Source of the DNA: Saprospiraceae bacterium
GTDB taxonomy: Bacteria > Bacteroidota > Bacteroidia > Chitinophagales > Saprospiraceae
Assembly (NCBI GenBank): GCA_020629965.1
Contig: JAHDCG010000005.1
Span: forward strand, 1-64,000
Direction: 5' to 3'
Length of the DNA: 64,000 bases
A program made the position numbers and the translations under genes. Shown here piece after piece: positions 1 to 64,000 of the stretch (its first letter is position 1; every line of letters begins with the position of its first letter). Under the pieces are notes generated by a model. It was given only the letters and a program-made list of their open reading frames with translations. It was not told where the DNA came from and searched no databases.

Positions 1-33
1 GTCGGGGGCGGTTGGGTTGTTTTGGTTTGCCAT
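1..33 (-). CDS. 5' end of a minus-strand gene leaving the window (partial)
   Basis: An ATG on the minus strand at 33-31 opens a frame that stays open to the left edge (MANQNNPTAPD). The product cannot be recognised from 11 codons. Support for the start is contextual: the bases just upstream (34-60) are a T/A-rich degenerate tract of TTTTTAG-like units, similar to the repeat tracts that precede other start codons here. It could be chance, because only 33 bases are visible. Confidence 0.35.
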   Translation of the reverse strand, partial: MANQNNPTAPD

Positions 34-130
34 ATTAGGTTTTTAGTTTTTAGTTTAGTTTTGATAGAATTCTGCTCAAACAATTTTACAGACCGACTCT
101 GTTTTGATATAACACTTTTGCGTCGCTCGT

Positions 131-254
131 CGGCACTTGTAATGCCGAACGTTTTCCCCCGCAAATTTGCAATTTGCTAAAGTATTACTGCATATATATG
201 CAAAAGCAAATTACAAATTTGCAAGGACAACGCGGAGGATTACAAATCCTCGCG
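131..254. repeat. cluster of palindromes with a TTGTAA/TTACAA core
   Basis: Three stem-loops share a TTGTAA or TTACAA core but have different stems: 131-147 (CGGCA / TGCCG), 206-222 (GCAAAT / ATTTGC) and 231-254 (AGGAT / ATCCT inside CGCG / CGCG). A related GCAAATTTGCAATTTGC lies at 161-177, and a fourth palindrome (AACCCA / TGGGTT) at about 260-276. The stems differ while pairing is kept, which suggests a dispersed hairpin family rather than simple duplication. No gene is seen in 34-295 apart from these. Confidence 0.6.
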
Positions 255-295
255 AGCAACCCAAGGCGAGTGGGTTATTTATTGACAATAAAATA

Positions 296-919
296 TCAGT
301 TTTTATTTTTTGAAACAAGAAGTTCTTCAAAAGAATTAAATCTATGTAAACCGCTTTTTTCATTTAAGTGTTCAGGCAAATAAAACTCTTCATGGTCAAA
401 GTAGAAAATCGGGCATTCACCCCGCTCGTCCATTTTGGTAGTATCGAAGCACAAAAAGCCGTAATCATCATAATCTGCAAAATAAACAAGCCCTTTATCT
501 ATGAATCCATTCAGACAAACGTCCTTGTCTGTAATCATCTTAGGCTCTTTTTGTGGCAAATTGTTCGGTAAGTTTATAGTTCTGTTTTCAAGATATAAGT
601 TGTAGAAATGTTTATATTGCAGATAATGCCTGTATGACTTCGGCAATTTTACTTTATATATATTTTCAAAGTCATCCAACTGTTTACCGGTTATTTTGCT
701 TTCTATCGGTTTCCAATCTTTCCAACCTAAATCGCTGTCAACTTCCTTACTTAACATTTCTTCGAGAATATTCTTTGCAGGTGTCCGCATAAGTCCGTTT
801 TCTTTCATCCAACTCAGGCGGTCATCAACAATTTTTTCAAGCCAAACAAAACCAACTCTATTCTTTAATTCATATTCCCTTTCTGTAGCTTCTTGAGCAA
901 GAACTTCATACTGATTCAT
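296..919 (-). CDS. SMI1/KNR4 (SUKH) family protein, probably 5'-truncated call
   Basis: The 207-aa product carries a SUKH-type core: a helix with LDDFENIYKVKLPKSYRHYL (about residues 81-100), then a beta-rich half with YFADYDDYGFLCFDT. SUKH proteins often act as immunity proteins against contact-dependent or polymorphic toxins; the role here is inferred. The reading frame does not begin at the ATG at 919: it stays open upstream to 1105 and there encodes a cysteine-rich ribbon (see 920-1111). No toxin gene is adjacent. The stretch 920-1166 between this start and the next gene holds only that extension. Confidence 0.7.
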   Translation of the reverse strand: MNQYEVLAQEATEREYELKNRVGFVWLEKIVDDRLSWMKENGLMRTPAKNILEEMLSKEVDSDLGWKDWKPIESKITGKQLDDFENIYKVKLPKSYRHYLQYKHFYNLYLENRTINLPNNLPQKEPKMITDKDVCLNGFIDKGLVYFADYDDYGFLCFDTTKMDERGECPIFYFDHEEFYLPEHLNEKSGLHRFNSFEELLVSKNKN

Positions 920-1111
920 CCAAGTCTTGTATTCGCTCGGAAATTCACAAAACGGGCACTCGATAATTTTTACTTTTGTTTCGCAACCGGGACACTTGTT
1001 CCCCGACTCCGAAAACGGATACCATATCTTTCCGCAAAAATGTTTAAACGCTGCTCCCTTCGGAACTGAACTTCTACATTTTTGACAAATAATTTTATTT
1101 TTGATTTACAT
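920..1111 (-). other. in-frame zinc-ribbon extension of the SUKH gene, separated from its ATG by a stop
   Basis: Reading on the minus strand in the frame of the SUKH gene, codons from 1105 down to 920 encode CQKC, FCGK, CPGC and CPFC and run without a stop into MNQYEV. The only ATG in frame is at 1111-1109, immediately followed by TAA (1108-1106). Either translation starts at an ATT/ATC codon, or a lysine-like second codon has become a stop and the gene is a recent pseudogene at its front end. The cysteine spacing looks like a genuine zinc ribbon, so the region was coding until recently or still is. Confidence 0.6.
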
Positions 1112-1166
1112 TATAAGTATTGCTTTTTTTCCCGAAAACACAAGATGAGGAGAATAGAACTGAAAC

Positions 1167-1796
1167 TCACCTGTCTTTCTCCACCACCCACTTCTCAATC
1201 TCCCGCTCCCCGTACCGCGCATCTTTCCACCCTCCGAGCCGATTAATCCCGTACCCGTCATAGTTCATAAACCAATCTTCAATCATGCGGCGGGCGGCGT
1301 CGTAATCGACCATAAAGGTTTCAAAATCAGGGATTTGCATAATCTGTAAAGTCGAGTCGGCGGGTACGGCGATGATTTTGGTGTCGGCTTCATTTTCGTC
1401 GAAAAGCAGCAGCGTGGCGACCGGGCGGACTTTCATTACCGTACCGACGGGCACGTGCTGCGCCAAGACCAAGACATCGACCGCATCACCGTCGCCGCCG
1501 CGCGCTTTGTCCATGACCGTGCCGGGGATGTAGCCGTAGTTGCCGGGGTAAGGCAAAAAATTAACGATCCGATCTTTGCCGTCGCGTTGGTCGGCAACTA
1601 TCTTTTTTTGCTCGTAATCGTACTCGTTTTTGACGTTCGTTCCCGCCGGTATTTCGATGACTGCATTGTAAAAACCGTCTTCCGTCATTGCCGGATACTT
1701 TTCGTAGTTCACAAATTTTTTGAACAGCGGACGGGGGCGGTTTTCGCCGCAGGCAATGAAGGATAAAAGGAGAAACAGGAACGGGTATTTTTGCAT
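1167..1796 (-). CDS. ppa: inorganic pyrophosphatase, lipoprotein form
   Basis: Family I soluble pyrophosphatase, which hydrolyses PPi to two phosphates. The core motifs are YPGNYGYIPGT (83-93) and DGDAVDVLV (102-110), with metal-binding aspartates D102, D104 and D107; the usual proline of DxDPxD is alanine here. Unlike the cytosolic enzyme, it begins with a hydrophobic signal ending in FIAC, a lipobox with C16, so it should be exported and lipid-anchored in the envelope. Length (209 aa) fits the family plus signal. A candidate -7 box (TATCTTTG) lies on the minus strand at 2031-2024, with a 5-bp palindrome just downstream. Confidence 0.9.
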   Translation of the reverse strand: MQKYPFLFLLLSFIACGENRPRPLFKKFVNYEKYPAMTEDGFYNAVIEIPAGTNVKNEYDYEQKKIVADQRDGKDRIVNFLPYPGNYGYIPGTVMDKARGGDGDAVDVLVLAQHVPVGTVMKVRPVATLLLFDENEADTKIIAVPADSTLQIMQIPDFETFMVDYDAARRMIEDWFMNYDGYGINRLGGWKDARYGEREIEKWVVEKDR

Positions 1797-2142
1797 AGAT
1801 TTTGTATGTTTAGGCGTTTAGGGCGCAACGCAGTAGATTTCAGTTTTGAAAAGCGAGCAGAATTTTCCCTACCAAGGCACGAAACAAAAAGGATTATTGT
1901 GATTTTTTTTCTTTCTTACTTTCTCCGAATTATCGGTCTAAAATCGAAAGGTTGCGAAAAAAACAACTAAACGATTAAACTTCCTAAACCCTTAAACAAC
2001 CCCGATTTCGTGTAAAATCTACACAAAGATACATTTCGAGACGACAAATAAAACCTTTCCTCAACCTTCTCGACAACTAAGCCCCCGATTTTTTTGTATC
2101 TATGCGGTCACAACGTATTAAACCTAAAAACGGAAGAAAAAG
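1797..2142. other. divergent intergenic region, no gene
   Basis: No coding frame is supported. The region holds a C/A-rich degenerate tract (about 1964-2001, CTAAACG-type units) on the plus strand in front of the AhpD-like gene, the hairpin GTGTA-AAATC-TACAC at 2010-2024, and a minus-strand -7-like box TATCTTTG (2031-2024) that could serve the pyrophosphatase gene with a leader of about 220 nt. Confidence 0.5.
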
Positions 2143-2481
2143 ATGTCTGATAAAACATATATGGACCCGCAAAATCTGAAAGATTTCGGAAAAATCACGG
2201 AATTGCAGGAGCCGATGGGTAAAAAATTCTTCGATTATTACGGCGAAGTTTTTCAGGAAGGCGCACTCACCCAGCGCGAAAAGGCTTTGATTGCTTTGGC
2301 AGTGGCGCACACGGTGCAGTGTCCGTATTGCATTGACGCTTACACCTCGGGCTGCTTGGAAAAGGGCGCGGACGAAGAGCAAATGATGGAAGCGGTACAC
2401 GTAGCGGCGGCTATTCGCAGCGGTTCGAGTTTGGTGTACAGCGTGCAGATGATGAAACAGGCGCAGAAATTATCTATGTGA
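2143..2481 (+). CDS. arsenosugar biosynthesis-associated AhpD-like (carboxymuconolactone decarboxylase family) protein
   Basis: The 112-aa product is a small all-helical AhpD-fold protein with the redox motif CPYC (C60, C63) in a QCPYCIDAYTSG context and a following helix typical of the family. Its position directly before the ArsS radical SAM gene matches the known pairing of a peroxidase-like AhpD protein with ArsS in arsenosugar loci. The exact reaction is not established. It is likely cytoplasmic. Start chosen at the ATG giving MSDKTYMDPQ. A G-rich heptamer tract follows the stop directly. Confidence 0.88.
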   Translation: MSDKTYMDPQNLKDFGKITELQEPMGKKFFDYYGEVFQEGALTQREKALIALAVAHTVQCPYCIDAYTSGCLEKGADEEQMMEAVHVAAAIRSGSSLVYSVQMMKQAQKLSM

Positions 2482-2517
2482 CGGTGGACGGATTAACGGT
2501 GGACGGCGGACGGCTGT
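2482..2517 (+). repeat. post-stop G-rich heptamer tract
   Basis: Units of CGGTGGA / CGGCGGA follow the TGA of the AhpD-like gene without a gap; the same unit recurs at 22209-22285. Confidence 0.6.
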
Positions 2518-2602
2518 CCTTGCTTCGGCAACCGTAGAAAATTCGACTTAGTAAAATGTAATATTATCGTGGTTGAAAATGACTTGAGAATTTACCGACC
2601 GG

Positions 2603-2637
2603 CTAACAACTATCAACCACCAACTAACAACTAACAA
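2603..2637 (+). repeat. pre-start C/A-rich heptamer tract
   Basis: Degenerate 7-bp units CAACTAT, CAACCAC, CAACTAA, CAACTAA run straight into the ATG of arsS. The strand preceding the start is nearly free of G. Confidence 0.7.
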
Positions 2638-3711
2638 ATGGCAATAAAACAAAAAACAAAATCTCTCAGTGCTCGCGGTGCGGACTTGTCCGATTCTTTT
2701 TTCCAACTCAACGTATTGGCGGGAAAAGACGAACGGGCGGCGGCGTTTCCGAATTTTACGGAGAAGGTCAGCAATTTGGGTTTTAAACCCCTGCGCACGA
2801 CCGAGTTAGAGATTTTTCAATTAAATATAGGAAAATTGTGCAACCAAACCTGCGCCCACTGTCACGTGGATGCGGGGCCGGATAAGCGCGTGGAAAATAT
2901 GGACAAGGCGACTTTGCAGCGTTGTCTGGAAATTATCGCTTCCGTGCCGTCCATTCACACCGTGGATATTACGGGCGGCGCGCCGGAAATGAACCCGCAC
3001 TTTCGTTGGTTTGTGCAGGAGTGCCGCGCGTTGGGTAAAAAGGTCATCGACCGTTGTAATCTGACGATTATTCAGGCGAATAAAAAGTACCATGATTTGC
3101 CCGAATGGTTTCGGGATAATCAGGTTTCGGTGGTGTCTTCCCTCCCCTACTTTTCCAAAAGTCGGACGGACGGACAGCGCGGCGACGGGGTTTTTGAAGA
3201 CAGTATCAAGTCCTTGCAACAACTGAACGCGGTGGGCTACGGTAAGCCGGGTACGGGTCTGACTTTGGATTTGGTTTACAATCCGTCGGGTGCGTTTTTG
3301 CCCGCGAGTCAAGAGTCTTTGCAGGCGGAATTTAAGCGTCAGTTGAAGCGCAAATACGACATCGAGTTCAATAATTTGTTTGCGATTACCAATCTGCCGG
3401 TCAGCCGCTTTTTGGATTATCTTTTGGAAACGGGCAACTACGAGGAGTACATGGAAAAACTCGTCACAGCGTTTAATCCGATGACCGTCGAGGGTCTGAT
3501 GTGTCGCAATACGCTGTCGATTTCTTGGGACGGCTACATGTACGACTGCGATTTTAACCAAATGCTCGACCTCAAAGTGGCGAGTCGCGGCGGCAAGCAC
3601 ATCAATGATTTTAACTTGGAAGAATTGAAAGAACGCCCGATTGTACTGAACCAACACTGCTACGGTTGCACGGCGGGCGCGGGTTCGAGTTGCGGGGGTG
3701 AGGTGGCTTAG
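2638..3711 (+). CDS. arsS: arsenosugar biosynthesis radical SAM protein ArsS
   Basis: The 357-aa protein has the radical SAM cluster motif CNQTCAHC (C68, C72, C75), followed by a TGGAPE segment for SAM binding. The C-terminal third is cysteine-rich (LMCRNT, YDCDFNQ, HCYGCTAG, SSCGG), as in the DUF3641 end of ArsS, and probably holds auxiliary ligands. ArsS is linked to building 5'-deoxyadenosyl-type arsenosugars from methylated arsenic. No arsM methyltransferase or ars resistance gene is next to it here, so arsenic must be methylated by a gene elsewhere. It forms a unit with the preceding AhpD-like gene, 156 bp upstream. A bidirectional terminator follows. Confidence 0.93.
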   Translation: MAIKQKTKSLSARGADLSDSFFQLNVLAGKDERAAAFPNFTEKVSNLGFKPLRTTELEIFQLNIGKLCNQTCAHCHVDAGPDKRVENMDKATLQRCLEIIASVPSIHTVDITGGAPEMNPHFRWFVQECRALGKKVIDRCNLTIIQANKKYHDLPEWFRDNQVSVVSSLPYFSKSRTDGQRGDGVFEDSIKSLQQLNAVGYGKPGTGLTLDLVYNPSGAFLPASQESLQAEFKRQLKRKYDIEFNNLFAITNLPVSRFLDYLLETGNYEEYMEKLVTAFNPMTVEGLMCRNTLSISWDGYMYDCDFNQMLDLKVASRGGKHINDFNLEELKERPIVLNQHCYGCTAGAGSSCGGEVA

Positions 3712-3734
3712 ATTGCCTTTTAAGTGAAGAAATA

Positions 3735-3770
3735 AAAACGGGTGGTGAAGGTGACTTTGCTGCCCGTTTT
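3735..3770. terminator. bidirectional terminator between arsS and GNAT
   Basis: AAAACGGG at 3735-3742 pairs with CCCGTTTT at 3763-3770, with T-runs on both strands; it lies between two convergent genes. Confidence 0.7.
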
Positions 3771-3772
3771 TT

Positions 3773-4291
3773 TTATTTCACCAAATCCGCATACTCCTCC
3801 TGCTCAATCGCATACAAAACCCCCGCCCTCCCCTCAAAATCAAAAGCCCCCTGCCGCCTCATTCCGACTTTTTCGAGTACCCGCACCGAGGCAACATTAG
3901 CAGCCGCCGCCCGCCCGACAACCTTCTTTAAATTGTATTTGGTGAAGCCCAAATGCAATGATGCCCGCGCCGCTTCGGTCGCGTAGCCTTGATTCCAATA
4001 TTTTCTGAAAAAGCGAAAACCGAGGTCGTATTCGTCCCGCGCGGCGGTGTATCTGAGTCCGCACCACCCCAAAAAATCGTCGGTTCTATTGTCGATGACC
4101 GCCCACCTGCCGACGCCGTATTTACGGTATTGCACGTAGTTTTGCAGAAATTTTTCCGCGGCTTTTATATCCCTAAACGGAACATCGCCGGTGTATTTGA
4201 GGACTTCCGGGTCTTCATTCAGCGCGTAAAAAGAAGCGGCATCGTCGGGTTTGAGGCGGCGGAGATACAGTCTTTCGGTTTGTAAAAGCAT
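3773..4291 (-). CDS. GNAT family N-acetyltransferase (RimJ/RimL-like)
   Basis: The 172-aa product opens with LQTERLYLRRLKPDDA, typical of RimJ/RimL-type acetyltransferases, and has the acetyl-CoA region around GYATEAARASLHLGF (about 109-123) followed by NVASVRVLEKVGMR (131-144). It probably acetylates an amino group on a protein or small molecule from acetyl-CoA in the cytoplasm; the substrate cannot be told. Transcribed alone, convergent with arsS. Confidence 0.88.
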   Translation of the reverse strand: MLLQTERLYLRRLKPDDAASFYALNEDPEVLKYTGDVPFRDIKAAEKFLQNYVQYRKYGVGRWAVIDNRTDDFLGWCGLRYTAARDEYDLGFRFFRKYWNQGYATEAARASLHLGFTKYNLKKVVGRAAAANVASVRVLEKVGMRRQGAFDFEGRAGVLYAIEQEEYADLVK

Positions 4292-4421
4292 AAAGGAATT
4301 TTTGAAATATACGCGAATGTAAGACTAAAAGCAAAATCCTCAACTTTTCACCCCGCGCTCATGTTACTACGGCTGTAAAGAAACCGAGTAAAAACTTTCA
4401 AAAAGCAACCAAATCTGGGAT

Positions 4422-4505
4422 AAGGTACGAGGTACTTGTTTTTTGCCAAAGCCGCCGGGATATAAAATGATACAGGTTGTTCGTCAATAAAGTACCCCGT
4501 ACCTA
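4422..4505 (+). repeat. 84-bp palindrome-ended repeat, copy A
   Basis: Left arm AAGGTACGAGGTACTT (4422-4437) is the near-perfect inverse of the right arm AAAGTACCCCGTACCT (4489-4504). Two other copies (33991-34074, 58304-58387) have the same length and orientation. This copy ends 65 bp before the ABC exporter start. Confidence 0.8.
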
Positions 4506-4526
4506 AGCAACCCAAAAAATTCAAAA

Positions 4527-4570
4527 AACAACCACTACCCGTCCACCAACCATCATCCACCAACCAACAA
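4527..4570 (+). repeat. pre-start C/A-rich heptamer tract
   Basis: CCACCAA, CCATCAT, CCACCAA, CCAACAA units lead directly into the ATG of the ABC exporter. Confidence 0.65.
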
Positions 4571-6364
4571 ATGCAACAACTCGCCACTCTCAATAAATAT
4601 TTCATCAAATATGCCCGACTTTTCGGTTTGGGTATTCTGTTTGTCGCGGCGAGCAACTATTTTCGGGTGCTACAACCGCAGTTAATCCGTGAGGCACTGG
4701 ATTTTGTGATTGAAAATGTGACGCTGTACCGGCTGTACGACGGCTTTGCGGTGCAGGATGTTTTTTTCGGGCAGTTGGGTAAGATTTTATTACTGTTCGG
4801 CGGCTTGGTTTTGGTTTTTGCGCTGCTGATGGGGCTGTTTATGTACTTCATGCGGCAGACGATTATCGTGATGTCGCGCCTCATCGAGTACGATATGCGC
4901 AAGGAACTTTTTAACCACTATAAAAAACTCGACCTCGCCTTTTATAAGCGCAACAATACCGGCGATTTGATGTCGCGCATCACCGAGGATGTGAGCAAGG
5001 TGCGGATGTATCTCGGGCCGGCGGTTTTGTATTCCATTAACCTGATTTCGCTGTTCGTTTTTGTGATTTATTCCATGCTGCAGGTCAGTCCGGAGTTGAC
5101 TTTTTACAGTCTCGCGCCGCTGCCGATATTGGCGGTTTCGATTTATTACGTGAGTCGTTTAATCAATCAGCGTTCCACCAAAATACAGGAACAACTCGCC
5201 TCGCTCAACAGCACCGCGCAGGAGTCTTACAGCGGTATTCGGGTGATAAAAAGCTACGTGCAGGAAAAATTTATCGGCGATTTTTTTGCTTCCGAAAGCG
5301 AAGATTATAAGATCAAAGCCCTCAAACTGGCGCGGGTCGATGCGCTGTTTTATCCTGTCATGTTGCTGCTCATCGGGGTCAGTACGATTGTCACGGTCTA
5401 TGTCGGCGGGCTGCAGGTCGTGAGCGGAAAAATCACGGCGGGCAACATCGCCGAGTTCGTCATTTACGTGAGCATGCTGACCTGGCCGGCGACCGCTATC
5501 GGTTGGGTGACGAGCGTGATACAGCAAGCCGCCGCTTCGCAAAAACGCATCAATGAATTTTTGCAAACCGAACCGACGATTGCCAATCCCGTAAACGCGA
5601 CTTCCGAAAAAACGGCACATCTGCGCGGCGATATCGAATTTAAAAATGTCAATTTCGTCTATCCCGACACGGGCATCGAGGCTTTAAAAAACGTCAATTT
5701 TTCGCTGCCGGCGGGGCAAAAAATGGCGATTATCGGGCGCACCGGTTCGGGTAAAACGACCATCACCGACCTGCTGTTGCGCATGTACGACGTGACCTCG
5801 GGCAGCATCGAAATAGACGGCAAAAACGTCAAAGAACACGACCTCGATGTGCTGCGCAAACGCATCGGCTACGTGCCGCAGGATGTGTTTTTGTACAGCG
5901 ACACCATCGCGCACAATGTCGCCTTCGGCAAACCCGACGCGACGCAGGAACAAATCGAACAATTCACCAAATATGCCTCCGTACACCAAGACATCACCGA
6001 GCTGTCGGAAGGATACGATACGCTCGTCGGTGAGCGCGGCGTGACACTCTCGGGCGGACAAAAACAACGCGTCTCCATCGCCCGCGCTCTTATCAAAGAA
6101 CCGGACATCGTCATCATGGACGACTCGCTTTCCGCCGTCGATACGAAGACCGAAAAGCGCATTCTCGGCTACCTCGACACGGCTCTAAAGGAAAAAACGG
6201 CAATTATCATCACGCACCGCGTCTTTTCGCTGCTCGATTTTGACAAGATTATTATCCTGGAAGACGGGGTGATTTCGGCGGTCGGTACGCACGAAGAGTT
6301 GATTGCCAAAGAGGGATATTATGCGGAGTTGTATGAGATGCAGCGGTTGGAGGAGGCGGTTTAG
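4571..6364 (+). CDS. ABC transporter, fused permease/ATP-binding half-exporter (MdlB/MsbA-like)
   Basis: The 597-aa protein has an N-terminal type I exporter membrane domain (about 1-325, including RNNTGDLMSRITEDV) and a C-terminal nucleotide-binding domain. Walker A is GRTGSGKTT (about 389-397), the signature is LSGGQKQR (about 492) and Walker B is IVIMDDSLSAVD (about 512-523). The residue normally the catalytic glutamate is aspartate (DD in place of DE), as in the non-canonical half of some heterodimeric exporters, so a partner half-transporter encoded elsewhere is plausible. The substrate is unknown (lipid, peptide or drug). It sits alone, preceded by an 84-bp repeat and a heptamer tract, and followed by G-rich repeats. 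Confidence 0.92.
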   Translation: MQQLATLNKYFIKYARLFGLGILFVAASNYFRVLQPQLIREALDFVIENVTLYRLYDGFAVQDVFFGQLGKILLLFGGLVLVFALLMGLFMYFMRQTIIVMSRLIEYDMRKELFNHYKKLDLAFYKRNNTGDLMSRITEDVSKVRMYLGPAVLYSINLISLFVFVIYSMLQVSPELTFYSLAPLPILAVSIYYVSRLINQRSTKIQEQLASLNSTAQESYSGIRVIKSYVQEKFIGDFFASESEDYKIKALKLARVDALFYPVMLLLIGVSTIVTVYVGGLQVVSGKITAGNIAEFVIYVSMLTWPATAIGWVTSVIQQAAASQKRINEFLQTEPTIANPVNATSEKTAHLRGDIEFKNVNFVYPDTGIEALKNVNFSLPAGQKMAIIGRTGSGKTTITDLLLRMYDVTSGSIEIDGKNVKEHDLDVLRKRIGYVPQDVFLYSDTIAHNVAFGKPDATQEQIEQFTKYASVHQDITELSEGYDTLVGERGVTLSGGQKQRVSIARALIKEPDIVIMDDSLSAVDTKTEKRILGYLDTALKEKTAIIITHRVFSLLDFDKIIILEDGVISAVGTHEELIAKEGYYAELYEMQRLEEAV

Positions 6365-6451
6365 GGTTTTGTAGGTGAGAGGTGAGAGGGGGCTTTCGAT
6401 TTTTGCCTGATTGGAGAGGTTGACTTGAAATTTTGGTTCTTGTAACGGCTT

Positions 6452-6687
6452 TAGTAACAGCGACTTTTAAGTCGTCTTGTCGCAACGACCTGAAGGTCGG
6501 AGTTACCTGATAGTAACAGCGACTTTTAAGTCGTCTTGTCGCAACGACCTGAAGGTCGCAGTTACTTGGTAGTAACAGCGACTTTTAAGTCGTCTTGTCG
6601 CAACGACCTGAAGGTCGGAGTTACTTGGTAGTAACGGCGACTTTTAAGTCGTTTTGCCGCGACGACCTGAAGGTCGGAGTTACTTAT
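6452..6687. repeat. 59-bp tandem repeat, four copies
   Basis: Units begin at 6452, 6511, 6570 and 6629, exactly 59 bp apart, with few mismatches. Each unit is built of inverted halves: GTAAC at one end and GTTAC at the other enclose two hairpins, CGACTTTTAAGTCG and CGACCTGAAGGTCG. There are no unique spacers, so this is not a CRISPR array. It fills most of the 377-bp gap 6365-6741; the rest has a short GGTGAGA tract (6372-6392). A diverged single unit lies at 44812-44930. Confidence 0.92.
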
Positions 6688-6741
6688 TTTGTGGATTTAA
6701 AGAGGCATTTCAAAATGACAATATCGGTCGGAAATTGCAGT

Positions 6742-6972
6742 TCAATCACAAATTTTTCTTGCTTCTTTCACTAGATTTCCCATAACGACGGCCTCTTCTT
6801 CCGAAAGTATTCCCGCATATTTCAAAATGCCGTTTTCTTTCCGTGGCTTTCTCTTATATACTGCTTGCGACAACTCTGCATTATCCAAACTTTCTAAAAT
6901 ATTTCTCGCAATCCGTAATTTTTCGGTCACGGAAAGTTTCTCAATTATCTTCAATAAATCTTCAACCTTCAT
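6742..6972 (-). CDS. small antitoxin-like protein, orphan
   Basis: The 76-aa product starts with MKVEDLLKIIEKLSVTEKLRIARNILESLD, an amphipathic helical pattern seen in the N-terminal part of several type II antitoxins, and ends in a charged tail with GILSEEEAVVMGNLVKEARK. I do not recognise a precise family. The expected downstream toxin gene is missing: beyond the stop lies only the 59-bp tandem array. It may be a solitary antitoxin left after loss of its toxin, or an unrelated small regulator. Confidence 0.5.
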   Translation of the reverse strand: MKVEDLLKIIEKLSVTEKLRIARNILESLDNAELSQAVYKRKPRKENGILKYAGILSEEEAVVMGNLVKEARKICD

Positions 6973-7200
6973 ACTTATGTTTTCTCTTTTGCAACAATAA
7001 TCCCCTTGAAATAATTCCTTGACAGGCGTTCAACCACCAATCTAAAAATGCCACCGGCATGAGACACTTCAGCCCGGTACGTTAGTGCCGGGGTAATCCC
7101 GAACGCTACCGGTGTGGTATCTCCCAAACCCCGTGAACCCCTCCCCTTCCCACCCGTTCTCTTCAAAAACTAACCAATCATTTTTTTTAAAACCACCACT

Positions 7201-8550
7201 TTGAAAAAGAAAACACAAAAACAGCTCGATACCTTCCTCGAAAAACTCGCAGAGCGCAACCCGCACCAACCCGAATTTCAGCAAGCCGTCAAAGAAGTCT
7301 TACAGTCCGTGGTGCCGTACATTGCGCAGCACGAAAAATACCAAGATCAAGCACTCTTGGAGCGTATCACCGAGCCGGAGCGCATCATTACCTTTCGCGT
7401 GGTGTGGCAGGATGACGACGGGGCACTGCACGTCAACCGCGGCTACCGGGTGCAGTTCAACTCCGCCATCGGGCCGTACAAAGGCGGCATTCGTTTTACG
7501 CCGACGGTCACGCCTTCGGTCCTAAAATTTTTAGCTTTCGAGCAAATTTTTAAAAACAGCCTGACCGGACTGCCGATGGGCGGCGGCAAGGGCGGTTCCG
7601 ACTTCAACCCGCGCGACCGCAGCGACTCGGAGGTCATGCGATTTTGTCAGGCCTTTATGACCGAACTGTACCGACACATCGGGCCGGACACCGATATTCC
7701 CGCCGGCGACATCAACGTGAGCGCGCGCGAAATCGGCTATCTCTACGGTCAATACAAGAAAATCGCCAACGTACATCAGCCCGTTTTGACCGGCAAAGGA
7801 TTGGCTTACGGCGGCAGCAAAATCCGCACGGAGGCGACCGGCTACGGCAACGTGTTTTTTATGCGTGAAATGTTGAAGCGCGTCGGTAAGGAAATCGAAG
7901 GCACGACTGCCGTCGTTTCCGGCTCGGGCAACGTGGCGCAGCACACCGCCGAAAAGTGGATTGCCTTGGGCGGAAAAGTCTTGGCGATGTCCGACAGCGA
8001 CGGCACGATTTACGACGAGAGCGGTATTTCACAAGAAAAATTGGAGTGGATTAAAGATTTAAAAAACAACAAACGCGGTCGCATTAAGGAGTATGCGAAA
8101 GAATTTGACGCTGAATTTCGAGAAGGAAAAAAGCCGTGGGACATCAAAAGCGACGTCGCATTCCCCTGCGCGACCCAAAATGAAATCGAAAAAAAGGACG
8201 CCGAAAAATTAGTCAAAAACGGCTGCCAAGCCCTCAGTGAAGGCGCGAATATGCCCTGCACCGAGGCCGCCATGGAAGTCCTCCGCGACTCGGACATCCT
8301 TTACGCCCCCGGCAAAGCCTCGAATGCGGGCGGCGTTGCGGTATCGGGCTTGGAAATCAGCCAAAATATACTGCGCCTGTCGTGGTCACGCGAAGAGGTC
8401 GAGGAGCGATTGGAAAAAATCATGCAGGAAATTCACGAAAAGTGTTTGGAATACGGCATCGACGACAACGGCAATGCGGACTACGTGAAGGGGGCGAATA
8501 TCGCGGGATTTGTGAAGGTGGCGGATGCGATGATTGCTTTGGGAGTATAA
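7201..8550 (+). CDS. gdhA: glutamate dehydrogenase, hexameric NADP-type
   Basis: The 449-aa enzyme interconverts glutamate with 2-oxoglutarate plus ammonia. Visible motifs are YKGGIRF (about 92-98), the catalytic-lysine segment GLPMGGGKGGSDF (about 121-133), PAGDINVSAREIGYL (about 167-181) and the Rossmann motif SGSGNVAQ (about 240-247). Length and motifs match the 450-residue class I family, usually NADP(H)-dependent and assimilatory. The start is TTG at 7201; no in-frame ATG gives a full N-terminus. A G-rich heptamer tract begins just after the stop. Confidence 0.95.
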   Translation: MKKKTQKQLDTFLEKLAERNPHQPEFQQAVKEVLQSVVPYIAQHEKYQDQALLERITEPERIITFRVVWQDDDGALHVNRGYRVQFNSAIGPYKGGIRFTPTVTPSVLKFLAFEQIFKNSLTGLPMGGGKGGSDFNPRDRSDSEVMRFCQAFMTELYRHIGPDTDIPAGDINVSAREIGYLYGQYKKIANVHQPVLTGKGLAYGGSKIRTEATGYGNVFFMREMLKRVGKEIEGTTAVVSGSGNVAQHTAEKWIALGGKVLAMSDSDGTIYDESGISQEKLEWIKDLKNNKRGRIKEYAKEFDAEFREGKKPWDIKSDVAFPCATQNEIEKKDAEKLVKNGCQALSEGANMPCTEAAMEVLRDSDILYAPGKASNAGGVAVSGLEISQNILRLSWSREEVEERLEKIMQEIHEKCLEYGIDDNGNADYVKGANIAGFVKVADAMIALGV

Positions 8551-8551
8551 C

Positions 8552-8585
8552 CGGGTGGTGGGTGGTAGGTGTTGGGCGAGAAGTT
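8552..8585 (+). repeat. post-stop G/T-rich heptamer tract
   Basis: GGGTGGT, GGGTGGT, AGGTGTT-type units follow the gdhA stop codon. Confidence 0.6.
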
Positions 8586-8658
8586 CTTGGGGTTTGGTGG
8601 TTTGCCGGGTATAATTTCTTAGCGATTATTTTTGTAACTTTGGAGAAAAATTGACCGC

Positions 8659-8760
8659 ATGGATGAATTTTTAATACCTGCTTTTTTGGCAAATAAATTG
8701 GGTTCGACTGCTGCCCGGTTACAAGAAATTTTTGACCGAACTATCCCGTTTAAAAGCTAA
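8659..8760 (+). CDS. possible 33-aa upstream ORF
   Basis: ATG at 8659 opens a frame to TAA at 8758-8760 (MDEFLIPAFLANKLGS... then RTIPFKS). A -7-like box TAACTTTG lies at 8635-8642, so the ORF would be the first on the transcript of the HMA-MauE gene, 21 bp before its ATG. It could be a short regulatory leader ORF or chance. No homology is recognised. Confidence 0.25.
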   Translation: MDEFLIPAFLANKLGSTAARLQEIFDRTIPFKS

Positions 8761-8781
8761 ATTATTACCGAAAAACACATC

Positions 8782-9510
8782 ATGCAACAAACTTACAAAA
8801 TAGACGGTATGACCTGCAACGGCTGCCGCACCTCCGTAGCAAGCAAATTGGCAGCCATAGAAAACGTGGAGACGGTAAACGTAGATTTGGCAAAGGGCGA
8901 AGCCGAAATCACCCTGCACAAGCCGGTTGATATACGCATTTTACAAAATGCCTTACCCGAAAAATTCACGCTGTCGGAAAAGAAAACCGAACCGAAAATC
9001 GTAACCTCCGTCAGCCCGCCGGAGCCGCAAAAAAGCAAATTCCAACAACTCAAACCGCTGTTCCTTATTCTGCTTTACATCTCCGCCGCGAGTATTTTAT
9101 TGCACCGAGATAACCTGAATTTAAGCTCCGTCATGTTAGACTTCATGGGCTTATTCTACATCGTTTTCGGCTTCTTCAAAATGTTGGATTTGCAGGGTTT
9201 CCCCGACTCATTCCGTATGTATGACCCTTTGGCAAAGCGCGTTCCGTTTTATGCCGAAATCTATCCTTTCCTCGAAACCGCCCTGGGTCTGATGCTGCTT
9301 TTCCGCTTTCATATTCAAATCGCACTCGTTCTGACCATCCTCATTTTGGGCATCACCACTATCGGCGTCGCTAAGACTTTACTCGACAAAAAATCCATTC
9401 GTTGCGCTTGTTTAGGCACGGCATTAAAATTGCCGATGACCGAAGCTACTTTGATTGAAAATGCGATTATGTTGATTATGGCAGTGGCGATGTTGTTGAC
9501 TTTATCGTAG
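8782..9510 (+). CDS. HMA domain fused to MauE/DoxX-like membrane protein
   Basis: Residues 1-70 form a heavy-metal-associated domain with the metal motif GMTCNGC (C12, C15). After a linker rich in proline and lysine come four predicted membrane helices (about 89-108, 112-132, 155-175, 179-200) and a last one at the C-terminus. Between them sits RCACLGTALKLP, the cysteine motif common in MauE-type proteins. MauE relatives help disulfide or cofactor maturation in the envelope. The fusion suggests a metal-sensing or metal-handling membrane protein, perhaps for copper. This role is inference. Confidence 0.82.
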   Translation: MQQTYKIDGMTCNGCRTSVASKLAAIENVETVNVDLAKGEAEITLHKPVDIRILQNALPEKFTLSEKKTEPKIVTSVSPPEPQKSKFQQLKPLFLILLYISAASILLHRDNLNLSSVMLDFMGLFYIVFGFFKMLDLQGFPDSFRMYDPLAKRVPFYAEIYPFLETALGLMLLFRFHIQIALVLTILILGITTIGVAKTLLDKKSIRCACLGTALKLPMTEATLIENAIMLIMAVAMLLTLS

Positions 9511-9912
9511 CATTGACTCTGGTCGATTTGCTGAAAACAGCCGCGAGCAAGGACGAAAAAACCCGTAAATCCGTTCGTGCCCTGACGAGCAAGAGGGTCG
9601 GGTGGCGGAAGTTTCCATTAAGCAACACACTCAATTACACTGGTGGAAACGGCTCTTAAATAATACAATCTATGACGGTATTTTTTTTAGATGAACCGAT
9701 GATACTTTTATAAGTCGGAAATCCGATGCGGGTGCGGATATGGTTATATAGATTCTGCCGAGGTAATACAGAGCGGGAGACACGAGGCGAGTGGGTACTT
9801 GTTTTTCCAAGATATAAAATTAACATTTTTCTAAGCTGTCTGTATTTCATACTTTTGCTGTTCTTTTTATAGGGTTTACTACACTTTTTTTGTAATTTCG
9901 AATTTTAAAAAT
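9511..9912. other. intergenic region before the R-M pair, no gene
   Basis: No supported gene. It contains a degenerate copy of the REP-like element (about 9505-9535, ATTGACTCTGGTCGAT) and an inverted repeat GTTTCCA / TGGAAAC (about 9618-9653). A segment GGCGAGTGGGT (about 9787-9797) is also present near 265-275. The last 70 bases are strongly AT-rich and likely hold the promoter of the methyltransferase gene. Confidence 0.45.
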
Positions 9913-10941
9913 ATGAATATAGTATCTTTTTTTGCCGGTGCCGGCGGTATGGATTTAGGTTTTCAAAATGCAGGCTTCAACGTTGCTTGGGCGAATGAAT
10001 ACGATAAAGAAATCTGGGAAACCTACGAAAAAAACCATACCCACACCACATTAGACAGAAGAAGTATTGTCGATATCCCGGAGGATGAAGTGCCGGAATG
10101 TGACGGTATAGTAGGCGGTCCACCCTGTCAAAGTTGGAGTGAAGCCGGGTCGAGAAGAGGTATAGATGATAAAAGAGGTCAATTGTTTTTTGATTTTATC
10201 CGAATTTTAGTTGCCAAGCAGCCTCGCTTTTTTTTAGCGGAAAATGTCAGCGGCATGCTTGCTCCTAAGCATAAGGGGGCTTTGGAAAATATTAAAAAAA
10301 TGTTTAAAGAAGCGGGTTATAATTTATCTTTCGATATGCTGAATGCTTCGGATTACAGCGTTCCGCAAGACAGAAAAAGAGTTTTCTTTATCGGAATTCG
10401 TAAAGACTTGGGTTTTAGATTTAAATTTCCCAAAGTTAAATTTCCTAAAATAACTTTAGATGCTGCTATCAGAGATTTAGAAAATACAGCAATCCCTGCT
10501 TTAGAAAAAAACTATACTAACGGCGAAGAGTGTAAAATTCCTAATCATGAATATCAAATCGGCGGTTTTTCGAGTATGTTCATGTCGAGAAATCGTGTAA
10601 GAAGTTGGGAAGAGCAGTCTTTTACCATTCAAGCAGGTGCGCGTCATGCCCCTTTACATCCGCAAGCACCAAAAATGCGACTTGTCGGCGTGAATAAAAG
10701 AATTTTTATTCCCGAAAAAGAACACCTTTACCGTCGTTTGAGCGTAAGAGAGTGTGCCCGCATTCAGACCTTTCCGGATGATTTCATTTTTCATTATTCC
10801 AAAGTACAGGCAGGATACAAAATGATTGGAAATGCCGTGCCGGTTAAGTTGGCTGAGTTTTTGGCGACGTCGATAAAGCAGCAGTTGGAAAATCCGAGTT
10901 TGGGTTTGAAACCTATTAAAAATCTTACTCTTGCCCTATGA
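9913..10941 (+). CDS. DNA (cytosine-5) methyltransferase of a type II R-M system
   Basis: The 342-aa protein has the C5-methyltransferase motifs in order: FFAGAGGMDLGF (motif I, about 6-17), GGPPCQSW with catalytic C72 (motif IV), AENV (109-112, motif VI), QDRKRVFFIG (motif VIII), LSVRECARIQTFPDDF (motif IX) and YKMIGNAVP (motif X). It methylates cytosine in a recognition site that protects the host from the adjacent nuclease. The reading frame is clearly richer in A/T than its neighbours, as in many horizontally acquired R-M pairs. Its stop overlaps the start of the next gene. Confidence 0.95.
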   Translation: MNIVSFFAGAGGMDLGFQNAGFNVAWANEYDKEIWETYEKNHTHTTLDRRSIVDIPEDEVPECDGIVGGPPCQSWSEAGSRRGIDDKRGQLFFDFIRILVAKQPRFFLAENVSGMLAPKHKGALENIKKMFKEAGYNLSFDMLNASDYSVPQDRKRVFFIGIRKDLGFRFKFPKVKFPKITLDAAIRDLENTAIPALEKNYTNGEECKIPNHEYQIGGFSSMFMSRNRVRSWEEQSFTIQAGARHAPLHPQAPKMRLVGVNKRIFIPEKEHLYRRLSVRECARIQTFPDDFIFHYSKVQAGYKMIGNAVPVKLAEFLATSIKQQLENPSLGLKPIKNLTLAL

Positions 10942-11795
10942 GCAATATACTTGATGCTATCTTAAATATTATCGAAGTAAATAAATTTACAGTCGATAAT
11001 TTGTACAAAGGTTCTAACAAAATCAATAACGTCGGAGACGCTTTAGAAGAATACGCAAAAGATGCTTTCGCGGGTTCGTTTAACTTGACAACGAAAGCTA
11101 AAAAAAACAAGGCATACAGCAAAACCTTTTCGTATTTAGGTAACAGTAATAATCCGCCGGATTTCATGATTAGAGGCGGTGCTGCTGTAGAAGTCAAAAA
11201 AATTACCTCTCTCAAATCTGAAATAGCACTAAACAGTTCTTACCCGAAAGCTACGATAAGGAGTGATAACCCAATGATTACTCATAGCTGTCGTGACAGT
11301 GAGGAATGGACAGAAAAAGACTTAATTTATTTGATTGGTCGGGTTAAACCAAAGACAAGTAAAATAACGTCCTTATGGTTTGTTTACGGTAGTATTTATG
11401 CGGCAAGCCACGAAACTTATACAAGAATCAAAGATAAAATTACCGAAGGGGTAAGTGAAATTCCCGGTATTGAAATCTCAAAAACTAAAGAATTAGGACG
11501 TATCAATAAGGTTGACCCTTTAGGAATTACCTATTTGCGCGTGAGAGGAATGTGGGGAATTAAAAATCCTGCGGTGGTATTTGATTACATTCATACTACA
11601 AATTCGGACAATGAATTTGAACTAACTGCATTGATTCCTAACGATGTTTATGCAGAATTTGATAAAAAATCAAAAAGACGATTCACAGAAAAAGTTAAAA
11701 CAACATCAATGCTGAAAATAGAAGATGAAAAAGTGCAAAACCCTAATAACCCTGCTATATTAGTTGATTGTAAACTCATAACTTTTTCTTTGTAA
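10938..11795 (+). CDS. type II restriction endonuclease (possibly NgoBV/NlaIV-like)
   Basis: The 285-aa product starts in ATGA, overlapping the methyltransferase stop by 4 bases, which indicates translational coupling. A PD-(D/E)xK nuclease core is visible as PPDFMI ... AVEVKK with D75, E85 and K87. The overall look recalls the NgoBV family, whose partner is also a C5-methyltransferase and which cuts GGNNCC, but this assignment is from memory of the family and the site is unproven. Base composition is AT-rich like the partner gene. A strong hairpin terminator follows at 11837-11872. Confidence 0.8.
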   Translation: MSNILDAILNIIEVNKFTVDNLYKGSNKINNVGDALEEYAKDAFAGSFNLTTKAKKNKAYSKTFSYLGNSNNPPDFMIRGGAAVEVKKITSLKSEIALNSSYPKATIRSDNPMITHSCRDSEEWTEKDLIYLIGRVKPKTSKITSLWFVYGSIYAASHETYTRIKDKITEGVSEIPGIEISKTKELGRINKVDPLGITYLRVRGMWGIKNPAVVFDYIHTTNSDNEFELTALIPNDVYAEFDKKSKRRFTEKVKTTSMLKIEDEKVQNPNNPAILVDCKLITFSL

Positions 11796-11836
11796 TTAAG
11801 CTTCATCAGAAAAAACAACAAGTTTACCCTTCATTA

Positions 11837-11872
11837 GAAAAGCCCGCACCGAAAATTCGGTGCGGGCTTTTC
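11837..11872 (+). terminator. terminator after the R-M pair
   Basis: GAAAAGCCCGCACCGAA pairs with TTCGGTGCGGGCTTTT; a perfect long stem with T-rich ends. Confidence 0.85.
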
Positions 11873-11898
11873 TAATTGACAATCTCCCCAAAAAAACC

Positions 11899-11929
11899 AA
11901 AGGGCACACCGAAAATCGGTGCGCCCTTC
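11899..11929 (-). terminator. terminator of the 1139-aa DUF4331 gene
   Basis: AAGGGCACACCGA / TCGGTGCGCCCTT with an AAA loop and one mismatch. On the minus strand it is followed by a T-run. The stem core resembles that of the terminator 30 bp away, as if one arose from the other. Confidence 0.75.
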
Positions 11930-12019
11930 ATCTTTAATATTCCACTCAAAAAACGGCAGCAAAGCATCCGTTACCCGAGCGAGTTACCAAGACATATTGG
12001 TAAAAAGCCGAAGCCTCTT

Positions 12020-15000
12020 TTATTGCTTAATCAAACGTTGTGCAGGAATAGCCGCACCTTCCGCTTGCAGGCGTACAAAGTACATACCTTGTGCCAAGTC
12101 AGCAGCGTTGATAGTCGCGCGGTTTCTGCCGAGCGTCAATTCAACTTCCTGATTTTGTACCTGACGACCTACTTGGTCGAGTAACAAAATCTGTGCTGTA
12201 CCCGCAACCGGAGCGTCGATAATGACAGTCGCCGTACCGCCTTTCACGGTAGTCGGGTAAACAGTCATTGCGTACTCGGTCGGAGCAGTCAAGGTTGCGT
12301 TATCGACATCGTTGCGTCCGTCGGCCGGGCGGTTACCCGCTGCCAAAGTTTTCGCACCTTCATCATCTTCCTGCGGTGTCATACCGTTACCGTTACCCGG
12401 AGTCGAGTCAGGGTCATCGGCAGGTGAAAAGTCAACTTCCGCGTAGAAAGTAGTCGAGCTGTTGGTCAAAGCAAACAGGGTGTAGTTAAACGTCGCTGTT
12501 TGTCCCGGAGCCAAGCTGTTGATTGTCCATCTTTCTGCTTGCAGGTTGTACACACCGTTGGTGGTAGAGGCTGCCGTAAAGCTGAAGCCCGAAGGTATCG
12601 GCAAAGAAACTTCTACATCTTCTACGCTGTTCGGACCTGCATTCGTTACCTGAATAACAAATACCGTGTTCGAGAACGGAGAGAAAGTAGAACCCTGCGT
12701 CTGTACCGTCAAAGACAAATCGGCAGTACCGTTGTCTTGCGGGCCGTTGCCGCCGTCGCCTTGGTCTGTACCTACGAAGTATATCGCAGATGCACCGGCA
12801 AATTCCTGATTGTAATTAGGCGCAATGTTACCTCCGTTAGAAGGCAAAGAGAAACCTAAAATACGACCGCCGCCGTTCGCGCGTTCCGCCACATAAATTT
12901 GGCTGTTGTCCACGTTCACCGCTACATCGACCGGGTTACCCAAGAAAGTGTTGCTGCCCGCAATGCGGACTTGCTCACTCATCGAGATGTTACCGTCGGC
13001 TGCTGCCTGCATATAATCGTCAATAATGACAATCGCACCGTCGTCCGCTACCGCACCGCTGCCTACGTCAGTCAAGACCATCAGGTCGGTGTCTGCATCG
13101 TAAGTGATACCGTGTGTGCGTACAATACCTGCAACCGGGATGATTGCATCTGCGGTAATGGCACCGTTCGGGTTAGCGAAGAAGTTTTCGTAAACCGCGA
13201 GGTTGCTGCTGTTATCTTCGATAGCGTACAAAGTTTCGTCTTGTACGTGGATACCCCACAAGTTAATGTCCGTTGTGTAAGAAGCCGACAAAGTAATCGC
13301 ACCCGCCGCTACGTCATAGACGAAAAGCGCGTTGGTGTTACCGTTACTGTCCGCTGCATCTTGTGCGACAATCAATTTGCTGCCCGTCAGGCTGATTTCG
13401 CGACCGTTGGTAAAGTCGGAAGTCGAAGTTGCCGATACCGTAGGTACGTTACCGTTCTCCAAGTCAGTGTTGACATTGTTGTAAGCAACTACTACGTTAT
13501 TGGTACGATCCAATTGGTATAATACATCGTTATCTTCGTCGTAAACGATACCGTCAGAGTCCGTGCCGTTAGCAGGGAAAGTGGTAAAGTCCGCCATACC
13601 GTTATCCAATGCGTCGAATACACCGACGACACCGCCCGTGTTGGTCGAAACAAAGAACTGACCGATAACCTGCGGGTCTTCGTTACCGTCACCGTCATCG
13701 GCGATAGTACCGCTACACTCGCCCGTACCGCGACGCGGCTGTGACAAGAAAGGGAAATCGTTGGTAAAGCCCTGGTCGTCTTCTTCTACACCGGTAGTGT
13801 AAGAAAGTACGCTCAATAAGTCAGGTGTTACCGGACTTGCGTTCGGGTCGTTCGGGTCGAAATCATCGTACCACAGACCGACTGCCGCTAAGACAATACC
13901 CGAAACCGCTTGCAATTCAATGCGCGTTACGTCATCTTCGAGGCGGCGACCGTTAGGGAAACCGTCCATATTCGGAATGAATTCCAAATCTGCATTCGTG
14001 TTAAAAGGTGCGGTAGTCAAACCTAAAACGGCTGCTTGTACCAAACCTAAAGAAGAGAAGTTATCGTCGTCACGCGGAGTAATCGGAGTCGCCATATTCA
14101 AACGCAACATGTCACCGCCGTTGGGCAGGAAGTTGTTGATGAAAGGCTTACCGACTGCCAAAGGATTACCCATTTTGCCCGTAGCCAACTGGTACGGAGG
14201 CAAGTTAGGCACACCTGTGTGGAAAATAGGCAATAAATCCACCGAACGCGGCTGACCCGGACCGGGCAATAACAAACCGCCGAAAGCAGCTTCCGCCAGT
14301 GCCGTACCGTCTAATGCCGCCGTTCCTTTCAAGGGGAAAAGACCGTCTGCACCGTTGGTGAAATCAAATGCACCCAAAGAGTTTTGCTGAATAGTCAAAT
14401 TGTTCGAGAATGCGGGAACCGCGTCGCCGAAAGCACCGCCGTCCATGTACAATGCCAATTCAGGATTGTTGAAGTACTGGTAGAAAGAAGACTCACCGTT
14501 TGCATCGTAAGGTGAAGTTTGGTTCCAACGGTCTTTCTCACCGATCGGAATAATTGCTTCGTTGGTCAAAGGCATACCCAAACGCGATACCTGTACGAAG
14601 TCACCGCTTGTAGAAACGGTACCGTCGGTATTTAAAGTACGCATCGAGGGGCGGCTTGCGCTTGCCCATACACCGATGACGTAGTCGCCGTCGAGAATGT
14701 TAGCCGGAGTAGATGCCGCGCCGTCTTTCAACAACATAGCAATCGGCACCTGAATAGCAATAGAGTGTACATTGAAGCACTCCAAACCGTCGCGCGGCTC
14801 TCCGTCTTGACGAGGTGCGTTACCGAGGTCGAAAATACCGCCCAAGTCCACAAAGAACGGGTCGTCAACGGGACCTGCGAATACGCGCTCACCGTCCGGT
14901 GATTCTACGATAGCAGAGTTCCACAATTGGTCGTAAGTAGTACCCAAACCGACCATAGACTCGATAGAGCGGGGGCCGATATTGTAAGGAGGTACGGTAC

Positions 15001-15439
15001 CGTCGGTCAAAACGGTTTGGAAAGTCAAACCGCCGTCCATAGAACGCTCCATGGTGTAGGTCGCTTTGTTGTTTTCCTGACCCAGGCGAATGCTGAAAAA
15101 GGTCGTCGGGTCTTCGTTTACAACGTCGAAAGTAAAACGGTAGATGATTTCATCGCCGGGTACACTTGCGTCGTTGTCGATGTGAATTTCGTAGTGAATA
15201 TTTTCACCGAAAGTATAGTAATTGGGACCGCCGTGCGGCAATTGCATCGGAATATAGTTCGCGATGATGGTTACTGTGTTCGGGTCATCCGGGCTGCGGA
15301 ACGCATAGACATCCGTGTTATCTGCCAACGGGTCGTCGGCAATCAGTGGTGCTTCGCGGTGACTCGATGCCTGTAATGCTACTGAAAAGAGCAGGCACAA
15401 AATCATAGCCGGAACCAAACGTAAATATTGGTTTATCAT
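12020..15439 (-). CDS. DUF4331 protein with beta-propeller, DUF11 and T9SS type A sorting domain
   Basis: The 1139-aa secreted protein has a signal peptide (about 1-24) and a DUF4331 domain beginning with SSHREAPLIADDPLADNTDV and running to about residue 545. Next comes a propeller-like region (about 575-890, repeated DxxND/VAVNVDN motifs), a DUF11-type domain near NAGPNSVEDVEVSLP, and a C-terminal sorting domain from about 1065 ending YFVRLQAEGAAIPAQRLIKQ. The CTD marks it as T9SS cargo for the cell surface. The function of DUF4331 is unknown. It lies in a same-strand run with a shorter paralogue and a TPR lipoprotein. Confidence 0.9.
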   Translation of the reverse strand: MINQYLRLVPAMILCLLFSVALQASSHREAPLIADDPLADNTDVYAFRSPDDPNTVTIIANYIPMQLPHGGPNYYTFGENIHYEIHIDNDASVPGDEIIYRFTFDVVNEDPTTFFSIRLGQENNKATYTMERSMDGGLTFQTVLTDGTVPPYNIGPRSIESMVGLGTTYDQLWNSAIVESPDGERVFAGPVDDPFFVDLGGIFDLGNAPRQDGEPRDGLECFNVHSIAIQVPIAMLLKDGAASTPANILDGDYVIGVWASASRPSMRTLNTDGTVSTSGDFVQVSRLGMPLTNEAIIPIGEKDRWNQTSPYDANGESSFYQYFNNPELALYMDGGAFGDAVPAFSNNLTIQQNSLGAFDFTNGADGLFPLKGTAALDGTALAEAAFGGLLLPGPGQPRSVDLLPIFHTGVPNLPPYQLATGKMGNPLAVGKPFINNFLPNGGDMLRLNMATPITPRDDDNFSSLGLVQAAVLGLTTAPFNTNADLEFIPNMDGFPNGRRLEDDVTRIELQAVSGIVLAAVGLWYDDFDPNDPNASPVTPDLLSVLSYTTGVEEDDQGFTNDFPFLSQPRRGTGECSGTIADDGDGNEDPQVIGQFFVSTNTGGVVGVFDALDNGMADFTTFPANGTDSDGIVYDEDNDVLYQLDRTNNVVVAYNNVNTDLENGNVPTVSATSTSDFTNGREISLTGSKLIVAQDAADSNGNTNALFVYDVAAGAITLSASYTTDINLWGIHVQDETLYAIEDNSSNLAVYENFFANPNGAITADAIIPVAGIVRTHGITYDADTDLMVLTDVGSGAVADDGAIVIIDDYMQAAADGNISMSEQVRIAGSNTFLGNPVDVAVNVDNSQIYVAERANGGGRILGFSLPSNGGNIAPNYNQEFAGASAIYFVGTDQGDGGNGPQDNGTADLSLTVQTQGSTFSPFSNTVFVIQVTNAGPNSVEDVEVSLPIPSGFSFTAASTTNGVYNLQAERWTINSLAPGQTATFNYTLFALTNSSTTFYAEVDFSPADDPDSTPGNGNGMTPQEDDEGAKTLAAGNRPADGRNDVDNATLTAPTEYAMTVYPTTVKGGTATVIIDAPVAGTAQILLLDQVGRQVQNQEVELTLGRNRATINAADLAQGMYFVRLQAEGAAIPAQRLIKQ

Positions 15440-15769
15440 GATTTAATTAAATTTTATGAGAGTGAAATATTGAAAAATCTTCCAATGATTTAACTCCTTA
15501 TTTTAAGCGAAAGCGCGTCGGCTTTCGTAGTTATTATTGGTCAGGAAAACAGTGTTAAAGGTTATGTTGCGTTTATATGTCTAAGCCGGATTTAACAGTC
15601 GGCAAAAAGTAATTTCTGCTCCCGATTTTAAGTAAAATCGGGAGCGAAATCTATATAAATCTTAACCATTAAGTTTAAAAGGAAAAGCGCGTTTGCTTTT
15701 CTCTCTTTCCTGATAATTATCAAAGAAAGTATCGGTTTTAACACCGATGCGGGGGGTGATTTTTGTCGC
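15440..15769 (-). other. spacer between the two DUF4331 genes, hairpins only
   Basis: No gene. Four stem-loops are visible: CGAAAGC / GCTTTCG (about 15505-15527), GCTCCCGATTTT / AAAATCGGGAGC (about 15617-15644), GAAAAGC / GCTTTTC (about 15682-15701) and ATCGGT / ACCGAT (about 15731-15750). The last sits just behind the stop of the 580-aa gene and may terminate it. The first and third share a GAAAGCGCGT-like core. Confidence 0.6.
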
Positions 15770-17512
15770 TTACTCGTTAAAGCTCACGGCAGTTCCTCTC
15801 CACGGTGTTGCCACGTAGGGGAAAGTCGATTTGAACTCTCGGTCGTTTTCTTCTACACCCGTAGTGTAAGTCAAAACGTCCAATAAGTCATCGGTAACGG
15901 GACTCGGGCTTGTCGCCGGGTCATAATCATCGTACCACAAACCGATAGCTGCCAATACGACACCCGATACTGCTTGCAATTCGATACGCGTTACGTCGTC
16001 TTCGAGGCGGCGACCGTTAGGGAAACCGTCCATATTTGGAATGAATTCCAAGTCAGCCGACTCGTTGAACGGTGCTACCGTCAAACCGATAACCGCTGCC
16101 TGAATCAGACCCAAAGAAGAGAAATTCTCATCGTCGCGCGGAGTAACGGGTACTGCCATATTCAAACGCAACATGTCACCTGCATTGGGCAAAAAGTTGT
16201 TAGCGAATGGCTTACCTGCCGCCAAGGGGTCACCGTTTTTACCGGTAGCCAATTGGTAAGGGCGCACGTTAGGAATACCCGTGTGGAATGCGGGCCACAA
16301 ATCAACCGAACGCGGCTGTCCCGGGCCGGGCAATAACAGTGTACCGAACAAAGCATCGTCCAATGCCGTACCCGCTACCGCTGCACTTCCTTTCAAGGGG
16401 AAAAGTCCGTCCGCACCGTTGGTGAAGTCAAACATACCCAAAGAGTTTTCCTGTACTTGAAGGTTGTTAGAGAATGCAGGAACTGCATCCGCAAACGCAC
16501 CGTTGCCCATGTACAAAGCCAATTCGGGGTTGTAGAAGTATTCGTAAAAAGAAGCTTCGCCGGCACCGTCGTAAGGTGAACCTGCGTTCCAACGGTCTTT
16601 CTCACCAATCGGAATGATAGCTTCGTTAGTCAAAGGCATACCCAAACGAGATACCTGCACAAAGTCGCCCGAGTCGGTCGGACCGGTCAGTTCGGAACTC
16701 AAAGTACGCAGTGCGGGGCGACTTGCGCTTGCCCATACACCGATGACATAGTCACCGTCCAAAATGTTGGTCGGAGTAGCCGGTGCACCTGCTTTCAACA
16801 AAGTTGAAATGGGTACTTGAATAGCAATGGAGTGGGTGTTAAATTGACCCAAACCGTCGCGTGGTTCGCCGTCTTGACGCGGCGCGTTACCGAGGTCGAA
16901 GATACCGCCCAAGTCCACGAAAAACGGGTCATCGGCCGGTCCCGCGAATACGGTTTCGCCGGTAGTGGTCGGCAAAATTGCTTCGGAAATCAAAGTTTCG
17001 TAATCGGTATCCAAACCGACAGCTGAGTTAATCGAGCGTGGGCCGATGTTGTAAGCCGGTACGACACCGTTGGTCAGGATAGTCTCGAAAGACATACCGC
17101 CGTCCGTGCTGCGCTCGACAATGTAAGTGGTCTTCAAATTTTCTTGTCCCAAACGGATGTTGAAAAAAGTAGAAGGGTCTTCGTTGGTACGTGAAAACGT
17201 AAAACGGTAAGTCACCTCGTCGCCGGGTACACTCGCGTCGTTGTCCACGTGGATTTCATAACGTACATTCTCCCCGAAGTGGTAGTAGTTAGGACCGCCG
17301 TGAGGCAATTGACCCGGGATGTAGTTGGCAATGATGGTGATGGTGTTCGGGTTGTCCGGGCTACGGAATGCGTACACATCCGTATTGTCCGCCAGAGGGT
17401 CGTTAGAGATTAACGGAGCCTCGCGGTGCGAAGAAGCCGAAGCGGTGAAGTAAGTACACAGCAGTAAAAGTACTGCGGCTATCTTACTCATCGTAAAGAT
17501 TTTGTTAAACAT
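15770..17512 (-). CDS. DUF4331 domain protein, short form without sorting domain
   Basis: The 580-aa paralogue of the 1139-aa protein has a signal peptide (about 1-26), then SSHREAPLISNDPLADNTDV and a closely matching DUF4331 domain to the end (stop after RGTAVSFNE). It lacks the propeller, DUF11 and T9SS C-terminal domain, so it should reach the periplasm by Sec and stay there or leave by another route. The pair looks like a tandem duplication with divergent fates. Upstream on its coding strand is a C/A-rich tract (17553-17600). Confidence 0.9.
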   Translation of the reverse strand: MFNKIFTMSKIAAVLLLLCTYFTASASSHREAPLISNDPLADNTDVYAFRSPDNPNTITIIANYIPGQLPHGGPNYYHFGENVRYEIHVDNDASVPGDEVTYRFTFSRTNEDPSTFFNIRLGQENLKTTYIVERSTDGGMSFETILTNGVVPAYNIGPRSINSAVGLDTDYETLISEAILPTTTGETVFAGPADDPFFVDLGGIFDLGNAPRQDGEPRDGLGQFNTHSIAIQVPISTLLKAGAPATPTNILDGDYVIGVWASASRPALRTLSSELTGPTDSGDFVQVSRLGMPLTNEAIIPIGEKDRWNAGSPYDGAGEASFYEYFYNPELALYMGNGAFADAVPAFSNNLQVQENSLGMFDFTNGADGLFPLKGSAAVAGTALDDALFGTLLLPGPGQPRSVDLWPAFHTGIPNVRPYQLATGKNGDPLAAGKPFANNFLPNAGDMLRLNMAVPVTPRDDENFSSLGLIQAAVIGLTVAPFNESADLEFIPNMDGFPNGRRLEDDVTRIELQAVSGVVLAAIGLWYDDYDPATSPSPVTDDLLDVLTYTTGVEENDREFKSTFPYVATPWRGTAVSFNE

Positions 17513-17552
17513 AATGGTTACTTAATTTAATGAAAAAATACCGGTTTCTGAG

Positions 17553-17600
17553 AAGTTGGTTATTTGTTGATTTGTCTATCTGTTTATTTGTTGAGTCGAA
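17553..17600 (-). repeat. C/A-rich degenerate tract upstream of the 580-aa gene
   Basis: Read on the minus strand, units such as CAACAAA, TAAACAG and ATAGACA precede the gene. A second 8-bp tract (CAACGATT, CAACAATT) follows at about 17625-17648. Confidence 0.5.
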
Positions 17601-17723
17601 CACGCGGTATAATGTACACATGCGCTCAACGATTCAACAATTCAACAAATCTCCACAAGGCTTCGCCAAGACCATACTCCAAACAATTGAAGTCAGCCCG
17701 ACGAAAACTATGTATTTGTCGTG

Positions 17724-19082
17724 TTATTTTTGCAACATGCCCAACGGTTTGCCGATAGCGGCTTTAGCGTCGGCGGCGAGCAGTCCCGATTGGGTCGGGT
17801 TGATTTTGAAAGACATTTCCAAATCTTCTTTTGCTGCTTTTTTGTTGCCTTCGGCGAGGGCAATCATGCCTCGGGTCGTCAGCAGGTCGGGGTATTTGGC
17901 ACCCGTGCGACTTGCTTCGTCAATGTGGATACGTGCTTTTTCGATGTTGCCTTTCTTCAAATGAATCAAGGCCATCATGCGGTTCACGTCGATGTTTTTC
18001 GGTCGCTTCGCAAATTCCTGATTAGCGTAAGTAAACGCTTTATCGAAGTCTTCGTCAAAGTTGAGGTACAAATCGGCGTATTCGAGGTTCATGTTGTGAC
18101 CGCTGTTTACGTCGTCTTCGAGCATGACGAGAATTTCGTCGTACATTTCCTGCGCTTTTTCGGGGCGGTCGGTGTCTTTGTAAAGGTGTGCCAACTGCAC
18201 GTAGTAGCCAAACTCGGGAATGATAGCGGCGGCGCGTTGCAGCATTTCTTCCGCTTTTTCGTAGTTGCCTTCCTGTATTTCCAAATCAGCCAAAGCCGCC
18301 ATCGCAAAGGAGTAATCTTCGCGCTGTGCGAGGGCCAATTCCCATTGAGATTTCGCTTCGGCGGTTCTGCCGTATCTGGCGAGCATTTCGCCCAAAGTCA
18401 AGCGTGTCCAAGCGGTTTGCTCGTGTCCGGGGTAGCCCGCGTCGGCTGCCATACTCATTGCTTCGAGGCTGCCTTGAATGTCTCCGTGAATTTCGCGGAG
18501 GTAAGAAACGCGGCTGTAAGAGCGCAAATCGGGACGAATTTGTATCATTTTGTCCGCTGCGGCAACTGCCTTATCGTATTCTCCCAACTCCACGTAAGCA
18601 TCGACCAAAGCACCGACAATTTGTGCATTGTACGGGCTGATAGCCATACCTTCTTTAGCGGTTTCGAGTGCGCTTCTGAAATCGTGCTGTGAAAGTTGAA
18701 CGGAGGCGAGGTGCATGAGTGCCTGAAAGCGGATGTCGGTAGGTTCTGGTTCGGTAGCTTTTACTTTTTGTAAAACTTCGAGGGCGGCCGGGTAGTAGTG
18801 TCCGTGTTCGCCGGTGATGCGGGCTTCGGTCATATAGACTTCGGCGAGTTTGATACGGGCGTTGTTGACGTTTTTGCCGGCGCGGAGGTCATTGACGGCG
18901 TTGGCATATTGATTTTGTACGCCGTCCCATTCTTTGCCTTTGTTGAGATTTTCGCCGCGTTGTAATAACTCGGGAACATCGGCGTCGTCAGCGGTTTTTG
19001 CCGCAGTATTTTCGCTTTCGGGGGAACAGGAAAAAAGGGTGAACAAGAAAGAGAAAATCAGTAAGGTGAATTTACTTTTCAT
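17724..19082 (-). CDS. TPR-repeat lipoprotein
   Basis: The start is placed at the ATG at 19082, giving MKSKFTLLIFSFLFTLFSC, a clean lipoprotein signal with lipobox LFSC; an ATG 12 codons upstream would bury the signal. The remaining 430 residues are helical tetratricopeptide units (for example DFRSALETAKEGMAISPYNA and YEKAEEMLQRAAAIIPEFGY). TPR lipoproteins usually act as protein-binding scaffolds in the periplasm. Co-orientation with the two DUF4331 genes suggests a common role, but nothing in the sequence proves it. Confidence 0.88.
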   Translation of the reverse strand: MKSKFTLLIFSFLFTLFSCSPESENTAAKTADDADVPELLQRGENLNKGKEWDGVQNQYANAVNDLRAGKNVNNARIKLAEVYMTEARITGEHGHYYPAALEVLQKVKATEPEPTDIRFQALMHLASVQLSQHDFRSALETAKEGMAISPYNAQIVGALVDAYVELGEYDKAVAAADKMIQIRPDLRSYSRVSYLREIHGDIQGSLEAMSMAADAGYPGHEQTAWTRLTLGEMLARYGRTAEAKSQWELALAQREDYSFAMAALADLEIQEGNYEKAEEMLQRAAAIIPEFGYYVQLAHLYKDTDRPEKAQEMYDEILVMLEDDVNSGHNMNLEYADLYLNFDEDFDKAFTYANQEFAKRPKNIDVNRMMALIHLKKGNIEKARIHIDEASRTGAKYPDLLTTRGMIALAEGNKKAAKEDLEMSFKINPTQSGLLAADAKAAIGKPLGMLQK

Positions 19083-19783
19083 CGATTGGTTTAGTTTTAA
19101 TTTTTCAGAAAAAGCCATATAGTGTCAGGCACAGCAGTAACGGCGTTACGTTTGTGTTGCATGGTTTTTTCTTATTTTTTAAGTGGAAATAAGAAACAGC
19201 ATCAAAAACTGCGGACACCTAAGGTGCGAACAGTTTCTATTTGTATTACGTGTGAAACGATGTTTGATAAAAGGCGAGAAATACAGTCGGGTGATTTCTC
19301 TGTGTTTGTTTTCTGCTTCTGTTTTGAGATACGCAAATCGTATGCTGTTCGGTTCACAAGTTTTTTAAAAAATAATCGGTATCGGAAAATAAGACGTGAT
19401 GTGTTTGATTTTTTGTCTTTGCGTTATGCCGGTGTAACGCAAGGGTGTTTAAATCTGTTCAGTGCCTTGTTTATTTTCTTTAACATATTAGTTTACCAAA
19501 CACTAAAAAAAACCGTTGACAAGGTCTTTAGGTCGATTTAAACAGCATAATGTTGATTAAAAACGGGCAAAACATATTGATAACAAATTGCATACACGCT
19601 AATTGTCTCATTTGAGACAGTTAAATATTTTATTGAGATTTTACGATTTTTGCTTAACAGAGAGATAGTTTTTCGACTGTAAAAAATTTCTCAAAAGATT
19701 TTTTTTTCTGAAACCGAAAGGATAAAAACCCCGGTCAGAGAGTAAAAACACTTCCTGCGGTTTCCGCTTTTTTCGGAAATTTT
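19083..19783. other. 700-bp gap, no supported gene
   Basis: Open frames here lack start context and coding character. The notable item is the palindrome TGTCTCA-TT-TGAGACA (19604-19619), extended by AAT / GTT, which looks like a dimeric-regulator operator or a hairpin. A GCGG-TTT-CCGC hairpin at about 19757-19767 may help end the minus-strand gene at 19784. The segment 19500-19640 is AT-rich. Confidence 0.45.
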
Positions 19784-22201
19784 TCATCGCAAAACAGTAA
19801 CGTCGCCTCGATATATCTCCGAAAGTCCGTCTTCCGTTCCGATTTCCGCCACATAAACATACACGTCCGCCGGCACGGGTTTGCCTCTGAAAGTGCCGTC
19901 CCATGCCGCCGTAAAATCGTCCGTTTGAAAAATCAACTCACCCCACCGACCGTAAATCGACACAGTAAAAGTCGCCGGTGTACAGTCACTCAATCCGCGG
20001 AAAGTGTCGTTTATGCCGTCGTCGTTCGGTGTAAACACGTTCGGGAAAAAATATTCGCAAATTTCTTCTTCATTACAATCTCCGTCCACGCTATACAGAA
20101 AGACCTGTTCGTACACGCAACCGTTTGCGTCCGTTGCGATGAGTGTACCGCCGAAAGAAACAAAACTCAACGTCGGTATCATCGGTGTAAAACCGGTAAA
20201 AACGCGCCCGTCGTTCAATTCCCAAACCGCCGAAACGATATTCATTCCCAAATCCGCTTGCTCATAAAAAATCGGATTGATATTAACGCTGCCGCAAATC
20301 GGTCCCGTCAATTCTATAAAAATATCAACCGAATCTTCCGGAATGCAATCCGCCGCGCTCACACAGGGCAAAGGCGAAAACTCAAATGTATCATTGTCCG
20401 TGCAGCCCTCCGCGTCGGTCAGGGTCAAAGAGATTTCGTAGATTTCATCGACATTATCGGTGGTAAAAAAGGCGGTATTTTCCGTTGTTTCCGTACCGTC
20501 GGGCAGCAGCCACAGCGCGGAAGCGACCGCCGCCGCAGCGGTAAAATCGAATTGCAAAAGCGAGTCCGAACAAATATTCGCCGGCGGAAAAATCTGCGCC
20601 GATAAATCGGGATTTTCGCAGTCCGTCGCGCAGTTTTCAACGGAGATATTGAAATTTTCCGCAGTCGTCGTACCGCCCGCGTCCGTAAGTTCCAAAGTCA
20701 CGAGAAAATCTCCGGCGTCGGTAAAAATAAATTCCGCCGGATTACCGACCGCATTCTGCCCCTCGGAAGTCTGCCACGTAAGCATCAAATTATCCGTCTC
20801 GCCGAGGTAAGTGAAAGTCAACAAACTGTCCGTGCAAAACACGCCTTCGATTTCTACCTCATTACACAGTACCTCCGGCGGCGTCAGATTTTCGATAAAT
20901 TGAAAACTGCCGGTTTGCGTATAAGCATCATATTCGCCGAAGCCGTAGTGATAGACGTGAAAAGGCGCGTCGGAAGTCATCTCATTCGCACCCGTCAGCG
21001 CACCCGTCGCGTAAGCATAGGAAAGCGTCGGGTCGCCGGGAAAAGGCTGAAACTCGGAAGCGGGCAGCGGACTGCCGTTAAACGACTCGATGCCCGCCTC
21101 GGCGGTGCGCATAATTATCGTGCTGAAAAACATGTCGATGACCACCCCCGAACCCTCCGTGCCTTCGGCAACTTCCCACCGGTCGCGCAGCGTCATGCGG
21201 TCGGTCGGCAGCAGTTGCAACATATTCGGGTCGCCGAAATTGCCCGCGCTGCAATCGTTACTTTTGCTGAGTTGACTCACCGCCACGTTTTTACTTGCCG
21301 TCAAAACCACGGGCGCATCGAGGTCGAAGTCATAAAATTCGTTTTCCTGCAAAATGATTTCCGAGCCGCAATCTAAAAATAATTCCGTGTCGTCTTCCTT
21401 TGCTAAAATGCGCACCACATCTCCGTTTCTCGCCGCCAGCGGCACCAAACAGTACAGGTCGCCCCAATTTTGGTAAGGCTGACACTGGTCGTACAAATGA
21501 TTATCCGCCGAGCCGCAGTTACCGACCAAAGACTGCCGCGCCCCCGAAAAAACCGCGATTTTCTCCCCGTTCAGACTGCGTATGCGCGAGCCGGTCAAAT
21601 CCCCGTCCGCCTGCACCTGATAGATGTCGCCCGCATCCATCGTCACCGTAAACGGCACATCGGCGGCGTGCAAACCGTAGGTAAATGTCGTCGGCGTAAT
21701 TTCAATTTCGGACCCATCTTCCGTCACTGCAATCACAAAAGAAGTCGGCCCCGTCATCGGCTCGGTCTCCGTGTAACACAGCGCACGGTAGTCGTCGCCG
21801 AGTTCCGTAAGCGGCAAAACGGAAGTACTTTCGGTAAAAAACTGCCGAAAATGTCGCGCCTGCACGATAATCGGCACGTCGGAAGTAACGCGAATGCCCT
21901 TTCCTTCCGTAAACTCGGAGTTTTCCGAATACCAAATCGCAGAGGGCAAGGTGTAATCGACAAGCTCGCCCGCCGGCACGTTTACCTCCACCGAAAACCC
22001 CGTAGCCGGCACGCCGACCGTCACCTGTGCCGCCGCATTTTCATCCGCAGCCGAAAAGCTCAAATTGAAAACCGGGTCGTCATTAAAAAGCAGATTGAGA
22101 TTTTCCATGTAAGCCAACCAAAACTCAGTTCCGGCGGAGGATTGAGCAGTGAGCAAACTGCTTTGGCAAAGGAAAAGAAGGAGGAATAATTTTGTTTTCA
22201 T
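19784..22201 (-). CDS. IgGFc-binding-like secreted protein with T9SS type B (gliding-motility) C-terminal domain
   Basis: The 805-aa protein has a signal peptide (about 1-19) and an N-terminal part resembling the IgGFc-binding domain (GTEFWLAYMENL, then VPIIVQARHFRQF and the LPLTELGDDYRALCY segment). PKD-like beta domains follow (about 450-640). The end is the type B module: FFPNVFTPNDDGINDTFRG, SIYGRWGELIFQT, AAWDGTFRGKPVPADVYVYV and a terminal VTVLR. It is predicted surface-exposed or released through T9SS, perhaps in adhesion. Preceded on its coding strand by CCGTCCA-type repeats. Confidence 0.88.
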   Translation of the reverse strand: MKTKLFLLLFLCQSSLLTAQSSAGTEFWLAYMENLNLLFNDDPVFNLSFSAADENAAAQVTVGVPATGFSVEVNVPAGELVDYTLPSAIWYSENSEFTEGKGIRVTSDVPIIVQARHFRQFFTESTSVLPLTELGDDYRALCYTETEPMTGPTSFVIAVTEDGSEIEITPTTFTYGLHAADVPFTVTMDAGDIYQVQADGDLTGSRIRSLNGEKIAVFSGARQSLVGNCGSADNHLYDQCQPYQNWGDLYCLVPLAARNGDVVRILAKEDDTELFLDCGSEIILQENEFYDFDLDAPVVLTASKNVAVSQLSKSNDCSAGNFGDPNMLQLLPTDRMTLRDRWEVAEGTEGSGVVIDMFFSTIIMRTAEAGIESFNGSPLPASEFQPFPGDPTLSYAYATGALTGANEMTSDAPFHVYHYGFGEYDAYTQTGSFQFIENLTPPEVLCNEVEIEGVFCTDSLLTFTYLGETDNLMLTWQTSEGQNAVGNPAEFIFTDAGDFLVTLELTDAGGTTTAENFNISVENCATDCENPDLSAQIFPPANICSDSLLQFDFTAAAAVASALWLLPDGTETTENTAFFTTDNVDEIYEISLTLTDAEGCTDNDTFEFSPLPCVSAADCIPEDSVDIFIELTGPICGSVNINPIFYEQADLGMNIVSAVWELNDGRVFTGFTPMIPTLSFVSFGGTLIATDANGCVYEQVFLYSVDGDCNEEEICEYFFPNVFTPNDDGINDTFRGLSDCTPATFTVSIYGRWGELIFQTDDFTAAWDGTFRGKPVPADVYVYVAEIGTEDGLSEIYRGDVTVLR

Positions 22202-22207
22202 GGTTAG

Positions 22208-22285
22208 AACGGTGGACGGTGGACGGTTATACGGTGGACGGTTTTTGATACGGTGGACGGTGGACGGTTATACGGTGGACGGTTT
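22208..22285 (-). repeat. heptamer tract, 41-bp duplicated, before the 805-aa gene
   Basis: CGGTGGA-type units form a 41-bp block starting at 22209 that is repeated at 22250. On the coding strand (minus) it reads CCGTCCA and abuts the start codon. A second tract (CGTAAAT / CGTACAT units) lies at about 22497-22530, plus strand, ahead of rpsO. No gene is seen between 22202 and 22740. Confidence 0.75.
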
Positions 22286-22602
22286 GGTTCCGGAACACAC
22301 GTTTACAATCGGAAACTTGTTTTTGCTTTTGGTTCATTTCACTTCAGATAACCGGGAAGGTAACACGCCATTAAACACTTTGTCAATGACAAAAACGGTT
22401 TCTGCCTAAAAAACGTCAAAAATTCACACAAAGCAACACGAGACAACAAACAGGAATAAAAACAACTCAAACCCCAAATCACCCTACTAACCCCAAGCAA
22501 TCGTACATCGTAAATCGTAATTCGTAAATTTTCAAGCAAAAGAAACTAACCTCCGATATTAACAAAAATGTAAAAAAACTTCCTTCATCCCCGCCAACTC
22601 CC

Positions 22603-22610
22603 TATCTTTG
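22603..22610 (+). promoter_or_regulatory. rpsO promoter -7 box
   Basis: TATCTTTG matches the Bacteroidota -7 consensus TAnnTTTG. No clear -33 TTG is present. Predicted leader about 120 nt. Confidence 0.6.
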
Positions 22611-22615
22611 CGCCC

Positions 22616-22702
22616 GCTGTAACCGATTCAAGTAATCGCTAACGGTCGTCGAGCAAAGTTCACCTCATAAACGCTTGATTTTCAAACGTTTTGGGTTACA
22701 GC
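22616..22702 (+). promoter_or_regulatory. structured rpsO leader, candidate S15 autoregulation site
   Basis: GCTGTAACC (22616-22624) pairs perfectly with GGTTACAGC (22694-22702), closing a multi-part loop. Inside it AAACG (22670-22674) can pair with CGTTT (22687-22691). The fold lies between the predicted promoter and the ATG, where several bacterial phyla keep S15-binding regulatory structures. S15 binding here is inference. Confidence 0.5.
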
Positions 22703-22740
22703 CGAACTTATGTATCGACTTCATCAAATTTACCATTATC

Positions 22741-23019
22741 ATGGCAGCACAGTATCTTCCTAAAGAAAAAACAGAGGAAATCTTTGCACAGTACGGCGGC
22801 AGCGCCGGCAACACCGGCTCCGCGGAGGGTCAGGTCGCACTTTTCACTTACCGCATTAAGGGTTTGAGCGAGCATTTGGCACGCAATAACAAAGACCAAT
22901 CCTGCCGTCGTCGCTTGCTGACGCTCGTAGGTAAGCGTCGTCGTCTGTTGGCTTACCTCGCCAAAAAAGACATCGTTAAGTACCGTGAGTTGATTAAAGA
23001 ATTGGGTATTCGCGGTTAA
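22741..23019 (+). CDS. rpsO: 30S ribosomal protein S15
   Basis: The 92-aa protein is a typical S15 (RIKGLSEHLARNNKDQSCRR, then LVGKRRRLLAYL), the primary 16S rRNA-binding protein of the platform. The start is the ATG at 22741 (MAAQYLPKEK); an upstream in-frame ATG at 22675 would translate the paired leader and is rejected. Monocistronic, with its own terminator. Confidence 0.97.
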   Translation: MAAQYLPKEKTEEIFAQYGGSAGNTGSAEGQVALFTYRIKGLSEHLARNNKDQSCRRRLLTLVGKRRRLLAYLAKKDIVKYRELIKELGIRG

Positions 23020-23047
23020 GATTTTCTTTCTCGATAAAGATAAAAAA

Positions 23048-23080
23048 GGACGCTTCACGGTTTTGTGGAGCGTCTTTTTT
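23048..23080 (+). terminator. rpsO terminator
   Basis: GACGCTTCAC / GTGGAGCGTC stem, followed by a run of nine T. Confidence 0.85.
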
Positions 23081-23188
23081 TTTGACTTTATTTTCGATTT
23101 CGGATGATATTTTTTTCCGGTTCGCCGAATTATTTTTTCCCCTCCCAAAAAATCCTACCTTTACCCCACACAAAAAAAACACAAAAAC

Positions 23189-24076
23189 TTGATAGACCAA
23201 GTCCGTATCAATTTCTCGGAAGACTCGCTCTTCTTGCTCAATATCTGCCTGGCGTTTATGATGTTCGGCGTGGCATTGGATATTAAATTGAGCGATTTCA
23301 AAAAGCTGCTCGTACAGCCCAAGCCCGCAGCGGTCGGCTTGTTGTCGCAGTATCTTTTGTTGCCGATTCTGACTTTGATTTTAATCGCCGTTTTTCAGCC
23401 GATGACCTCGATTGCTCTCGGTATGGTCTTGATTTCCTGCTGTCCGGGCGGCAGTACCAGTAATTTTATGGTGCATTTGTCGGGCGCCAATTCCGCGCTT
23501 TCCGTGCTCATGACCTCCGTGACTACCCTCGGCGCAATTATTATTACGCCTGTATCATTCGAGTTTTGGTCTTCTTTTGTCGAAGGAAAAAGCGACTTGC
23601 CCGAGCTGACCGTCGAGCCGTGGGAAATGGTCAAAACCATCATTCAACTCATTTTCATCCCCGTCGCGCTCGGAGTTTTTGTGAATGAAATGTACGAAAA
23701 ATTTACCGACAAAATCCGCAAACCCGTCAAGTGGCTGTCGCTGCTGATGTTTTTCGGCTTTGTGGTCGGCGCGATTATCGCCAATCTCGAATTTATCAAA
23801 AAATACCTCTTCGTCGTTTTTTGGATAGTCTTAATACACAACGGTTTAGCTTATTTTACGGGCTGGTCTTTAGCAAAATTGTTCCGTCAGAATCAAGGTA
23901 ACACCCGCGCGATTTCCATCGAAACGGGCATCCAAAATACCGGTCTCGGTCTCATTTTGGTCTTCAATTTTTTCGACGGTCTCGGCGGCATGGCAATGGT
24001 ACTGGCGTGCTGGGGCGTGTGGCACTTGATTTCGGGCTTTGGGTTGGCAATGTGGTGGCGGCGGACGGCGAGATGA
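23189..24076 (+). CDS. bile acid:sodium symporter (BASS) family transporter
   Basis: The 295-aa membrane protein has about nine helices, with the family signatures CCPGGSTSNFMVHLSGAN (about 87-104) and SIETGIQNTGLGLIL (about 245-259), where Na+ and substrate bind in characterised members. It likely imports an organic anion with sodium; substrates in bacteria vary (bile acids, pantoate, pyruvate-like acids). The start is a TTG at 23189, since no ATG precedes the first helix. G/A-rich repeats follow the stop. Confidence 0.9.
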   Translation: MIDQVRINFSEDSLFLLNICLAFMMFGVALDIKLSDFKKLLVQPKPAAVGLLSQYLLLPILTLILIAVFQPMTSIALGMVLISCCPGGSTSNFMVHLSGANSALSVLMTSVTTLGAIIITPVSFEFWSSFVEGKSDLPELTVEPWEMVKTIIQLIFIPVALGVFVNEMYEKFTDKIRKPVKWLSLLMFFGFVVGAIIANLEFIKKYLFVVFWIVLIHNGLAYFTGWSLAKLFRQNQGNTRAISIETGIQNTGLGLILVFNFFDGLGGMAMVLACWGVWHLISGFGLAMWWRRTAR

Positions 24077-24236
24077 GGAGAGAGGGGTCAGGGGAAAGGA
24101 GAGAGGGAGGTGACCGGTTAGTTTTACTGTCCGTTTTGTTGCAAAAAAAACGTCCGCTGCTTTAGGCAAAGGGATTGATACCGAAGCAAATGATTGCACA
24201 CCTTTCCCCTCTCCCCTTTCTCCTCTCCCCTAATTT
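24074..24236. repeat. inverted pair of purine-rich and pyrimidine-rich heptamer tracts
   Basis: GAGAGGG / GTCAGGG / GAAAGGA units follow the BASS stop (24074-24112). The opposite-strand version, CCCCTCT / CCCCTTT / CTCCTCT, lies at 24201-24236 before the next gene. Together they could form a long imperfect stem. Confidence 0.6.
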
Positions 24237-24305
24237 TCCTGATAGCTGCTTGACATTTACGCACATAAAAACCCGCCTTTCATAATCACCTTTCCCAAAA
24301 ATCCT

Positions 24306-24313
24306 TATATTTG
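24306..24313 (+). promoter_or_regulatory. candidate -7 box upstream of the small exported protein
   Basis: TATATTTG fits TAnnTTTG; it would give a leader of about 160 nt. A second match, TAACTTTG at 24473-24480, is too close to the ATG unless the message is nearly leaderless. Confidence 0.35.
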
Positions 24314-24482
24314 TCCCGCCTGCTTACCGCCGCTAAAATCAACACCACCGCTTGCAAATTACCGAAGCAACTTATCCTGAATTTACACATCTTACTACCG
24401 GTTTTTACATTTATACAAAAAGCAGCGTCTTTCGGGTTTTCGGACTCTTTACGGAAGATTGCCGACACTATATAACTTTGCC

Positions 24483-24896
24483 ATGAAGAAAATTTTCCTC
24501 CTTCTTTTTATCGGTTTTTCCGTCGCCCTGTCCGCACAAACCGAAACCGTCAAAGCCGATGCGCGACTTTACGATGTTTATGAAGCCGATTATCTCAATC
24601 GTCTGCAAACGAAAAACCCCGCGCTCATTCAGCGTTGGAACTTTTATCTGGACAACGCCTGGCGTCTGACGCGCATTCCGCAGGGTAAAGACGGTGAATA
24701 CCCGACCGTCAGCGTTGCCGATGTCGATAACATCAATATTTTGCTGCTGCAAAAAGAGCAAAATTTGACGCGAGATTTTAACAAACGCTTGCGCTACCGC
24801 ATTGCCGGCACCGATACGCTGATTGAGTATTACAGCGGTAAAGAATTTGTCAAAGCCTTTAACGCACACACCGGGCGCAGCCATGCCGGTGAGTAA
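24483..24896 (+). CDS. small exported protein of unknown function
   Basis: The start is set at 24483 because MKKIFLLLFIGFSVALSAQ is a good Sec signal with cleavage after SAQ. The mature part (about 118 aa) is rich in charged residues (LYDVYEADYLNRLQTKNPAL, RWNFYLDNAWRLT). No family is recognised; similar short exported proteins accompany gliding genes in Bacteroidota. It is 138 bp upstream of the SprB-like adhesin on the same strand and may share its transcript. Confidence 0.7.
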   Translation: MKKIFLLLFIGFSVALSAQTETVKADARLYDVYEADYLNRLQTKNPALIQRWNFYLDNAWRLTRIPQGKDGEYPTVSVADVDNINILLLQKEQNLTRDFNKRLRYRIAGTDTLIEYYSGKEFVKAFNAHTGRSHAGE

Positions 24897-25034
24897 TTTT
24901 TGCTCCGCTCCCTTTATGGTGCATTTTTTGCAACGGGTTAATGACTTTTGTCAAAAAATTCACGCACTCATTCTTCCCTCCCAAAGTATAAACATCATTG
25001 ATTATCGAGCGATAATCTTCCGTTACCAACTATT

Positions 25035-28000
25035 ATGAAGTACACGTTTACATTCGCTTTCCTCCTTGTTTTATTGGCTTTTTTCGAGCTGCAACTCAAC
25101 GCACAGGACTACCTGATGAGCAATGACGACATCTCGGATTGCAGCGGCTTTTTCCTCGACAGCGGCGGCAACGGCTCCTACGGTGCCGATGAAGATTTGG
25201 AAACCACCATCTGCGCCGACGGCGTCGCCGGCTCGGGCACCCACGTACAACTCGTGTTTTCGGGTTCGGAGTTTGCCGACGGTGATATTATCTGTTTTTA
25301 CGACGGAGAAGATACCGCCGCCCCGCTGCTTGCCTGCAATACCGATTTTTTAGACGGTACTTTTATTATTCAGGCAACTGCCGTCAACACGAGCGGCTGC
25401 GTGACCGTGACTTTCAGCTCCGACGGCATCGATGAGGCCTCCGGTTGGGAAGCCGACATGAATTGTGAAGCCGCCTGTCAGCAAATCATCGCAAGTATTT
25501 CGATGAGCGACCCCGAAATCATGCCCGCCGATACGGGCTACATCGACATTTGCCCGGGCGACCGCGTCTTTTTGACCGGTATGGGCACCTACCCGCAAAA
25601 CGGCGAAGTGTACGAACACAGCGATTTGACCTCTTCGTTCGCTTGGGATTTCGGCGACGGTATTCAGGGCGTCGGTCCGAATGTAGTGCATACTTTCGAC
25701 GAGCCGGGCGGTTACGTCATGCAGTTAAAAATCACGGACGTCGAAGGCTGTGAAAATAATAACTTCATTTCGCAGCGGGTGCGCGTCAGCCCCTACCCTG
25801 TCTTTGAAGAAGGTGCCGCGCTGCCGGCGGAAATTTGTTTCGGCGACACCGTTAACATTCGCTCGGATATTTCAGCGACGGATACGACTTTTAACGTCAG
25901 CGCAACGGCGGGCACAGGCGGCTTCCAAACCGAACAAACCCGCTCCGACTCTTTGGCATTGCCCGACGGTACAGGGGCTTCTTACGAAACGAGTGTGAGT
26001 TTTACCGATTTCTCGCCCGGTCAGGTTTTGACCAACGTCGAGGATATTGTCGGTATTTGTGTCAATATGGAACACTCTTGGCTGCGGGATTTAGAAATCC
26101 GATTGCGCTGCCCCGACGGCACGGAAGTCATTTTACACGACCACCCCGGCGCGTTCGGCGGTGAGGTCTTTTTAGGAGAACCCAACGAGAGTGACAGCGG
26201 TGCCAATCCTATTCCGGGTGTCGGCTACGATTACTGCTGGACGGAAAATGCGCCTAATCCCACCTGGATTGACTACTGCAATACGAGTGCTGTCGGCACT
26301 TTGCCCGTTGCGGACTACTCTCCTTACAACAGTCTTTCCGCCTTTTTGGGCTGCCCGCTCAACGGCGAATGGACCATCATCGTCACCGACCTGTGGGGCG
26401 GCGATAACGGCTACATTTTTTCTTGGGGCATCGAATTTGCGCAAGACCTCTACCCGACCATCGAGACTTTCAGCCCGGTATTCGAGGAGTGGGGCTGGCA
26501 AGACAATCCGAGCATTTTCTTTAATACGCCCGACTCCATTTCCGCGATGCCGAATGCGGGTACGGCTTCTTATACTTTTGAAACGCTCAACAGTTTCGGC
26601 TGCGCTTTCGATACCACTTTTCAACTGACCGTACTGCCGAAAACGCATCCCGACTGCTACGAATGTCAGCAACAATTGACTCCGGCGGCGGATACCATTA
26701 TTTGCGTCGGCGAAACGGTGGCATTTAACGTCAGCGGCGAAGCGGTCAATCAAGACTCGGTGACTTTCGAAACCGTTCCGAATTATCCTTTGGGCAATCC
26801 CAATCACCCGCCCGCGAATGCTTATTTCTCCGAAATCGCAATCAACAGCGTCTCGCCCGCCCAAATCATCGACCCGACCGTCGATATTATTTCGGTGTGC
26901 GTCGATTTTGAAACAAATTGGAACAGCGACATCCAAATGATACTCGTCACGCCCGACGGTGAGCAACTCGAACTCTCGACCAACAACGGCGGCAGCGGCG
27001 ACAACTACGAAAATACCTGCTTTACCCCCACGGCAACGACCGATATCACGGCGGGCACCTCGCCTTTCCTCGGTAATTATCAACCCGAAGGCGACTGGAA
27101 CGACCTCATCGGCGAAAACAGCAACGGCACCTGGGCACTCAAAATAAGCGACGCCGGCGGTCAGCAAATGGGTATGCTGCGCTCTTGGTCTATTACTTTC
27201 AACGCCGAAAACGACGTGCAATACGTTTGGACACCGCCCGTGGATTTGAGTTGCATCCTCTGCCCCGACCCGACCGCTGCGCCCGCCGCTACGGTCGATT
27301 ACACCGTCACCTCCGTCGATAGCTACGGCTGCGCGGCCGAAGACGATGTCAGAGTAGAAGTCGTGGACGAAATACCCGCACCCGTCGTCGATTGCGATAC
27401 GGATGTGGACTCGGGTACTTTCTTTTTGGAATGGGATACGGTAAACGGTATCACCGAATACGAAATCAACCTCGGCGGGGGCTGGATGCCGATTTCGGGT
27501 ACGGAATTTTCGCAAAGCGGCTTCGACATCGGCGATGTTATCGACTACGAAATCAGAGCGGTTTTTCCCGACGGCAATTGCGGCACGGCGACTTTAAATT
27601 CAAGTTGTGAAATGTTGTTTGACTGCGATTTTGTCATCAGCTCGGGCGACGGTACGAGCATGGGTAATGTCGATTGCGACGGCAGTTGCGATGCGGTCGT
27701 TTCGGTCTCCGTCATGGATGCCATGCAACCGGTCGTTTACACCATTTTAAACAATGACACGGGCGAAATGTCCACGCAGGGTTTCGGTCAGTTTACGGGA
27801 TTATGCCCCGGCGCATACACTTTCTCGGCGACCGACGGCAACGACTGTACCTCTTCTTTCGACTATCTCGTAGTTGCCCCCGACCCGATTATGACCACGG
27901 CAACCGACATCAACAACGTCAGTTGTAACGGCGGAAACGACGGCTCGGCAACGGTCAGTGCCACAGGCGGCAACGGCGATTTTACTTACGAATGGAACGA

Positions 28001-30077
28001 CCCGCTCGCGCAAACCGGACCGACGGCAACACTTTTGACCGCCGGCAGCTACACCGTTACCGCCACGGATGTGGTCGGCTGCGAAGAATTTTTCCAAATC
28101 GTCATCACCGAACCGACCGAACTGACCACCACGACCGCCGTGAGCAATGTCTCTTGCACGGGCGACAATACGGGCAGCATCGTTATCACCCCGGCGGGCG
28201 GCACCGCGCCTTACACCATTGCATGGCAGGACGTCCCCGACGGAAATAATCTTTTTGCCGGCATTTACACGGCAACGGTCACGGATGTTAATTCCTGCGA
28301 AACTATTGTCACCGAAACCATCGACGAGCCGGCGGAGCCTTTGACCGTCGAACTGACGCAAACTTTTATCTCTTGTTTTGAAACCGACGAGAGCAGTGCC
28401 CTCGCCGTTCCGAGCGGCGGCACGGGCGATTACACTTATGCTTGGGACAACGGCGACAACACGGCGGAAGCCACAAATCTTACCTTCGGCGACCACAATG
28501 TAACCGTTACCGACGAAAACAACTGCCAAGTCGTACAAACGATTTCTGTCACGCAGCTCGAAGAATTGATACCGAATATCTCGGTTGCACCGACCTCTTG
28601 CAGCGGCGCGGACGACGGAAATGCGGTCGTCAACTTTACGGAAGGCGGCGTCGGCACCCCTTTGGATATGCTGCAATACGCGTGGAGCAACGGTTCGGAT
28701 ATGATAACGGCGAGCAACCTTTCCGGCGGCGAAATCATTGTTACGATTACCGATGCGCAGGGCTGTGTCGGTATGGCGAGCAATACGATTACGACCCCGG
28801 AAACGATAGAAATCGAAACCGCTTTTACCCTGCCTTTGTGTGCGGGCGAAGCAACCGGCACGGCAAGCGTTGCCAACGTCATTAACGGCTCGGGTGATGT
28901 AGAATACCTCTGGGATGCTGCGGCGGGCAATCAAACGACGGCAACGGCAACGAATCTGGAAGCGGGTACTTACAGCGTGACAGCGACCGACGGCGGCAAC
29001 TGTACGGCAGAAGCCACGATTACCGTCACCGAACCCGAAGCCCTCAGCCTGGAATTTGCGACGACGGATAACGACTGCTTCGGCGAGTTTGCAGGTACGG
29101 CAACCGCGACCGCAGCGGGCGGTACGGGCAGCCTCACTTACCTGTGGGAAAACGGCGAAACCGGTTCGACTATCGAAAATTTATTTGTCGGTACTTACGA
29201 AGTCACCGTAGTCGATGCCAACGACTGCCGCCTGATTGACAGCACGACTATTCTCCAACCCGGCCCCTTGGAAGCGGATATTTTGACGGAAGATGTCAAT
29301 TGTTTCGGCAACCGCAACGGCTCGGTGACGGCCGTTCCGCTCGGAGGCACGGCTCCTTTCCGTTACAGCCTCAACGGCGAAAACTTTAACGGGTCGAGTA
29401 CGCAAATCGGACTGACGGCGGGCGATTACACCATTTTCATCGAAGATGCGAATGAATGTGTGAACACCTTCGAGTTCCGCATCGAAGAACCGGATGCTTT
29501 GGAACTTTTTGTCGAAACCGAAACGGGAGAAACGCTGCTCGACGGCGACGAAACGCTGTTGATTTTGGGCGACTCCATCGAGTTGCAGGGCATGACCGAC
29601 AACGCACAGGGCGCTACGGTTTACACTTGGCAAGAGCCGTATTTCGGTACGCTGAATTGGTTTAACGAAGCCGACAGCTCTATCGTCCGCTCGAATACGC
29701 AAAATACGCTTTTCTACAAATTAGCCGTGGTCGATGAAGCCGGCTGTACCGATGATTTACAAATCCGGGTGCGCGTTATCAAAGAACGCGTAGTGCTCGT
29801 ACCGACGGGCTTTTCTCCGAACGGCAACAGCCAAAACCGCACACTGCGGGTGCACGGAAAAGAAGGCACGACCATCGACGTTTTTCGCGTCTATGACCGC
29901 TGGGGCGAATTGATGTACGAGACAAGCGAATTCCCCGTCAACTCGAATGCGGTGGGCTGGGACGGTACTTTCCGAGGTAAAGAAATGCCGGCGGGCGTGT
30001 ACGTTTGGTATTTGGAAGCCCGCTATATCGACGGAAATACGGAGACGTTTAAGGGGAACAGTACTTTGGTACGTTAG
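25035..30077 (+). CDS. SprB-like giant adhesin with CUB, PKD, P-domains, SprB repeats and T9SS type B CTD
   Basis: The 1680-aa surface protein has a signal peptide (1-23, ending LNAQ), a CUB-like domain (about 35-145), a PKD domain (SSFAWDFGDGIQGVGPNVVH, about 205-235) and two proprotein-convertase-type P-domains (about 330-470 and 575-725). About eight SprB-type repeats of 70-80 residues follow (for example VSCNGGNDGSATVSATGGNG, each ending near a conserved TEP). The end is a type B module (PTGFSPNGNSQNR, YDRWGELMYET, WDGTFRGKEMPAGVYVWYL, terminal STLVR). SprB-type adhesins move along the surface during gliding. The SprF-like gene behind it supports this role. Confidence 0.92.
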   Translation: MKYTFTFAFLLVLLAFFELQLNAQDYLMSNDDISDCSGFFLDSGGNGSYGADEDLETTICADGVAGSGTHVQLVFSGSEFADGDIICFYDGEDTAAPLLACNTDFLDGTFIIQATAVNTSGCVTVTFSSDGIDEASGWEADMNCEAACQQIIASISMSDPEIMPADTGYIDICPGDRVFLTGMGTYPQNGEVYEHSDLTSSFAWDFGDGIQGVGPNVVHTFDEPGGYVMQLKITDVEGCENNNFISQRVRVSPYPVFEEGAALPAEICFGDTVNIRSDISATDTTFNVSATAGTGGFQTEQTRSDSLALPDGTGASYETSVSFTDFSPGQVLTNVEDIVGICVNMEHSWLRDLEIRLRCPDGTEVILHDHPGAFGGEVFLGEPNESDSGANPIPGVGYDYCWTENAPNPTWIDYCNTSAVGTLPVADYSPYNSLSAFLGCPLNGEWTIIVTDLWGGDNGYIFSWGIEFAQDLYPTIETFSPVFEEWGWQDNPSIFFNTPDSISAMPNAGTASYTFETLNSFGCAFDTTFQLTVLPKTHPDCYECQQQLTPAADTIICVGETVAFNVSGEAVNQDSVTFETVPNYPLGNPNHPPANAYFSEIAINSVSPAQIIDPTVDIISVCVDFETNWNSDIQMILVTPDGEQLELSTNNGGSGDNYENTCFTPTATTDITAGTSPFLGNYQPEGDWNDLIGENSNGTWALKISDAGGQQMGMLRSWSITFNAENDVQYVWTPPVDLSCILCPDPTAAPAATVDYTVTSVDSYGCAAEDDVRVEVVDEIPAPVVDCDTDVDSGTFFLEWDTVNGITEYEINLGGGWMPISGTEFSQSGFDIGDVIDYEIRAVFPDGNCGTATLNSSCEMLFDCDFVISSGDGTSMGNVDCDGSCDAVVSVSVMDAMQPVVYTILNNDTGEMSTQGFGQFTGLCPGAYTFSATDGNDCTSSFDYLVVAPDPIMTTATDINNVSCNGGNDGSATVSATGGNGDFTYEWNDPLAQTGPTATLLTAGSYTVTATDVVGCEEFFQIVITEPTELTTTTAVSNVSCTGDNTGSIVITPAGGTAPYTIAWQDVPDGNNLFAGIYTATVTDVNSCETIVTETIDEPAEPLTVELTQTFISCFETDESSALAVPSGGTGDYTYAWDNGDNTAEATNLTFGDHNVTVTDENNCQVVQTISVTQLEELIPNISVAPTSCSGADDGNAVVNFTEGGVGTPLDMLQYAWSNGSDMITASNLSGGEIIVTITDAQGCVGMASNTITTPETIEIETAFTLPLCAGEATGTASVANVINGSGDVEYLWDAAAGNQTTATATNLEAGTYSVTATDGGNCTAEATITVTEPEALSLEFATTDNDCFGEFAGTATATAAGGTGSLTYLWENGETGSTIENLFVGTYEVTVVDANDCRLIDSTTILQPGPLEADILTEDVNCFGNRNGSVTAVPLGGTAPFRYSLNGENFNGSSTQIGLTAGDYTIFIEDANECVNTFEFRIEEPDALELFVETETGETLLDGDETLLILGDSIELQGMTDNAQGATVYTWQEPYFGTLNWFNEADSSIVRSNTQNTLFYKLAVVDEAGCTDDLQIRVRVIKERVVLVPTGFSPNGNSQNRTLRVHGKEGTTIDVFRVYDRWGELMYETSEFPVNSNAVGWDGTFRGKEMPAGVYVWYLEARYIDGNTETFKGNSTLVR

Positions 30078-30303
30078 AGTTGGTTGGAGTTGGTTTGAGT
30101 AGTCGGAATGGTTGGATGCGCTTTAAATTTAGAATCGAATCTTAAATTCGCAGACGTCTCCCCCGTCAACCGTCAACCGATTTATCCAACAACCGACAAA
30201 ATCCAAAAGAGCTTTCGGTATATTCCTCATTTTTTCCTAATATTACCATTGAAAATTATTCGACTTTGTTTTCGGAATTTTTATCCGTTTAAGACTATTT
30301 AAA

Positions 30304-31374
30304 ATGAAAAAAAATTTACACCATATTTTATCGACACTCGGCTGCTTGGTTTGTGTTTTATTTTTTGTGAATGAAGCACAGGCGCAAGACCCGCAATTTT
30401 CTCAATTTTACGCGGCACCGACGCAAACCAATCCGGCACTGACGGGGGTTTTTGACGGTCGCTTTCGCGTCAATATGAACTACCGCGAGCAGTGGGCGAG
30501 CATTATCAACGATGCGCCGTTTCGCACGGTGTCGGGCAGTTTTGAAATGCGCCACAACGTCGGTCGCAATGACTTTTTGAGCTACGGCGTGACCGTGTTG
30601 CGCGATGAAGCGGGCGACTCCGACTACACGCGCAGTCAGGGTGTGCTGGGCGTGTCGTACATGAAACAACTCTCGGGCGGTCGCTACGGCGGCGGCACGC
30701 AGTTTTTGGTGGCGGGCGCACAGGTCGGCGGCGGTCAGCACGCCATCGAGGGCGATAATTTGTGGTTTTCCAGCCAATACGACATCGGCAGCGAGACCAT
30801 CGACTTTGGTGCGCCGAGCGGCGAAATGCTGAACTCAATGAGTGATTTTTACCTCGACTTTAACGCCGGACTGATGTGGTACGCCGTTTTTGACGACAAC
30901 ATGAGCATCTACGCCGGCGGTGCATTGCACCACATCAACGCGCCGAAAGTCAGCTTTTTCGACAGCGGTGACGCGGGCGAAATCAACATGAAATGGAGCG
31001 GTCAAATCGGCGGTGAGTTGCCCTTGACCCGTGAATTGAGCATCTTGCCGGCGGCCATCGTCATCGGTCAGGGACCTTCGATGAATACAATCTTCGGTAC
31101 GAACTTCCGCTATACCAACCGCGACTGGCGCGAGGTCGCTATCCGTGCGGGACTGTGGGGAAATTTGGTGAATAACCTCGACTCGGGTTTGAGTTTTCCG
31201 TCGATGATTTACACGGCGGTCTTGGAAATGGGACGTTGGAATGTCGGTCTGAGCTACGATGTGAATGCGGGTTCTTTGACAGCACCGACCAACTCGCGCG
31301 GTGCATTCGAGATTTCTGCTTCTTACGTGCATCCGGCGCAGCGGAAGTTGAAGGTGAAATGCCCGAAGCTTTGA
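30304..31374 (+). CDS. PorP/SprF family type IX secretion membrane protein
   Basis: The 356-aa protein has a signal peptide ending in AQAQ, then the family opening DPQFSQFYAAPTQTNPALTG, followed by amphipathic strands of an outer-membrane beta-barrel. In Flavobacterium, SprF is encoded next to SprB and is needed for its export. The same arrangement with the 1680-aa SprB-like protein points to a dedicated partner. It differs clearly from the porP gene at 42015. GT-rich repeats lie on both sides of the spacer 30078-30303 and after the stop. Confidence 0.9.
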   Translation: MKKNLHHILSTLGCLVCVLFFVNEAQAQDPQFSQFYAAPTQTNPALTGVFDGRFRVNMNYREQWASIINDAPFRTVSGSFEMRHNVGRNDFLSYGVTVLRDEAGDSDYTRSQGVLGVSYMKQLSGGRYGGGTQFLVAGAQVGGGQHAIEGDNLWFSSQYDIGSETIDFGAPSGEMLNSMSDFYLDFNAGLMWYAVFDDNMSIYAGGALHHINAPKVSFFDSGDAGEINMKWSGQIGGELPLTRELSILPAAIVIGQGPSMNTIFGTNFRYTNRDWREVAIRAGLWGNLVNNLDSGLSFPSMIYTAVLEMGRWNVGLSYDVNAGSLTAPTNSRGAFEISASYVHPAQRKLKVKCPKL

Positions 31375-31375
31375 T

Positions 31376-31412
31376 TGGTTGATGGTTGGCAGTTGATGGT
31401 TGATAGACGGGA
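31376..31412 (+). repeat. post-stop GT-rich heptamer tract
   Basis: GGTTGAT, GGTTGGC, AGTTGAT, GGTTGAT units start just behind the stop codon. Confidence 0.65.
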
Positions 31413-31484
31413 ATGTTCTTGAAACCTGAAATTTTACGGAAAACGGCGATGGACTTTGATGTTTGTCGCCGTTTTTTCGTTGCC

Positions 31485-31516
31485 CGCACCGTAGCATCGA
31501 CTTTAGTCGATTGGCT
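31485..31516. repeat. REP-like element, copy 1
   Basis: It contains the palindrome ATCGACTTTAGTCGAT within a longer conserved context (GCACCGTAGC before, TGGCT after). Confidence 0.7.
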
Positions 31517-31551
31517 AATTAGACGGCAGGCATCTCTTCTGCTTTTCTGTT

Positions 31552-32100
31552 TCAAATCTCTCCCCTGTCCCGCAATATTTTCGCTTTTAACAAACCAATC
31601 ATCGCCAATGAGCAGGTAATCTCGCCGCGCATCACCATTTCTACGGCTTCGTCCAACGGCACTTTTTTGACTTGCAATTCTTCCGTGTCTTCGGGATTAG
31701 CCTCGCCGAAGGTCAGACCCTGCGCGATATAGACCACTCCCCTTTCGTCCGTCACCGAATTGCTGGTCGCCAAGTCGCCGATTTTTTGCCACTTCTCGGC
31801 AATGATGCCCGTTTCTTCCTGCAATTCTCGCTTGGCACTTTCCAAAGGCTCGTTGCCCAACGGCCCTCCGCCTTCGGGTATCTCCCAGGTGTATTCCTCC
31901 ATCGTGTAGCGATATTGCCCGACGAGCCAAGTGTTGTAGTCTTCATCCAGAGGCACGATGCCGATTGCCAAATTTTTAAAATGCACGACACCGTAAATGC
32001 CTGCGCCGCCGGCGGGATTGAGGACTTCGCGGTGCGTGACTTTTATCCACGGGTTGTCGTAAACTTCTGTTTTGTCGAGGGTTTTCCACGGGTTTTTCAT
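31552..32100 (-). CDS. NUDIX hydrolase, ADP-ribose pyrophosphatase type
   Basis: The 182-aa protein has a clear Nudix box, GGGPLGNEPLESAKRELQEE followed by TG (about 95-116). Upstream elements WIKVTHREVLNPAGG and YRYTMEEYTWEIPEGG are typical of ADP-sugar pyrophosphatases. It cleaves nucleoside diphosphate compounds such as ADP-ribose to AMP plus a phosphorylated sugar. Single gene; its coding-strand leader is a C/A-rich repeat (32131-32200). Confidence 0.92.
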   Translation of the reverse strand: MKNPWKTLDKTEVYDNPWIKVTHREVLNPAGGAGIYGVVHFKNLAIGIVPLDEDYNTWLVGQYRYTMEEYTWEIPEGGGPLGNEPLESAKRELQEETGIIAEKWQKIGDLATSNSVTDERGVVYIAQGLTFGEANPEDTEELQVKKVPLDEAVEMVMRGEITCSLAMIGLLKAKILRDRGEI

Positions 32101-32130
32101 TGTAAAAAAGGTTTGATTTGTTAATATTGT

Positions 32131-32200
32131 TTGAGTTTGTTTGAGTGGTTTGAGTTCGTTGGAATGGTTTGAGTTTGTTGGAATGGTTTGAGTCGTTATT
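32131..32200 (-). repeat. 9-10 bp degenerate tract before the NUDIX gene
   Basis: On the plus strand TTTGAGTTTG / TTGGAATGG units alternate; the coding strand therefore reads CAAACTCAAACC. A longer-unit cousin of the heptamer tracts; a similar one follows the adhesin at 30075-30112. Confidence 0.6.
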
Positions 32201-32252
32201 TTGATTTGAAGCCGTTTTTAAATTCAATACGGCTGCCCCCGTCAACCGTCAA

Positions 32253-33017
32253 CTAAATATACCCCTTCGCTTTATAAGCCGCAATCCCGAACCATTCTTT
32301 CAATAAAACTTTCCAAAAAATCAAGGCTTTGTCGTCGGGCAAAAGATAGCGATACGGAGACCAAGACCACTTTTCGACACTGAAATCCGTAGGGAAAAAG
32401 TCGGCTTTCAATCCCGCTTTCTTGGCAATTAAACGACTGCGCGGCACGTGAAAAGCAGAAGTGATAATAAGCACCGAACCGCCGCCGGTTTGGTCTATCA
32501 ACTTTTTGGAATACAGAAAGTTTTCGTAAGTATTGCGGGCTTCCGACTCGATGATAATGTCGGTTTTCGGAATGCCGATGCGCTGAAACCAGGCGGCAGT
32601 CAGCAGGGCTTCGTTTTCGTCGCCGCCGATGATGCGCCCGTCACCGCCGGAGAGTATAATTTTTTTGATTTTGCCTTGTCCGTATAAATCTAACGCGTGG
32701 GTCAGGCGATTGGGTTGCCAACCTAAATTTAAGCGGTCGGCATTATTTTCGCCGTCCAAATCGGAAAAACCGCCCAAAATCAAACCGTATTCGTACTCCT
32801 GCAAATCGGCGACGGGCACGGCGGGGGCTTCGTACAGTCTCGCCGCAAAATCCGCAATTAACGGCGAAGTAAAAAATATCAACAGCCCGACTCCTATGCG
32901 CAAGGCGCGTCCTTTTCGTTGCGGCTTTTTGGAAAATAAAGCAACGATAAACAGAGAAACTATCCAGTTGAGCGGCTGAATGAGGAAAACGAGGAGCTTG
33001 GAGAGGAAGAAAAACAC
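32253..33017 (-). CDS. YdcF/DUF218 family membrane-anchored protein
   Basis: The start is placed at GTG 33017-33015 (MFFFLSKLLVFLIQPLNW). The ATG at 33086 would translate a repeat tract (NHQPPT) and is unlikely. Two N-terminal helices (about 1-25 and 40-58) are followed by a DUF218 domain with YGLILGGFSD (about 77-86), IILSGGDGRI, ESEARNTYENFLYS and VLIITSAFHVPRS. DUF218 proteins such as ElyC and SanA affect envelope integrity and lipid-carrier metabolism; the exact reaction is unknown. 254 aa is normal for the ElyC-like group. Confidence 0.88.
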   Translation of the reverse strand: MFFFLSKLLVFLIQPLNWIVSLFIVALFSKKPQRKGRALRIGVGLLIFFTSPLIADFAARLYEAPAVPVADLQEYEYGLILGGFSDLDGENNADRLNLGWQPNRLTHALDLYGQGKIKKIILSGGDGRIIGGDENEALLTAAWFQRIGIPKTDIIIESEARNTYENFLYSKKLIDQTGGGSVLIITSAFHVPRSRLIAKKAGLKADFFPTDFSVEKWSWSPYRYLLPDDKALIFWKVLLKEWFGIAAYKAKGYI

Positions 33018-33058
33018 TATAGTTGGTGGTTGATGGTTGGTAGTTGATGGTTGCCACG
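33018..33058 (-). repeat. pre-start heptamer tract of the ydcF-like gene
   Basis: Plus strand GTTGGTG, GTTGATG, GTTGGTA, GTTGATG; the coding strand reads CATCAAC / CACCAAC up to the GTG start, which decides the start choice. Confidence 0.7.
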
Positions 33059-33255
33059 GTAGTTTATTCAACCGATTATGTAGCAATCAAGCTTTTTCAA
33101 TTTATTCTTTCGGTAAAAGTCGATAAAATAAACGGAATACCGGACAGCTCTGAAATTTCATTTTTTTGAAATCCTAAACTCAACTATTCCGATGTCTTAA
33201 ACCTTTTAATGGTCTAAGTTACAGACGAAAATGTGATATAAGCAACAGTCACACG

Positions 33256-33300
33256 GGGAATCTAACGTCTAAAGTCTAACATCTTAAATCTCAACAATAC
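33256..33300 (+). repeat. pre-start heptamer tract before the DedA gene
   Basis: TCTAACG, TCTAAAG, TCTAACA, TCTTAAA, TCTCAAC units end at the TTG start codon. Confidence 0.65.
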
Positions 33301-33960
33301 TTGGAACAAATTCTCGACCTCATCCTGCACACCGAAGAGTTTATTACCGGCATGATTGAAAGCAATCTGACGCTGACCTACGTGCTGTTGTTTTTGATTA
33401 TTTTCAGTGAAACGGGTTTGGTGATTTTTCCTTTTTTTCCCGGCGATGCGCTGCTGATTACCGTCGGCATTATCGCGGGAGCCGGCAGTTTGAATATCTG
33501 GATACTGGTGCCGTTGTTGATTGCCGCCGCTATTTTGGGCAATGCTTCCAATTATTTTATCGGAAAATATGCGGGTAAAAGATTGATGAAAGTGCGGAGT
33601 AAAATCTTTCAGGGGTACCTCGATCGCACTTCCGAATTTTACGCCAAGCACGGAGCCAAAGCCGTCATGTATTCCCGCTTTTTTCCTATCTTTCGCACTT
33701 ACGTTCCTTTTGTGGCGGGCGTGACGCGGATGGACTTTCCGGCGTTTATGCGCTACAATATTTTCGGCGGTACGATTTGGGTATTGATTTTTACCTGGGG
33801 TATGTACATGCTCGGCGAAATTCCTTTTGTCAAAGAACATTTTCACACGATTTTTCTGTTTATTATGTTTTTGACGATTGTGCCGTTTTTATTGCGCTTT
33901 ATTAAAATGCTCGGTAAACGGCTGCGCAATGTCACCGCCGAGACACCAAAGAACGGGTGA
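33301..33960 (+). CDS. DedA/VTT family membrane protein
   Basis: The 219-aa protein has the DedA pattern: ETGLVIFPFFPGDALLI (about 36-52), GNASNYFIGKYAGK (about 80-93), the amphipathic loop YSRFFPIFRTYVPFVAGVTR (about 123-142) and a final pair of helices. DedA proteins take part in phospholipid scrambling and undecaprenyl-phosphate recycling. Start TTG at 33301, directly behind a repeat tract. Confidence 0.92.
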   Translation: MEQILDLILHTEEFITGMIESNLTLTYVLLFLIIFSETGLVIFPFFPGDALLITVGIIAGAGSLNIWILVPLLIAAAILGNASNYFIGKYAGKRLMKVRSKIFQGYLDRTSEFYAKHGAKAVMYSRFFPIFRTYVPFVAGVTRMDFPAFMRYNIFGGTIWVLIFTWGMYMLGEIPFVKEHFHTIFLFIMFLTIVPFLLRFIKMLGKRLRNVTAETPKNG

Positions 33961-33990
33961 TAAATTTTCGTAATTTCTTAGGTCTCGGTA

Positions 33991-34074
33991 AAGGTACGAG
34001 GTACTTTTTTTCGTAAATTCAGTAGAATATCAAGATAATTCGAGTTGTTATTGAGAAAAGTACCCCGTACCTTA
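33991..34074 (+). repeat. 84-bp palindrome-ended repeat, copy B
   Basis: AAGGTACGAGGTACTT on the left, AAAGTACCCCGTACCTT on the right. It ends only 14 bp before the ATG at 34089, so the right arm would lie within the 5' UTR. Confidence 0.8.
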
Positions 34075-34088
34075 GCAAATACTTTTTT

Positions 34089-34943
34089 ATGGTAAAAATA
34101 ATCGACTGTCCGCGCGATGCGATGCAGGGTCTGAAAACCTACATTCCCGCTGCGACCAAGGCAAATTATATCAACAAACTGCTGCGTTGCGGCTTCGATA
34201 CCATCGACTTCGGCAGCTTCGTTTCGCCCAAGGCTATTCCGCAAATGCGCGATACGGCGGAGGTACTGAGTCTGCTCGATTTGAGTCAATCCGACACCGA
34301 ACTCATCGCCATTGTCGCCAATAAACGCGGCGCGGTCGATGCGGCGGCTTTCCCCGAAATCGAATATCTCGGCTACCCCTTTTCCGTTTCCGAAACCTTT
34401 CAACTGCGCAATACCAACGCTACTTTGGCGGAAAGTCTGGAGCGCGTCAAACTCATTCAGGAAATCGCCGTCAACGCCGATAAAACCCTGCTGCTCTACA
34501 TCAGTATGGGCTTCGGCAATCCTTACGGCGACGAATGGAACGCGGAAATCGTCGCCAAAGCCACCAAAGAACTCTCCAAAATCGGCATCAAAATCATTCA
34601 ACTCAGCGACACCATCGGCGTGGCGACTCCCGAAAGCATTTCCTATCTTTTCGGCAATCTATTACCTTTGTACCCCGACATCGAAATCGGCGCGCACCTG
34701 CACACCACCCCGCGCACCTGGCGCGAAAAAGTGGAAGCGGCTTACGACGCGGGCTGTCGCCGTTTCGACGGTGCCATTCGCGGTTACGGCGGTTGTCCGA
34801 TGGCAAAAGACGACCTGACGGGTAACATGCCGACGGAGCATCTGGTCTATTTTTTTGACGAAATCGGAGCGGAAACGGGGGTGGATTTATCGGAGTTCGG
34901 GAAAGTATATCAGGCGGCGGAGGCGGTTTTTCCGAAAAACTAA
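34089..34943 (+). CDS. hydroxymethylglutaryl-CoA lyase-like protein
   Basis: The 284-aa TIM-barrel of the HMGL family opens with IIDCPRDAMQGLKTYIPAAT, has the substrate/metal region STMGF-like ISMGFGNPYG, the metal motif GAHLHTT (about 197-203) and the catalytic-cysteine loop GYGGCPMAKDDLTGN (about 237-251). It would cleave HMG-CoA to acetyl-CoA and acetoacetate in leucine degradation. The start motif CPRDAMQ replaces the more common VGPRDGLQ, so a related acyl-CoA lyase activity is possible. It stands alone. Confidence 0.88.
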   Translation: MVKIIDCPRDAMQGLKTYIPAATKANYINKLLRCGFDTIDFGSFVSPKAIPQMRDTAEVLSLLDLSQSDTELIAIVANKRGAVDAAAFPEIEYLGYPFSVSETFQLRNTNATLAESLERVKLIQEIAVNADKTLLLYISMGFGNPYGDEWNAEIVAKATKELSKIGIKIIQLSDTIGVATPESISYLFGNLLPLYPDIEIGAHLHTTPRTWREKVEAAYDAGCRRFDGAIRGYGGCPMAKDDLTGNMPTEHLVYFFDEIGAETGVDLSEFGKVYQAAEAVFPKN

Positions 34944-34945
34944 GG

Positions 34946-34985
34946 CGATTTACGATTTACGATGTACGATTTACGAGGGGTTCGG
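34946..34985 (+). repeat. post-stop tract inverted to the one before ftsE
   Basis: CGATTTA / CGATGTA units ending in GAGGGG follow the stop. The inverse sequence (CCCCTCG then TAAATCG units) lies at 35968-36035, so the GNAT gene between is flanked by inverted tracts about 1 kb apart. Confidence 0.65.
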
Positions 34986-35079
34986 AGAAACTTTTGATGA
35001 TTTTGGTTGTCGTGACTTTTGGATTTTATTCTGTAGGTGTTTTTGTTGTGTTTTTTTTATATTGAACAATAAATTATCC

Positions 35080-35112
35080 GCACCGTAGCATCGACTTTAG
35101 TCGATAGGCTGT
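35080..35112. repeat. REP-like element, copy 2
   Basis: Same palindrome ATCGACTTTAGTCGAT, in the GCACCGTAGC context. Confidence 0.7.
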
Positions 35113-35165
35113 TCAGATTCTTTCTAAAAAAAATAAGCAGTTTTGTATAATTATTTAGTAACTAC

Positions 35166-35374
35166 TTAGGTGTCTGACACCATATTCACGCAAATAATGA
35201 GAAAGTTATTTTTTTTCGAGGTCTTTCGAACAAAAGGTGTCTGACACCGATGTTGAGACTCGCATCGGTGTCAGCCTGTCCCGCACTTCAGTCGGGAACG
35301 CTTTTTTCGCTTAAATCTTAGATTTTACTCGCAATATTTTCGCTTTTTACCGGTAGCAGCGTCAGACACCTAAA
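35166..35374. mobile_element. ~208-bp TIR element (MITE-like), copy 1
   Basis: Ends are TTAGGTGTCTGACACC (left) and GCGTCAGACACCTAA (right), inverse of each other. Inside are a second GGTGTCTGACACC (about 35241) and its inverse CGGTGTCAG (about 35269), giving the order in, in, out, out. No ORF. The other copy is at 51757-51942. Together with the tract at 34946 it fills the gap 34944-35467. Confidence 0.65.
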
Positions 35375-35467
35375 CAGTTACATTATTTGCTTGTAAAGAA
35401 GCTGATTAAATGTTGACTACCGGATATTTGGGTCTAAACGACTAAACGATTAAACTTATAAACCTAC

Positions 35468-35905
35468 TTGAACGTGACCATTCAGGAAATAGAATTTGCG
35501 ACACCCGCTTTTGACGAAAATTTGCGCCTGCGCAATGACATTCTGCGCGTACCTTTAAATTTAGAATTTTACGTCAAAGACATTGCGGCGGAATACGACA
35601 GCCTGCACCTCGGCGCATACAGCATTGAAGGCGAACTCGCCGGTAGTCTCATTCTCAAAACCCTAAACGAACAACAAGTCAAAATGCGACAGGTGGCCGT
35701 CGCGGAAAAATTTCAAAAGCAAGGTGTCGGTAAAAACTTGGTAGCGGCAAGCGAAAAACTTGCCCGAGAACGCAGCTTTACCGAAATGATTTTACACGCC
35801 CGCGAAACCGCCGTTCCGTTCTACTTACAACAAGGCTACGAGCAAATCGGCGAACGGTTCACAGAAGTAAACATCCCGCATTTCAAAATGAGAAAGAAGT
35901 TGTAA
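35468..35905 (+). CDS. GNAT family N-acetyltransferase
   Basis: The 145-aa protein has the acetyl-CoA binding motif VAEKFQKQGVGKNLVAASEK (about 77-96) and the later strand FYLQQGYEQIGERF (about 118-131) of ElaA/YjdJ-type acetyltransferases. The substrate is unknown. The start may be TTG (35468) or GTG (35474); the difference is two codons. Flanked by inverted repeat tracts. Confidence 0.85.
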   Translation: MNVTIQEIEFATPAFDENLRLRNDILRVPLNLEFYVKDIAAEYDSLHLGAYSIEGELAGSLILKTLNEQQVKMRQVAVAEKFQKQGVGKNLVAASEKLARERSFTEMILHARETAVPFYLQQGYEQIGERFTEVNIPHFKMRKKL

Positions 35906-35967
35906 AAAATCATAGGACAAACAAAAACCAAAGCCAATAAAACCACAATCAGCAGAAAATAACCACA

Positions 35968-36035
35968 AACCCCTCGTAAATCGTAAATCGTAAATCGTTA
36001 CCCCCTCGTACATCGTAATTCGTAAATCGTAATTC
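35968..36035 (+). repeat. pre-start heptamer tract before ftsE
   Basis: CGTAAAT x3, then CGTACAT, CGTAATT, CGTAAAT, CGTAATT: exact 7-bp periodicity just before the ATG. Confidence 0.8.
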
Positions 36036-36040
36036 GAACC

Positions 36041-36727
36041 ATGCAAAACCTCATCGTCAGATTAGCCAACGCACAAATTAAGCAACAGGAGCGCGTCATC
36101 CTCGACGGAGTGAATTTTAACATTGCACCCGGCGAGTTTATCTACCTCATCGGGCGGACGGGCAGCGGTAAATCCTCCTTGCTCAAGACACTTTACGCCG
36201 ACCTGCCCCTCGCGGCGGGAAAGGGCATGGTAGCGGGTTTCGATTTGCATTTGACCGATCGCAAAACCATCCCGGGGTTGCGGCGCAAATTAGGTATCGT
36301 TTTTCAGGCTTTTAATTTATTGGAAGACCGCAGCGTGGCTGAAAATTTGGATTTTGTCTTACGTGCTACGGGTTGGCGCGGCAAAAAGAAGAAAAAAAAC
36401 CGCATCGACGAGGTGCTGCAAGTGACGGATTTGGCGGGCAAAAACGATAAAATGCCGTACGAACTTTCCGGCGGAGAAAGACAGCGCGTCGCCATCGCCC
36501 GCGCCCTGCTCAACCGTCCGCAACTCATTATCGCCGATGAGCCGACGGGCAATCTCGACCCTGAAACGGGCGACGACATTATGCTGCTCCTGCGTCGCCT
36601 CGCTAAAGACCAAGATACCGCCGTGCTGTTTGCCACACACGATTATCGCATTTTGGAAAATTTTCCCGCGCGCATCGTCCGCTGTCACAACGGGCGGGTG
36701 ATGGATGAGGAAGACCTGCCGGTTTGA
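36041..36727 (+). CDS. ftsE: FtsE-like cell division ABC ATP-binding protein
   Basis: The 228-aa ATPase has Walker [11 protein letters not shown] (about 39-48), Q-loop [18 protein letters not shown] (about 88-105), signature ELSGGERQR (about 144-152) and Walker [13 protein letters not shown] (about 164-175) with a normal catalytic glutamate. FtsE-FtsX couples the divisome to cell-wall hydrolysis. No ftsX is adjacent, which is not rare in this phylum. LolD/MacB-type ATPases are close relatives, so the name rests on overall similarity. Confidence 0.85.
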
Positions 36728-37022
36728 ATTGGTTGGTGGTTGATAGTTGGTAGTTGATGATTGATAGCAGGTTTCTGCTGTCTTTTTACGGTACGAATAG
36801 CCTTAACTTTATGATTTCTTTTTCTTACATTTTCTGATTTATGTTCCTTTAGAAAAGGAAAGCGCGTGTTACACTTTGCTTCAGTCTTTTTTTTTCACCA
36901 CAGACAAGCATAACACAACATAGTGATACAATCAGAGAAAACTTGACTTCAAAGTAAAATAACAACCTCATTAGAAGACCAAGAACCCGCCCATCAACCA
37001 CCAACTATCAACCACCAACCAA
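36728..37022. repeat. inverted heptamer tracts between two convergent genes
   Basis: GGTTGGT / GGTTGAT / AGTTGGT units follow the ftsE stop (36728-36768). CATCAAC / CACCAAC units, their inverse, lie at 36990-37022 behind the convergent PA-domain gene. Each gene is thus followed by GT-rich sequence on its own strand. The 220 bases between hold no gene. Confidence 0.7.
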
Positions 37023-37029
37023 AAAAAAG

Positions 37030-37068
37030 TCCCGCCCGACAGCATGTCGGGCGGGACTTTTTTTTCAC
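37030..37068. terminator. strong bidirectional terminator
   Basis: GTCCCGCCCGACA / TGTCGGGCGGGAC with A- and T-runs on the two sides; it serves the PA-domain gene and probably ftsE. Confidence 0.88.
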
Positions 37069-37078
37069 TAATTAAAAA

Positions 37079-38821
37079 TTAGTTTTTCACGAATTTTTCG
37101 GTACGCGTACCTTCATCCGTAGCAATGCGCACGAGGTAAGTGCCGGTCGCCCAAGCAGATACATCGTAAGTCAAAGTAGTTTGACGTACATTTTCGGTCG
37201 TACGGTCGAGTACCAAACGGCCCATCGCATCTACCACTTGTACGTTTACTTCGTCGGAAGTATTTTCCAAAGTAACTTCGATATTCAAAGCAGCCGTAGC
37301 CGGATTAGGGCTGACTGCGATAGCCGCAGCGGGCAGAGTCGGCTCTACTGAGCTGTCATCGACCAATGGTGTATTCGCGCGGATGTGAATAGACGGGCTG
37401 CCGATAAAACCGGTTGACCAGTCTCCTAACCAAATAGAACCGTCCAAACCTGTAGGCAACGGAACGGTACCGCTGCGCACGTAAGAAGGAGGTACTTCGT
37501 TAGCTACGTTTTCACCGTTGTACTTGATAGCTACCAAATAAGCTCTTTCAGCTTCCAAAGTAGGAATACCACCGAGCGGGTTCAATGAGAAATCAGCGGA
37601 TACAATATCCATATTCATTTCTTCGCCGGATGCCGTGTACTGAGTAAAAGCCAAAGCATCGCCGAAGAGTTCGATGTAATCCGTAGTGGTTGTTTCCGGA
37701 AATCCGAGAGTTCCGTCATTTGCGGAAGCATCGGTTACGTCATACAGTTCAGCGGTGAAAGTTACATCGGAAGCAGCATCCGTTTGGATTTCCTCCCAGT
37801 TTGCCAGACCGAACTCTACATCGTTTAAGAATACCGCAGAACCGCCGGTACGGATGACAATGTGAATATGGTAAGTAAAGTTACCGTTAACAAAATCTTC
37901 GCCGCGCGCTTGTACACCGCCCGCAAACTCACTATTACCGGTTTGGAAAAAGTTTTCGTCAGTAATCACAAATTCTTCGGTGAGTACACCGTTGTTCAGG
38001 TTGTTTGTACCTACAACAGTGTAAGTACCCGCAACGGTCGGCAGGTAAGGCTCATCAACGCTGATGATAACACCGTTTACGGCAGCCGGGTCGGTCATAC
38101 CTGCGCCGGTTACTACGGTTTCGACGCCGTTAGGGTCGGTGATAGTTGCCGTCAAGAGTGCATCTTGTACTTCTACATCATAGAAAATAGCGCCGATGCC
38201 CCACATCGGAACGATGTTTTCGACCGGAGTAAAACGGTTGTAATTAGTAGCAAGTTCGACAAATTGCTGTACGCCGAGCGTGACGTTCACCGTCTCGTCG
38301 TTGTCCAACAGCATACGAATCGGTGCACAATCTTCTTGAGACAAGAAAACGGCGGGAATACCGTTAGTATAACCGTCGATAGCCGTCGGTGCCATATTGA
38401 CAACACCACCGCCGTCTTCGGAGTCAGGGCGGTTATTGCAAATCACAACTGCAATTGCACCCGCATCTTCGGCAGCTTTTACCTTTGCGGAGAAAGTACA
38501 AGCACCACGCTGTACGAGCGCGATATTACCCGATACTTCGTCTGCGTTGCCCAATTCCACACAGCCCATTACCGGAATGTCATCCGGCACATCGTCCATG
38601 TCATCTACATTGGCAGATACATAAACCAAGTCACCGGTTACGGTTTCACCGAGTTCCAATGCGCCGGGCCAATCGGGAGCTGATGCTTCTCCTACATCGG
38701 AAAGAGTACCTGCAATACTTCCGGGGGAGTTAATGTCTAAAAAGCTGGGTTGTGCGTAAGCCGTTTGCATGGCAAAAAGTACCAAAACAAGGCTCAAAAG
38801 TTGAGTAAATGTTCTCTTCAT
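37079..38821 (-). CDS. PA-domain secreted protein with T9SS type A sorting domain
   Basis: The 580-aa protein has a signal peptide (1-23, ending AYAQ) and a protease-associated domain (about 75-180: ALVQRGACTFSAKVKAAEDA, then AIAVVICNN). A beta-rich middle part lacks recognisable catalytic motifs. The C-terminal sorting domain begins about 495 (AIAVSPNPATAALNIEVTLE) and ends TYLVRIATDEGTRTEKFVKN. PA domains often cap extracellular proteases, but no protease domain is seen, so it may be a binding or structural surface protein. Confidence 0.88.
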   Translation of the reverse strand: MKRTFTQLLSLVLVLFAMQTAYAQPSFLDINSPGSIAGTLSDVGEASAPDWPGALELGETVTGDLVYVSANVDDMDDVPDDIPVMGCVELGNADEVSGNIALVQRGACTFSAKVKAAEDAGAIAVVICNNRPDSEDGGGVVNMAPTAIDGYTNGIPAVFLSQEDCAPIRMLLDNDETVNVTLGVQQFVELATNYNRFTPVENIVPMWGIGAIFYDVEVQDALLTATITDPNGVETVVTGAGMTDPAAVNGVIISVDEPYLPTVAGTYTVVGTNNLNNGVLTEEFVITDENFFQTGNSEFAGGVQARGEDFVNGNFTYHIHIVIRTGGSAVFLNDVEFGLANWEEIQTDAASDVTFTAELYDVTDASANDGTLGFPETTTTDYIELFGDALAFTQYTASGEEMNMDIVSADFSLNPLGGIPTLEAERAYLVAIKYNGENVANEVPPSYVRSGTVPLPTGLDGSIWLGDWSTGFIGSPSIHIRANTPLVDDSSVEPTLPAAAIAVSPNPATAALNIEVTLENTSDEVNVQVVDAMGRLVLDRTTENVRQTTLTYDVSAWATGTYLVRIATDEGTRTEKFVKN

Positions 38822-39016
38822 AACTAAAGATATTCAGTTTGTTAAAAAATTATTCCTTTTTATCCGTCGATACTGCGCCGCAAAATGAGAGGCGAAACCG
38901 TACGGCGGAAACAAGGCGTTAAATTAAGGTAAAATCTAATATTCTCGAAATTCGCGTCGAGAAATCGTGTTTTTTTCTTCCTTTTTCGTCATTGCAACAA
39001 CAAATTCGTACATTTA

Positions 39017-39985
39017 TTATCGGTTTTTTCCAAACATAAAAGCATAAGTTGCAAAAGGAACGGGAATGAAAGCCGGGTCAAAACTGCCGGGGTCGGCAAA
39101 AGGAACGATAGTCAAACCGAAGTCGAAACGATTGCGCCGATTAAACCACGCCGCGCCGATATTGATAAAATCGACTTCGTAAAAATTATCGGTCAGCAAG
39201 ACTATATCCGCCGAAAAACGCCACCGCTCCGAAAAGCGATAAGAACCACCGAAATTGACGACCGGAGTATTGGGGTCGGTAAAGAAATCTTGCTTGTAGG
39301 GAAACAGATAACCGTAACCAAAGTTCAGATATTTATCGCGGGAGCCGAGCGTCGCTACCGCGTAAGTATGCGAGCCGCCGAATGTATCGTCGAAGACAGT
39401 AAAAAAAGCATAAGTCGAAGCCCCGAAGCCTATACTGACATTTTCGCTCAGCGGAAAACCGGCTTTGAGACGCGCGCCCACAAAGTTGACACTGATTAAA
39501 GGCATCAAATCAAAACCGACGTCGATGTTTTGCCCCAAACCGAAGTCGATGCGATTCAGTATTATCATCGTGTTGCGGTACTCGCCGTTGCCTTTGCCGT
39601 AGGTAAATGCCGTCGTTCCGAAAAAATTGGCTTCCGCGCCGGCGGGGAGTATCGGCTGCGAGTTTTTGTAGGCGTAACGCCGTCTTTCGCTTTCGTACTT
39701 GTCCCGGCTTTCCTCTTCCGGCTCCGGGTCGATACCTTGTACCCGCAGATTTTCAATTTCGGACAGTTCAAATTTGAGTTCGTTTCTCTGTTTGAACAGA
39801 AAAGTGACGGTGGTATTTTCAATCTTCACGACCCGCCCGACAAAACGGTCGCCGTTGACGGTATTTAAGATGTGTACCTGCGTCGTGTCGCCGATGCTGA
39901 TGTTTTTACTGATGACCTGCGCCGCCGTGTCGGTCAACAAGAATAACAGGGGAAGTAAGAAAAACAGCTTTAGGTATTTTATCAT
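39017..39985 (-). CDS. outer-membrane beta-barrel-like protein of unknown function
   Basis: The start is placed at the ATG at 39985, giving the signal MIKYLKLFFLLPLLFLLTDT with cleavage after AAQ; an ATG 34 codons earlier would hide it. The 322-aa protein first has a small beta domain (IGDTTQVHILNTVNGDRFVG, seen in proteins that bind or modulate membranes), then a run of alternating strands ending AYMFGKNR, a terminal pattern of barrel proteins. Function unknown. Confidence 0.75.
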   Translation of the reverse strand: MIKYLKLFFLLPLLFLLTDTAAQVISKNISIGDTTQVHILNTVNGDRFVGRVVKIENTTVTFLFKQRNELKFELSEIENLRVQGIDPEPEEESRDKYESERRRYAYKNSQPILPAGAEANFFGTTAFTYGKGNGEYRNTMIILNRIDFGLGQNIDVGFDLMPLISVNFVGARLKAGFPLSENVSIGFGASTYAFFTVFDDTFGGSHTYAVATLGSRDKYLNFGYGYLFPYKQDFFTDPNTPVVNFGGSYRFSERWRFSADIVLLTDNFYEVDFINIGAAWFNRRNRFDFGLTIVPFADPGSFDPAFIPVPFATYAFMFGKNR

Positions 39986-40436
39986 ATTTTTTGTTTTTTC
40001 AGGAAGAATAAGGAACGCGCCGAAAATACCTCGCAATGTAGGCATAAACCGCGAAATATAAATTTTTGCCGGAAAAAAATTTGCCACCGGATTGAATCTG
40101 CGGTACCCACAGGGTGACTCAAAGTCACCTTTTGAGTAAAAGCGAAGTATTGACCGATTTGACCCATAACCAAAAAATTTTTAAGTACCTCTTTTGCCTC
40201 TTTTCACTTGCAAAATAAATAATTTTATAATCAACTGAATTTCAACCAAATAATTTTATCTTAACTTAAATCATATTATTTTTATCAAACATATCATTTT
40301 ATTGCCCTAAAAACCGGTCTTTTTCACTAAATTTGTGACTTCATTAAATCGGTTAAATCAATCGCAAACGACCGATAATATTCATCACTATTTGCAGATT
40401 ATCCGTTCCTGCGAAACACACAAATTATCAAAGACC
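39986..40436. other. intergenic region before the LytTR gene
   Basis: No gene. It holds the hairpin GGTGACT-CAA-AGTCACC (about 40121-40137) and a long AT-rich stretch (40200-40330) leading to a TAnnTTTG promoter. Confidence 0.5.
40302..40335 (+). promoter_or_regulatory. promoter of the LytTR response regulator gene
   Basis: TTG at 40302-40304, 23 bp spacer, TAAATTTG at 40328-40335. It places transcription start near 40342, downstream of a GTG at 40335 that would otherwise be a possible start codon. Confidence 0.55.
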
Positions 40437-41222
40437 GTGAAAAGAGCTATTATCGTAGAAGACGAAATTCGCAGCCTTAACAATCTGCGTAATTTACTCG
40501 GCAAAAACTGCCCCGACATCGAAATCGTCGGTATGGCGGGCACCATCGCCGAGGCAGAAGACCTGTTTGACGACCCGGAATTGAAGCCCGACGTGGCTTT
40601 TTTGGACATCAGTCTGCCCGACGGTCTGATTTTTAAATTGCTGGAGCAGTTGCGCCCGCTCGATTTCGATGTGATTTTTGTCACTGCTTTTGACGAATAT
40701 ACCAAGCAGGCCTGCAAATTCAGCAGCATCGACTATATTCTAAAGCCCATCGACCCGGAAGAACTGCGCGATGCCGTCAGTCGGGTGCGCGCCAAAGGCA
40801 AGGAGGACATCAACGAGCGCATGGATGTTTTCCAAAGCATGTATCGCCACCCGAATATTTTTGAAAAAATGAGCATTTCCGCGCTCGACGGCATTTATTT
40901 TGTGAGTATCAGAGAGATTTTGCGCTTCGAGGCGGAAGACAATTATACGCACATCTTTTTGCAGGACGGCAGCAAAATTACCGCTTCCAAGACCATCAAA
41001 TCCTACGAAGATATGCTGGCGGATATGAACTTTTATCGGGTACACAAACGCCACGTGATTAACATGAATTACATGAAAAAATTTGTGAAAGGCGACGGCG
41101 GTTATCTGGTCATGGACGACAACGAACGCATCGAAGTATCGCGCCGCCGCCGCACGGCATTCATGGAAGAACTGCGCCGACTCGAAGCGAGAAGCGGTCA
41201 GGTTTCGCGCGTAAACGGGTGA
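40437..41222 (+). CDS. LytTR family response regulator
   Basis: The 261-aa protein from GTG 40437 (MKRAIIVEDEIRSLNNLRNL) has a receiver domain with acidic pair E8/D9, phosphoacceptor D57 (VAFLDISLPDG), the conserved VTAF threonine and KP lysine (LKPIDP). It ends in a LytTR DNA-binding domain (about 155-255: FEAEDNYTHIFL, YRVHKRHVINMNYM). LytTR regulators often control surface, secretion or peptide-signalling genes. No histidine kinase is adjacent. The next transcription unit encodes the GG-type peptide at 41582. Confidence 0.92.
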   Translation: MKRAIIVEDEIRSLNNLRNLLGKNCPDIEIVGMAGTIAEAEDLFDDPELKPDVAFLDISLPDGLIFKLLEQLRPLDFDVIFVTAFDEYTKQACKFSSIDYILKPIDPEELRDAVSRVRAKGKEDINERMDVFQSMYRHPNIFEKMSISALDGIYFVSIREILRFEAEDNYTHIFLQDGSKITASKTIKSYEDMLADMNFYRVHKRHVINMNYMKKFVKGDGGYLVMDDNERIEVSRRRRTAFMEELRRLEARSGQVSRVNG

Positions 41223-41429
41223 ATCGGTCAAGAAAACGGTAGGACAAACGACATTTTTTAAGAAATGTCACATATTTTTTAAGTCACTATATGTTTTTCA
41301 AAAGGGAGAAACATCTGCTTGCTTTTGGTTTAAAAAATTGATTTACAGAGCATTATGTAAAAATAAAATTTATTTTATATGAATTTTTAATCATTCAAAT
41401 AAAATAAATATGTTGTCGTCGGGGTATAA

Positions 41430-41444
41430 ATGCTGTCACAGCAT
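41430..41444. promoter_or_regulatory. palindromic operator candidate at the peptide promoter
   Basis: ATGCTG-TCA-CAGCAT, a perfect 6-bp inverted repeat that touches the -33 TTG of the promoter for the small peptide gene. It could bind a dimeric regulator; which one is unknown. Confidence 0.5.
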
Positions 41445-41475
41445 TGGCATAAACGAAATATTATGCCTAATTTTG
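41444..41475 (+). promoter_or_regulatory. promoter of the GG-type peptide gene
   Basis: TTG at 41444-41446, 21 bp spacer, perfect -7 box TAATTTTG at 41468-41475. Leader of about 100 nt before the ATG. The region 41223-41430 before it is AT-rich without a gene. Confidence 0.6.
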
Positions 41476-41581
41476 ACCCGTAGAAAACGCACAGCTAACC
41501 GCCTTTTTTACTACACAATGTCATAAACATCAATTTTTAAACGAGAAACATTTCTGTTTTTTGTCACAAAAGCACGCCGCT

Positions 41582-41737
41582 ATGGGAAAGACAAAAAAAG
41601 GTATCGACAAGATACTGAAAAACGACAAAGCCGAACGTCTGGAAAACGACGAAATGAAGGACATCCTCGGTGGTCGCGGTAAGAAGAAAAAATTTCGCCT
41701 GATACGTTTCAGTTTCCGCGATATTATGCCGTCGTAG
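41582..41737 (+). CDS. candidate double-glycine leader peptide precursor
   Basis: A 51-aa ORF too short for usual gene callers. The N-terminal part is helical and acidic near the end (DKAERLENDEMKDILGG, residues 15-31), closely following the leader pattern L-x-x-x-E-M-x-x-I/L-x-G-G that bacterial C39 peptidase transporters and Bacteroidota natural-product systems recognise. After GG comes a 20-residue tail starting RGKKKKFRLI, with eight basic residues and one acidic. It has its own promoter with a palindrome upstream and a strong terminator downstream (41846-41885), so it is a complete small transcription unit. Role (bacteriocin, signal or modified peptide) is inference. No transporter or modifying enzyme is adjacent. 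Confidence 0.65.
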   Translation: MGKTKKGIDKILKNDKAERLENDEMKDILGGRGKKKKFRLIRFSFRDIMPS

Positions 41738-41845
41738 TTTTCTTTTCCGATAAAAATATATACGATGTCGTTTGTCTGCGTACAAATTGCATCGCCCAAA
41801 ATATCTTGAGAAAATAACACATAATTCATTCTTAGATATTTTATG

Positions 41846-41886
41846 AAAGGAATAAATTTCGCCTCCGTGCGGGTTTATTCCTTTTC
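41846..41886 (+). terminator. terminator of the peptide transcription unit
   Basis: AAAGGAATAAA pairs with TTTATTCCTTT across a 16-base loop, followed by a T-rich run. Confidence 0.8.
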
Positions 41887-42014
41887 TTTTTTTGCGCAAA
41901 CTTTAGTCGGGTGCCAACAAAATCCGACCTTTTTGCCGTTTTACTCCGTAAGCAAACAACTTGCCGCCCGTTCGGTCGTTAGACACACAACCTTCGCCTA
42001 ATTTTTTTCCGACT

Positions 42015-42986
42015 ATGAAAAAGAAATTACATCTCCTTTTTGCCCTGCTGTTGACGGGCTTTGCGCTGCAAGCCCAACAAACGCCGCAGTACAGCCTGTA
42101 TATGCTCAATCAATTTGCGCAAAATCCCGCTTACGCCGGTCTGGACAATACTTTGGTTGCCAACGGTGTCTATCGCACGCAGTGGGTCGGTCTGAACGGT
42201 GCGCCGGTGACGCAAATCGTGAATGCGCACTTACCTTTTAATGTCATCAACAGCGGCTTCGGGGTGCAGTTTGAAAATGACGAAGCGGGTGCTTCGCAGC
42301 GGACTTCGGTGAGTTTGGCGTACAGTTATCATCTGCAAATCAATCGCGAAAGCCGCCTGAGTATCGGCGTCAGCGGCGGCATGATGCAACAAACTCTGGA
42401 CGGTGAAAGACTGCGTACCCCCGAAGGCGAGTACGACGCGGAGATAAATTTTATCAATCATAATGACGATTTACTGCCGACGGGCAGCCTGTCCGAAACG
42501 GTGCCGACCTTTGCGGCGGGCATATTTTTTCAAGGCAAAAAGCTGAATGCGGGCGTCGGAGTGTTAAATTTGCAGGAATCGGATGTTAATTTTGATAACT
42601 TGACCGTAAAACTGCAAAGAAGTTTTTACCTTTCCGCTGCTTATGATTTGGACGTGTCACGCAACTTGGTTTTAACGCCTTCATTGCAGGTAAAATCTGA
42701 TTTGGTGCAGACGCAGGCGGAGGTTTCAAGCATCATACGCATGAAAGATAATTTATTCCTCGGCGCATCTTATCGCGGATTTACGCCGGAAAGCCAAGAC
42801 GCGATTGTCGCCCTCGGCGGTTTTCGCTTGAACCAAAACTGGACGGTCGCCTACGCTTACGACATCACGCTGTCGGCTTTAAACACCGTCAGCAACGGTT
42901 CGCACGAGGTGATGCTCAATTATAATTTCGGAAAACCTATCGGGCAGGGCGTACCGCCGCCGATAATATATAACCCGAGGTTTTAG
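42015..42986 (+). CDS. porP: PorP/SprF family protein, gld-cluster member
   Basis: The start is set at 42015, where MKKKLHLLFALLLTGFALQA forms a signal peptide. The 323-aa protein shows the family opening QTPQYSLYMLNQFAQNPAYA and strand-rich barrel sequence to the end. In Porphyromonas, porP precedes porK-L-M-N and its product belongs to the T9SS outer-membrane assembly. The order porP-gldK-L-M-N here is the same, which supports orthology over the SprF-like gene at 30304. A GT-rich tract follows the stop. Confidence 0.9.
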   Translation: MKKKLHLLFALLLTGFALQAQQTPQYSLYMLNQFAQNPAYAGLDNTLVANGVYRTQWVGLNGAPVTQIVNAHLPFNVINSGFGVQFENDEAGASQRTSVSLAYSYHLQINRESRLSIGVSGGMMQQTLDGERLRTPEGEYDAEINFINHNDDLLPTGSLSETVPTFAAGIFFQGKKLNAGVGVLNLQESDVNFDNLTVKLQRSFYLSAAYDLDVSRNLVLTPSLQVKSDLVQTQAEVSSIIRMKDNLFLGASYRGFTPESQDAIVALGGFRLNQNWTVAYAYDITLSALNTVSNGSHEVMLNYNFGKPIGQGVPPPIIYNPRF

Positions 42987-43412
42987 TTGACGGTTGCCGG
43001 TTGTCAGTTGCCCGGCGGCTTTTAGCTCAATATTCGGGCATCATTAAAAAGGGTATTACTTTTGCACTACAAACTATCTCAAAGTTTGTCTGCAAAAATC
43101 TTTATACATTACTACTACTAACTTTTTACGGGTTTAAAATGCTAATGATAAAATAACGGACAAAGAAATGACGTTGTGATTTCGGAAAAAATGAACAAAA
43201 GATATGTACTCCGCATAGAATTTGTTCGGAAGTCTGAAATTATTGGGTATGTTTGCCGTCTGTTTGGCATAAACCGGTAAAATATTTTTGAATCTATTCT
43301 CTAAACGCTTACTTTTGTCGGCGTTCTGCGGGTGTGCTCTCTCAAAGTCATCGGCAGAGGTCATTCATAACTTATGTTTTTAACAACTGAAGCGAAAACT
43401 CGGGTGAAAAAA
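42987..43412 (+). other. porP-gldK spacer
   Basis: No gene. It contains a GTTGCCG-type heptamer tract behind the stop (42985-43012), a first -7-like box TACTTTTG at 43057-43064, and the better promoter at 43285-43317. gldK thus appears to have its own transcription start(s). Confidence 0.55.
43285..43317 (+). promoter_or_regulatory. gldK promoter
   Basis: TTTTTG ending at 43290, exactly 19 bp spacer, TACTTTTG at 43310-43317: a near-ideal Bacteroidota promoter. The leader would be about 90 nt. Confidence 0.75.
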
Positions 43413-44663
43413 ATGAAGAAACTACTAAACTTAGCTTTTGCGTTGCTTACGTTAGCAACCGTACTCTCTTCCTGCGGCGGTGCAGGACAATCCGGACAAC
43501 TCGTCGGCGTTGAAAATCGTCCTTCCTGGAAAGGTATCAACCCCTACGGCATGGTTTACATTCCGTCCGGTACTTTACACATCGGAAATTCCGACCAAGA
43601 TATTACAAATACTTACGTGCAGCGTCCGAAATCCATCTCTATCGCGGGTTTCTTTATGGATGACACCGAAGTTACCAATAACGAGTACCGTCAGTTTGTG
43701 TACTGGGTGCGTGACTCCATCGCTCACTCTTACCTCGACCACTACATCGAGTCCGAAACCGGCGAAGAATACATCGATTGGGAATATGAAATCGATTGGG
43801 CAGACGAAACCTTAGAAGACATGTACTACCAAGGCGACGACCGTTTTGCCGGCAAAAAAGAATTAGACGTCTCCAAAATGGAGTTCGAATACGAATGGTT
43901 CGATTGGAAAGGTGCAGCGCACGACATGGGTAAAAGCCCGCGTACTTCCTTTATCAATCGCAAAACCATCAATATCTACCCCGATACTTTGGTATGGATT
44001 CGCGATTATGCGTACAGCTACAACGAGCCTTACACGCGTAATTACTTTTGGCACCCTGCCTTTGACGACTACCCGGTGGTCGGTGTAGATTGGCACACGG
44101 CAACGGCTTTCTCTTACTGGAGAACCAAACTGTGGAACACTTACCAATCGGTGCGCGACGATGGAGTCAACTCGGAAGATTTCCGCCTCCCGACCGAGCA
44201 CGAGTGGGAATACGCTTCACGCGGCGGTCACGATATGGCACCATACCCCTGGGGCGGTTACTACCTGCGCAACTCGAAAGGTTGCCTTTTGGCTAACTTC
44301 AAACCCGGTCGCGGTAACTACCCCGAAGACGGCGGTCTTTACACCGTAAAAGCTGACGCTTACTTCCCGAACGACTACGGTCTGTACAACATGGCGGGCA
44401 ACGTCGCGGAATGGACAAGCACGGCTTACGTTGAAAATGCTTACTCTTTCATCCACGATTTGAACCCGGATATTCGCTACGATGCACAAGAAGAAGACCC
44501 GGAAGCGTATAAGCGTAAAGCTATTCGCGGCGGTTCCTGGAAAGATGTAGGTTTCTTTTTGCAGACGGGTACCCGTCACTACGACTTCCAAGACACGGCA
44601 AAATCTTACATCGGTTTCCGTTGTGCTTTGACTTTCTTGGGTCGTTCTATCAACGATTTTTAA
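43413..44663 (+). CDS. gldK: gliding motility/T9SS lipoprotein GldK
   Basis: From the ATG at 43413 the product (416 aa) starts with a lipoprotein signal MKKLLNLAFALLTLATVLSS followed by the lipidated cysteine. A formylglycine-generating-enzyme-like (SUMF1) fold follows: GMVYIPSGTLHIGNSD, FMDDTEVTNNEYRQFV, FRLPTEHEWEYASRGG, AGNVAEWTSTAY, AIRGGSWKD and a terminal GFRCAL. GldK forms rings with GldN under the outer membrane in the T9SS. An ATG 13 codons upstream is rejected because it would displace the signal. Confidence 0.96.
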   Translation: MKKLLNLAFALLTLATVLSSCGGAGQSGQLVGVENRPSWKGINPYGMVYIPSGTLHIGNSDQDITNTYVQRPKSISIAGFFMDDTEVTNNEYRQFVYWVRDSIAHSYLDHYIESETGEEYIDWEYEIDWADETLEDMYYQGDDRFAGKKELDVSKMEFEYEWFDWKGAAHDMGKSPRTSFINRKTINIYPDTLVWIRDYAYSYNEPYTRNYFWHPAFDDYPVVGVDWHTATAFSYWRTKLWNTYQSVRDDGVNSEDFRLPTEHEWEYASRGGHDMAPYPWGGYYLRNSKGCLLANFKPGRGNYPEDGGLYTVKADAYFPNDYGLYNMAGNVAEWTSTAYVENAYSFIHDLNPDIRYDAQEEDPEAYKRKAIRGGSWKDVGFFLQTGTRHYDFQDTAKSYIGFRCALTFLGRSINDF

Positions 44664-44683
44664 GCTGAGTTTTTAGTAGAAAA

Positions 44684-44720
44684 AAGAGCGTATGAAGTTT
44701 TCATACGCTCTTTTTTTTTG
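44684..44720 (+). terminator. gldK terminator
   Basis: AGAGCGTATGAA / TTCATACGCTCT with a short loop, followed by nine T. It separates gldK from gldL. Confidence 0.88.
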
Positions 44721-44745
44721 TTGCCGGTTGTCGGTTGCCCGGCGC

Positions 44746-44781
44746 GCACCGTAGCATTGACTTTAGTCGATTGGCTGTTTA
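44746..44781. repeat. REP-like element, copy 3
   Basis: ATTGACTTTAGTCGAT in the GCACCGTAGC context, joined directly to a GTTGCCG-type heptamer tract (44720-44742). Confidence 0.7.
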
Positions 44782-44811
44782 TTTGCTTTCTGCTCTGCTT
44801 TCAGTTCGGAT

Positions 44812-44930
44812 TAGTAACGGCGACTTTCAAGTCGCCTAAAAAAAACGAAGTTTTTGTAAAAACTAATCATCATAAGAATACAGCAATTTCTTCCTTTTTC
44901 CCACGACCGGCTGAAGCCGGCGGTTACTAT
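44812..44930. repeat. diverged relative of the 59-bp tandem unit
   Basis: It begins AGTAACGGCGAC with the hairpin GGCGACTTTCAAGTCGCC and ends with CGACCGGCTGAAGCCGG then CGGTTACTA, the same outer GTAAC / GTTAC ends and two inner hairpins as at 6452, but split by about 70 bases of unrelated sequence. Confidence 0.6.
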
Positions 44931-44956
44931 GCAAAAACATTTTTTCTTCCCTCCCC

Positions 44957-44988
44957 TTGCGCATTCCGACCAAAATTATATATATTTG
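44957..44988 (+). promoter_or_regulatory. gldL-gldM promoter
   Basis: TTG at 44957-44959, 21 bp spacer, TATATTTG at 44981-44988. It predicts an unusually long leader of nearly 490 nt before gldL. Confidence 0.6.
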
Positions 44989-45142
44989 CGACCGCAGAAA
45001 ATAAATCAATACATTTTCTTGTTTATATACCGCTCAATCTCGAATTTATAAATGATTTGAGAAACTCTACACAACGTTACACACACCGGTACTTCCTCCT
45101 TTTTATACAATATTTTACTCTGTTTAAAATCTAAATGACATC

Positions 45143-45387
45143 TCGATTTTCTTTAGCAGCATTACCGTACAGACGGTAGATGCCTTTAGTGAGTTTTGGT
45201 AAAATCGAAGAAAAAACCGGGTTGAAGTCTTGATTCGAGGTGAATTGTACATTTTTGTAACCTTTAATACAAGCAAGAAAAAATAAATAAAAACAACGCA
45301 CAAAAAGTGTATCTTTTTAAAAACCGTGCGTTTAAGATACGTGTCTGCGAAAGCAGGGAGTCATTCAAGAATTTGCGGACACTTTTT
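45143..45387 (+). promoter_or_regulatory. structured 5' leader of gldL
   Basis: Three successive stem-loops: TCGATTTT / AAAATCGA (45143-45208) enclosing TACCGT / ACGGTA; ACGCAC / GTGCGT (45296-45331) enclosing AAAAAG / CTTTTT; and GTGTC / GACAC (about 45341-45387). They lie between the predicted promoter and the gldL ATG. No ORF is seen in 44664-45482. Confidence 0.5.
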
Positions 45388-45482
45388 CACAATGAATTTT
45401 CTAACAAACATGAAGCATAGATTTTCGGGACTACTACAACTTTCCTAAAACCTTGTTTCAAACCACTAAAATTTATCATCAA

Positions 45483-46085
45483 ATGAGTTTTTTAAAGTCG
45501 AAAGGATTTAAGTACGTAAAAAACCTCCTCATCGGTGTCGGTGCCGCTATCGTTTTGATCGGTGCCCTCTTTAAGTTGGAGTCTTTGCCCGGCGCATCAC
45601 TCATGCTGACCGTCGGTCTGTTAATCGAGGCATTCATCTTCTTGTTCTTGGGTCTCATCGGTCCGGAAAAAGATTACTACTGGGAAAAATTGTACCCCGG
45701 TTTGGACGATTACTCTTCTCGCATTCAGCCGTTGGCGGCGGGTCCCGTAGTTGACCAACAGCCCGGCTTAAACGGTCAGGTCGTCGAGCAGCAGCTGGGC
45801 GGTATGTTGTCTGAGTTACAAGGCATGAGCAAGAGCCTCGGTTCTTTGAAAGCATTGCAGGAAGCGGACTTCAGCGGCACTTCGGAGCAAATGAAGACCA
45901 TGAGTAACTTCTACTCGAAAATCAACGAAGCTATGGCTGACTTGGGCGACTCTGCTGAAGATGCAAAACGTTACAAAGACCAATTGGCGGCATTGAACAC
46001 TAACCTCAACTCTTTGAATAACGTGTACGGCGGTATGTTGACGGCAATTGCCAACATCAGCGCACCTCCGGCGAAAGTAAAGTAA
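45483..46085 (+). CDS. gldL: gliding motility/T9SS inner-membrane motor protein GldL
   Basis: The 200-aa protein (start MSFLKSKGFKYVKNLLIGVG at 45483) has two membrane helices (about 15-33 and 40-58). The second carries the buried glutamate E49 (GLLIEAFIFLFLGLI) and the first ends near K31, matching charged residues important for proton flow in GldL. The rest is a cytoplasmic helical tail with a long coiled-coil region (about 110-190). GldL forms a ring around GldM and converts proton motive force into rotation for secretion and gliding. Confidence 0.96.
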   Translation: MSFLKSKGFKYVKNLLIGVGAAIVLIGALFKLESLPGASLMLTVGLLIEAFIFLFLGLIGPEKDYYWEKLYPGLDDYSSRIQPLAAGPVVDQQPGLNGQVVEQQLGGMLSELQGMSKSLGSLKALQEADFSGTSEQMKTMSNFYSKINEAMADLGDSAEDAKRYKDQLAALNTNLNSLNNVYGGMLTAIANISAPPAKVK

Positions 46086-46149
46086 TGAAAAGCGTGACGG
46101 CGGTCGATTAAAAAATCGATTTTTCGTTAAGTGACTTCATTGTCTTTAG

Positions 46150-46303
46150 GAAATTGCCCCGAGGCAATTTCGGAATGAATAAAATTTAATGACTTTAGAG
46201 AACACTGTTGAATTTACGGAGCGGCTTAATTACCCGCTTCGTAATTCAACTTTTTCCGAAAAAGTCAAAAAGTAAAAGAAATTCAGAGCAACCTCTGAAT
46301 TTC
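46150..46303 (+). promoter_or_regulatory. four consecutive hairpins between gldL and gldM
   Basis: Hairpins are GAAATTGCC / GGCAATTTC (46150-46171), a long imperfect stem with ends TTGAAT / ATTCAA (46208-46249), ACTTTTT-CCG-AAAAAGT (46249-46265) and GAAATTCAGAG-CAAC-CTCTGAATTTC (46278-46303, 11 perfect pairs). They take up most of the 240-bp spacer. No T-run follows the last stem, so they look less like terminators than like mRNA-stabilising or processing structures. Confidence 0.7.
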
Positions 46304-46325
46304 AAATATAAAAACATAATCAAGC

Positions 46326-47981
46326 ATGTCTATACCAAAGGAACCGCGGCAGTTGATGATTAACCTGATGTACCTCGTACTGACGGCGCTGCTCGCATTG
46401 AACGTTTCCGCTGAGGTTATGAATGCCTTTGTCACCATCGACACCAGTTTGAAAGAAACTGCGGCGACGACCGACTCGGCATTGGATGACCAACAAAAAG
46501 CATTATCCAAACTTTTAGCAGAAGACTCGAAAAAAGATTTCCGTGCATTAGAACCGGGAATTAAAGATATTCGTAAAATCGTCGCTGACTTCAACACTTA
46601 CATCAATGACATCAAAGGAAAATTGATTGACGGTGCCGGTGACAAGAACGGCGTAGAAGACGACGGTGATTACAAAATCGACAAAAAATCGGGTCTGCGT
46701 ATGATGAAAGGTAAGAAAAACAAAGATGTAACGACTCGCCTCTTAGCGGAAGACCCGTTGGGTGACGAGTTGGAGGCACGTATCAAGCAAACAAAAGAAG
46801 ACTTGATTGCTTCTTACACTAAGACTTTGAACAATCCTGAACTGGCTGCGGCTGCGGGTTACCGTACCGAAGCGGGTAAAATCGACCAAGCGGCAATCGA
46901 CGCGGATATCGCGGGTTTTGCCAATAATATCTCACTCGGTATCGACGAAGATTGGGCATCTAAAACCGATAAAAAGTCTTGGAAAGAATATCGTTTTAAG
47001 CAAATGCCCGTTTTGCCGGCGACTACCCTTTTGACTACTTACCAAGCGGATGCGAAAAACGCGGAAGCTCTGGCAGTAGGTAAATTGGCAGAAAAAGCAG
47101 GCGGTAAAGAAATTGTATTCGACAAATTCTTCCCGGTAATCAACGCGAAAAAAGCGTACATTATCAAAGGCGAAAAATTTGAAGCAGACATCTCTCTGGG
47201 TGCTTACTCTTCGGACATCAAGCCGGAAAACATTAAATTAACCGTAAACGGAACGCCCGTGCGTATGGGCGAAGACGGTGTAGCGTCGTATTCTTCGACC
47301 GCATCTTCTACGGGTTCTAAAAAACTGAAACTCGCCGCACAGGTAACTAACCCGCTGACGGGTGAGGTTTCTAACGAGATTTCGGAATTCGAATACGAAG
47401 TAGGTGTGCGTTCGGCAACGGTTTCGGCCGATAAGATGAACGTATTCTACATCGGTGTCGATAACCCCGTATCGGTCGTAGTGGCGGGTGCCAACTCTAA
47501 CGAAGTTAAAGTCAACGGCAGCGGCGCGGGTCTCCGCGTAAAAGGCGGCGGCGGTAAATACACCGCAACCGTGAGCAGCCCCGGCGAAGCGACAATCACC
47601 GTTTCCGGTGGTGGTTTGCCTTCTACTCCCTTTACTTTCCGTGCCAAGCGTATTCCCGATCCGGTAGCGCGTTTGAGTAAGTCGAGCGGCGGTTCGATGG
47701 GTAACGGTGAGTTTAAAGCACAAGGCGGTGTGGGTGCCTTCTTGGATAACTTCGACTTCGACGCCAACTGTAAAATTCAGGGTTTCAACCTCGTTTACGT
47801 AGCAAAGCGTCAAGACCCCGTCGAGTCCATCAACAACGGCCCGCGTTACAATGACAAATCAAAACGATTGGTCAACTCGGCTAAGCCGGGCGATATTTAC
47901 TACTTCGACAACGTAAAAGCGCGCTGTCCGGGTGATACCGCCGGCCGTCCGATTAACTCGATGGTCTTTAAGATTAAATAG
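46326..47981 (+). CDS. gldM: gliding motility/T9SS motor protein GldM
   Basis: The 551-aa protein has a short cytoplasmic N-terminus (MSIPKEPRQLMINLMYLVLT), one membrane helix (about 11-31) and a long periplasmic part made of beta domains (for example VVVAGANSNEVKVNGSGAGL and the C-terminal GFNLVYVAKRQDPVES). In the known structure a GldM dimer sits inside a GldL pentamer and spans the periplasm to contact the GldK-GldN ring. Start ATG at 46326. Confidence 0.96.
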   Translation: MSIPKEPRQLMINLMYLVLTALLALNVSAEVMNAFVTIDTSLKETAATTDSALDDQQKALSKLLAEDSKKDFRALEPGIKDIRKIVADFNTYINDIKGKLIDGAGDKNGVEDDGDYKIDKKSGLRMMKGKKNKDVTTRLLAEDPLGDELEARIKQTKEDLIASYTKTLNNPELAAAAGYRTEAGKIDQAAIDADIAGFANNISLGIDEDWASKTDKKSWKEYRFKQMPVLPATTLLTTYQADAKNAEALAVGKLAEKAGGKEIVFDKFFPVINAKKAYIIKGEKFEADISLGAYSSDIKPENIKLTVNGTPVRMGEDGVASYSSTASSTGSKKLKLAAQVTNPLTGEVSNEISEFEYEVGVRSATVSADKMNVFYIGVDNPVSVVVAGANSNEVKVNGSGAGLRVKGGGGKYTATVSSPGEATITVSGGGLPSTPFTFRAKRIPDPVARLSKSSGGSMGNGEFKAQGGVGAFLDNFDFDANCKIQGFNLVYVAKRQDPVESINNGPRYNDKSKRLVNSAKPGDIYYFDNVKARCPGDTAGRPINSMVFKIK

Positions 47982-47989
47982 TTTGGGTG

Positions 47990-48212
47990 AGATTTTAGAT
48001 ATTAGACGTTAGATTTTAGACTCTTTTCGTCTCTTGTTCTCGTCTCTTCAAATTATGAAAAAAGCCGCTTTTTCCTTTCCTAAGGAGAAAGCGGCTTTTT
48101 AATTTTAGACGTAAAATACCTAATCAAACAGAAAATGAAAAGGTTGCTCTATTCCAAAATGTAGTAAATGACTCCTGTCTCCCCGTCAACCGACAACCGT
48201 CAACCGACAACT
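47990..48212 (+). repeat. inverted tracts around the gldM terminator
   Basis: TTAGACG / TTAGATT units (47998-48022) follow the gldM stop. CGTCAAC / CGACAAC units lie at 48183-48212 towards gldN. No ORF in 47982-48456. Confidence 0.55.
48058..48102 (+). terminator. gldM terminator
   Basis: AAAAAGCCGCTTT / AAAGCGGCTTTTT stem-loop. A second terminator-like hairpin (GCCC / GGGC followed by six T) is at 48304-48326. Confidence 0.8.
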
Positions 48213-48329
48213 ACTTGTCACATCCATTTTTTTTTCGTTAAAAAACCGGCGAAAACACCGATAAACCCCTAACAAATATTATTTTTGACGCAGATATACT
48301 AATGCCCCGCAACGGGCGTTTTTTATGTG

Positions 48330-48337
48330 TATGTTTG
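48330..48337 (+). promoter_or_regulatory. gldN promoter -7 box
   Basis: TATGTTTG, directly behind two terminator-like hairpins. No clear -33 TTG. Suggests separate transcription of gldN. Confidence 0.45.
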
Positions 48338-48456
48338 CGGGAAGATTTTAGCATTGTTCTTGCTTACTTTTCTACTGAAACTATAACTATCAAGCGACTC
48401 GGTCTTCTCAACCGAATTGCATAAACTACGCTGCAGCGACAAACTTTTTAAGTATC

Positions 48457-49323
48457 ATGAAGATAGCTTTGAAACTACTGAGTTTAACACTACTCGTCCT
48501 TCTTTCTTTCTCCGACACGGCTTTTGCCCAGTTGCCCGAAGGTGTTATCACCGAAAGCACTGACCTCGATGCCGACCGCCCCTTGGACGACATTACGGAA
48601 AAAACCAACGTCATTGAAAAACGCATTCTTCCCTACGACCACATTCGTGAGGCGGATATTTTCTGGGAAAAACGCATCTGGCGCGTAATTGACATCCGCG
48701 AAAAGATGAATTTGCCGTTTGCGTACCCGGAGCGTCCTTTGTTTACCATCCTGATGGATGCGGCAATGGAAAACGAAATTAAAGTGTACTCTACCGAAGA
48801 TGATAAATTTTCTAACCGCATCGAGCCGGATGAAGTCGCCTCCATGGGTGCCCGAGTGGATACGGTTATTACCTTCGACCCGGAGACTTACGAAGAGCAA
48901 ATTCAAATCGTGCGTAACGAGTTGAACCCCGAAGACGTGAAGCGTTTCCGTCTGAAAGAAGTGTGGTTTTTTGACGAAGAATCTTCTACCATGCAGGTGC
49001 GTATCTTAGGTATCGCGCCGCTGATTGACGTGAAAGACGACAACGGTAACTTCCGTTACGAGCAGCCGATGTTTTGGGTGTACTACCCGGATGCCCGCAG
49101 CGTCTTAGCGCGAGAACTGGTCTTTAACGCCGGTAACGATGCCAGTCCCAATTCGTGGGAGGATTTATTTGAAGCCAGATTTTTCAGCAGTTACATTTAC
49201 AAAGAGAGTAACGTCTATGACAGGAAGCTCGCCGATTATCTGTCGGGCGTAGATGTTTTGCTCGAAGCGGATAATATTAAGAATGAAATCTTTAACTTCG
49301 AGCATGACCTTTGGTCGTACTAA
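48457..49323 (+). CDS. gldN: gliding motility/T9SS protein GldN
   Basis: The 288-aa protein has a signal peptide (about 1-23, ending AFAQ) and a conserved body starting ILPYDHIREADIFWEKRIWR, with VWFFDEESSTMQVRILGIAP and FWVYYPDARSVLARE, typical of GldN/PorN. It joins GldK in the periplasmic ring of the T9SS. The gene closes the cluster and is followed by a strong terminator. Confidence 0.96.
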   Translation: MKIALKLLSLTLLVLLSFSDTAFAQLPEGVITESTDLDADRPLDDITEKTNVIEKRILPYDHIREADIFWEKRIWRVIDIREKMNLPFAYPERPLFTILMDAAMENEIKVYSTEDDKFSNRIEPDEVASMGARVDTVITFDPETYEEQIQIVRNELNPEDVKRFRLKEVWFFDEESSTMQVRILGIAPLIDVKDDNGNFRYEQPMFWVYYPDARSVLARELVFNAGNDASPNSWEDLFEARFFSSYIYKESNVYDRKLADYLSGVDVLLEADNIKNEIFNFEHDLWSY

Positions 49324-49340
49324 GAGTTGAATGAATTTCA

Positions 49341-49378
49341 AAAAAAAGGTCGATTGCTTGCGCATTCGACCTTTTTTT
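49341..49378 (+). terminator. gldN terminator
   Basis: AAAAAAAGGTCGA / TCGACCTTTTTTT stem around a 13-base loop. Confidence 0.85.
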
Positions 49379-49385
49379 ATTCTAA

Positions 49386-49550
49386 TAAGTAGGTGACAAC
49401 ATTTATTTCGGTAATTTAAAAACATCTTTTTCCGCCTATTTCCTCCAAAAAATAAGTCCGTAGCTACGGCTATGCACTGATTTTTTAAAGAAAATATACG
49501 AAAAAATCTTGTCCTTAAATTTACCGAAATAAATACCGTCACCTACTTAC
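49386..49550. mobile_element. 165-bp element with ~34-bp terminal inverted repeats (MITE-like)
   Basis: Left arm TAAGTAGGTGAC, three bases, ATTTATTTCGGTAA; right arm is its inverse (TTACCGAAATAAAT, three bases, GTCACCTACTTA). Only the three middle bases and one indel differ. The centre has a perfect 12-bp palindrome CCGTAGCTACGG (about 49458-49469). No ORF. It lies between the gldN terminator and the end of the convergent cheB-like gene. Confidence 0.75.
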
Positions 49551-49557
49551 TTTCAGT

Positions 49558-50592
49558 TTATTCAATTTTATCGACACTCATCACCTCTGCATCGTTGATA
49601 ACTTTGTGAATACGCTTCGATTTTTCCATCAGCGTTCTTGCTTTCTCCAGCATTTTTTCCGAAGTTTCTTTTTCTCCGATATTATTAAATTCATTTGCCA
49701 AATTTTTCAAAACCATTTCCCCCTCTTCCATGCCGCGCATGACTTTCCACAGGTCCTTTTCGATGTTTTCGGTTACGCCCGCCAGTAAAGCATCCGTGGT
49801 AAAAGCGTGTCCGGTGTGACAGCGAAAACGAATGATGCCGTCAGCCGACATTTTGATTAAGGCGCCGTGACAGTCGGGACAGGTGAGCGCGGTGTATTGT
49901 TTATTGTCGAAAACCCCCATATCCAAAGCATTTTTATTTTTGGCAATCTCTATCTCCATTTTTAACTGCGCTTTTTGCTCTTCCAAAATTTGCGCAACCG
50001 TCGGAGCGGCTTTTTTGGTTATTTCTCCCAAAATTTCCCCCATTCTATCTGCTGTTTCGACGTAATCTACCTCCGTGTATTTCGCCGCTTCGGCGGGCAT
50101 ACTGTCAAACAGCGCATCTTCCGGCGACTGCACCAAAGTCATACCGCCAAAGCGTTTGATGGTACACATCCCCGCCGTGCCGTCGTTCAGCGCACCGCTC
50201 AAGACGACCCCGACCACGCGTTCTTTGTACTCATAAGCGGCAGACCGAAATAAAGCGTCGATGGAAGGTCGGAAACGGTTTTCTTTCGGCCCCTTGGTCA
50301 GCAGAATTTTTCCGTTTTCCAAAATCAAATGCTTGTCCGGTTGCGAGCAGTAAATTTTGCCCTCTTCAAATTCCAAGCCGTTACGTGCGTCTTCGACGGG
50401 CACGGAAGAACTTCTGCCCAGTATTTTTGACAAATTACTTTCGGCAAAAGCCGGCATGTGTTGGACGACGAAAACGGCAGCCGACAAATCTTTCGGCAGG
50501 TTAGCGGCTAATCTGACCAAAGCTTCGATACCGCCCGCCGAAGAACCGATGACTACAATGTTTCTGTGTTTTTTTTTGTTTTCTTTATTCAT
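49558..50592 (-). CDS. stand-alone CheB-type methylesterase with C-terminal zinc motif
   Basis: The 344-aa protein begins with a CheB catalytic domain: VVIGSSAGGIEAL (about 13-25, catalytic serine region), VQHMP (about 43-47, catalytic histidine) and SGALNDGTAGM (about 132-142, catalytic aspartate). There is no receiver domain in front. After about 225 comes CPDCHGAL and RCHTGHAF, a zinc-binding pattern, then a helical tail. CheB removes methyl groups from chemoreceptor glutamates. With no other chemotaxis gene nearby, the target is uncertain. Confidence 0.9.
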   Translation of the reverse strand: MNKENKKKHRNIVVIGSSAGGIEALVRLAANLPKDLSAAVFVVQHMPAFAESNLSKILGRSSSVPVEDARNGLEFEEGKIYCSQPDKHLILENGKILLTKGPKENRFRPSIDALFRSAAYEYKERVVGVVLSGALNDGTAGMCTIKRFGGMTLVQSPEDALFDSMPAEAAKYTEVDYVETADRMGEILGEITKKAAPTVAQILEEQKAQLKMEIEIAKNKNALDMGVFDNKQYTALTCPDCHGALIKMSADGIIRFRCHTGHAFTTDALLAGVTENIEKDLWKVMRGMEEGEMVLKNLANEFNNIGEKETSEKMLEKARTLMEKSKRIHKVINDAEVMSVDKIE

Positions 50593-50675
50593 TCCGTTTG
50601 TGCTTTGTTTAAGAAAAAAAACGGATGCAGTTTAATTCTGTTCTGTGTACCACCGAAAAAAATAAGACGTAAAAA

Positions 50676-51728
50676 TCAATCCACTTTCCGCAAAGCAAGC
50701 ACTTCCTCCCCCACCGCATTCAGCAGCATCAGTTTTAAACCGTTTACACGATAACCCGCAACTTTTTTCATCGCTTCATTAAATCGCTGCGACATTTCCA
50801 TCCTCGGGCACATTTTTTTCGTACCGGCAAGGTTGCCGAAAACCAAAGCATTTTCCGTCGCTTTTTCAATCTTGCCCTGATATTCGTTACAGCCGTCGTT
50901 GCCCATGACGCGCATTTCGGTCAGGTTGATTTCAACCCGCGCCGCCGGCTGCGAGCGGTCGAAATTTTTACCATCGATAGCGGTAACGACCCAAATATCA
51001 TGCAGTCGTTGGTTGGCGGTCATGCCTTCTTTTTCTTTTCGAAAAGACAAAAGTTTATTACCGCCGTTGCCGTAAAAAATCAGGTTTTCGCCTTTGATTT
51101 GGTAAGTATCAATGTTGTTAAAAGCTTTGCTGTATCTCGCTTCGAGATTGTCGCCTTTACAGGCTTTTTTCGTAGCGGCAACGACACCGAGTTCAATCGA
51201 ATTAGGCGTTAATTTTTCAATACCACTCGAATAATTATTGCAGCCGTTGTTGCCCGAAACGCGCTTTCCTTTTAAGTCGATTTGCAAAGTAGGCACGGTC
51301 GGCGCGCCGGCTACCGGTTTGTCATTTAAGCGTTGCAAAATCCAATCGCCGCCGATTAAACTGCGATAATCTTGTTTCTTTTCCAATTCTTTCACCATTG
51401 TATATTTTACCGAACTTGCATCCGCCGGCATCTGCGCCGGGTCGATTTTCTCCTCTTTCACCTCTATTTTTTTCAAATAGCCTTCTTCAAAATTAAAGCC
51501 GTCGATACCGGCATAGAAATATTCCCACTCGGCATTTTCCAAGTCCGCGCCTTTGTGTACTTGCAGACATTGCATTTTACCCGCGCCCGCGTCGCATTCG
51601 GCTTTGGTGCCGCTGACCCAATAGATTTGTGTATCGGAAGCGGAGTCAGCCGAGCCGCCTTTTGCACCGGTGCAGGATTGCGTTAAGGCAACTGCGAGGA
51701 ACAGAATTATTAAATTTGAAATCTTCAT
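50676..51728 (-). CDS. lipoprotein with DUF4377 and two META domains
   Basis: The 350-aa protein has a lipoprotein signal (LIILFLAVALTQSC, cysteine 19). A DUF4377-like part follows (about 33-100: YWVSGTKAECD, MQCLQVHK). Then come two META (HslJ-type) domains (about 122-228 and 240-350), each with the V-x-G-N/M-x-G-C-N motif (RVSGNNGCNNYSSGI, RVMGNDGCNEYQGKI). META proteins are envelope stress or antibiotic-resistance-related in some bacteria; role here unknown. Confidence 0.88.
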   Translation of the reverse strand: MKISNLIILFLAVALTQSCTGAKGGSADSASDTQIYWVSGTKAECDAGAGKMQCLQVHKGADLENAEWEYFYAGIDGFNFEEGYLKKIEVKEEKIDPAQMPADASSVKYTMVKELEKKQDYRSLIGGDWILQRLNDKPVAGAPTVPTLQIDLKGKRVSGNNGCNNYSSGIEKLTPNSIELGVVAATKKACKGDNLEARYSKAFNNIDTYQIKGENLIFYGNGGNKLLSFRKEKEGMTANQRLHDIWVVTAIDGKNFDRSQPAARVEINLTEMRVMGNDGCNEYQGKIEKATENALVFGNLAGTKKMCPRMEMSQRFNEAMKKVAGYRVNGLKLMLLNAVGEEVLALRKVD

Positions 51729-51756
51729 GTTTGCTATTTTTTGGTTAAAAATTTTT

Positions 51757-51942
51757 TAGGCGTCTGACACTCGACTCAAGCAGAGAATAGAAAAGCCTAT
51801 TTTCACACTTATTTTGTGAGTAAAAAGTGTCTGACGCCGGTCGTTATCAAAACACCGGTGTCAGACGCTTACTTTTGCTTAACTTTTGAATTTGATTCCT
51901 AATACTACGGCTTCTTATTGAGAAAAGCGTCAGACACCTTAG
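51757..51942. mobile_element. ~186-bp TIR element (MITE-like), copy 2
   Basis: Starts TTAGGCGTCTGACAC, ends AGCGTCAGACACCTTA. Inside, GTGTCTGACGCCGGT and ACCGGTGTCAGACGC form a strong hairpin (about 51829-51872). Same in, in, out, out order as the element at 35166. No ORF in 51729-52024. Confidence 0.65.
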
Positions 51943-52024
51943 TGTTTGCGCCTAAAGATTTGAGCGTAAACTACTGACAGTCAAAACATTAAAACAGAGC
52001 ATTTCTTACTCTTGTTCACAGCAA

Positions 52025-54184
52025 TCACCGCAGCAGCGTCACATCGCCCGCCGCCGTTTCGCGCACGGGATTTTCCGCATCAAGTTTGATGTAAGAATAT
52101 TCAACGACGTAGAGGTAAACGCCCTCGTCGGCGGGTTCGCCGTTTACGCTGCCGTCCCACACATTTTGGCGGTCGGTCGAGGTAAAAATTAAGCCGCCCC
52201 AACGGTCGAAGATGTCCATTTTGAAAGTCAAAATATTGCCTTTGGCGAATACTTCCAAGCGGTCGTTGATGCCGTCGAAATCGGGTGAAAAAGCATTCGG
52301 AATGAAAATATCGACCGCGCCTTTGACCGTAATATTTTGGATCAGAGAGTCCGTGCAGCCGGCGGCGGTAGAAACGGTGAGCGTGGTCGGATAAACGCCG
52401 GGTGCGGTAAAAATGTGCGTCGGTGAGGGTTGTTCGCTTGTCGTCGAGTCGCCGAAAGTCCATTGCGTCGTCTCGAAATTTCCGGTCGAGGTGTTGATAA
52501 ATTCTACTACTTCATTTTCGATAATGTTGAACTGCGGCTCGTACACAAAATCGGCGAGCGGTCGCTCCTGCGTTTGAATAAAGGCGGGTTTGGTTTCCGT
52601 CACCGAGCATTTTTCGGAATAAGTCACCGTGAGCGACACATCGAAATCTCCCGCATTTTGGTACAAAAAAGCAGCATTCGCTCCTGTACCGGCAGCGGCA
52701 TTTTCGCCGAAATCCCAAGCGTAATCTACGCCCGTTTCCGAACTCAAATCCGTAAAATTAACGGACAGCGGCGTGCATCCGCCCGTCGTATCGGCGGTAA
52801 AATCCACGGTCGGCGTTTCGATAACTTCGACGGTCAGCACGACGTTGGCATCGCAGTCGAAGTCGGAAATGAAAGCAATCTCTGCCGCACCCGCGCCCGC
52901 GAGTGTCGGGTCGAAAAGCCCCGTTGCTTCGTCGAGAATACCCGCGCCTTCCCACCTGCCGTCGGTCAGTTCCGCATTGAGAATAAACGGCGTTTCGTTC
53001 AGACAAACCAACTCCGGATAGTCGATAAATGCGCCGGGAATAAACTGTACCTCGGCGGTCAAAGTGAAGTCATTCGCGCAGTCTGCGTCGGAAATAAATT
53101 GAATTTCCACCGCGCCCAAACCCGCGACATTCGGGTCGAAAAGTCCCGTCTGCGGGTCGATGATGCCCGGGCCGCTCCACGTACCCGCGCCCGCCGTCGG
53201 GTCGAGCAGGAAGGGCGACGCACCGAGGCAGATATCCTCGGGGTAAGTCAACTGCGCACCCGCGCGGAAGGTAATTTCCACGGTCTCGGTAACGGAACAG
53301 GCGGTGCCGTCTTGGGTTTGGACGGTGTAAGTAGTTTCGGTTTCGGGTGTCACCCACAGCTCGGTGGTCGTGCCGGTCTGCGTTCCGTTGTCCCAAATTA
53401 TCGGAAAATTGGAATCGAAAGTCAGCAGCACACTGTCGCCCGGACAGATTTCCGTATCTTCCGTGACGGTCAGCAGCGGCTCGATCGGCACGATGCTGAT
53501 TTCGTCGAACCACACGTAAAAACCGACCATAAAATCGTCTGTCCAGGTCGTCGGACTCGCGGTGCTGCCGTCGCCCATAAAGCCGACGAAAAGGTGAGAA
53601 ATGTCTTCGGGAGCCACGTAATTGAAAGTAAACTGTCGCCAATCGCTGCCATCGATGACCTCGGGCGCAGCGTAAAAATTTTCCTGCATGACGCTGTAAT
53701 TCGCCAAATTGACGTTGAAAGTCGGCAACTCGGTCGGCGAAAAATACAAACCCCATTGGTCGATGAGCATCGGAAAATCGGGGTTGTCGCGTTTATTTTG
53801 CACGTAAAAAGAAACCTCGTAGCAGTTGCCGGCAAGCATCGGCGCAGTGAGCGCAGTGCCCGCCCACTCGCGGTTGCCGTCCGCGCCGTTTGCTTTATAA
53901 CAACCCAAAACCGCCTGCCCCGCCACGGGCTGACCGCAGGCACTGTCGCCGTTTCCCTGCGGACAGTCGTTGAGTTGCGTCAAATTTACGCCGGTATTAT
54001 TTTCGTGTCGGTGGTCGGGCGAACCCATGACATTGTACCAATGCGTCAGCGGTTCAAGGCTTTGTTCCGTCCCGGTCGGCACGGTGCCGTTCCAATCTTC
54101 AAAACCGCCGTCGGGCAGGAGATTTTGGGCAAATATTGTGTTTGTGAGGAAGAAAAGGAAAAGAAATGATAGATGATTTTTCAT
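52025..54184 (-). CDS. PKD-domain surface protein with T9SS type B C-terminal domain
   Basis: The 719-aa protein has a signal peptide (1-19, ending IFAQ), an N-terminal carbohydrate-binding-like domain (NLLPDGGFEDWNG, about 20-235), Ig-like units with the repeated pattern GAGTWSGPGIIDPQTGLFDP and RWEGAGILDEATGLFDPT, two PKD domains (VDYAWDFGENAAAG, TTQWTFGDSTTSEQ) and a type B CTD (FIPNAFSPDFDGINDRLEVF, FDRWGGLIFTS, terminal VTLLR). Predicted T9SS cargo on the surface. Preceded on its strand by TCTAACG-type repeats. Confidence 0.9.
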   Translation of the reverse strand: MKNHLSFLFLFFLTNTIFAQNLLPDGGFEDWNGTVPTGTEQSLEPLTHWYNVMGSPDHRHENNTGVNLTQLNDCPQGNGDSACGQPVAGQAVLGCYKANGADGNREWAGTALTAPMLAGNCYEVSFYVQNKRDNPDFPMLIDQWGLYFSPTELPTFNVNLANYSVMQENFYAAPEVIDGSDWRQFTFNYVAPEDISHLFVGFMGDGSTASPTTWTDDFMVGFYVWFDEISIVPIEPLLTVTEDTEICPGDSVLLTFDSNFPIIWDNGTQTGTTTELWVTPETETTYTVQTQDGTACSVTETVEITFRAGAQLTYPEDICLGASPFLLDPTAGAGTWSGPGIIDPQTGLFDPNVAGLGAVEIQFISDADCANDFTLTAEVQFIPGAFIDYPELVCLNETPFILNAELTDGRWEGAGILDEATGLFDPTLAGAGAAEIAFISDFDCDANVVLTVEVIETPTVDFTADTTGGCTPLSVNFTDLSSETGVDYAWDFGENAAAGTGANAAFLYQNAGDFDVSLTVTYSEKCSVTETKPAFIQTQERPLADFVYEPQFNIIENEVVEFINTSTGNFETTQWTFGDSTTSEQPSPTHIFTAPGVYPTTLTVSTAAGCTDSLIQNITVKGAVDIFIPNAFSPDFDGINDRLEVFAKGNILTFKMDIFDRWGGLIFTSTDRQNVWDGSVNGEPADEGVYLYVVEYSYIKLDAENPVRETAAGDVTLLR

Positions 54185-54189
54185 GGCAG

Positions 54190-54240
54190 AGAATTTTTAG
54201 ACGTTAGATTTTAGATGTTAGACGTTAGATTTTAGACTTT
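54190..54240 (-). repeat. pre-start heptamer tract before the 719-aa gene
   Basis: Plus strand TTAGACG, TTAGATT, TTAGATG, TTAGACG, TTAGATT, TTAGACT: exact 7-bp steps; the coding strand reads TCTAACG. Confidence 0.8.
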
Positions 54241-54395
54241 AGACAGTCAGAAACCAAGCAGAACGTCGTCTAACGTCTAAAGTCCCCGACTGAAGTACGG
54301 GGCAGGCTACTATCTAAAATCTCATAAAAAAAGATAGCGGAAACGAAGACCGAAAAGGGGATCAATCCTCACGGTCTCCGTTATCCGCAAATCAT

Positions 54396-56495
54396 CTATC
54401 GTCTTATAATTCTTTTCACCGCGTTGCCTTCTTCCGTGAGAAGAGAAATCATGTAGGTGCCGGTTGCATATTTACCGAGGTCGAGCGAAATTTGATTGCC
54501 AAATGCTTGACTATCAATAACTTCCAACAACTTTCCGGTATAGTCGAAAACTCTGATTTCCAAAACCGTCGGCGCATTTTCGCCGCTCGTGAGCAGTACC
54601 GAACCGTCGGTCGGGTTGGGCGAAATCTCGAATTGTGCCGCCAAAAACGACTCATCGACCGAGGAAATCAAGTCTTCGCCGTCGCAGTCTTCGTCGATGC
54701 CGTTGTTGGCGATTTCTACCGCGTCGGGGTTGATTGCCGCGTCGTTGTCGTCGCAGTCTTCGTCGTTGACAAAACCGTCATTGTCGATGTCGTCGTCCGG
54801 AGTCATTTCGTTGCAGTCGTCGTCAATGCCGTTGTAAGGAATTTCCGTTGCGTCGGGGTTAATCGCCGCGTTGTCGTCGTCGCAGTCTTCTGCATTGGCG
54901 AAGCCGTCTTCATCCAAATCATCGTCCAAAGTCGCGGCGTTGCAATCGTTGTCGATGCCGTCGTACACGATTTCCGTCGCATCCGGGTTAATGTCCGCGT
55001 TATTGTCGTCGCAGTCTTCGTCGTTAACAAAACCGTCACCGTCGATATCGTCATCCGGAGTCATTTCGTTGCAGTCGTCGTCGATGCCGTTGTACGGAAT
55101 TTCAGTTGCGTCAGGGTTAATCGCCGCGTTGTCGTCGTCGCAGTCTTCGGTCACGTCGAAGCCGTCGCCGTCCGCATCCAAAACGTTGTTGTAGCGCGCC
55201 ATAGCGAGTTGATTACCGCCGGGTTGCGCGGATTTTCCGAGTACCAAAATTTTGCCGTCGGGCTGCATGGCTACGGCTTCGGCGAAAGAAAACGGATTGA
55301 AAAACTCGGAAGGGAAAGGCGTTTGCACGATGCCCGCTTCGCCCCAAGTCGCATCTAACTCACCGTCGGCGGTAAAACGCGCGGTGGCAAAACGACGCGG
55401 GTCACCAAAAAATCCTGCGCCCGCTTCGCCCGTGATGAGGAGTTTTCCGTCGGGCTGCAACATGGCATCGTAAGAGAAATTCAGCAAATCGGGCATGGCC
55501 TGTACCGAGCCGTTGGTGCCCCAATCGGTATCGACCGCGCCGTCGGCGGTGTAGGCTGCCGCAACGAAATTTAAGCCGCCTTCCGCATTCGAGGTGTGAC
55601 CCGCCACGACGAGGTCGCCGTTCGGACGTTGGAAGATACCGTTGCCGTTGGCGTTACCGTCAAAGGTGGTCAGCACTTCGCCGTCCGTGCCGAAAGTCGT
55701 GTCCAAGCCGCTGCCGTCCGCGAGTACTTTATAAATTGTCATGCGGTCGGTGCCGGCGGGTTTGGAATAGCCGTTGACGAGGAAATTTCCGTCCTGCGCG
55801 ATGATGATGTGGTGCAGTTCGTTGACGGTTTCGTTGTCGTTCCAAATAAAAATTCCGTCCGCACCGAATTCGGTATTTAATGAGCCGTCGGCGTTCAAAC
55901 CGACCATGACATTGCGGCGGTTACTGAACCCGGAAACGTAGCTGAAACCCGCCAAGTAGATTTTTCCGTCGGCATCCACGACCGCATCACGGGCGTAGTC
56001 CTGCCCTTCGGCAATAGAAATTTGCACGATGCCGTCCGTACCGAAATCGGTGTCCAAAACCCCGTCGTTGCTGACTTTGAGGACTGCCATTTGCACATCG
56101 TCGGGGTTTTCGCTGTCGGAAGTCATGGAGCCGATGAAGAGAAAACTGCCGTCTTCCAACTGCAATAAAGAATAAGCCAAATCGGAACCCATGGTATCGA
56201 CATTGACGAAAATGCCTGCATCGCCGAAGGTCGGGTCGAGCGTGCCGTCTTCGTTCAGGCGCAGCAATGCCAAATCGTTGGTGTTGCTGACTTCGTCGAA
56301 GCGGCCGTTCATGGCGACGACAATTTTGCCGTCGGCTTGTACGACTAAGTCGTTGGGTAAGTCCGCGCCGGCTTGGGCGTAGTCGCCGATTAAAATGCCC
56401 GCGTCGGCAAATGTCGGGTCTAAAGTTCCGTCTTGGGCGAATGCGCTGACGGACAGAAAAAGGGTGAAGAGGACTGAGGTAAAAATTTTGTACAT
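54396..56495 (-). CDS. delta-60 propeller protein with MopE-like metal motifs and T9SS type A CTD
   Basis: The start is placed at the ATG at 56495 (MYKIFTSVLFTLFLSVSAFA); the ATG at 56582 would translate a repeat tract. The 699-aa protein has about seven delta-60 repeats (GTLDPTFGDAGIFV, VDADGKIYLAGFS), then four acidic MopE-type units (DADGDGFDVTEDCDDDNAAI, NPDATEIPYNGIDDDC) that look like calcium or copper ligands, and a C-terminal sorting domain (FEISPNPTDGSVLL to VKRIIRR). Likely a surface propeller stabilised by metal. Function unknown. Confidence 0.88.
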   Translation of the reverse strand: MYKIFTSVLFTLFLSVSAFAQDGTLDPTFADAGILIGDYAQAGADLPNDLVVQADGKIVVAMNGRFDEVSNTNDLALLRLNEDGTLDPTFGDAGIFVNVDTMGSDLAYSLLQLEDGSFLFIGSMTSDSENPDDVQMAVLKVSNDGVLDTDFGTDGIVQISIAEGQDYARDAVVDADGKIYLAGFSYVSGFSNRRNVMVGLNADGSLNTEFGADGIFIWNDNETVNELHHIIIAQDGNFLVNGYSKPAGTDRMTIYKVLADGSGLDTTFGTDGEVLTTFDGNANGNGIFQRPNGDLVVAGHTSNAEGGLNFVAAAYTADGAVDTDWGTNGSVQAMPDLLNFSYDAMLQPDGKLLITGEAGAGFFGDPRRFATARFTADGELDATWGEAGIVQTPFPSEFFNPFSFAEAVAMQPDGKILVLGKSAQPGGNQLAMARYNNVLDADGDGFDVTEDCDDDNAAINPDATEIPYNGIDDDCNEMTPDDDIDGDGFVNDEDCDDNNADINPDATEIVYDGIDNDCNAATLDDDLDEDGFANAEDCDDDNAAINPDATEIPYNGIDDDCNEMTPDDDIDNDGFVNDEDCDDNDAAINPDAVEIANNGIDEDCDGEDLISSVDESFLAAQFEISPNPTDGSVLLTSGENAPTVLEIRVFDYTGKLLEVIDSQAFGNQISLDLGKYATGTYMISLLTEEGNAVKRIIRR

Positions 56496-56797
56496 GATAG
56501 ATAATTTAGAATGGCTTTTTAGTTGTCGGTTGCCGGTTGTCGGTTGCCCGGCGGTCACTTGCCGGAAATGGTTATTTTCCAAACTTGTGAACCGTCATTT
56601 GATGTAAAAAAAGCCGGATGATTGTGTTTTCAAAAACAGTTTCTGTGTATATGCAAGACAAAATTAGGTGAGAAATAATTTTTTCGGAAGTACATTTTTT
56701 GTTAATTTTAGACTTTTATTTTGATATTCAAAATTATAAACAACTGAAAATCAAATCTTTACACTAAAATTAGTCTCCACATTTTAGACTTATCATC
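56496..56797. other. divergent spacer with repeat tract
   Basis: GTTGTCG / GTTGCCG heptamers at 56519-56553 precede the minus-strand gene (coding strand CCGACAA / CCGGCAA). The rest is AT-rich and should hold the promoters of both divergent genes; no clear TAnnTTTG was found. Confidence 0.55.
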
Positions 56798-58258
56798 ATG
56801 CAAGACAGTAAAATAATCGCTCATATCAGAATGCTCGACGCGCGGGAATTGAACCGTTTTGATGATTTTGTGCGCTCGCCCTTCTTTCACAAACACGAAC
56901 CGACGCGGCGGCTGTTCGAGTTTATTTATGCAAGAATGCCCTACGAAAAAGCGGCGGCGGATAAGGAAATTTACGAGTATATTTTTCCGAATCATGAGTA
57001 TGAGGAAAGCAAAAAATACCGCATCGCCAATGTGATGTCGTACCTGACGGACTTGCTGCACCGTTTTTTGGCGCAGACGGCATTCGAGGGGACTTTGACG
57101 GAAAAATACTGTACGATAAAGGCGGCGCAGGAGCGGAAAATGTCGGATTTGGTGACAAAAAATTTTAAGAAAATGCGGAAGGAATTAGAGAAAAAATCGG
57201 ACAAAGGGGCGACCGATTACTATCCGTTTTCGTCTGCGACGGAGAAATTTTTTCTGACGGACAATCGGAGGCGCAAGAAGAAAAATACCGAGTTGCTAAT
57301 GGAGTCGATGCGGTATTTGGATTATGCTTATTTGATACGCAAACTGCGATATTTCGCGGAGCTGCTGTCCAATCAAAAAATTCTGAATATCGAGAGCAAT
57401 TTGCCGTTTTTGGAACTCATTTTACAAGCCGTCGCCGCCAACCGAGAACTGTACAAACCCGTCACGCCGATACCGGCTTATTATCACGTCAATATGATGA
57501 TATTGGGTAGAAACGAGACGGAAAATTTTGCCAAACTGCGCCGGCTGCTTGCTGATAATTACGATAAATTGAGCGAAAAGGATTTATCCGAAATTTACAT
57601 CTACTGCATCAATTTTTCGGTGATGCAGTACAACCTCGGCGATACGAATTACCTCGCGCACCTTTTGGAACTGTTCAAAAACGCCATTGCGCAGCAGGTC
57701 GCTTTCGTACACAAAAATCTGCAAAGTACCACTTACCGCAATATCATCAACACCGCCTGTCGTCTGCGGGATTTTGCTTTTGCCCGAGAGTTTTTGACCG
57801 TTCACAAGCAATATTTACCCGCTGCGGAACAGGAAAATGCGTTTAATTTTAACACGGGAAATATCGAATACAGCGAAGGAAATTACGAAAAGGCACTCGA
57901 TTTTTTTCGCGCGGTCGCGTTTACTGATTACAGTTATGCGGTTAATACCAAAAGCATTCAAATCAGGTGCCTTTATGAGTTGGAAGAGTACGAATATTTG
58001 CTTAATTTTTGCGAAAGTTTTCGCCTGTTCATTTTGAGAAACAAGCAAATCGCGACGTACAAAAAGAAGCCGTTGTTTGCCTTTCTTAAATTTTTACAGA
58101 AGCTGCTGAAGCTGAAAACGGAAGCGGGTTTTGTGGGTCGAAAAGCATTTGAGAAAAACGCGGAAACTCTGCTGACGCACCTGACCGACCCGAAACAGAC
58201 TTTGGCAAATAAGGAGTGGTTGGTGGAGAAAACGCGGGAAATTGTCGATGCGGATTGA
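56798..58258 (+). CDS. conserved helical protein of unknown function
   Basis: The 486-aa cytoplasmic protein has no signal or membrane segment. It starts MQDSKIIAHIRMLDARELNR, with FDDFVRSPFFHKHEPTRRLF close behind, a pattern I associate with large uncharacterised Bacteroidota proteins. The rest is rich in helices with TPR-like spacing (for example YSEGNYEKALDFFRAVAFTD, about 353-372). A scaffold or interaction role is possible but not shown. Confidence 0.75.
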   Translation: MQDSKIIAHIRMLDARELNRFDDFVRSPFFHKHEPTRRLFEFIYARMPYEKAAADKEIYEYIFPNHEYEESKKYRIANVMSYLTDLLHRFLAQTAFEGTLTEKYCTIKAAQERKMSDLVTKNFKKMRKELEKKSDKGATDYYPFSSATEKFFLTDNRRRKKKNTELLMESMRYLDYAYLIRKLRYFAELLSNQKILNIESNLPFLELILQAVAANRELYKPVTPIPAYYHVNMMILGRNETENFAKLRRLLADNYDKLSEKDLSEIYIYCINFSVMQYNLGDTNYLAHLLELFKNAIAQQVAFVHKNLQSTTYRNIINTACRLRDFAFAREFLTVHKQYLPAAEQENAFNFNTGNIEYSEGNYEKALDFFRAVAFTDYSYAVNTKSIQIRCLYELEEYEYLLNFCESFRLFILRNKQIATYKKKPLFAFLKFLQKLLKLKTEAGFVGRKAFEKNAETLLTHLTDPKQTLANKEWLVEKTREIVDAD

Positions 58259-58303
58259 CGGTTTGTTTTACAAATTTCGGATATTGCGTTTAATTTTTGG
58301 GTG

Positions 58304-58387
58304 AAGGTACGAAGTATTTCTTTTTTATAAGACTCAGAAAATACTGAAGTTTTTTATGCTGTTCGTGAGAAAAGTACCCCGTACCTT
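58304..58387 (+). repeat. 84-bp palindrome-ended repeat, copy C
   Basis: Left arm AAGGTACGAAGTATTT has drifted; right arm AAAGTACCCCGTACCTT is intact. It ends 31 bp before the ATG at 58419 and contains a false start codon at 58356. Confidence 0.78.
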
Positions 58388-58418
58388 GGCAAAAATATAT
58401 ATTCAAAATAAGCAAAAT

Positions 58419-59762
58419 ATGCCAAACAGACGTAACTTTCTCAAGTCTTCCGCCCTCGCCGGCGCAGCCCTCACCGTGCCCGCCGCAGCAGCCGCTGCTC
58501 CGGATGCGCCCGCCGTATTGAAAAACGCACGCAAATCCAAAATTAACGTCGGTATCATCGGCTCGGGTTTTCGGGGGCAGAGTCACATCGACTTGCTGCT
58601 GCGCCGTGATGATTGTGAAGTGACTGCCGTTGCCGACATCGACGCGCGGATGCTCGACTACACGCGCAAGATTTTTGCAAAAGCCGGCAAACCGCAGCCG
58701 AAATATTACACGGACGGTGAGCAGGATTACCGAAATCTGCTGCAACAACCCGGTCTCGATGCGGTGATGATTGCGACGCCGTGGCGGTTTCACACCGAGC
58801 AGGCGGTCGCGGCCATGCGGGCGGGCATTTACGTCGGCACGGAGGTCTGCGGTGCGTTCAGCATCGACGAGTGTTGGCAGTTAGTGAATACGCAGGAAGA
58901 GACGGGTACGCAGCTTTTTTTCCTTGAGAATGTGTGCTATCGCCGCGACGTGATGGCGATTATGAATATGGTAAAAAAGGGAATGTTCGGCGAGTTGCTG
59001 CACCTGGAAGGCGGCTATCAGCACGACCTGCGGCACGTCAAATTTAACGACGGTAAGGAGGCTTACGGCGGCGGGGTAGAGTTCGGCGAAAAGACATTTC
59101 ACGAAGCAAAGTGGCGCACGCAACACTCGCTGCGCCGCAACGGTGACCTCTACCCTACCCACGGTCTCGGCCCCGTGGCGCAGATGCTCGACATTCATCG
59201 CGGCAACCGTTTCGTTTCGCTGACATCCATGGCGTCGAATGCACGCGGATTGCACGAATATATCGTCAATCATCCGCAGGGCGGCGAAAATCACCCGAAT
59301 GCAAAACTGCGTTGGGCACTCGGCGACAAGGTGACGACGATGATAAAATGCGCTAACGGTGAGTCGGTTGTGCTGCACCACGATACCAATTTGCCGCGCC
59401 CGTATTCACTCGGTTTTCGGGTACAGGGTACGAAAGGCATTTGGATGGATGTGAATAAATCGTTGCTGATAGAAGGCTTGACCGAAGACCACAAATGGAC
59501 GCCGGCGCAGGAATTTTTGGATAAATACGAGCACCCCGCTTGGCAGAAAAACGCCGAAAAAGCAGTCGGTGCCGGTCACGGCGGCATGGATTGGTTTTTG
59601 GTCGATGATTTTGTAGAGTGCGTGAAAGCCGGCAAAAAAGCAACGATAGATGTCTATGACGCGGCGGCTTGGTTGGCGGTGACCCCGCTGTCGGAGGCGT
59701 CGATTGCGCAGGGCAGTGCGGCGGTGGCATTTCCGGATTTTACGCGGGGAAGGTGGATTTAA
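58419..59762 (+). CDS. Tat-exported GH109-like oxidoreductase-fold glycosidase
   Basis: The start is set at 58419 (MPNRRNFLKSSALAGAALTV), a twin-arginine signal; the frame upstream is repeat DNA. The 447-aa protein has a Rossmann motif VGIIGSGFRGQSH (about 44-56) and EVCGAFSIDECW, ENVCYRRDVMAIMNM, GGYQHDLRHV, GDLYPTHGLGPV, SLGFRVQGTKGIW and GHGGMDW. These match the GH109 family, which uses tightly bound NAD+ to remove terminal alpha-N-acetylgalactosamine; other Gfo/Idh/MocA enzymes share the fold. Export already folded with cofactor explains the Tat signal. Confidence 0.88.
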   Translation: MPNRRNFLKSSALAGAALTVPAAAAAAPDAPAVLKNARKSKINVGIIGSGFRGQSHIDLLLRRDDCEVTAVADIDARMLDYTRKIFAKAGKPQPKYYTDGEQDYRNLLQQPGLDAVMIATPWRFHTEQAVAAMRAGIYVGTEVCGAFSIDECWQLVNTQEETGTQLFFLENVCYRRDVMAIMNMVKKGMFGELLHLEGGYQHDLRHVKFNDGKEAYGGGVEFGEKTFHEAKWRTQHSLRRNGDLYPTHGLGPVAQMLDIHRGNRFVSLTSMASNARGLHEYIVNHPQGGENHPNAKLRWALGDKVTTMIKCANGESVVLHHDTNLPRPYSLGFRVQGTKGIWMDVNKSLLIEGLTEDHKWTPAQEFLDKYEHPAWQKNAEKAVGAGHGGMDWFLVDDFVECVKAGKKATIDVYDAAAWLAVTPLSEASIAQGSAAVAFPDFTRGRWI

Positions 59763-59782
59763 ACCCGGCCTTCTGACAATGA

Positions 59783-59832
59783 AAATGCCGCTTTTTCTGC
59801 TCGTTAAGCAGTAAAAGCGGCATTCTTTTTTA
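59783..59832. terminator. terminator after the GH109-like gene
   Basis: AATGCCGCTTTT / AAAAGCGGCATT stem with an inner CTGC / GCAG stem, followed by a T-run; also placed to end the minus-strand gene. Confidence 0.8.
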
Positions 59833-59844
59833 CGATAATTTCAA

Positions 59845-60327
59845 TTAATTTCCCATAAATCCGCCAATCATCATAAAGAAGCCGACCAAAATTGCGCCGT
59901 AAAAAATCGCTCCGATACTGCTGACCGTCAGCCCGATACCGACCATCATAATGACGGCGCCGAGGACGACTTTTCCCCAATTTACGCCGCCGCCCGCAGT
60001 TGCCGATGAATTGTAGCTTTGCGACGACCGTTGGTTTACGTTGGTGCGATAATCAGTCCGGGCACGTGAACCCGCCGTGTCATAGCCGCCGCCGGAGGCA
60101 TTGCCGGTCAATACGGTGCTGCGACGGGGCGCGGTGGAGGCGTTGTCTGCGGCGGGTGTGGTTATTCCTTTTTCTTGCATTACCGCGAGGACGGCTGCCA
60201 TGCGTTGCAAATCTTCATTGATATTCTCTTTCTTGTGATTATCGCGAATGTTTTGTACTTCTTGTTTGAGGCGAGTTGCATCGAGCCGGATGTATGCGGT
60301 TCGGTAATCTTGATGAGTCTCCGGCAT
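59845..60327 (-). CDS. small membrane protein of unknown function
   Basis: The 160-aa protein has a charged helical start (about 15-55), a low-complexity Ser/Thr/Gly/Asn linker (about 58-110) and two closely spaced membrane helices at the C-terminus (VVLGAVIMMVGIGLTVSSIG and FYGAILVGFFMMIGGFMG). No family is recognised. It may be a tail-anchored inner-membrane protein. Confidence 0.65.
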   Translation of the reverse strand: MPETHQDYRTAYIRLDATRLKQEVQNIRDNHKKENINEDLQRMAAVLAVMQEKGITTPAADNASTAPRRSTVLTGNASGGGYDTAGSRARTDYRTNVNQRSSQSYNSSATAGGGVNWGKVVLGAVIMMVGIGLTVSSIGAIFYGAILVGFFMMIGGFMGN

Positions 60328-60842
60328 GCTTTTGCTGTTTTTGAATTTTAGGTTTGTTTATCGGCGTAAAATTAAACAAATATCGGACTTAGCGGCAGCT
60401 TTTTGTTTGCAGAAAAAAGAATACGGTTTTTATCAACTTGAAAGCATAAGCAATTAGGTATGAAATCAAAAACCCTCATTTCGTAACAAATAATCCGAAA
60501 CTGTTCGAGACATTGACACCTCACACAATATTCGGAATGAAATATTTTAAAATCAGACAAATTTTAAATATTCTGTTTAAGTTTTTCAAAAAACTTATGA
60601 ACATAGACTAAAATAAATCTTTTAATCTACGCAAACAAGATTTAAGGCTCATCTTCAGAGTTATAAATCCGATTTTGCCGCATTTTGACTTCCATTGCAA
60701 TATTGTATCCCGTTTCTCAAAATTATTGAGGATACAATAAATACAACTAACACATACATGAATCAATACCTGCCGGTATAAAAGGTTTTGCGCCTTTTTT
60801 ACCCTAAATCTCTGTGTCTCTAACCAAAATAATTTAAACAAA
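60328..60842. other. 515-bp gap with a palindrome, no supported gene
   Basis: Two minus-strand frames (62 and 77 codons) lack coding character. ATTGTATCC (60702-60710) and GGATACAAT (60730-60738) form a perfect 9-bp inverted repeat with an inner CTCAA / TTGAG stem. AAAAGG-TTTTGCG-CCTTTTTT at about 60779-60799 looks like a terminator or a promoter-proximal attenuator before the glycosyltransferase cluster. Confidence 0.45.
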
Positions 60843-62330
60843 ATGAACGACCGACTTAAAATAATTGCACCGGCTTTTTTCTTGCTGACTCTGTGTCTCT
60901 GCTTTCTTTATCCGAACTTATTATTGCTTATTTTGGGTATAAATTTGACCTTAATGTTGGTCATAAACTTTGGCAGAATACAAGCTCTGACTCACAAAAA
61001 ATTTAAACCGAAAAGTAAAAAACTCTTTGGCAATCCGATGGTCAGCATTCACGTACCGTCTTACAATGAGCCGCCGGAACTGATGATAAATACCCTCCGT
61101 GCGCTTTCCGAACTCAACTACGACAACTACGAAGTCATTGTCCTCGACAACAACACCCCCGACCCCGCCGTGTGGCAACCGGTCAAGGCATATTGCGATA
61201 CACTGGGTGATAAATTTCGTTTCTTTCACTTCGACGGTGTCAAAGGTTTTAAAGCCGGTGCGCTGAATATCAGCTACGACCTGACCGATGAAAATACAGA
61301 ATATATCCTCGTTATTGACGCGGATTATGTACTCGAACCGACGATTTTAGAAACCGCCCTCTCCCACTTTACCGACGAAAAAGTCGGTCTCGTACAGTTT
61401 CCGCAGGCCTACCTCAACACCGAAGTCGAGAATGCCGCTATGAAAAATGAATACGCGCATTTTTTTTCGGTCTATATGAACGTCGCCAATCATTGCAACT
61501 GCGTGTTGAGCACGGGCACGGTGAGTTTTATTCGCAAAAGTGCCCTCGAAGCCGCCGGTCTGTGGCACGGTGACTCCATTACGGAAGACGTGGATTTGGG
61601 TCTGAACATTTACGAAGCGGACTACTGCGGCGTTTTTGTTAACGAAAACCTCGGGCGCGGTCTGATGCCGAGCGATTTGGACTCGGTAGCCGTGCAGCGC
61701 GAGCGGTGGGTGTACGGTAATATGCAAACGCTGATGCGTTTTTTGCGCAGCGGTAACTTCAAGACCTTGGAGATTTTTAAAAGCAACATTCTCTTTTTGA
61801 CCGCATGGTTTAATTTTCTGCTGCTGCCGGTTTTGGGCTTGGCGGCGGCGACTTTGTTTCACCTGCTTAGTCCGAATACGGCGTGGCTGACCGCAGGGAA
61901 GTTTGCCGCCGGTTCAATCGTGGCGGAGGTGATACTGACGCTCGCTTTCTTTATGTTTATGCCCGTTCCGGAAAGTTTGAAACTCAAGTTCTCTGCTTTT
62001 TTACAACATATTTCTTTAGCCTACGAAGGCTCGGTGAATTGGCTGAAAGTCCCGTTTTTCCCCGGTATGGGTTTCAAGCGCACCAACAAGTTTTTGGGTT
62101 TGGGAACGAACTTTAAAGTCTCAGGCAATATGCGTTTTATGTTGCTGCTCGTACCCGCAATGTTGATACTCTTCGCCGGCAGTCCGCTGTGGCAAACCGT
62201 TATTTTCGGCATTACTATTTTGCTTTTAGCCGCTGATTATCTGCTGCGCAAACAACTGAACCACACCGCCGAAATCTCAAAACAATACTATGAAACCACA
62301 ACACTCAATACGCCGGTAACGGCAGCCTAA
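60843..62330 (+). CDS. membrane glycosyltransferase family 2 (cellulose synthase-like)
   Basis: The 495-aa protein has two N-terminal helices (about 8-45), a GT2 domain and about four C-terminal helices. Catalytic motifs are SIHVPSYNEPPEL (about 68-80), the DxD-type DADY (about 160), TED (about 252) and QRERW (about 287-291), the set seen in processive beta-glycosyltransferases such as cellulose and hyaluronan synthases. It likely builds an exported polysaccharide from a sugar nucleotide. First gene of a cluster continuing to the right edge. Confidence 0.9.
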   Translation: MNDRLKIIAPAFFLLTLCLCFLYPNLLLLILGINLTLMLVINFGRIQALTHKKFKPKSKKLFGNPMVSIHVPSYNEPPELMINTLRALSELNYDNYEVIVLDNNTPDPAVWQPVKAYCDTLGDKFRFFHFDGVKGFKAGALNISYDLTDENTEYILVIDADYVLEPTILETALSHFTDEKVGLVQFPQAYLNTEVENAAMKNEYAHFFSVYMNVANHCNCVLSTGTVSFIRKSALEAAGLWHGDSITEDVDLGLNIYEADYCGVFVNENLGRGLMPSDLDSVAVQRERWVYGNMQTLMRFLRSGNFKTLEIFKSNILFLTAWFNFLLLPVLGLAAATLFHLLSPNTAWLTAGKFAAGSIVAEVILTLAFFMFMPVPESLKLKFSAFLQHISLAYEGSVNWLKVPFFPGMGFKRTNKFLGLGTNFKVSGNMRFMLLLVPAMLILFAGSPLWQTVIFGITILLLAADYLLRKQLNHTAEISKQYYETTTLNTPVTAA

Positions 62331-62365
62331 CCCTTAATCAAACCGACCGCTGCCAAGCAAAAGCA

Positions 62366-62397
62366 GCCCGTCAACCGTCAACCGTCAACCGTCAACT
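62366..62397 (+). repeat. pre-start heptamer tract before the GT4 gene
   Basis: GTCAACC repeated four times with the last unit GTCAACT: the most regular of the heptamer tracts. Confidence 0.8.
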
Positions 62398-62410
62398 AAA
62401 TAAAAATATT

Positions 62411-63541
62411 ATGAAAATCGCAGTTATAGCACATTTGAGTCATCCGATAGCCGAGCCTTTTGCCGGTGGCATGGAAATGTTTACCCATTCTCTCGTCAAG
62501 GGTTTGCAGAAAAAGGGACACAAAGTCGATGTTTTTGCTTGTGCGGGCAGCGACCCGACTTTAAAGTATAAAAAAGTTAATTTGAATAGCGTAGATTGCA
62601 ACGAAACCGCCGACGTGCCGCCCGATCATCCGGCATTCGACACGGATTTTATACAAAAACACCACGCTTACCTCGAAATTATGCAGCGTATTCGGAAAGG
62701 TAACTATGACATCGTCCACAATAATTCTTTACATTATCTGCCGATTACAATGGCACGCACTCTATCGATACCGATGGTAACGACGCTGCATGTGCCGCCT
62801 TATGCGACTATGAATTTGACGGTCGCTTACAGCAAAAAATTTGCGGGTGGGTCGCAGTATGTAGCGGTCAGTCAACACCTCGCGGACAGTTGGACACCCT
62901 ATGCGGGAAAATCGACCGTTATTCACAACGGAACGGAGGTCGAGACCTGCAAACACCGCTATCACGTGAATGCAAATTCGGCGGTTTGGTTCGGGCGTAT
63001 CTGTCCGGATAAAGCACCGCATTTGGCAATACAAGCAGCAGCGAAAAGCGAGACCTTTCTGTATCTCGGCGGCAAAATTACCGACCCGGAATATTTTGAA
63101 AAAGAAGTAAAACCACTGCTCAATCCGCGCCTCAACGCTTATGTCGGGCACGTCGATAAAAAAGAAGTCAACCGCTTCACGGCGCGGACAAAAGTGTTGC
63201 TGATGACCTCCGTGTGGGAAGAGCCTTTCGGTTTGGTGGTCGCGGAAGCACTCGCGGCGGGTACTCCGGTAGCGGCATTTAACACGGGCGGCGTACCCGA
63301 AATCTTGACGAAAAAAACGGGTCGCATTGTCGAAAAAGGTAACGTCGATGCTTTGGCGCAAGCAATAAAAGAATGCAAAGAGTTGAACCGTCAGGACTGC
63401 CGCAAACGGGCGAAAAAGGCGTTCGGTTTGGATATCATGATAGAAAATTACGAGCGTTACTTCAAGCAAATTATTCGCAGAAAGCAAATGATGGTGGTGC
63501 GTCCGCAGGGGTTTGCGGAGGTTAAGCAGGCGGCGGTTTAA
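62411..63541 (+). CDS. glycosyltransferase family 4
   Basis: The 376-aa GT-B enzyme has an N-terminal acceptor domain (MKIAVIAHLSHPIAEPFAGG, with the glycine-rich loop FAGGMEMF) and a nucleotide-sugar domain with GRICPDKAPHLAIQAA (about 197-212) and the E-x7-E motif EEPFGLVVAEALAAGTPVAA (about 273-292). It transfers a sugar to a lipid-linked or oligosaccharide acceptor in the cytoplasm. Same strand as the membrane GT2, 80 bp downstream, in a likely operon. Confidence 0.92.
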   Translation: MKIAVIAHLSHPIAEPFAGGMEMFTHSLVKGLQKKGHKVDVFACAGSDPTLKYKKVNLNSVDCNETADVPPDHPAFDTDFIQKHHAYLEIMQRIRKGNYDIVHNNSLHYLPITMARTLSIPMVTTLHVPPYATMNLTVAYSKKFAGGSQYVAVSQHLADSWTPYAGKSTVIHNGTEVETCKHRYHVNANSAVWFGRICPDKAPHLAIQAAAKSETFLYLGGKITDPEYFEKEVKPLLNPRLNAYVGHVDKKEVNRFTARTKVLLMTSVWEEPFGLVVAEALAAGTPVAAFNTGGVPEILTKKTGRIVEKGNVDALAQAIKECKELNRQDCRKRAKKAFGLDIMIENYERYFKQIIRRKQMMVVRPQGFAEVKQAAV

Positions 63542-63654
63542 AAGGTGTTTATTTGTTTATCCGTTGATTTGTTTAGCGCACGGAACATGCACTCGCACTT
63601 TGGGGTTCAATTTTCAACGCTTCGGCACTTCCACACTTCAACATTAAAAAAATC

Positions 63655-64000
63655 ATGCAAAAGAAAATATCGGTCGTCACTTTAGTGCGCAACCGCGAAG
63701 AACAATTGGTGAATTTAATACGAGGATTGACTCTGTCGGAATTACTGCCGACGGAGTTGGTCATCGTGCGGATGAACGAGGCAGCGCGTGCGGATTTACC
63801 AAAGGCACCTTTTCCGATAAAACAGGTCGAACTCAAAAACGAGGAGGACAAAATCCCTTTAGCACAGGCACGCAATCGTGCGGCACGTGCGGCGGAAAAC
63901 GAGATAATTTTGTTTTTGGATGTGGATTGCATTCCGGGCAAAAATTTGACCCGAGACATGTACGACTTTCAGCAAGAGTCGCCGGGTTTGATAATGAGCG
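63655..64000 (+). CDS. glycosyltransferase family 2, partial at the right edge
   Basis: The frame opens at ATG 63655 (MQKKISVVTLVRNREEQLVN) and is still open at the edge after 115 codons. SVVTLVRNREEQL is the typical first strand of a GT-A glycosyltransferase, and IILFLDVDCIPGKN carries the metal-binding DxD (DVD). An ALARN-like AQARNRAAR precedes it, as in chain-extending GT2 enzymes. It continues the polysaccharide cluster. Confidence 0.88.
   Translation, partial: MQKKISVVTLVRNREEQLVNLIRGLTLSELLPTELVIVRMNEAARADLPKAPFPIKQVELKNEEDKIPLAQARNRAARAAENEIILFLDVDCIPGKNLTRDMYDFQQESPGLIMS

Follow-up and report, generated by a model that had tools for sequence, protein, structure and literature searches.

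The window, by which we mean the whole stretch of 64,000 nucleotides analysed, carries a short peptide gene downstream of a gene for a LytTR response regulator; a promoter element precedes the peptide gene and a predicted terminator follows it (Table 1). The encoded precursor consists of a leader, MGKTKKGIDKILKNDKAERLENDEMKDILGG, followed by the predicted mature core, RGKKKKFRLIRFSFRDIMPS. A first-pass annotation, made from the sequence alone, had proposed this frame as a 51-codon double-glycine (GG) leader gene with a basic 20-residue tail containing eight Lys or Arg and one Asp, and the same tail was obtained on translation. The LytTR gene that it had placed directly upstream was identified as such by Pfam, and in the relatives an orthologue immediately preceded the peptide gene at almost every locus. 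The start codon of the regulator is uncertain; GTG at 40437 fitted best to the relatives, and starts further upstream are possible.

Table 1. Features of the peptide locus, in window coordinates.
Feature	Position	Strand	Basis
LytTR response regulator	40437..41222	+	Pfam LytTR 65 bits, Response_reg 51 bits
Palindrome	41446..41467	.	Present in the window, not conserved in the congener
Promoter -7 element TAATTTTG (TAnnTTTG type)	41468..41475	+	Kept in the congener G001
Gene for the peptide precursor (51 codons plus stop, starting at ATG)	41582..41737	+	Translation, homologues, purifying selection
Leader of 31 codons with Gly-Gly at its end; hydrophobic residues I-4, M-7, L-12, A-15	41582..41674	+	Position counts over 92 precursors; C39 groove positions (PMC6363468)
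Core of the mature peptide (predicted), RGKKKKFRLIRFSFRDIMPS, with a divergent version of the GCGGIxPQ C-terminus	41675..41734	+	Family alignment
Intrinsic terminator (predicted), 11-bp stem AAAGGAATAAA/TTTATTCCTTT, then T-rich run	41846..41893	+	Fold

The promoter and the terminator claimed by the first-pass annotation were both recovered. A TAnnTTTG element was found 45-125 bp upstream of the peptide at 25 of 72 loci, against a mean of 5.3 after shuffling, and the peptide therefore seems often to have its own promoter. Downstream of the peptide gene a hairpin with a T-run was seen at 41846-41884, with a folding energy of -16.8 kcal/mol (z -2.2). The palindrome that had been reported together with the promoter is indeed present, but it was not kept in the congener G001 and so is not a conserved element. 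For this reason it probably arose by chance and has no function, and we rejected it as an operator.

Four copies of TGTCA were observed between the regulator and the peptide (window positions 41266, 41434, 41519 and 41562), and several copies are kept in G001 (CTGTCACAG, TGTCACATATTT); they are possible sites of the regulator. When 72 upstream regions were scanned for k-mers and direct repeats, the TAnnTTTG promoter was the only result, and no LytTR operator common to the genera emerged. Upstream of the regulator, a divergent gene for a voltage-gated-ion-channel-like protein was present in several genera (2550-3377 at locus L138, 2674-3501 at L142 and 11587-12423 at L017). A 99-aa antisense ORF (41530-41829, minus strand) overlaps the peptide gene; it is unlikely to be a gene, because the sense frame is conserved across many genomes.

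Conservation and anatomy of the peptide

The window contained a single ORF with a GG-leader pattern, and one also turned up in 4 of 30 shuffled windows, so the pattern alone is weak evidence. Homologues were therefore decisive. In a single-sequence search, with one congener sampled, the congener peptide was 62% identical and weak matches were obtained in two further genera. A profile built on these four peptides recovered full-length homologues across Saprospiraceae, and together with the loci reached through the kinase described below, Gly-Gly homologues were found in 122 of 298 sampled Saprospiraceae genomes. Synonymous change far exceeded non-synonymous change: pooled over 28 close pairs pS was 0.56 and pN 0.052, and dN/dS between the window gene and that of the congener was approx. 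0.13. Comparison of the coding sequences thus showed strong purifying selection. The check on conservation proposed by the first-pass annotation accordingly came out in favour of its claim, with frame and Gly-Gly kept in relatives, and from homologues and selection together we accepted the 51-codon ORF as a real gene.

The peptide was present in records named Phaeodactylibacter, Flavilitoribacter and Lewinella as well as in MAGs, and among cultured strains in Phaeodactylibacter xiamenensis KD52, P. luteus KCTC 42180 and Flavilitoribacter nigricans DSM 23189. No full-length homologue was found outside Saprospiraceae among 395 genomes sampled from the class. A fragment, RSIQRIIGGRRNKKWNSGCGGINKKF, was observed in a genome of another family (G388, locus L121); it resembles a family member that has been broken or transferred, and contamination of the assembly is possible. 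Against known families the window peptide matched nothing above cut-off. With fewer than 60 aa, the gene family is poorly covered by Pfam and NCBIfam models, and it can be recognised through its C-terminus and its neighbours.

Over 92 precursors, the leader residues at -4, -7, -12 and -15 were hydrophobic in 95%, 90%, 100% and 88% of cases, respectively, and the remaining leader positions were mostly polar. Residues at -4, -7 and -12 are the ones that a C39 protease accommodates in its hydrophobic groove (PMC6363468). The leader thus fits recognition by a C39 peptidase, and the window peptide is by its sequence a C39-type substrate.

The cores of these precursors were mostly 13-25 residues long with a mean net charge of +3.2, that of the window core being +7. 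They were strongly conserved across many genera, above all at the C-terminus, which typically reads GCGGIxPQ; -PQ formed the very end in 81 of 92, and the Cys, where present, was the seventh residue from the C-terminus in 64 of 65. Such a motif, fixed at the extreme end, suggests that the free C-terminus is recognised. Cys was absent from 27 of the 92 members, including the window peptide, which ends ...FRDIMPS; the congener peptide ends ...FTDIMPL. The genus of the window has thus lost the C-terminal Cys and Gln, and its peptides are atypical, divergent members of the family.

The gene neighbourhood and the probable partner kinase

An orthologous response regulator was found upstream of all of the first four peptides (window, congener and two genera), and at nearly all peptide loci the regulator lay on the same strand, separated from the peptide by a gap of approx. 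60-660 bp. Directly 3' of the peptide, at 72 of approx. 90 loci, we found a histidine kinase of 620-650 aa composed of TPR repeats, a PF06580 His_kinase domain and a HATPase domain. Hydropathy analysis of four of these kinases detected no membrane segment, and the kinase is predicted to be soluble and cytosolic. Across the sampled genomes the usual order is LytTR regulator, peptide and soluble TPR kinase, a conserved three-gene unit.

Peptide and kinase also occurred together across genomes. Of 144 genomes with the kinase, 126 also had the peptide, as against 2 of the other 154; these are raw genome counts that ignore kinship, and the contrast is somewhat inflated, as kinase-positive genomes were searched more closely for the peptide. 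The two genes are not always adjacent: in the nearly closed genome G148 they were 17 kb apart, and in the window species the orthologous kinase was located on another contig (C55:56672-58555). Kinase homologues with 35-44% identity and no adjoining peptide were detected in four genera and are probably paralogues. In the genus of the window, changes affected 10 of the 56 conserved TPR columns, compared with 7 out of 94 columns of the kinase part (p 0.064), which is no more than suggestive of a co-divergence of peptide and TPR.

When the P. xiamenensis kinase was modelled with AlphaFold2, the TPR solenoid (residues approx. 13-390) was predicted with confidence (pLDDT approx. 90); the long signalling helix and kinase core were modelled less confidently. 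Foldseek matched the modelled TPR to peptide-binding TPRs in the PDB, with LGN/Pins first, then Rap, Rap-pheromone and NprR. The model is consistent with peptide binding; the matches are no proof of it, because TPR folds resemble one another.

The place of the kinase in the window species is taken by genes of type IX secretion (T9SS): sprF/porP, a gene with an FGE-sulfatase domain in the gldK position, gldL, gldM and gldN follow the peptide directly (42015-49323). The first-pass annotation had connected the peptide with this T9SS cluster. We rejected the link, as the congener and other relatives hold the sensor kinase in that position and the kinase of the window species is on another contig; judged from gene order, the T9SS neighbourhood is incidental and reflects a local, lineage-specific rearrangement.

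The window itself contained no C39 transporter, and the first-pass annotation had expected the exporter to be encoded elsewhere. This proved correct: three C39 genes were found in the rest of the genome, at least one of them a C39-ABC exporter with an HlyD partner. A search for a dedicated C39 orthologue ended in rejection, since the exporters of genomes with a single C39 resembled all three. Among genomes encoding a Gly-Gly peptide, 119 of 122 had a C39 peptidase match, compared with 58 of the remaining 176 (raw counts, kinship ignored). Because the C39 leader pattern is kept and Gly-Gly peptides go together with C39, export seems to matter for function in most species.

Peptides lacking Gly-Gly were found in two genera. 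In four genomes of one of them, g26 (loci L148, L163, L174 and L182), the peptide lay immediately 5' of the kinase, the regulator was not adjacent, and no C39 peptidase was found. The g26 peptides are rich in Ser, Thr and Asn and end in [YF]CGxxTPQ. In the other genus, g102, two genomes carried peptides without Gly-Gly in an otherwise normal triad, with one C39 each. That C-terminus and kinase are kept together despite the lost export signal points to the kinase as the partner of the peptide.

Function of the peptide

In the best-supported account, to which we assign a probability of roughly 0.6, the peptide is an exported ligand of a TPR-kinase/LytTR pathway, with export through C39 in most species. 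A C39 ABC exporter encoded elsewhere would cut after Gly-Gly and release the core from the cell; the TPR superhelix of the kinase would bind its conserved free C-terminus, which reads CGGIxPQ in most species; binding would change the phosphorylation of the LytTR regulator, which would then control target genes. As the kinase is cytosolic, the exported peptide would need to be re-imported, as the mature peptides of RRNPP receptors are. A role as a pheromone or self-monitoring signal is the likeliest, and of the options named by the first-pass annotation peptide signalling is thus the one that we favour, given the conserved LytTR link and the co-occurring TPR kinase. The Gly-Gly-less peptides of two genera, the kinase that is not adjacent in the window species and the loss of the C-terminal Cys and Gln there speak against the ligand account. 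More tentatively, at slightly less than even odds, we propose a family-wide signalling system of the Gram-negative Saprospiraceae: a peptide exported through C39 would carry a conserved C-terminal code, CGGIxPQ with its free carboxyl end, and a soluble histidine kinase with TPR repeats would read it, so that reception in the style of RRNPP systems is joined to a LytTR two-component output.

Alternatively the peptide could be the output of the pathway instead of its input, a cationic antimicrobial similar to class II bacteriocins that is controlled by kinase and regulator. A bacteriocin had been among the first proposals for this gene and we kept it as a rival, as the core is small and cationic (mean charge and window charge as given above), the GG leader is accompanied by C39 exporters, and the leaders show a weak similarity to bacteriocin models throughout the family. 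Bacteriocin cores usually diversify, however, whereas here the core and especially its C-terminus are conserved across many genera; an immunity gene is not among the conserved genes of the three-gene unit, and in g26 the peptide has remained beside the kinase with both Gly-Gly and C39 missing. We therefore consider this alternative unlikely.

With Gly-Gly-less peptides kept beside the kinase, the peptide may also act inside the cell. The precursor itself might bind the TPR kinase there and C39 export might serve only for its removal, in which case the system would be a gauge of export capacity or growth state rather than of cell density. A kinase without a membrane segment would suit such an arrangement, as would the peptides of g102 and of the C39-less g26 genomes. 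In almost every species, however, the leader has kept the C39 pattern, and the association of Gly-Gly peptides with C39 argues that export matters in most of them, which makes an exclusively intracellular role improbable in our view.

Returning to the exported ligand, its closest parallels are the streptococcal ComC-ComDE and BlpC-BlpRH systems and the RRNPP family. ComC-ComDE and BlpC-BlpRH likewise have a peptide with a GG leader, export by a C39 ABC transporter, a LytTR-type regulator and clustered genes for peptide, kinase and regulator. ComD and BlpH are membrane kinases, whereas the kinase of the Saprospiraceae unit carries a TPR sensor and a PF06580 domain and is soluble, and hence the unit is not a ComC-ComD system. 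Beyond the leader the peptide families are unrelated, and the host here is a Gram-negative member of Bacteroidota.

With the RRNPP systems (Rap, Rgg, NprR, PlcR, PrgX), which were described in Firmicutes, the unit shares a small peptide gene beside a cytosolic TPR protein, and structures of Rap and NprR are among the matches of the modelled TPR domain. Receptors of that family measure 250-500 aa, and their propeptides leave through SEC or PptAB (PMC10075063); the Saprospiraceae unit, in contrast, has a kinase of 620-650 aa and a peptide with a Gly-Gly leader of C39 type, and is not RRNPP as defined there. The unit is RRNPP-like in its receptor fold and ComC-like in its leader, and is a member of neither group.

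Peptide signalling and quorum sensing have been well worked out in Gram-positive bacteria, and to our knowledge peptide quorum sensing is hardly known in Bacteroidota. We found no description of the regulator-peptide-TPR kinase unit in the open-licence literature, which is not proof of novelty. For Saprospiraceae, a family of aquatic bacteria, a defined peptide with a candidate receptor and regulator is now available in more than 40% of the sampled genomes, and since the unit is present in cultured strains the question is directly testable.

The last option, the precursor of a natural product made by post-translational modification, such as the radical-SAM type of TIGR04149, was likewise raised by the first-pass annotation and is very improbable: although leader style and phylum are shared, TIGR04149 was matched at E<=0.1 by 20 of 53 members and the Cys has a fixed distance from the C-terminus, the HMM check on the window peptide gave 12 bits against a curated cut-off of 25 bits, the Cys is missing in the 27 members mentioned above, and the conserved three genes include no modification enzyme, radical-SAM or other. 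The accessible text of a publication on Bacteroidales RiPP clusters (PMC10352776) describes GG-leader precursors and PCAT exporters, in some cases with nearby TPR or HK/RR genes, and suggests signalling; the clusters described there carry modification enzymes, unlike the Saprospiraceae unit, and in that portion of the source a conserved regulator-peptide-TPR kinase unit was not described. Other GG-leader peptides were noticed as well: a second, unrelated one in the genome of the window (locus L021, G000:C6:15334-15393, MKNTSNNNNAKTIKNLEAAKIKKEQLKSIKGGFIIEDFVME) and, in other families of the class, Cys-rich ones with weak leader matches (L122, L123, L127 and L129).
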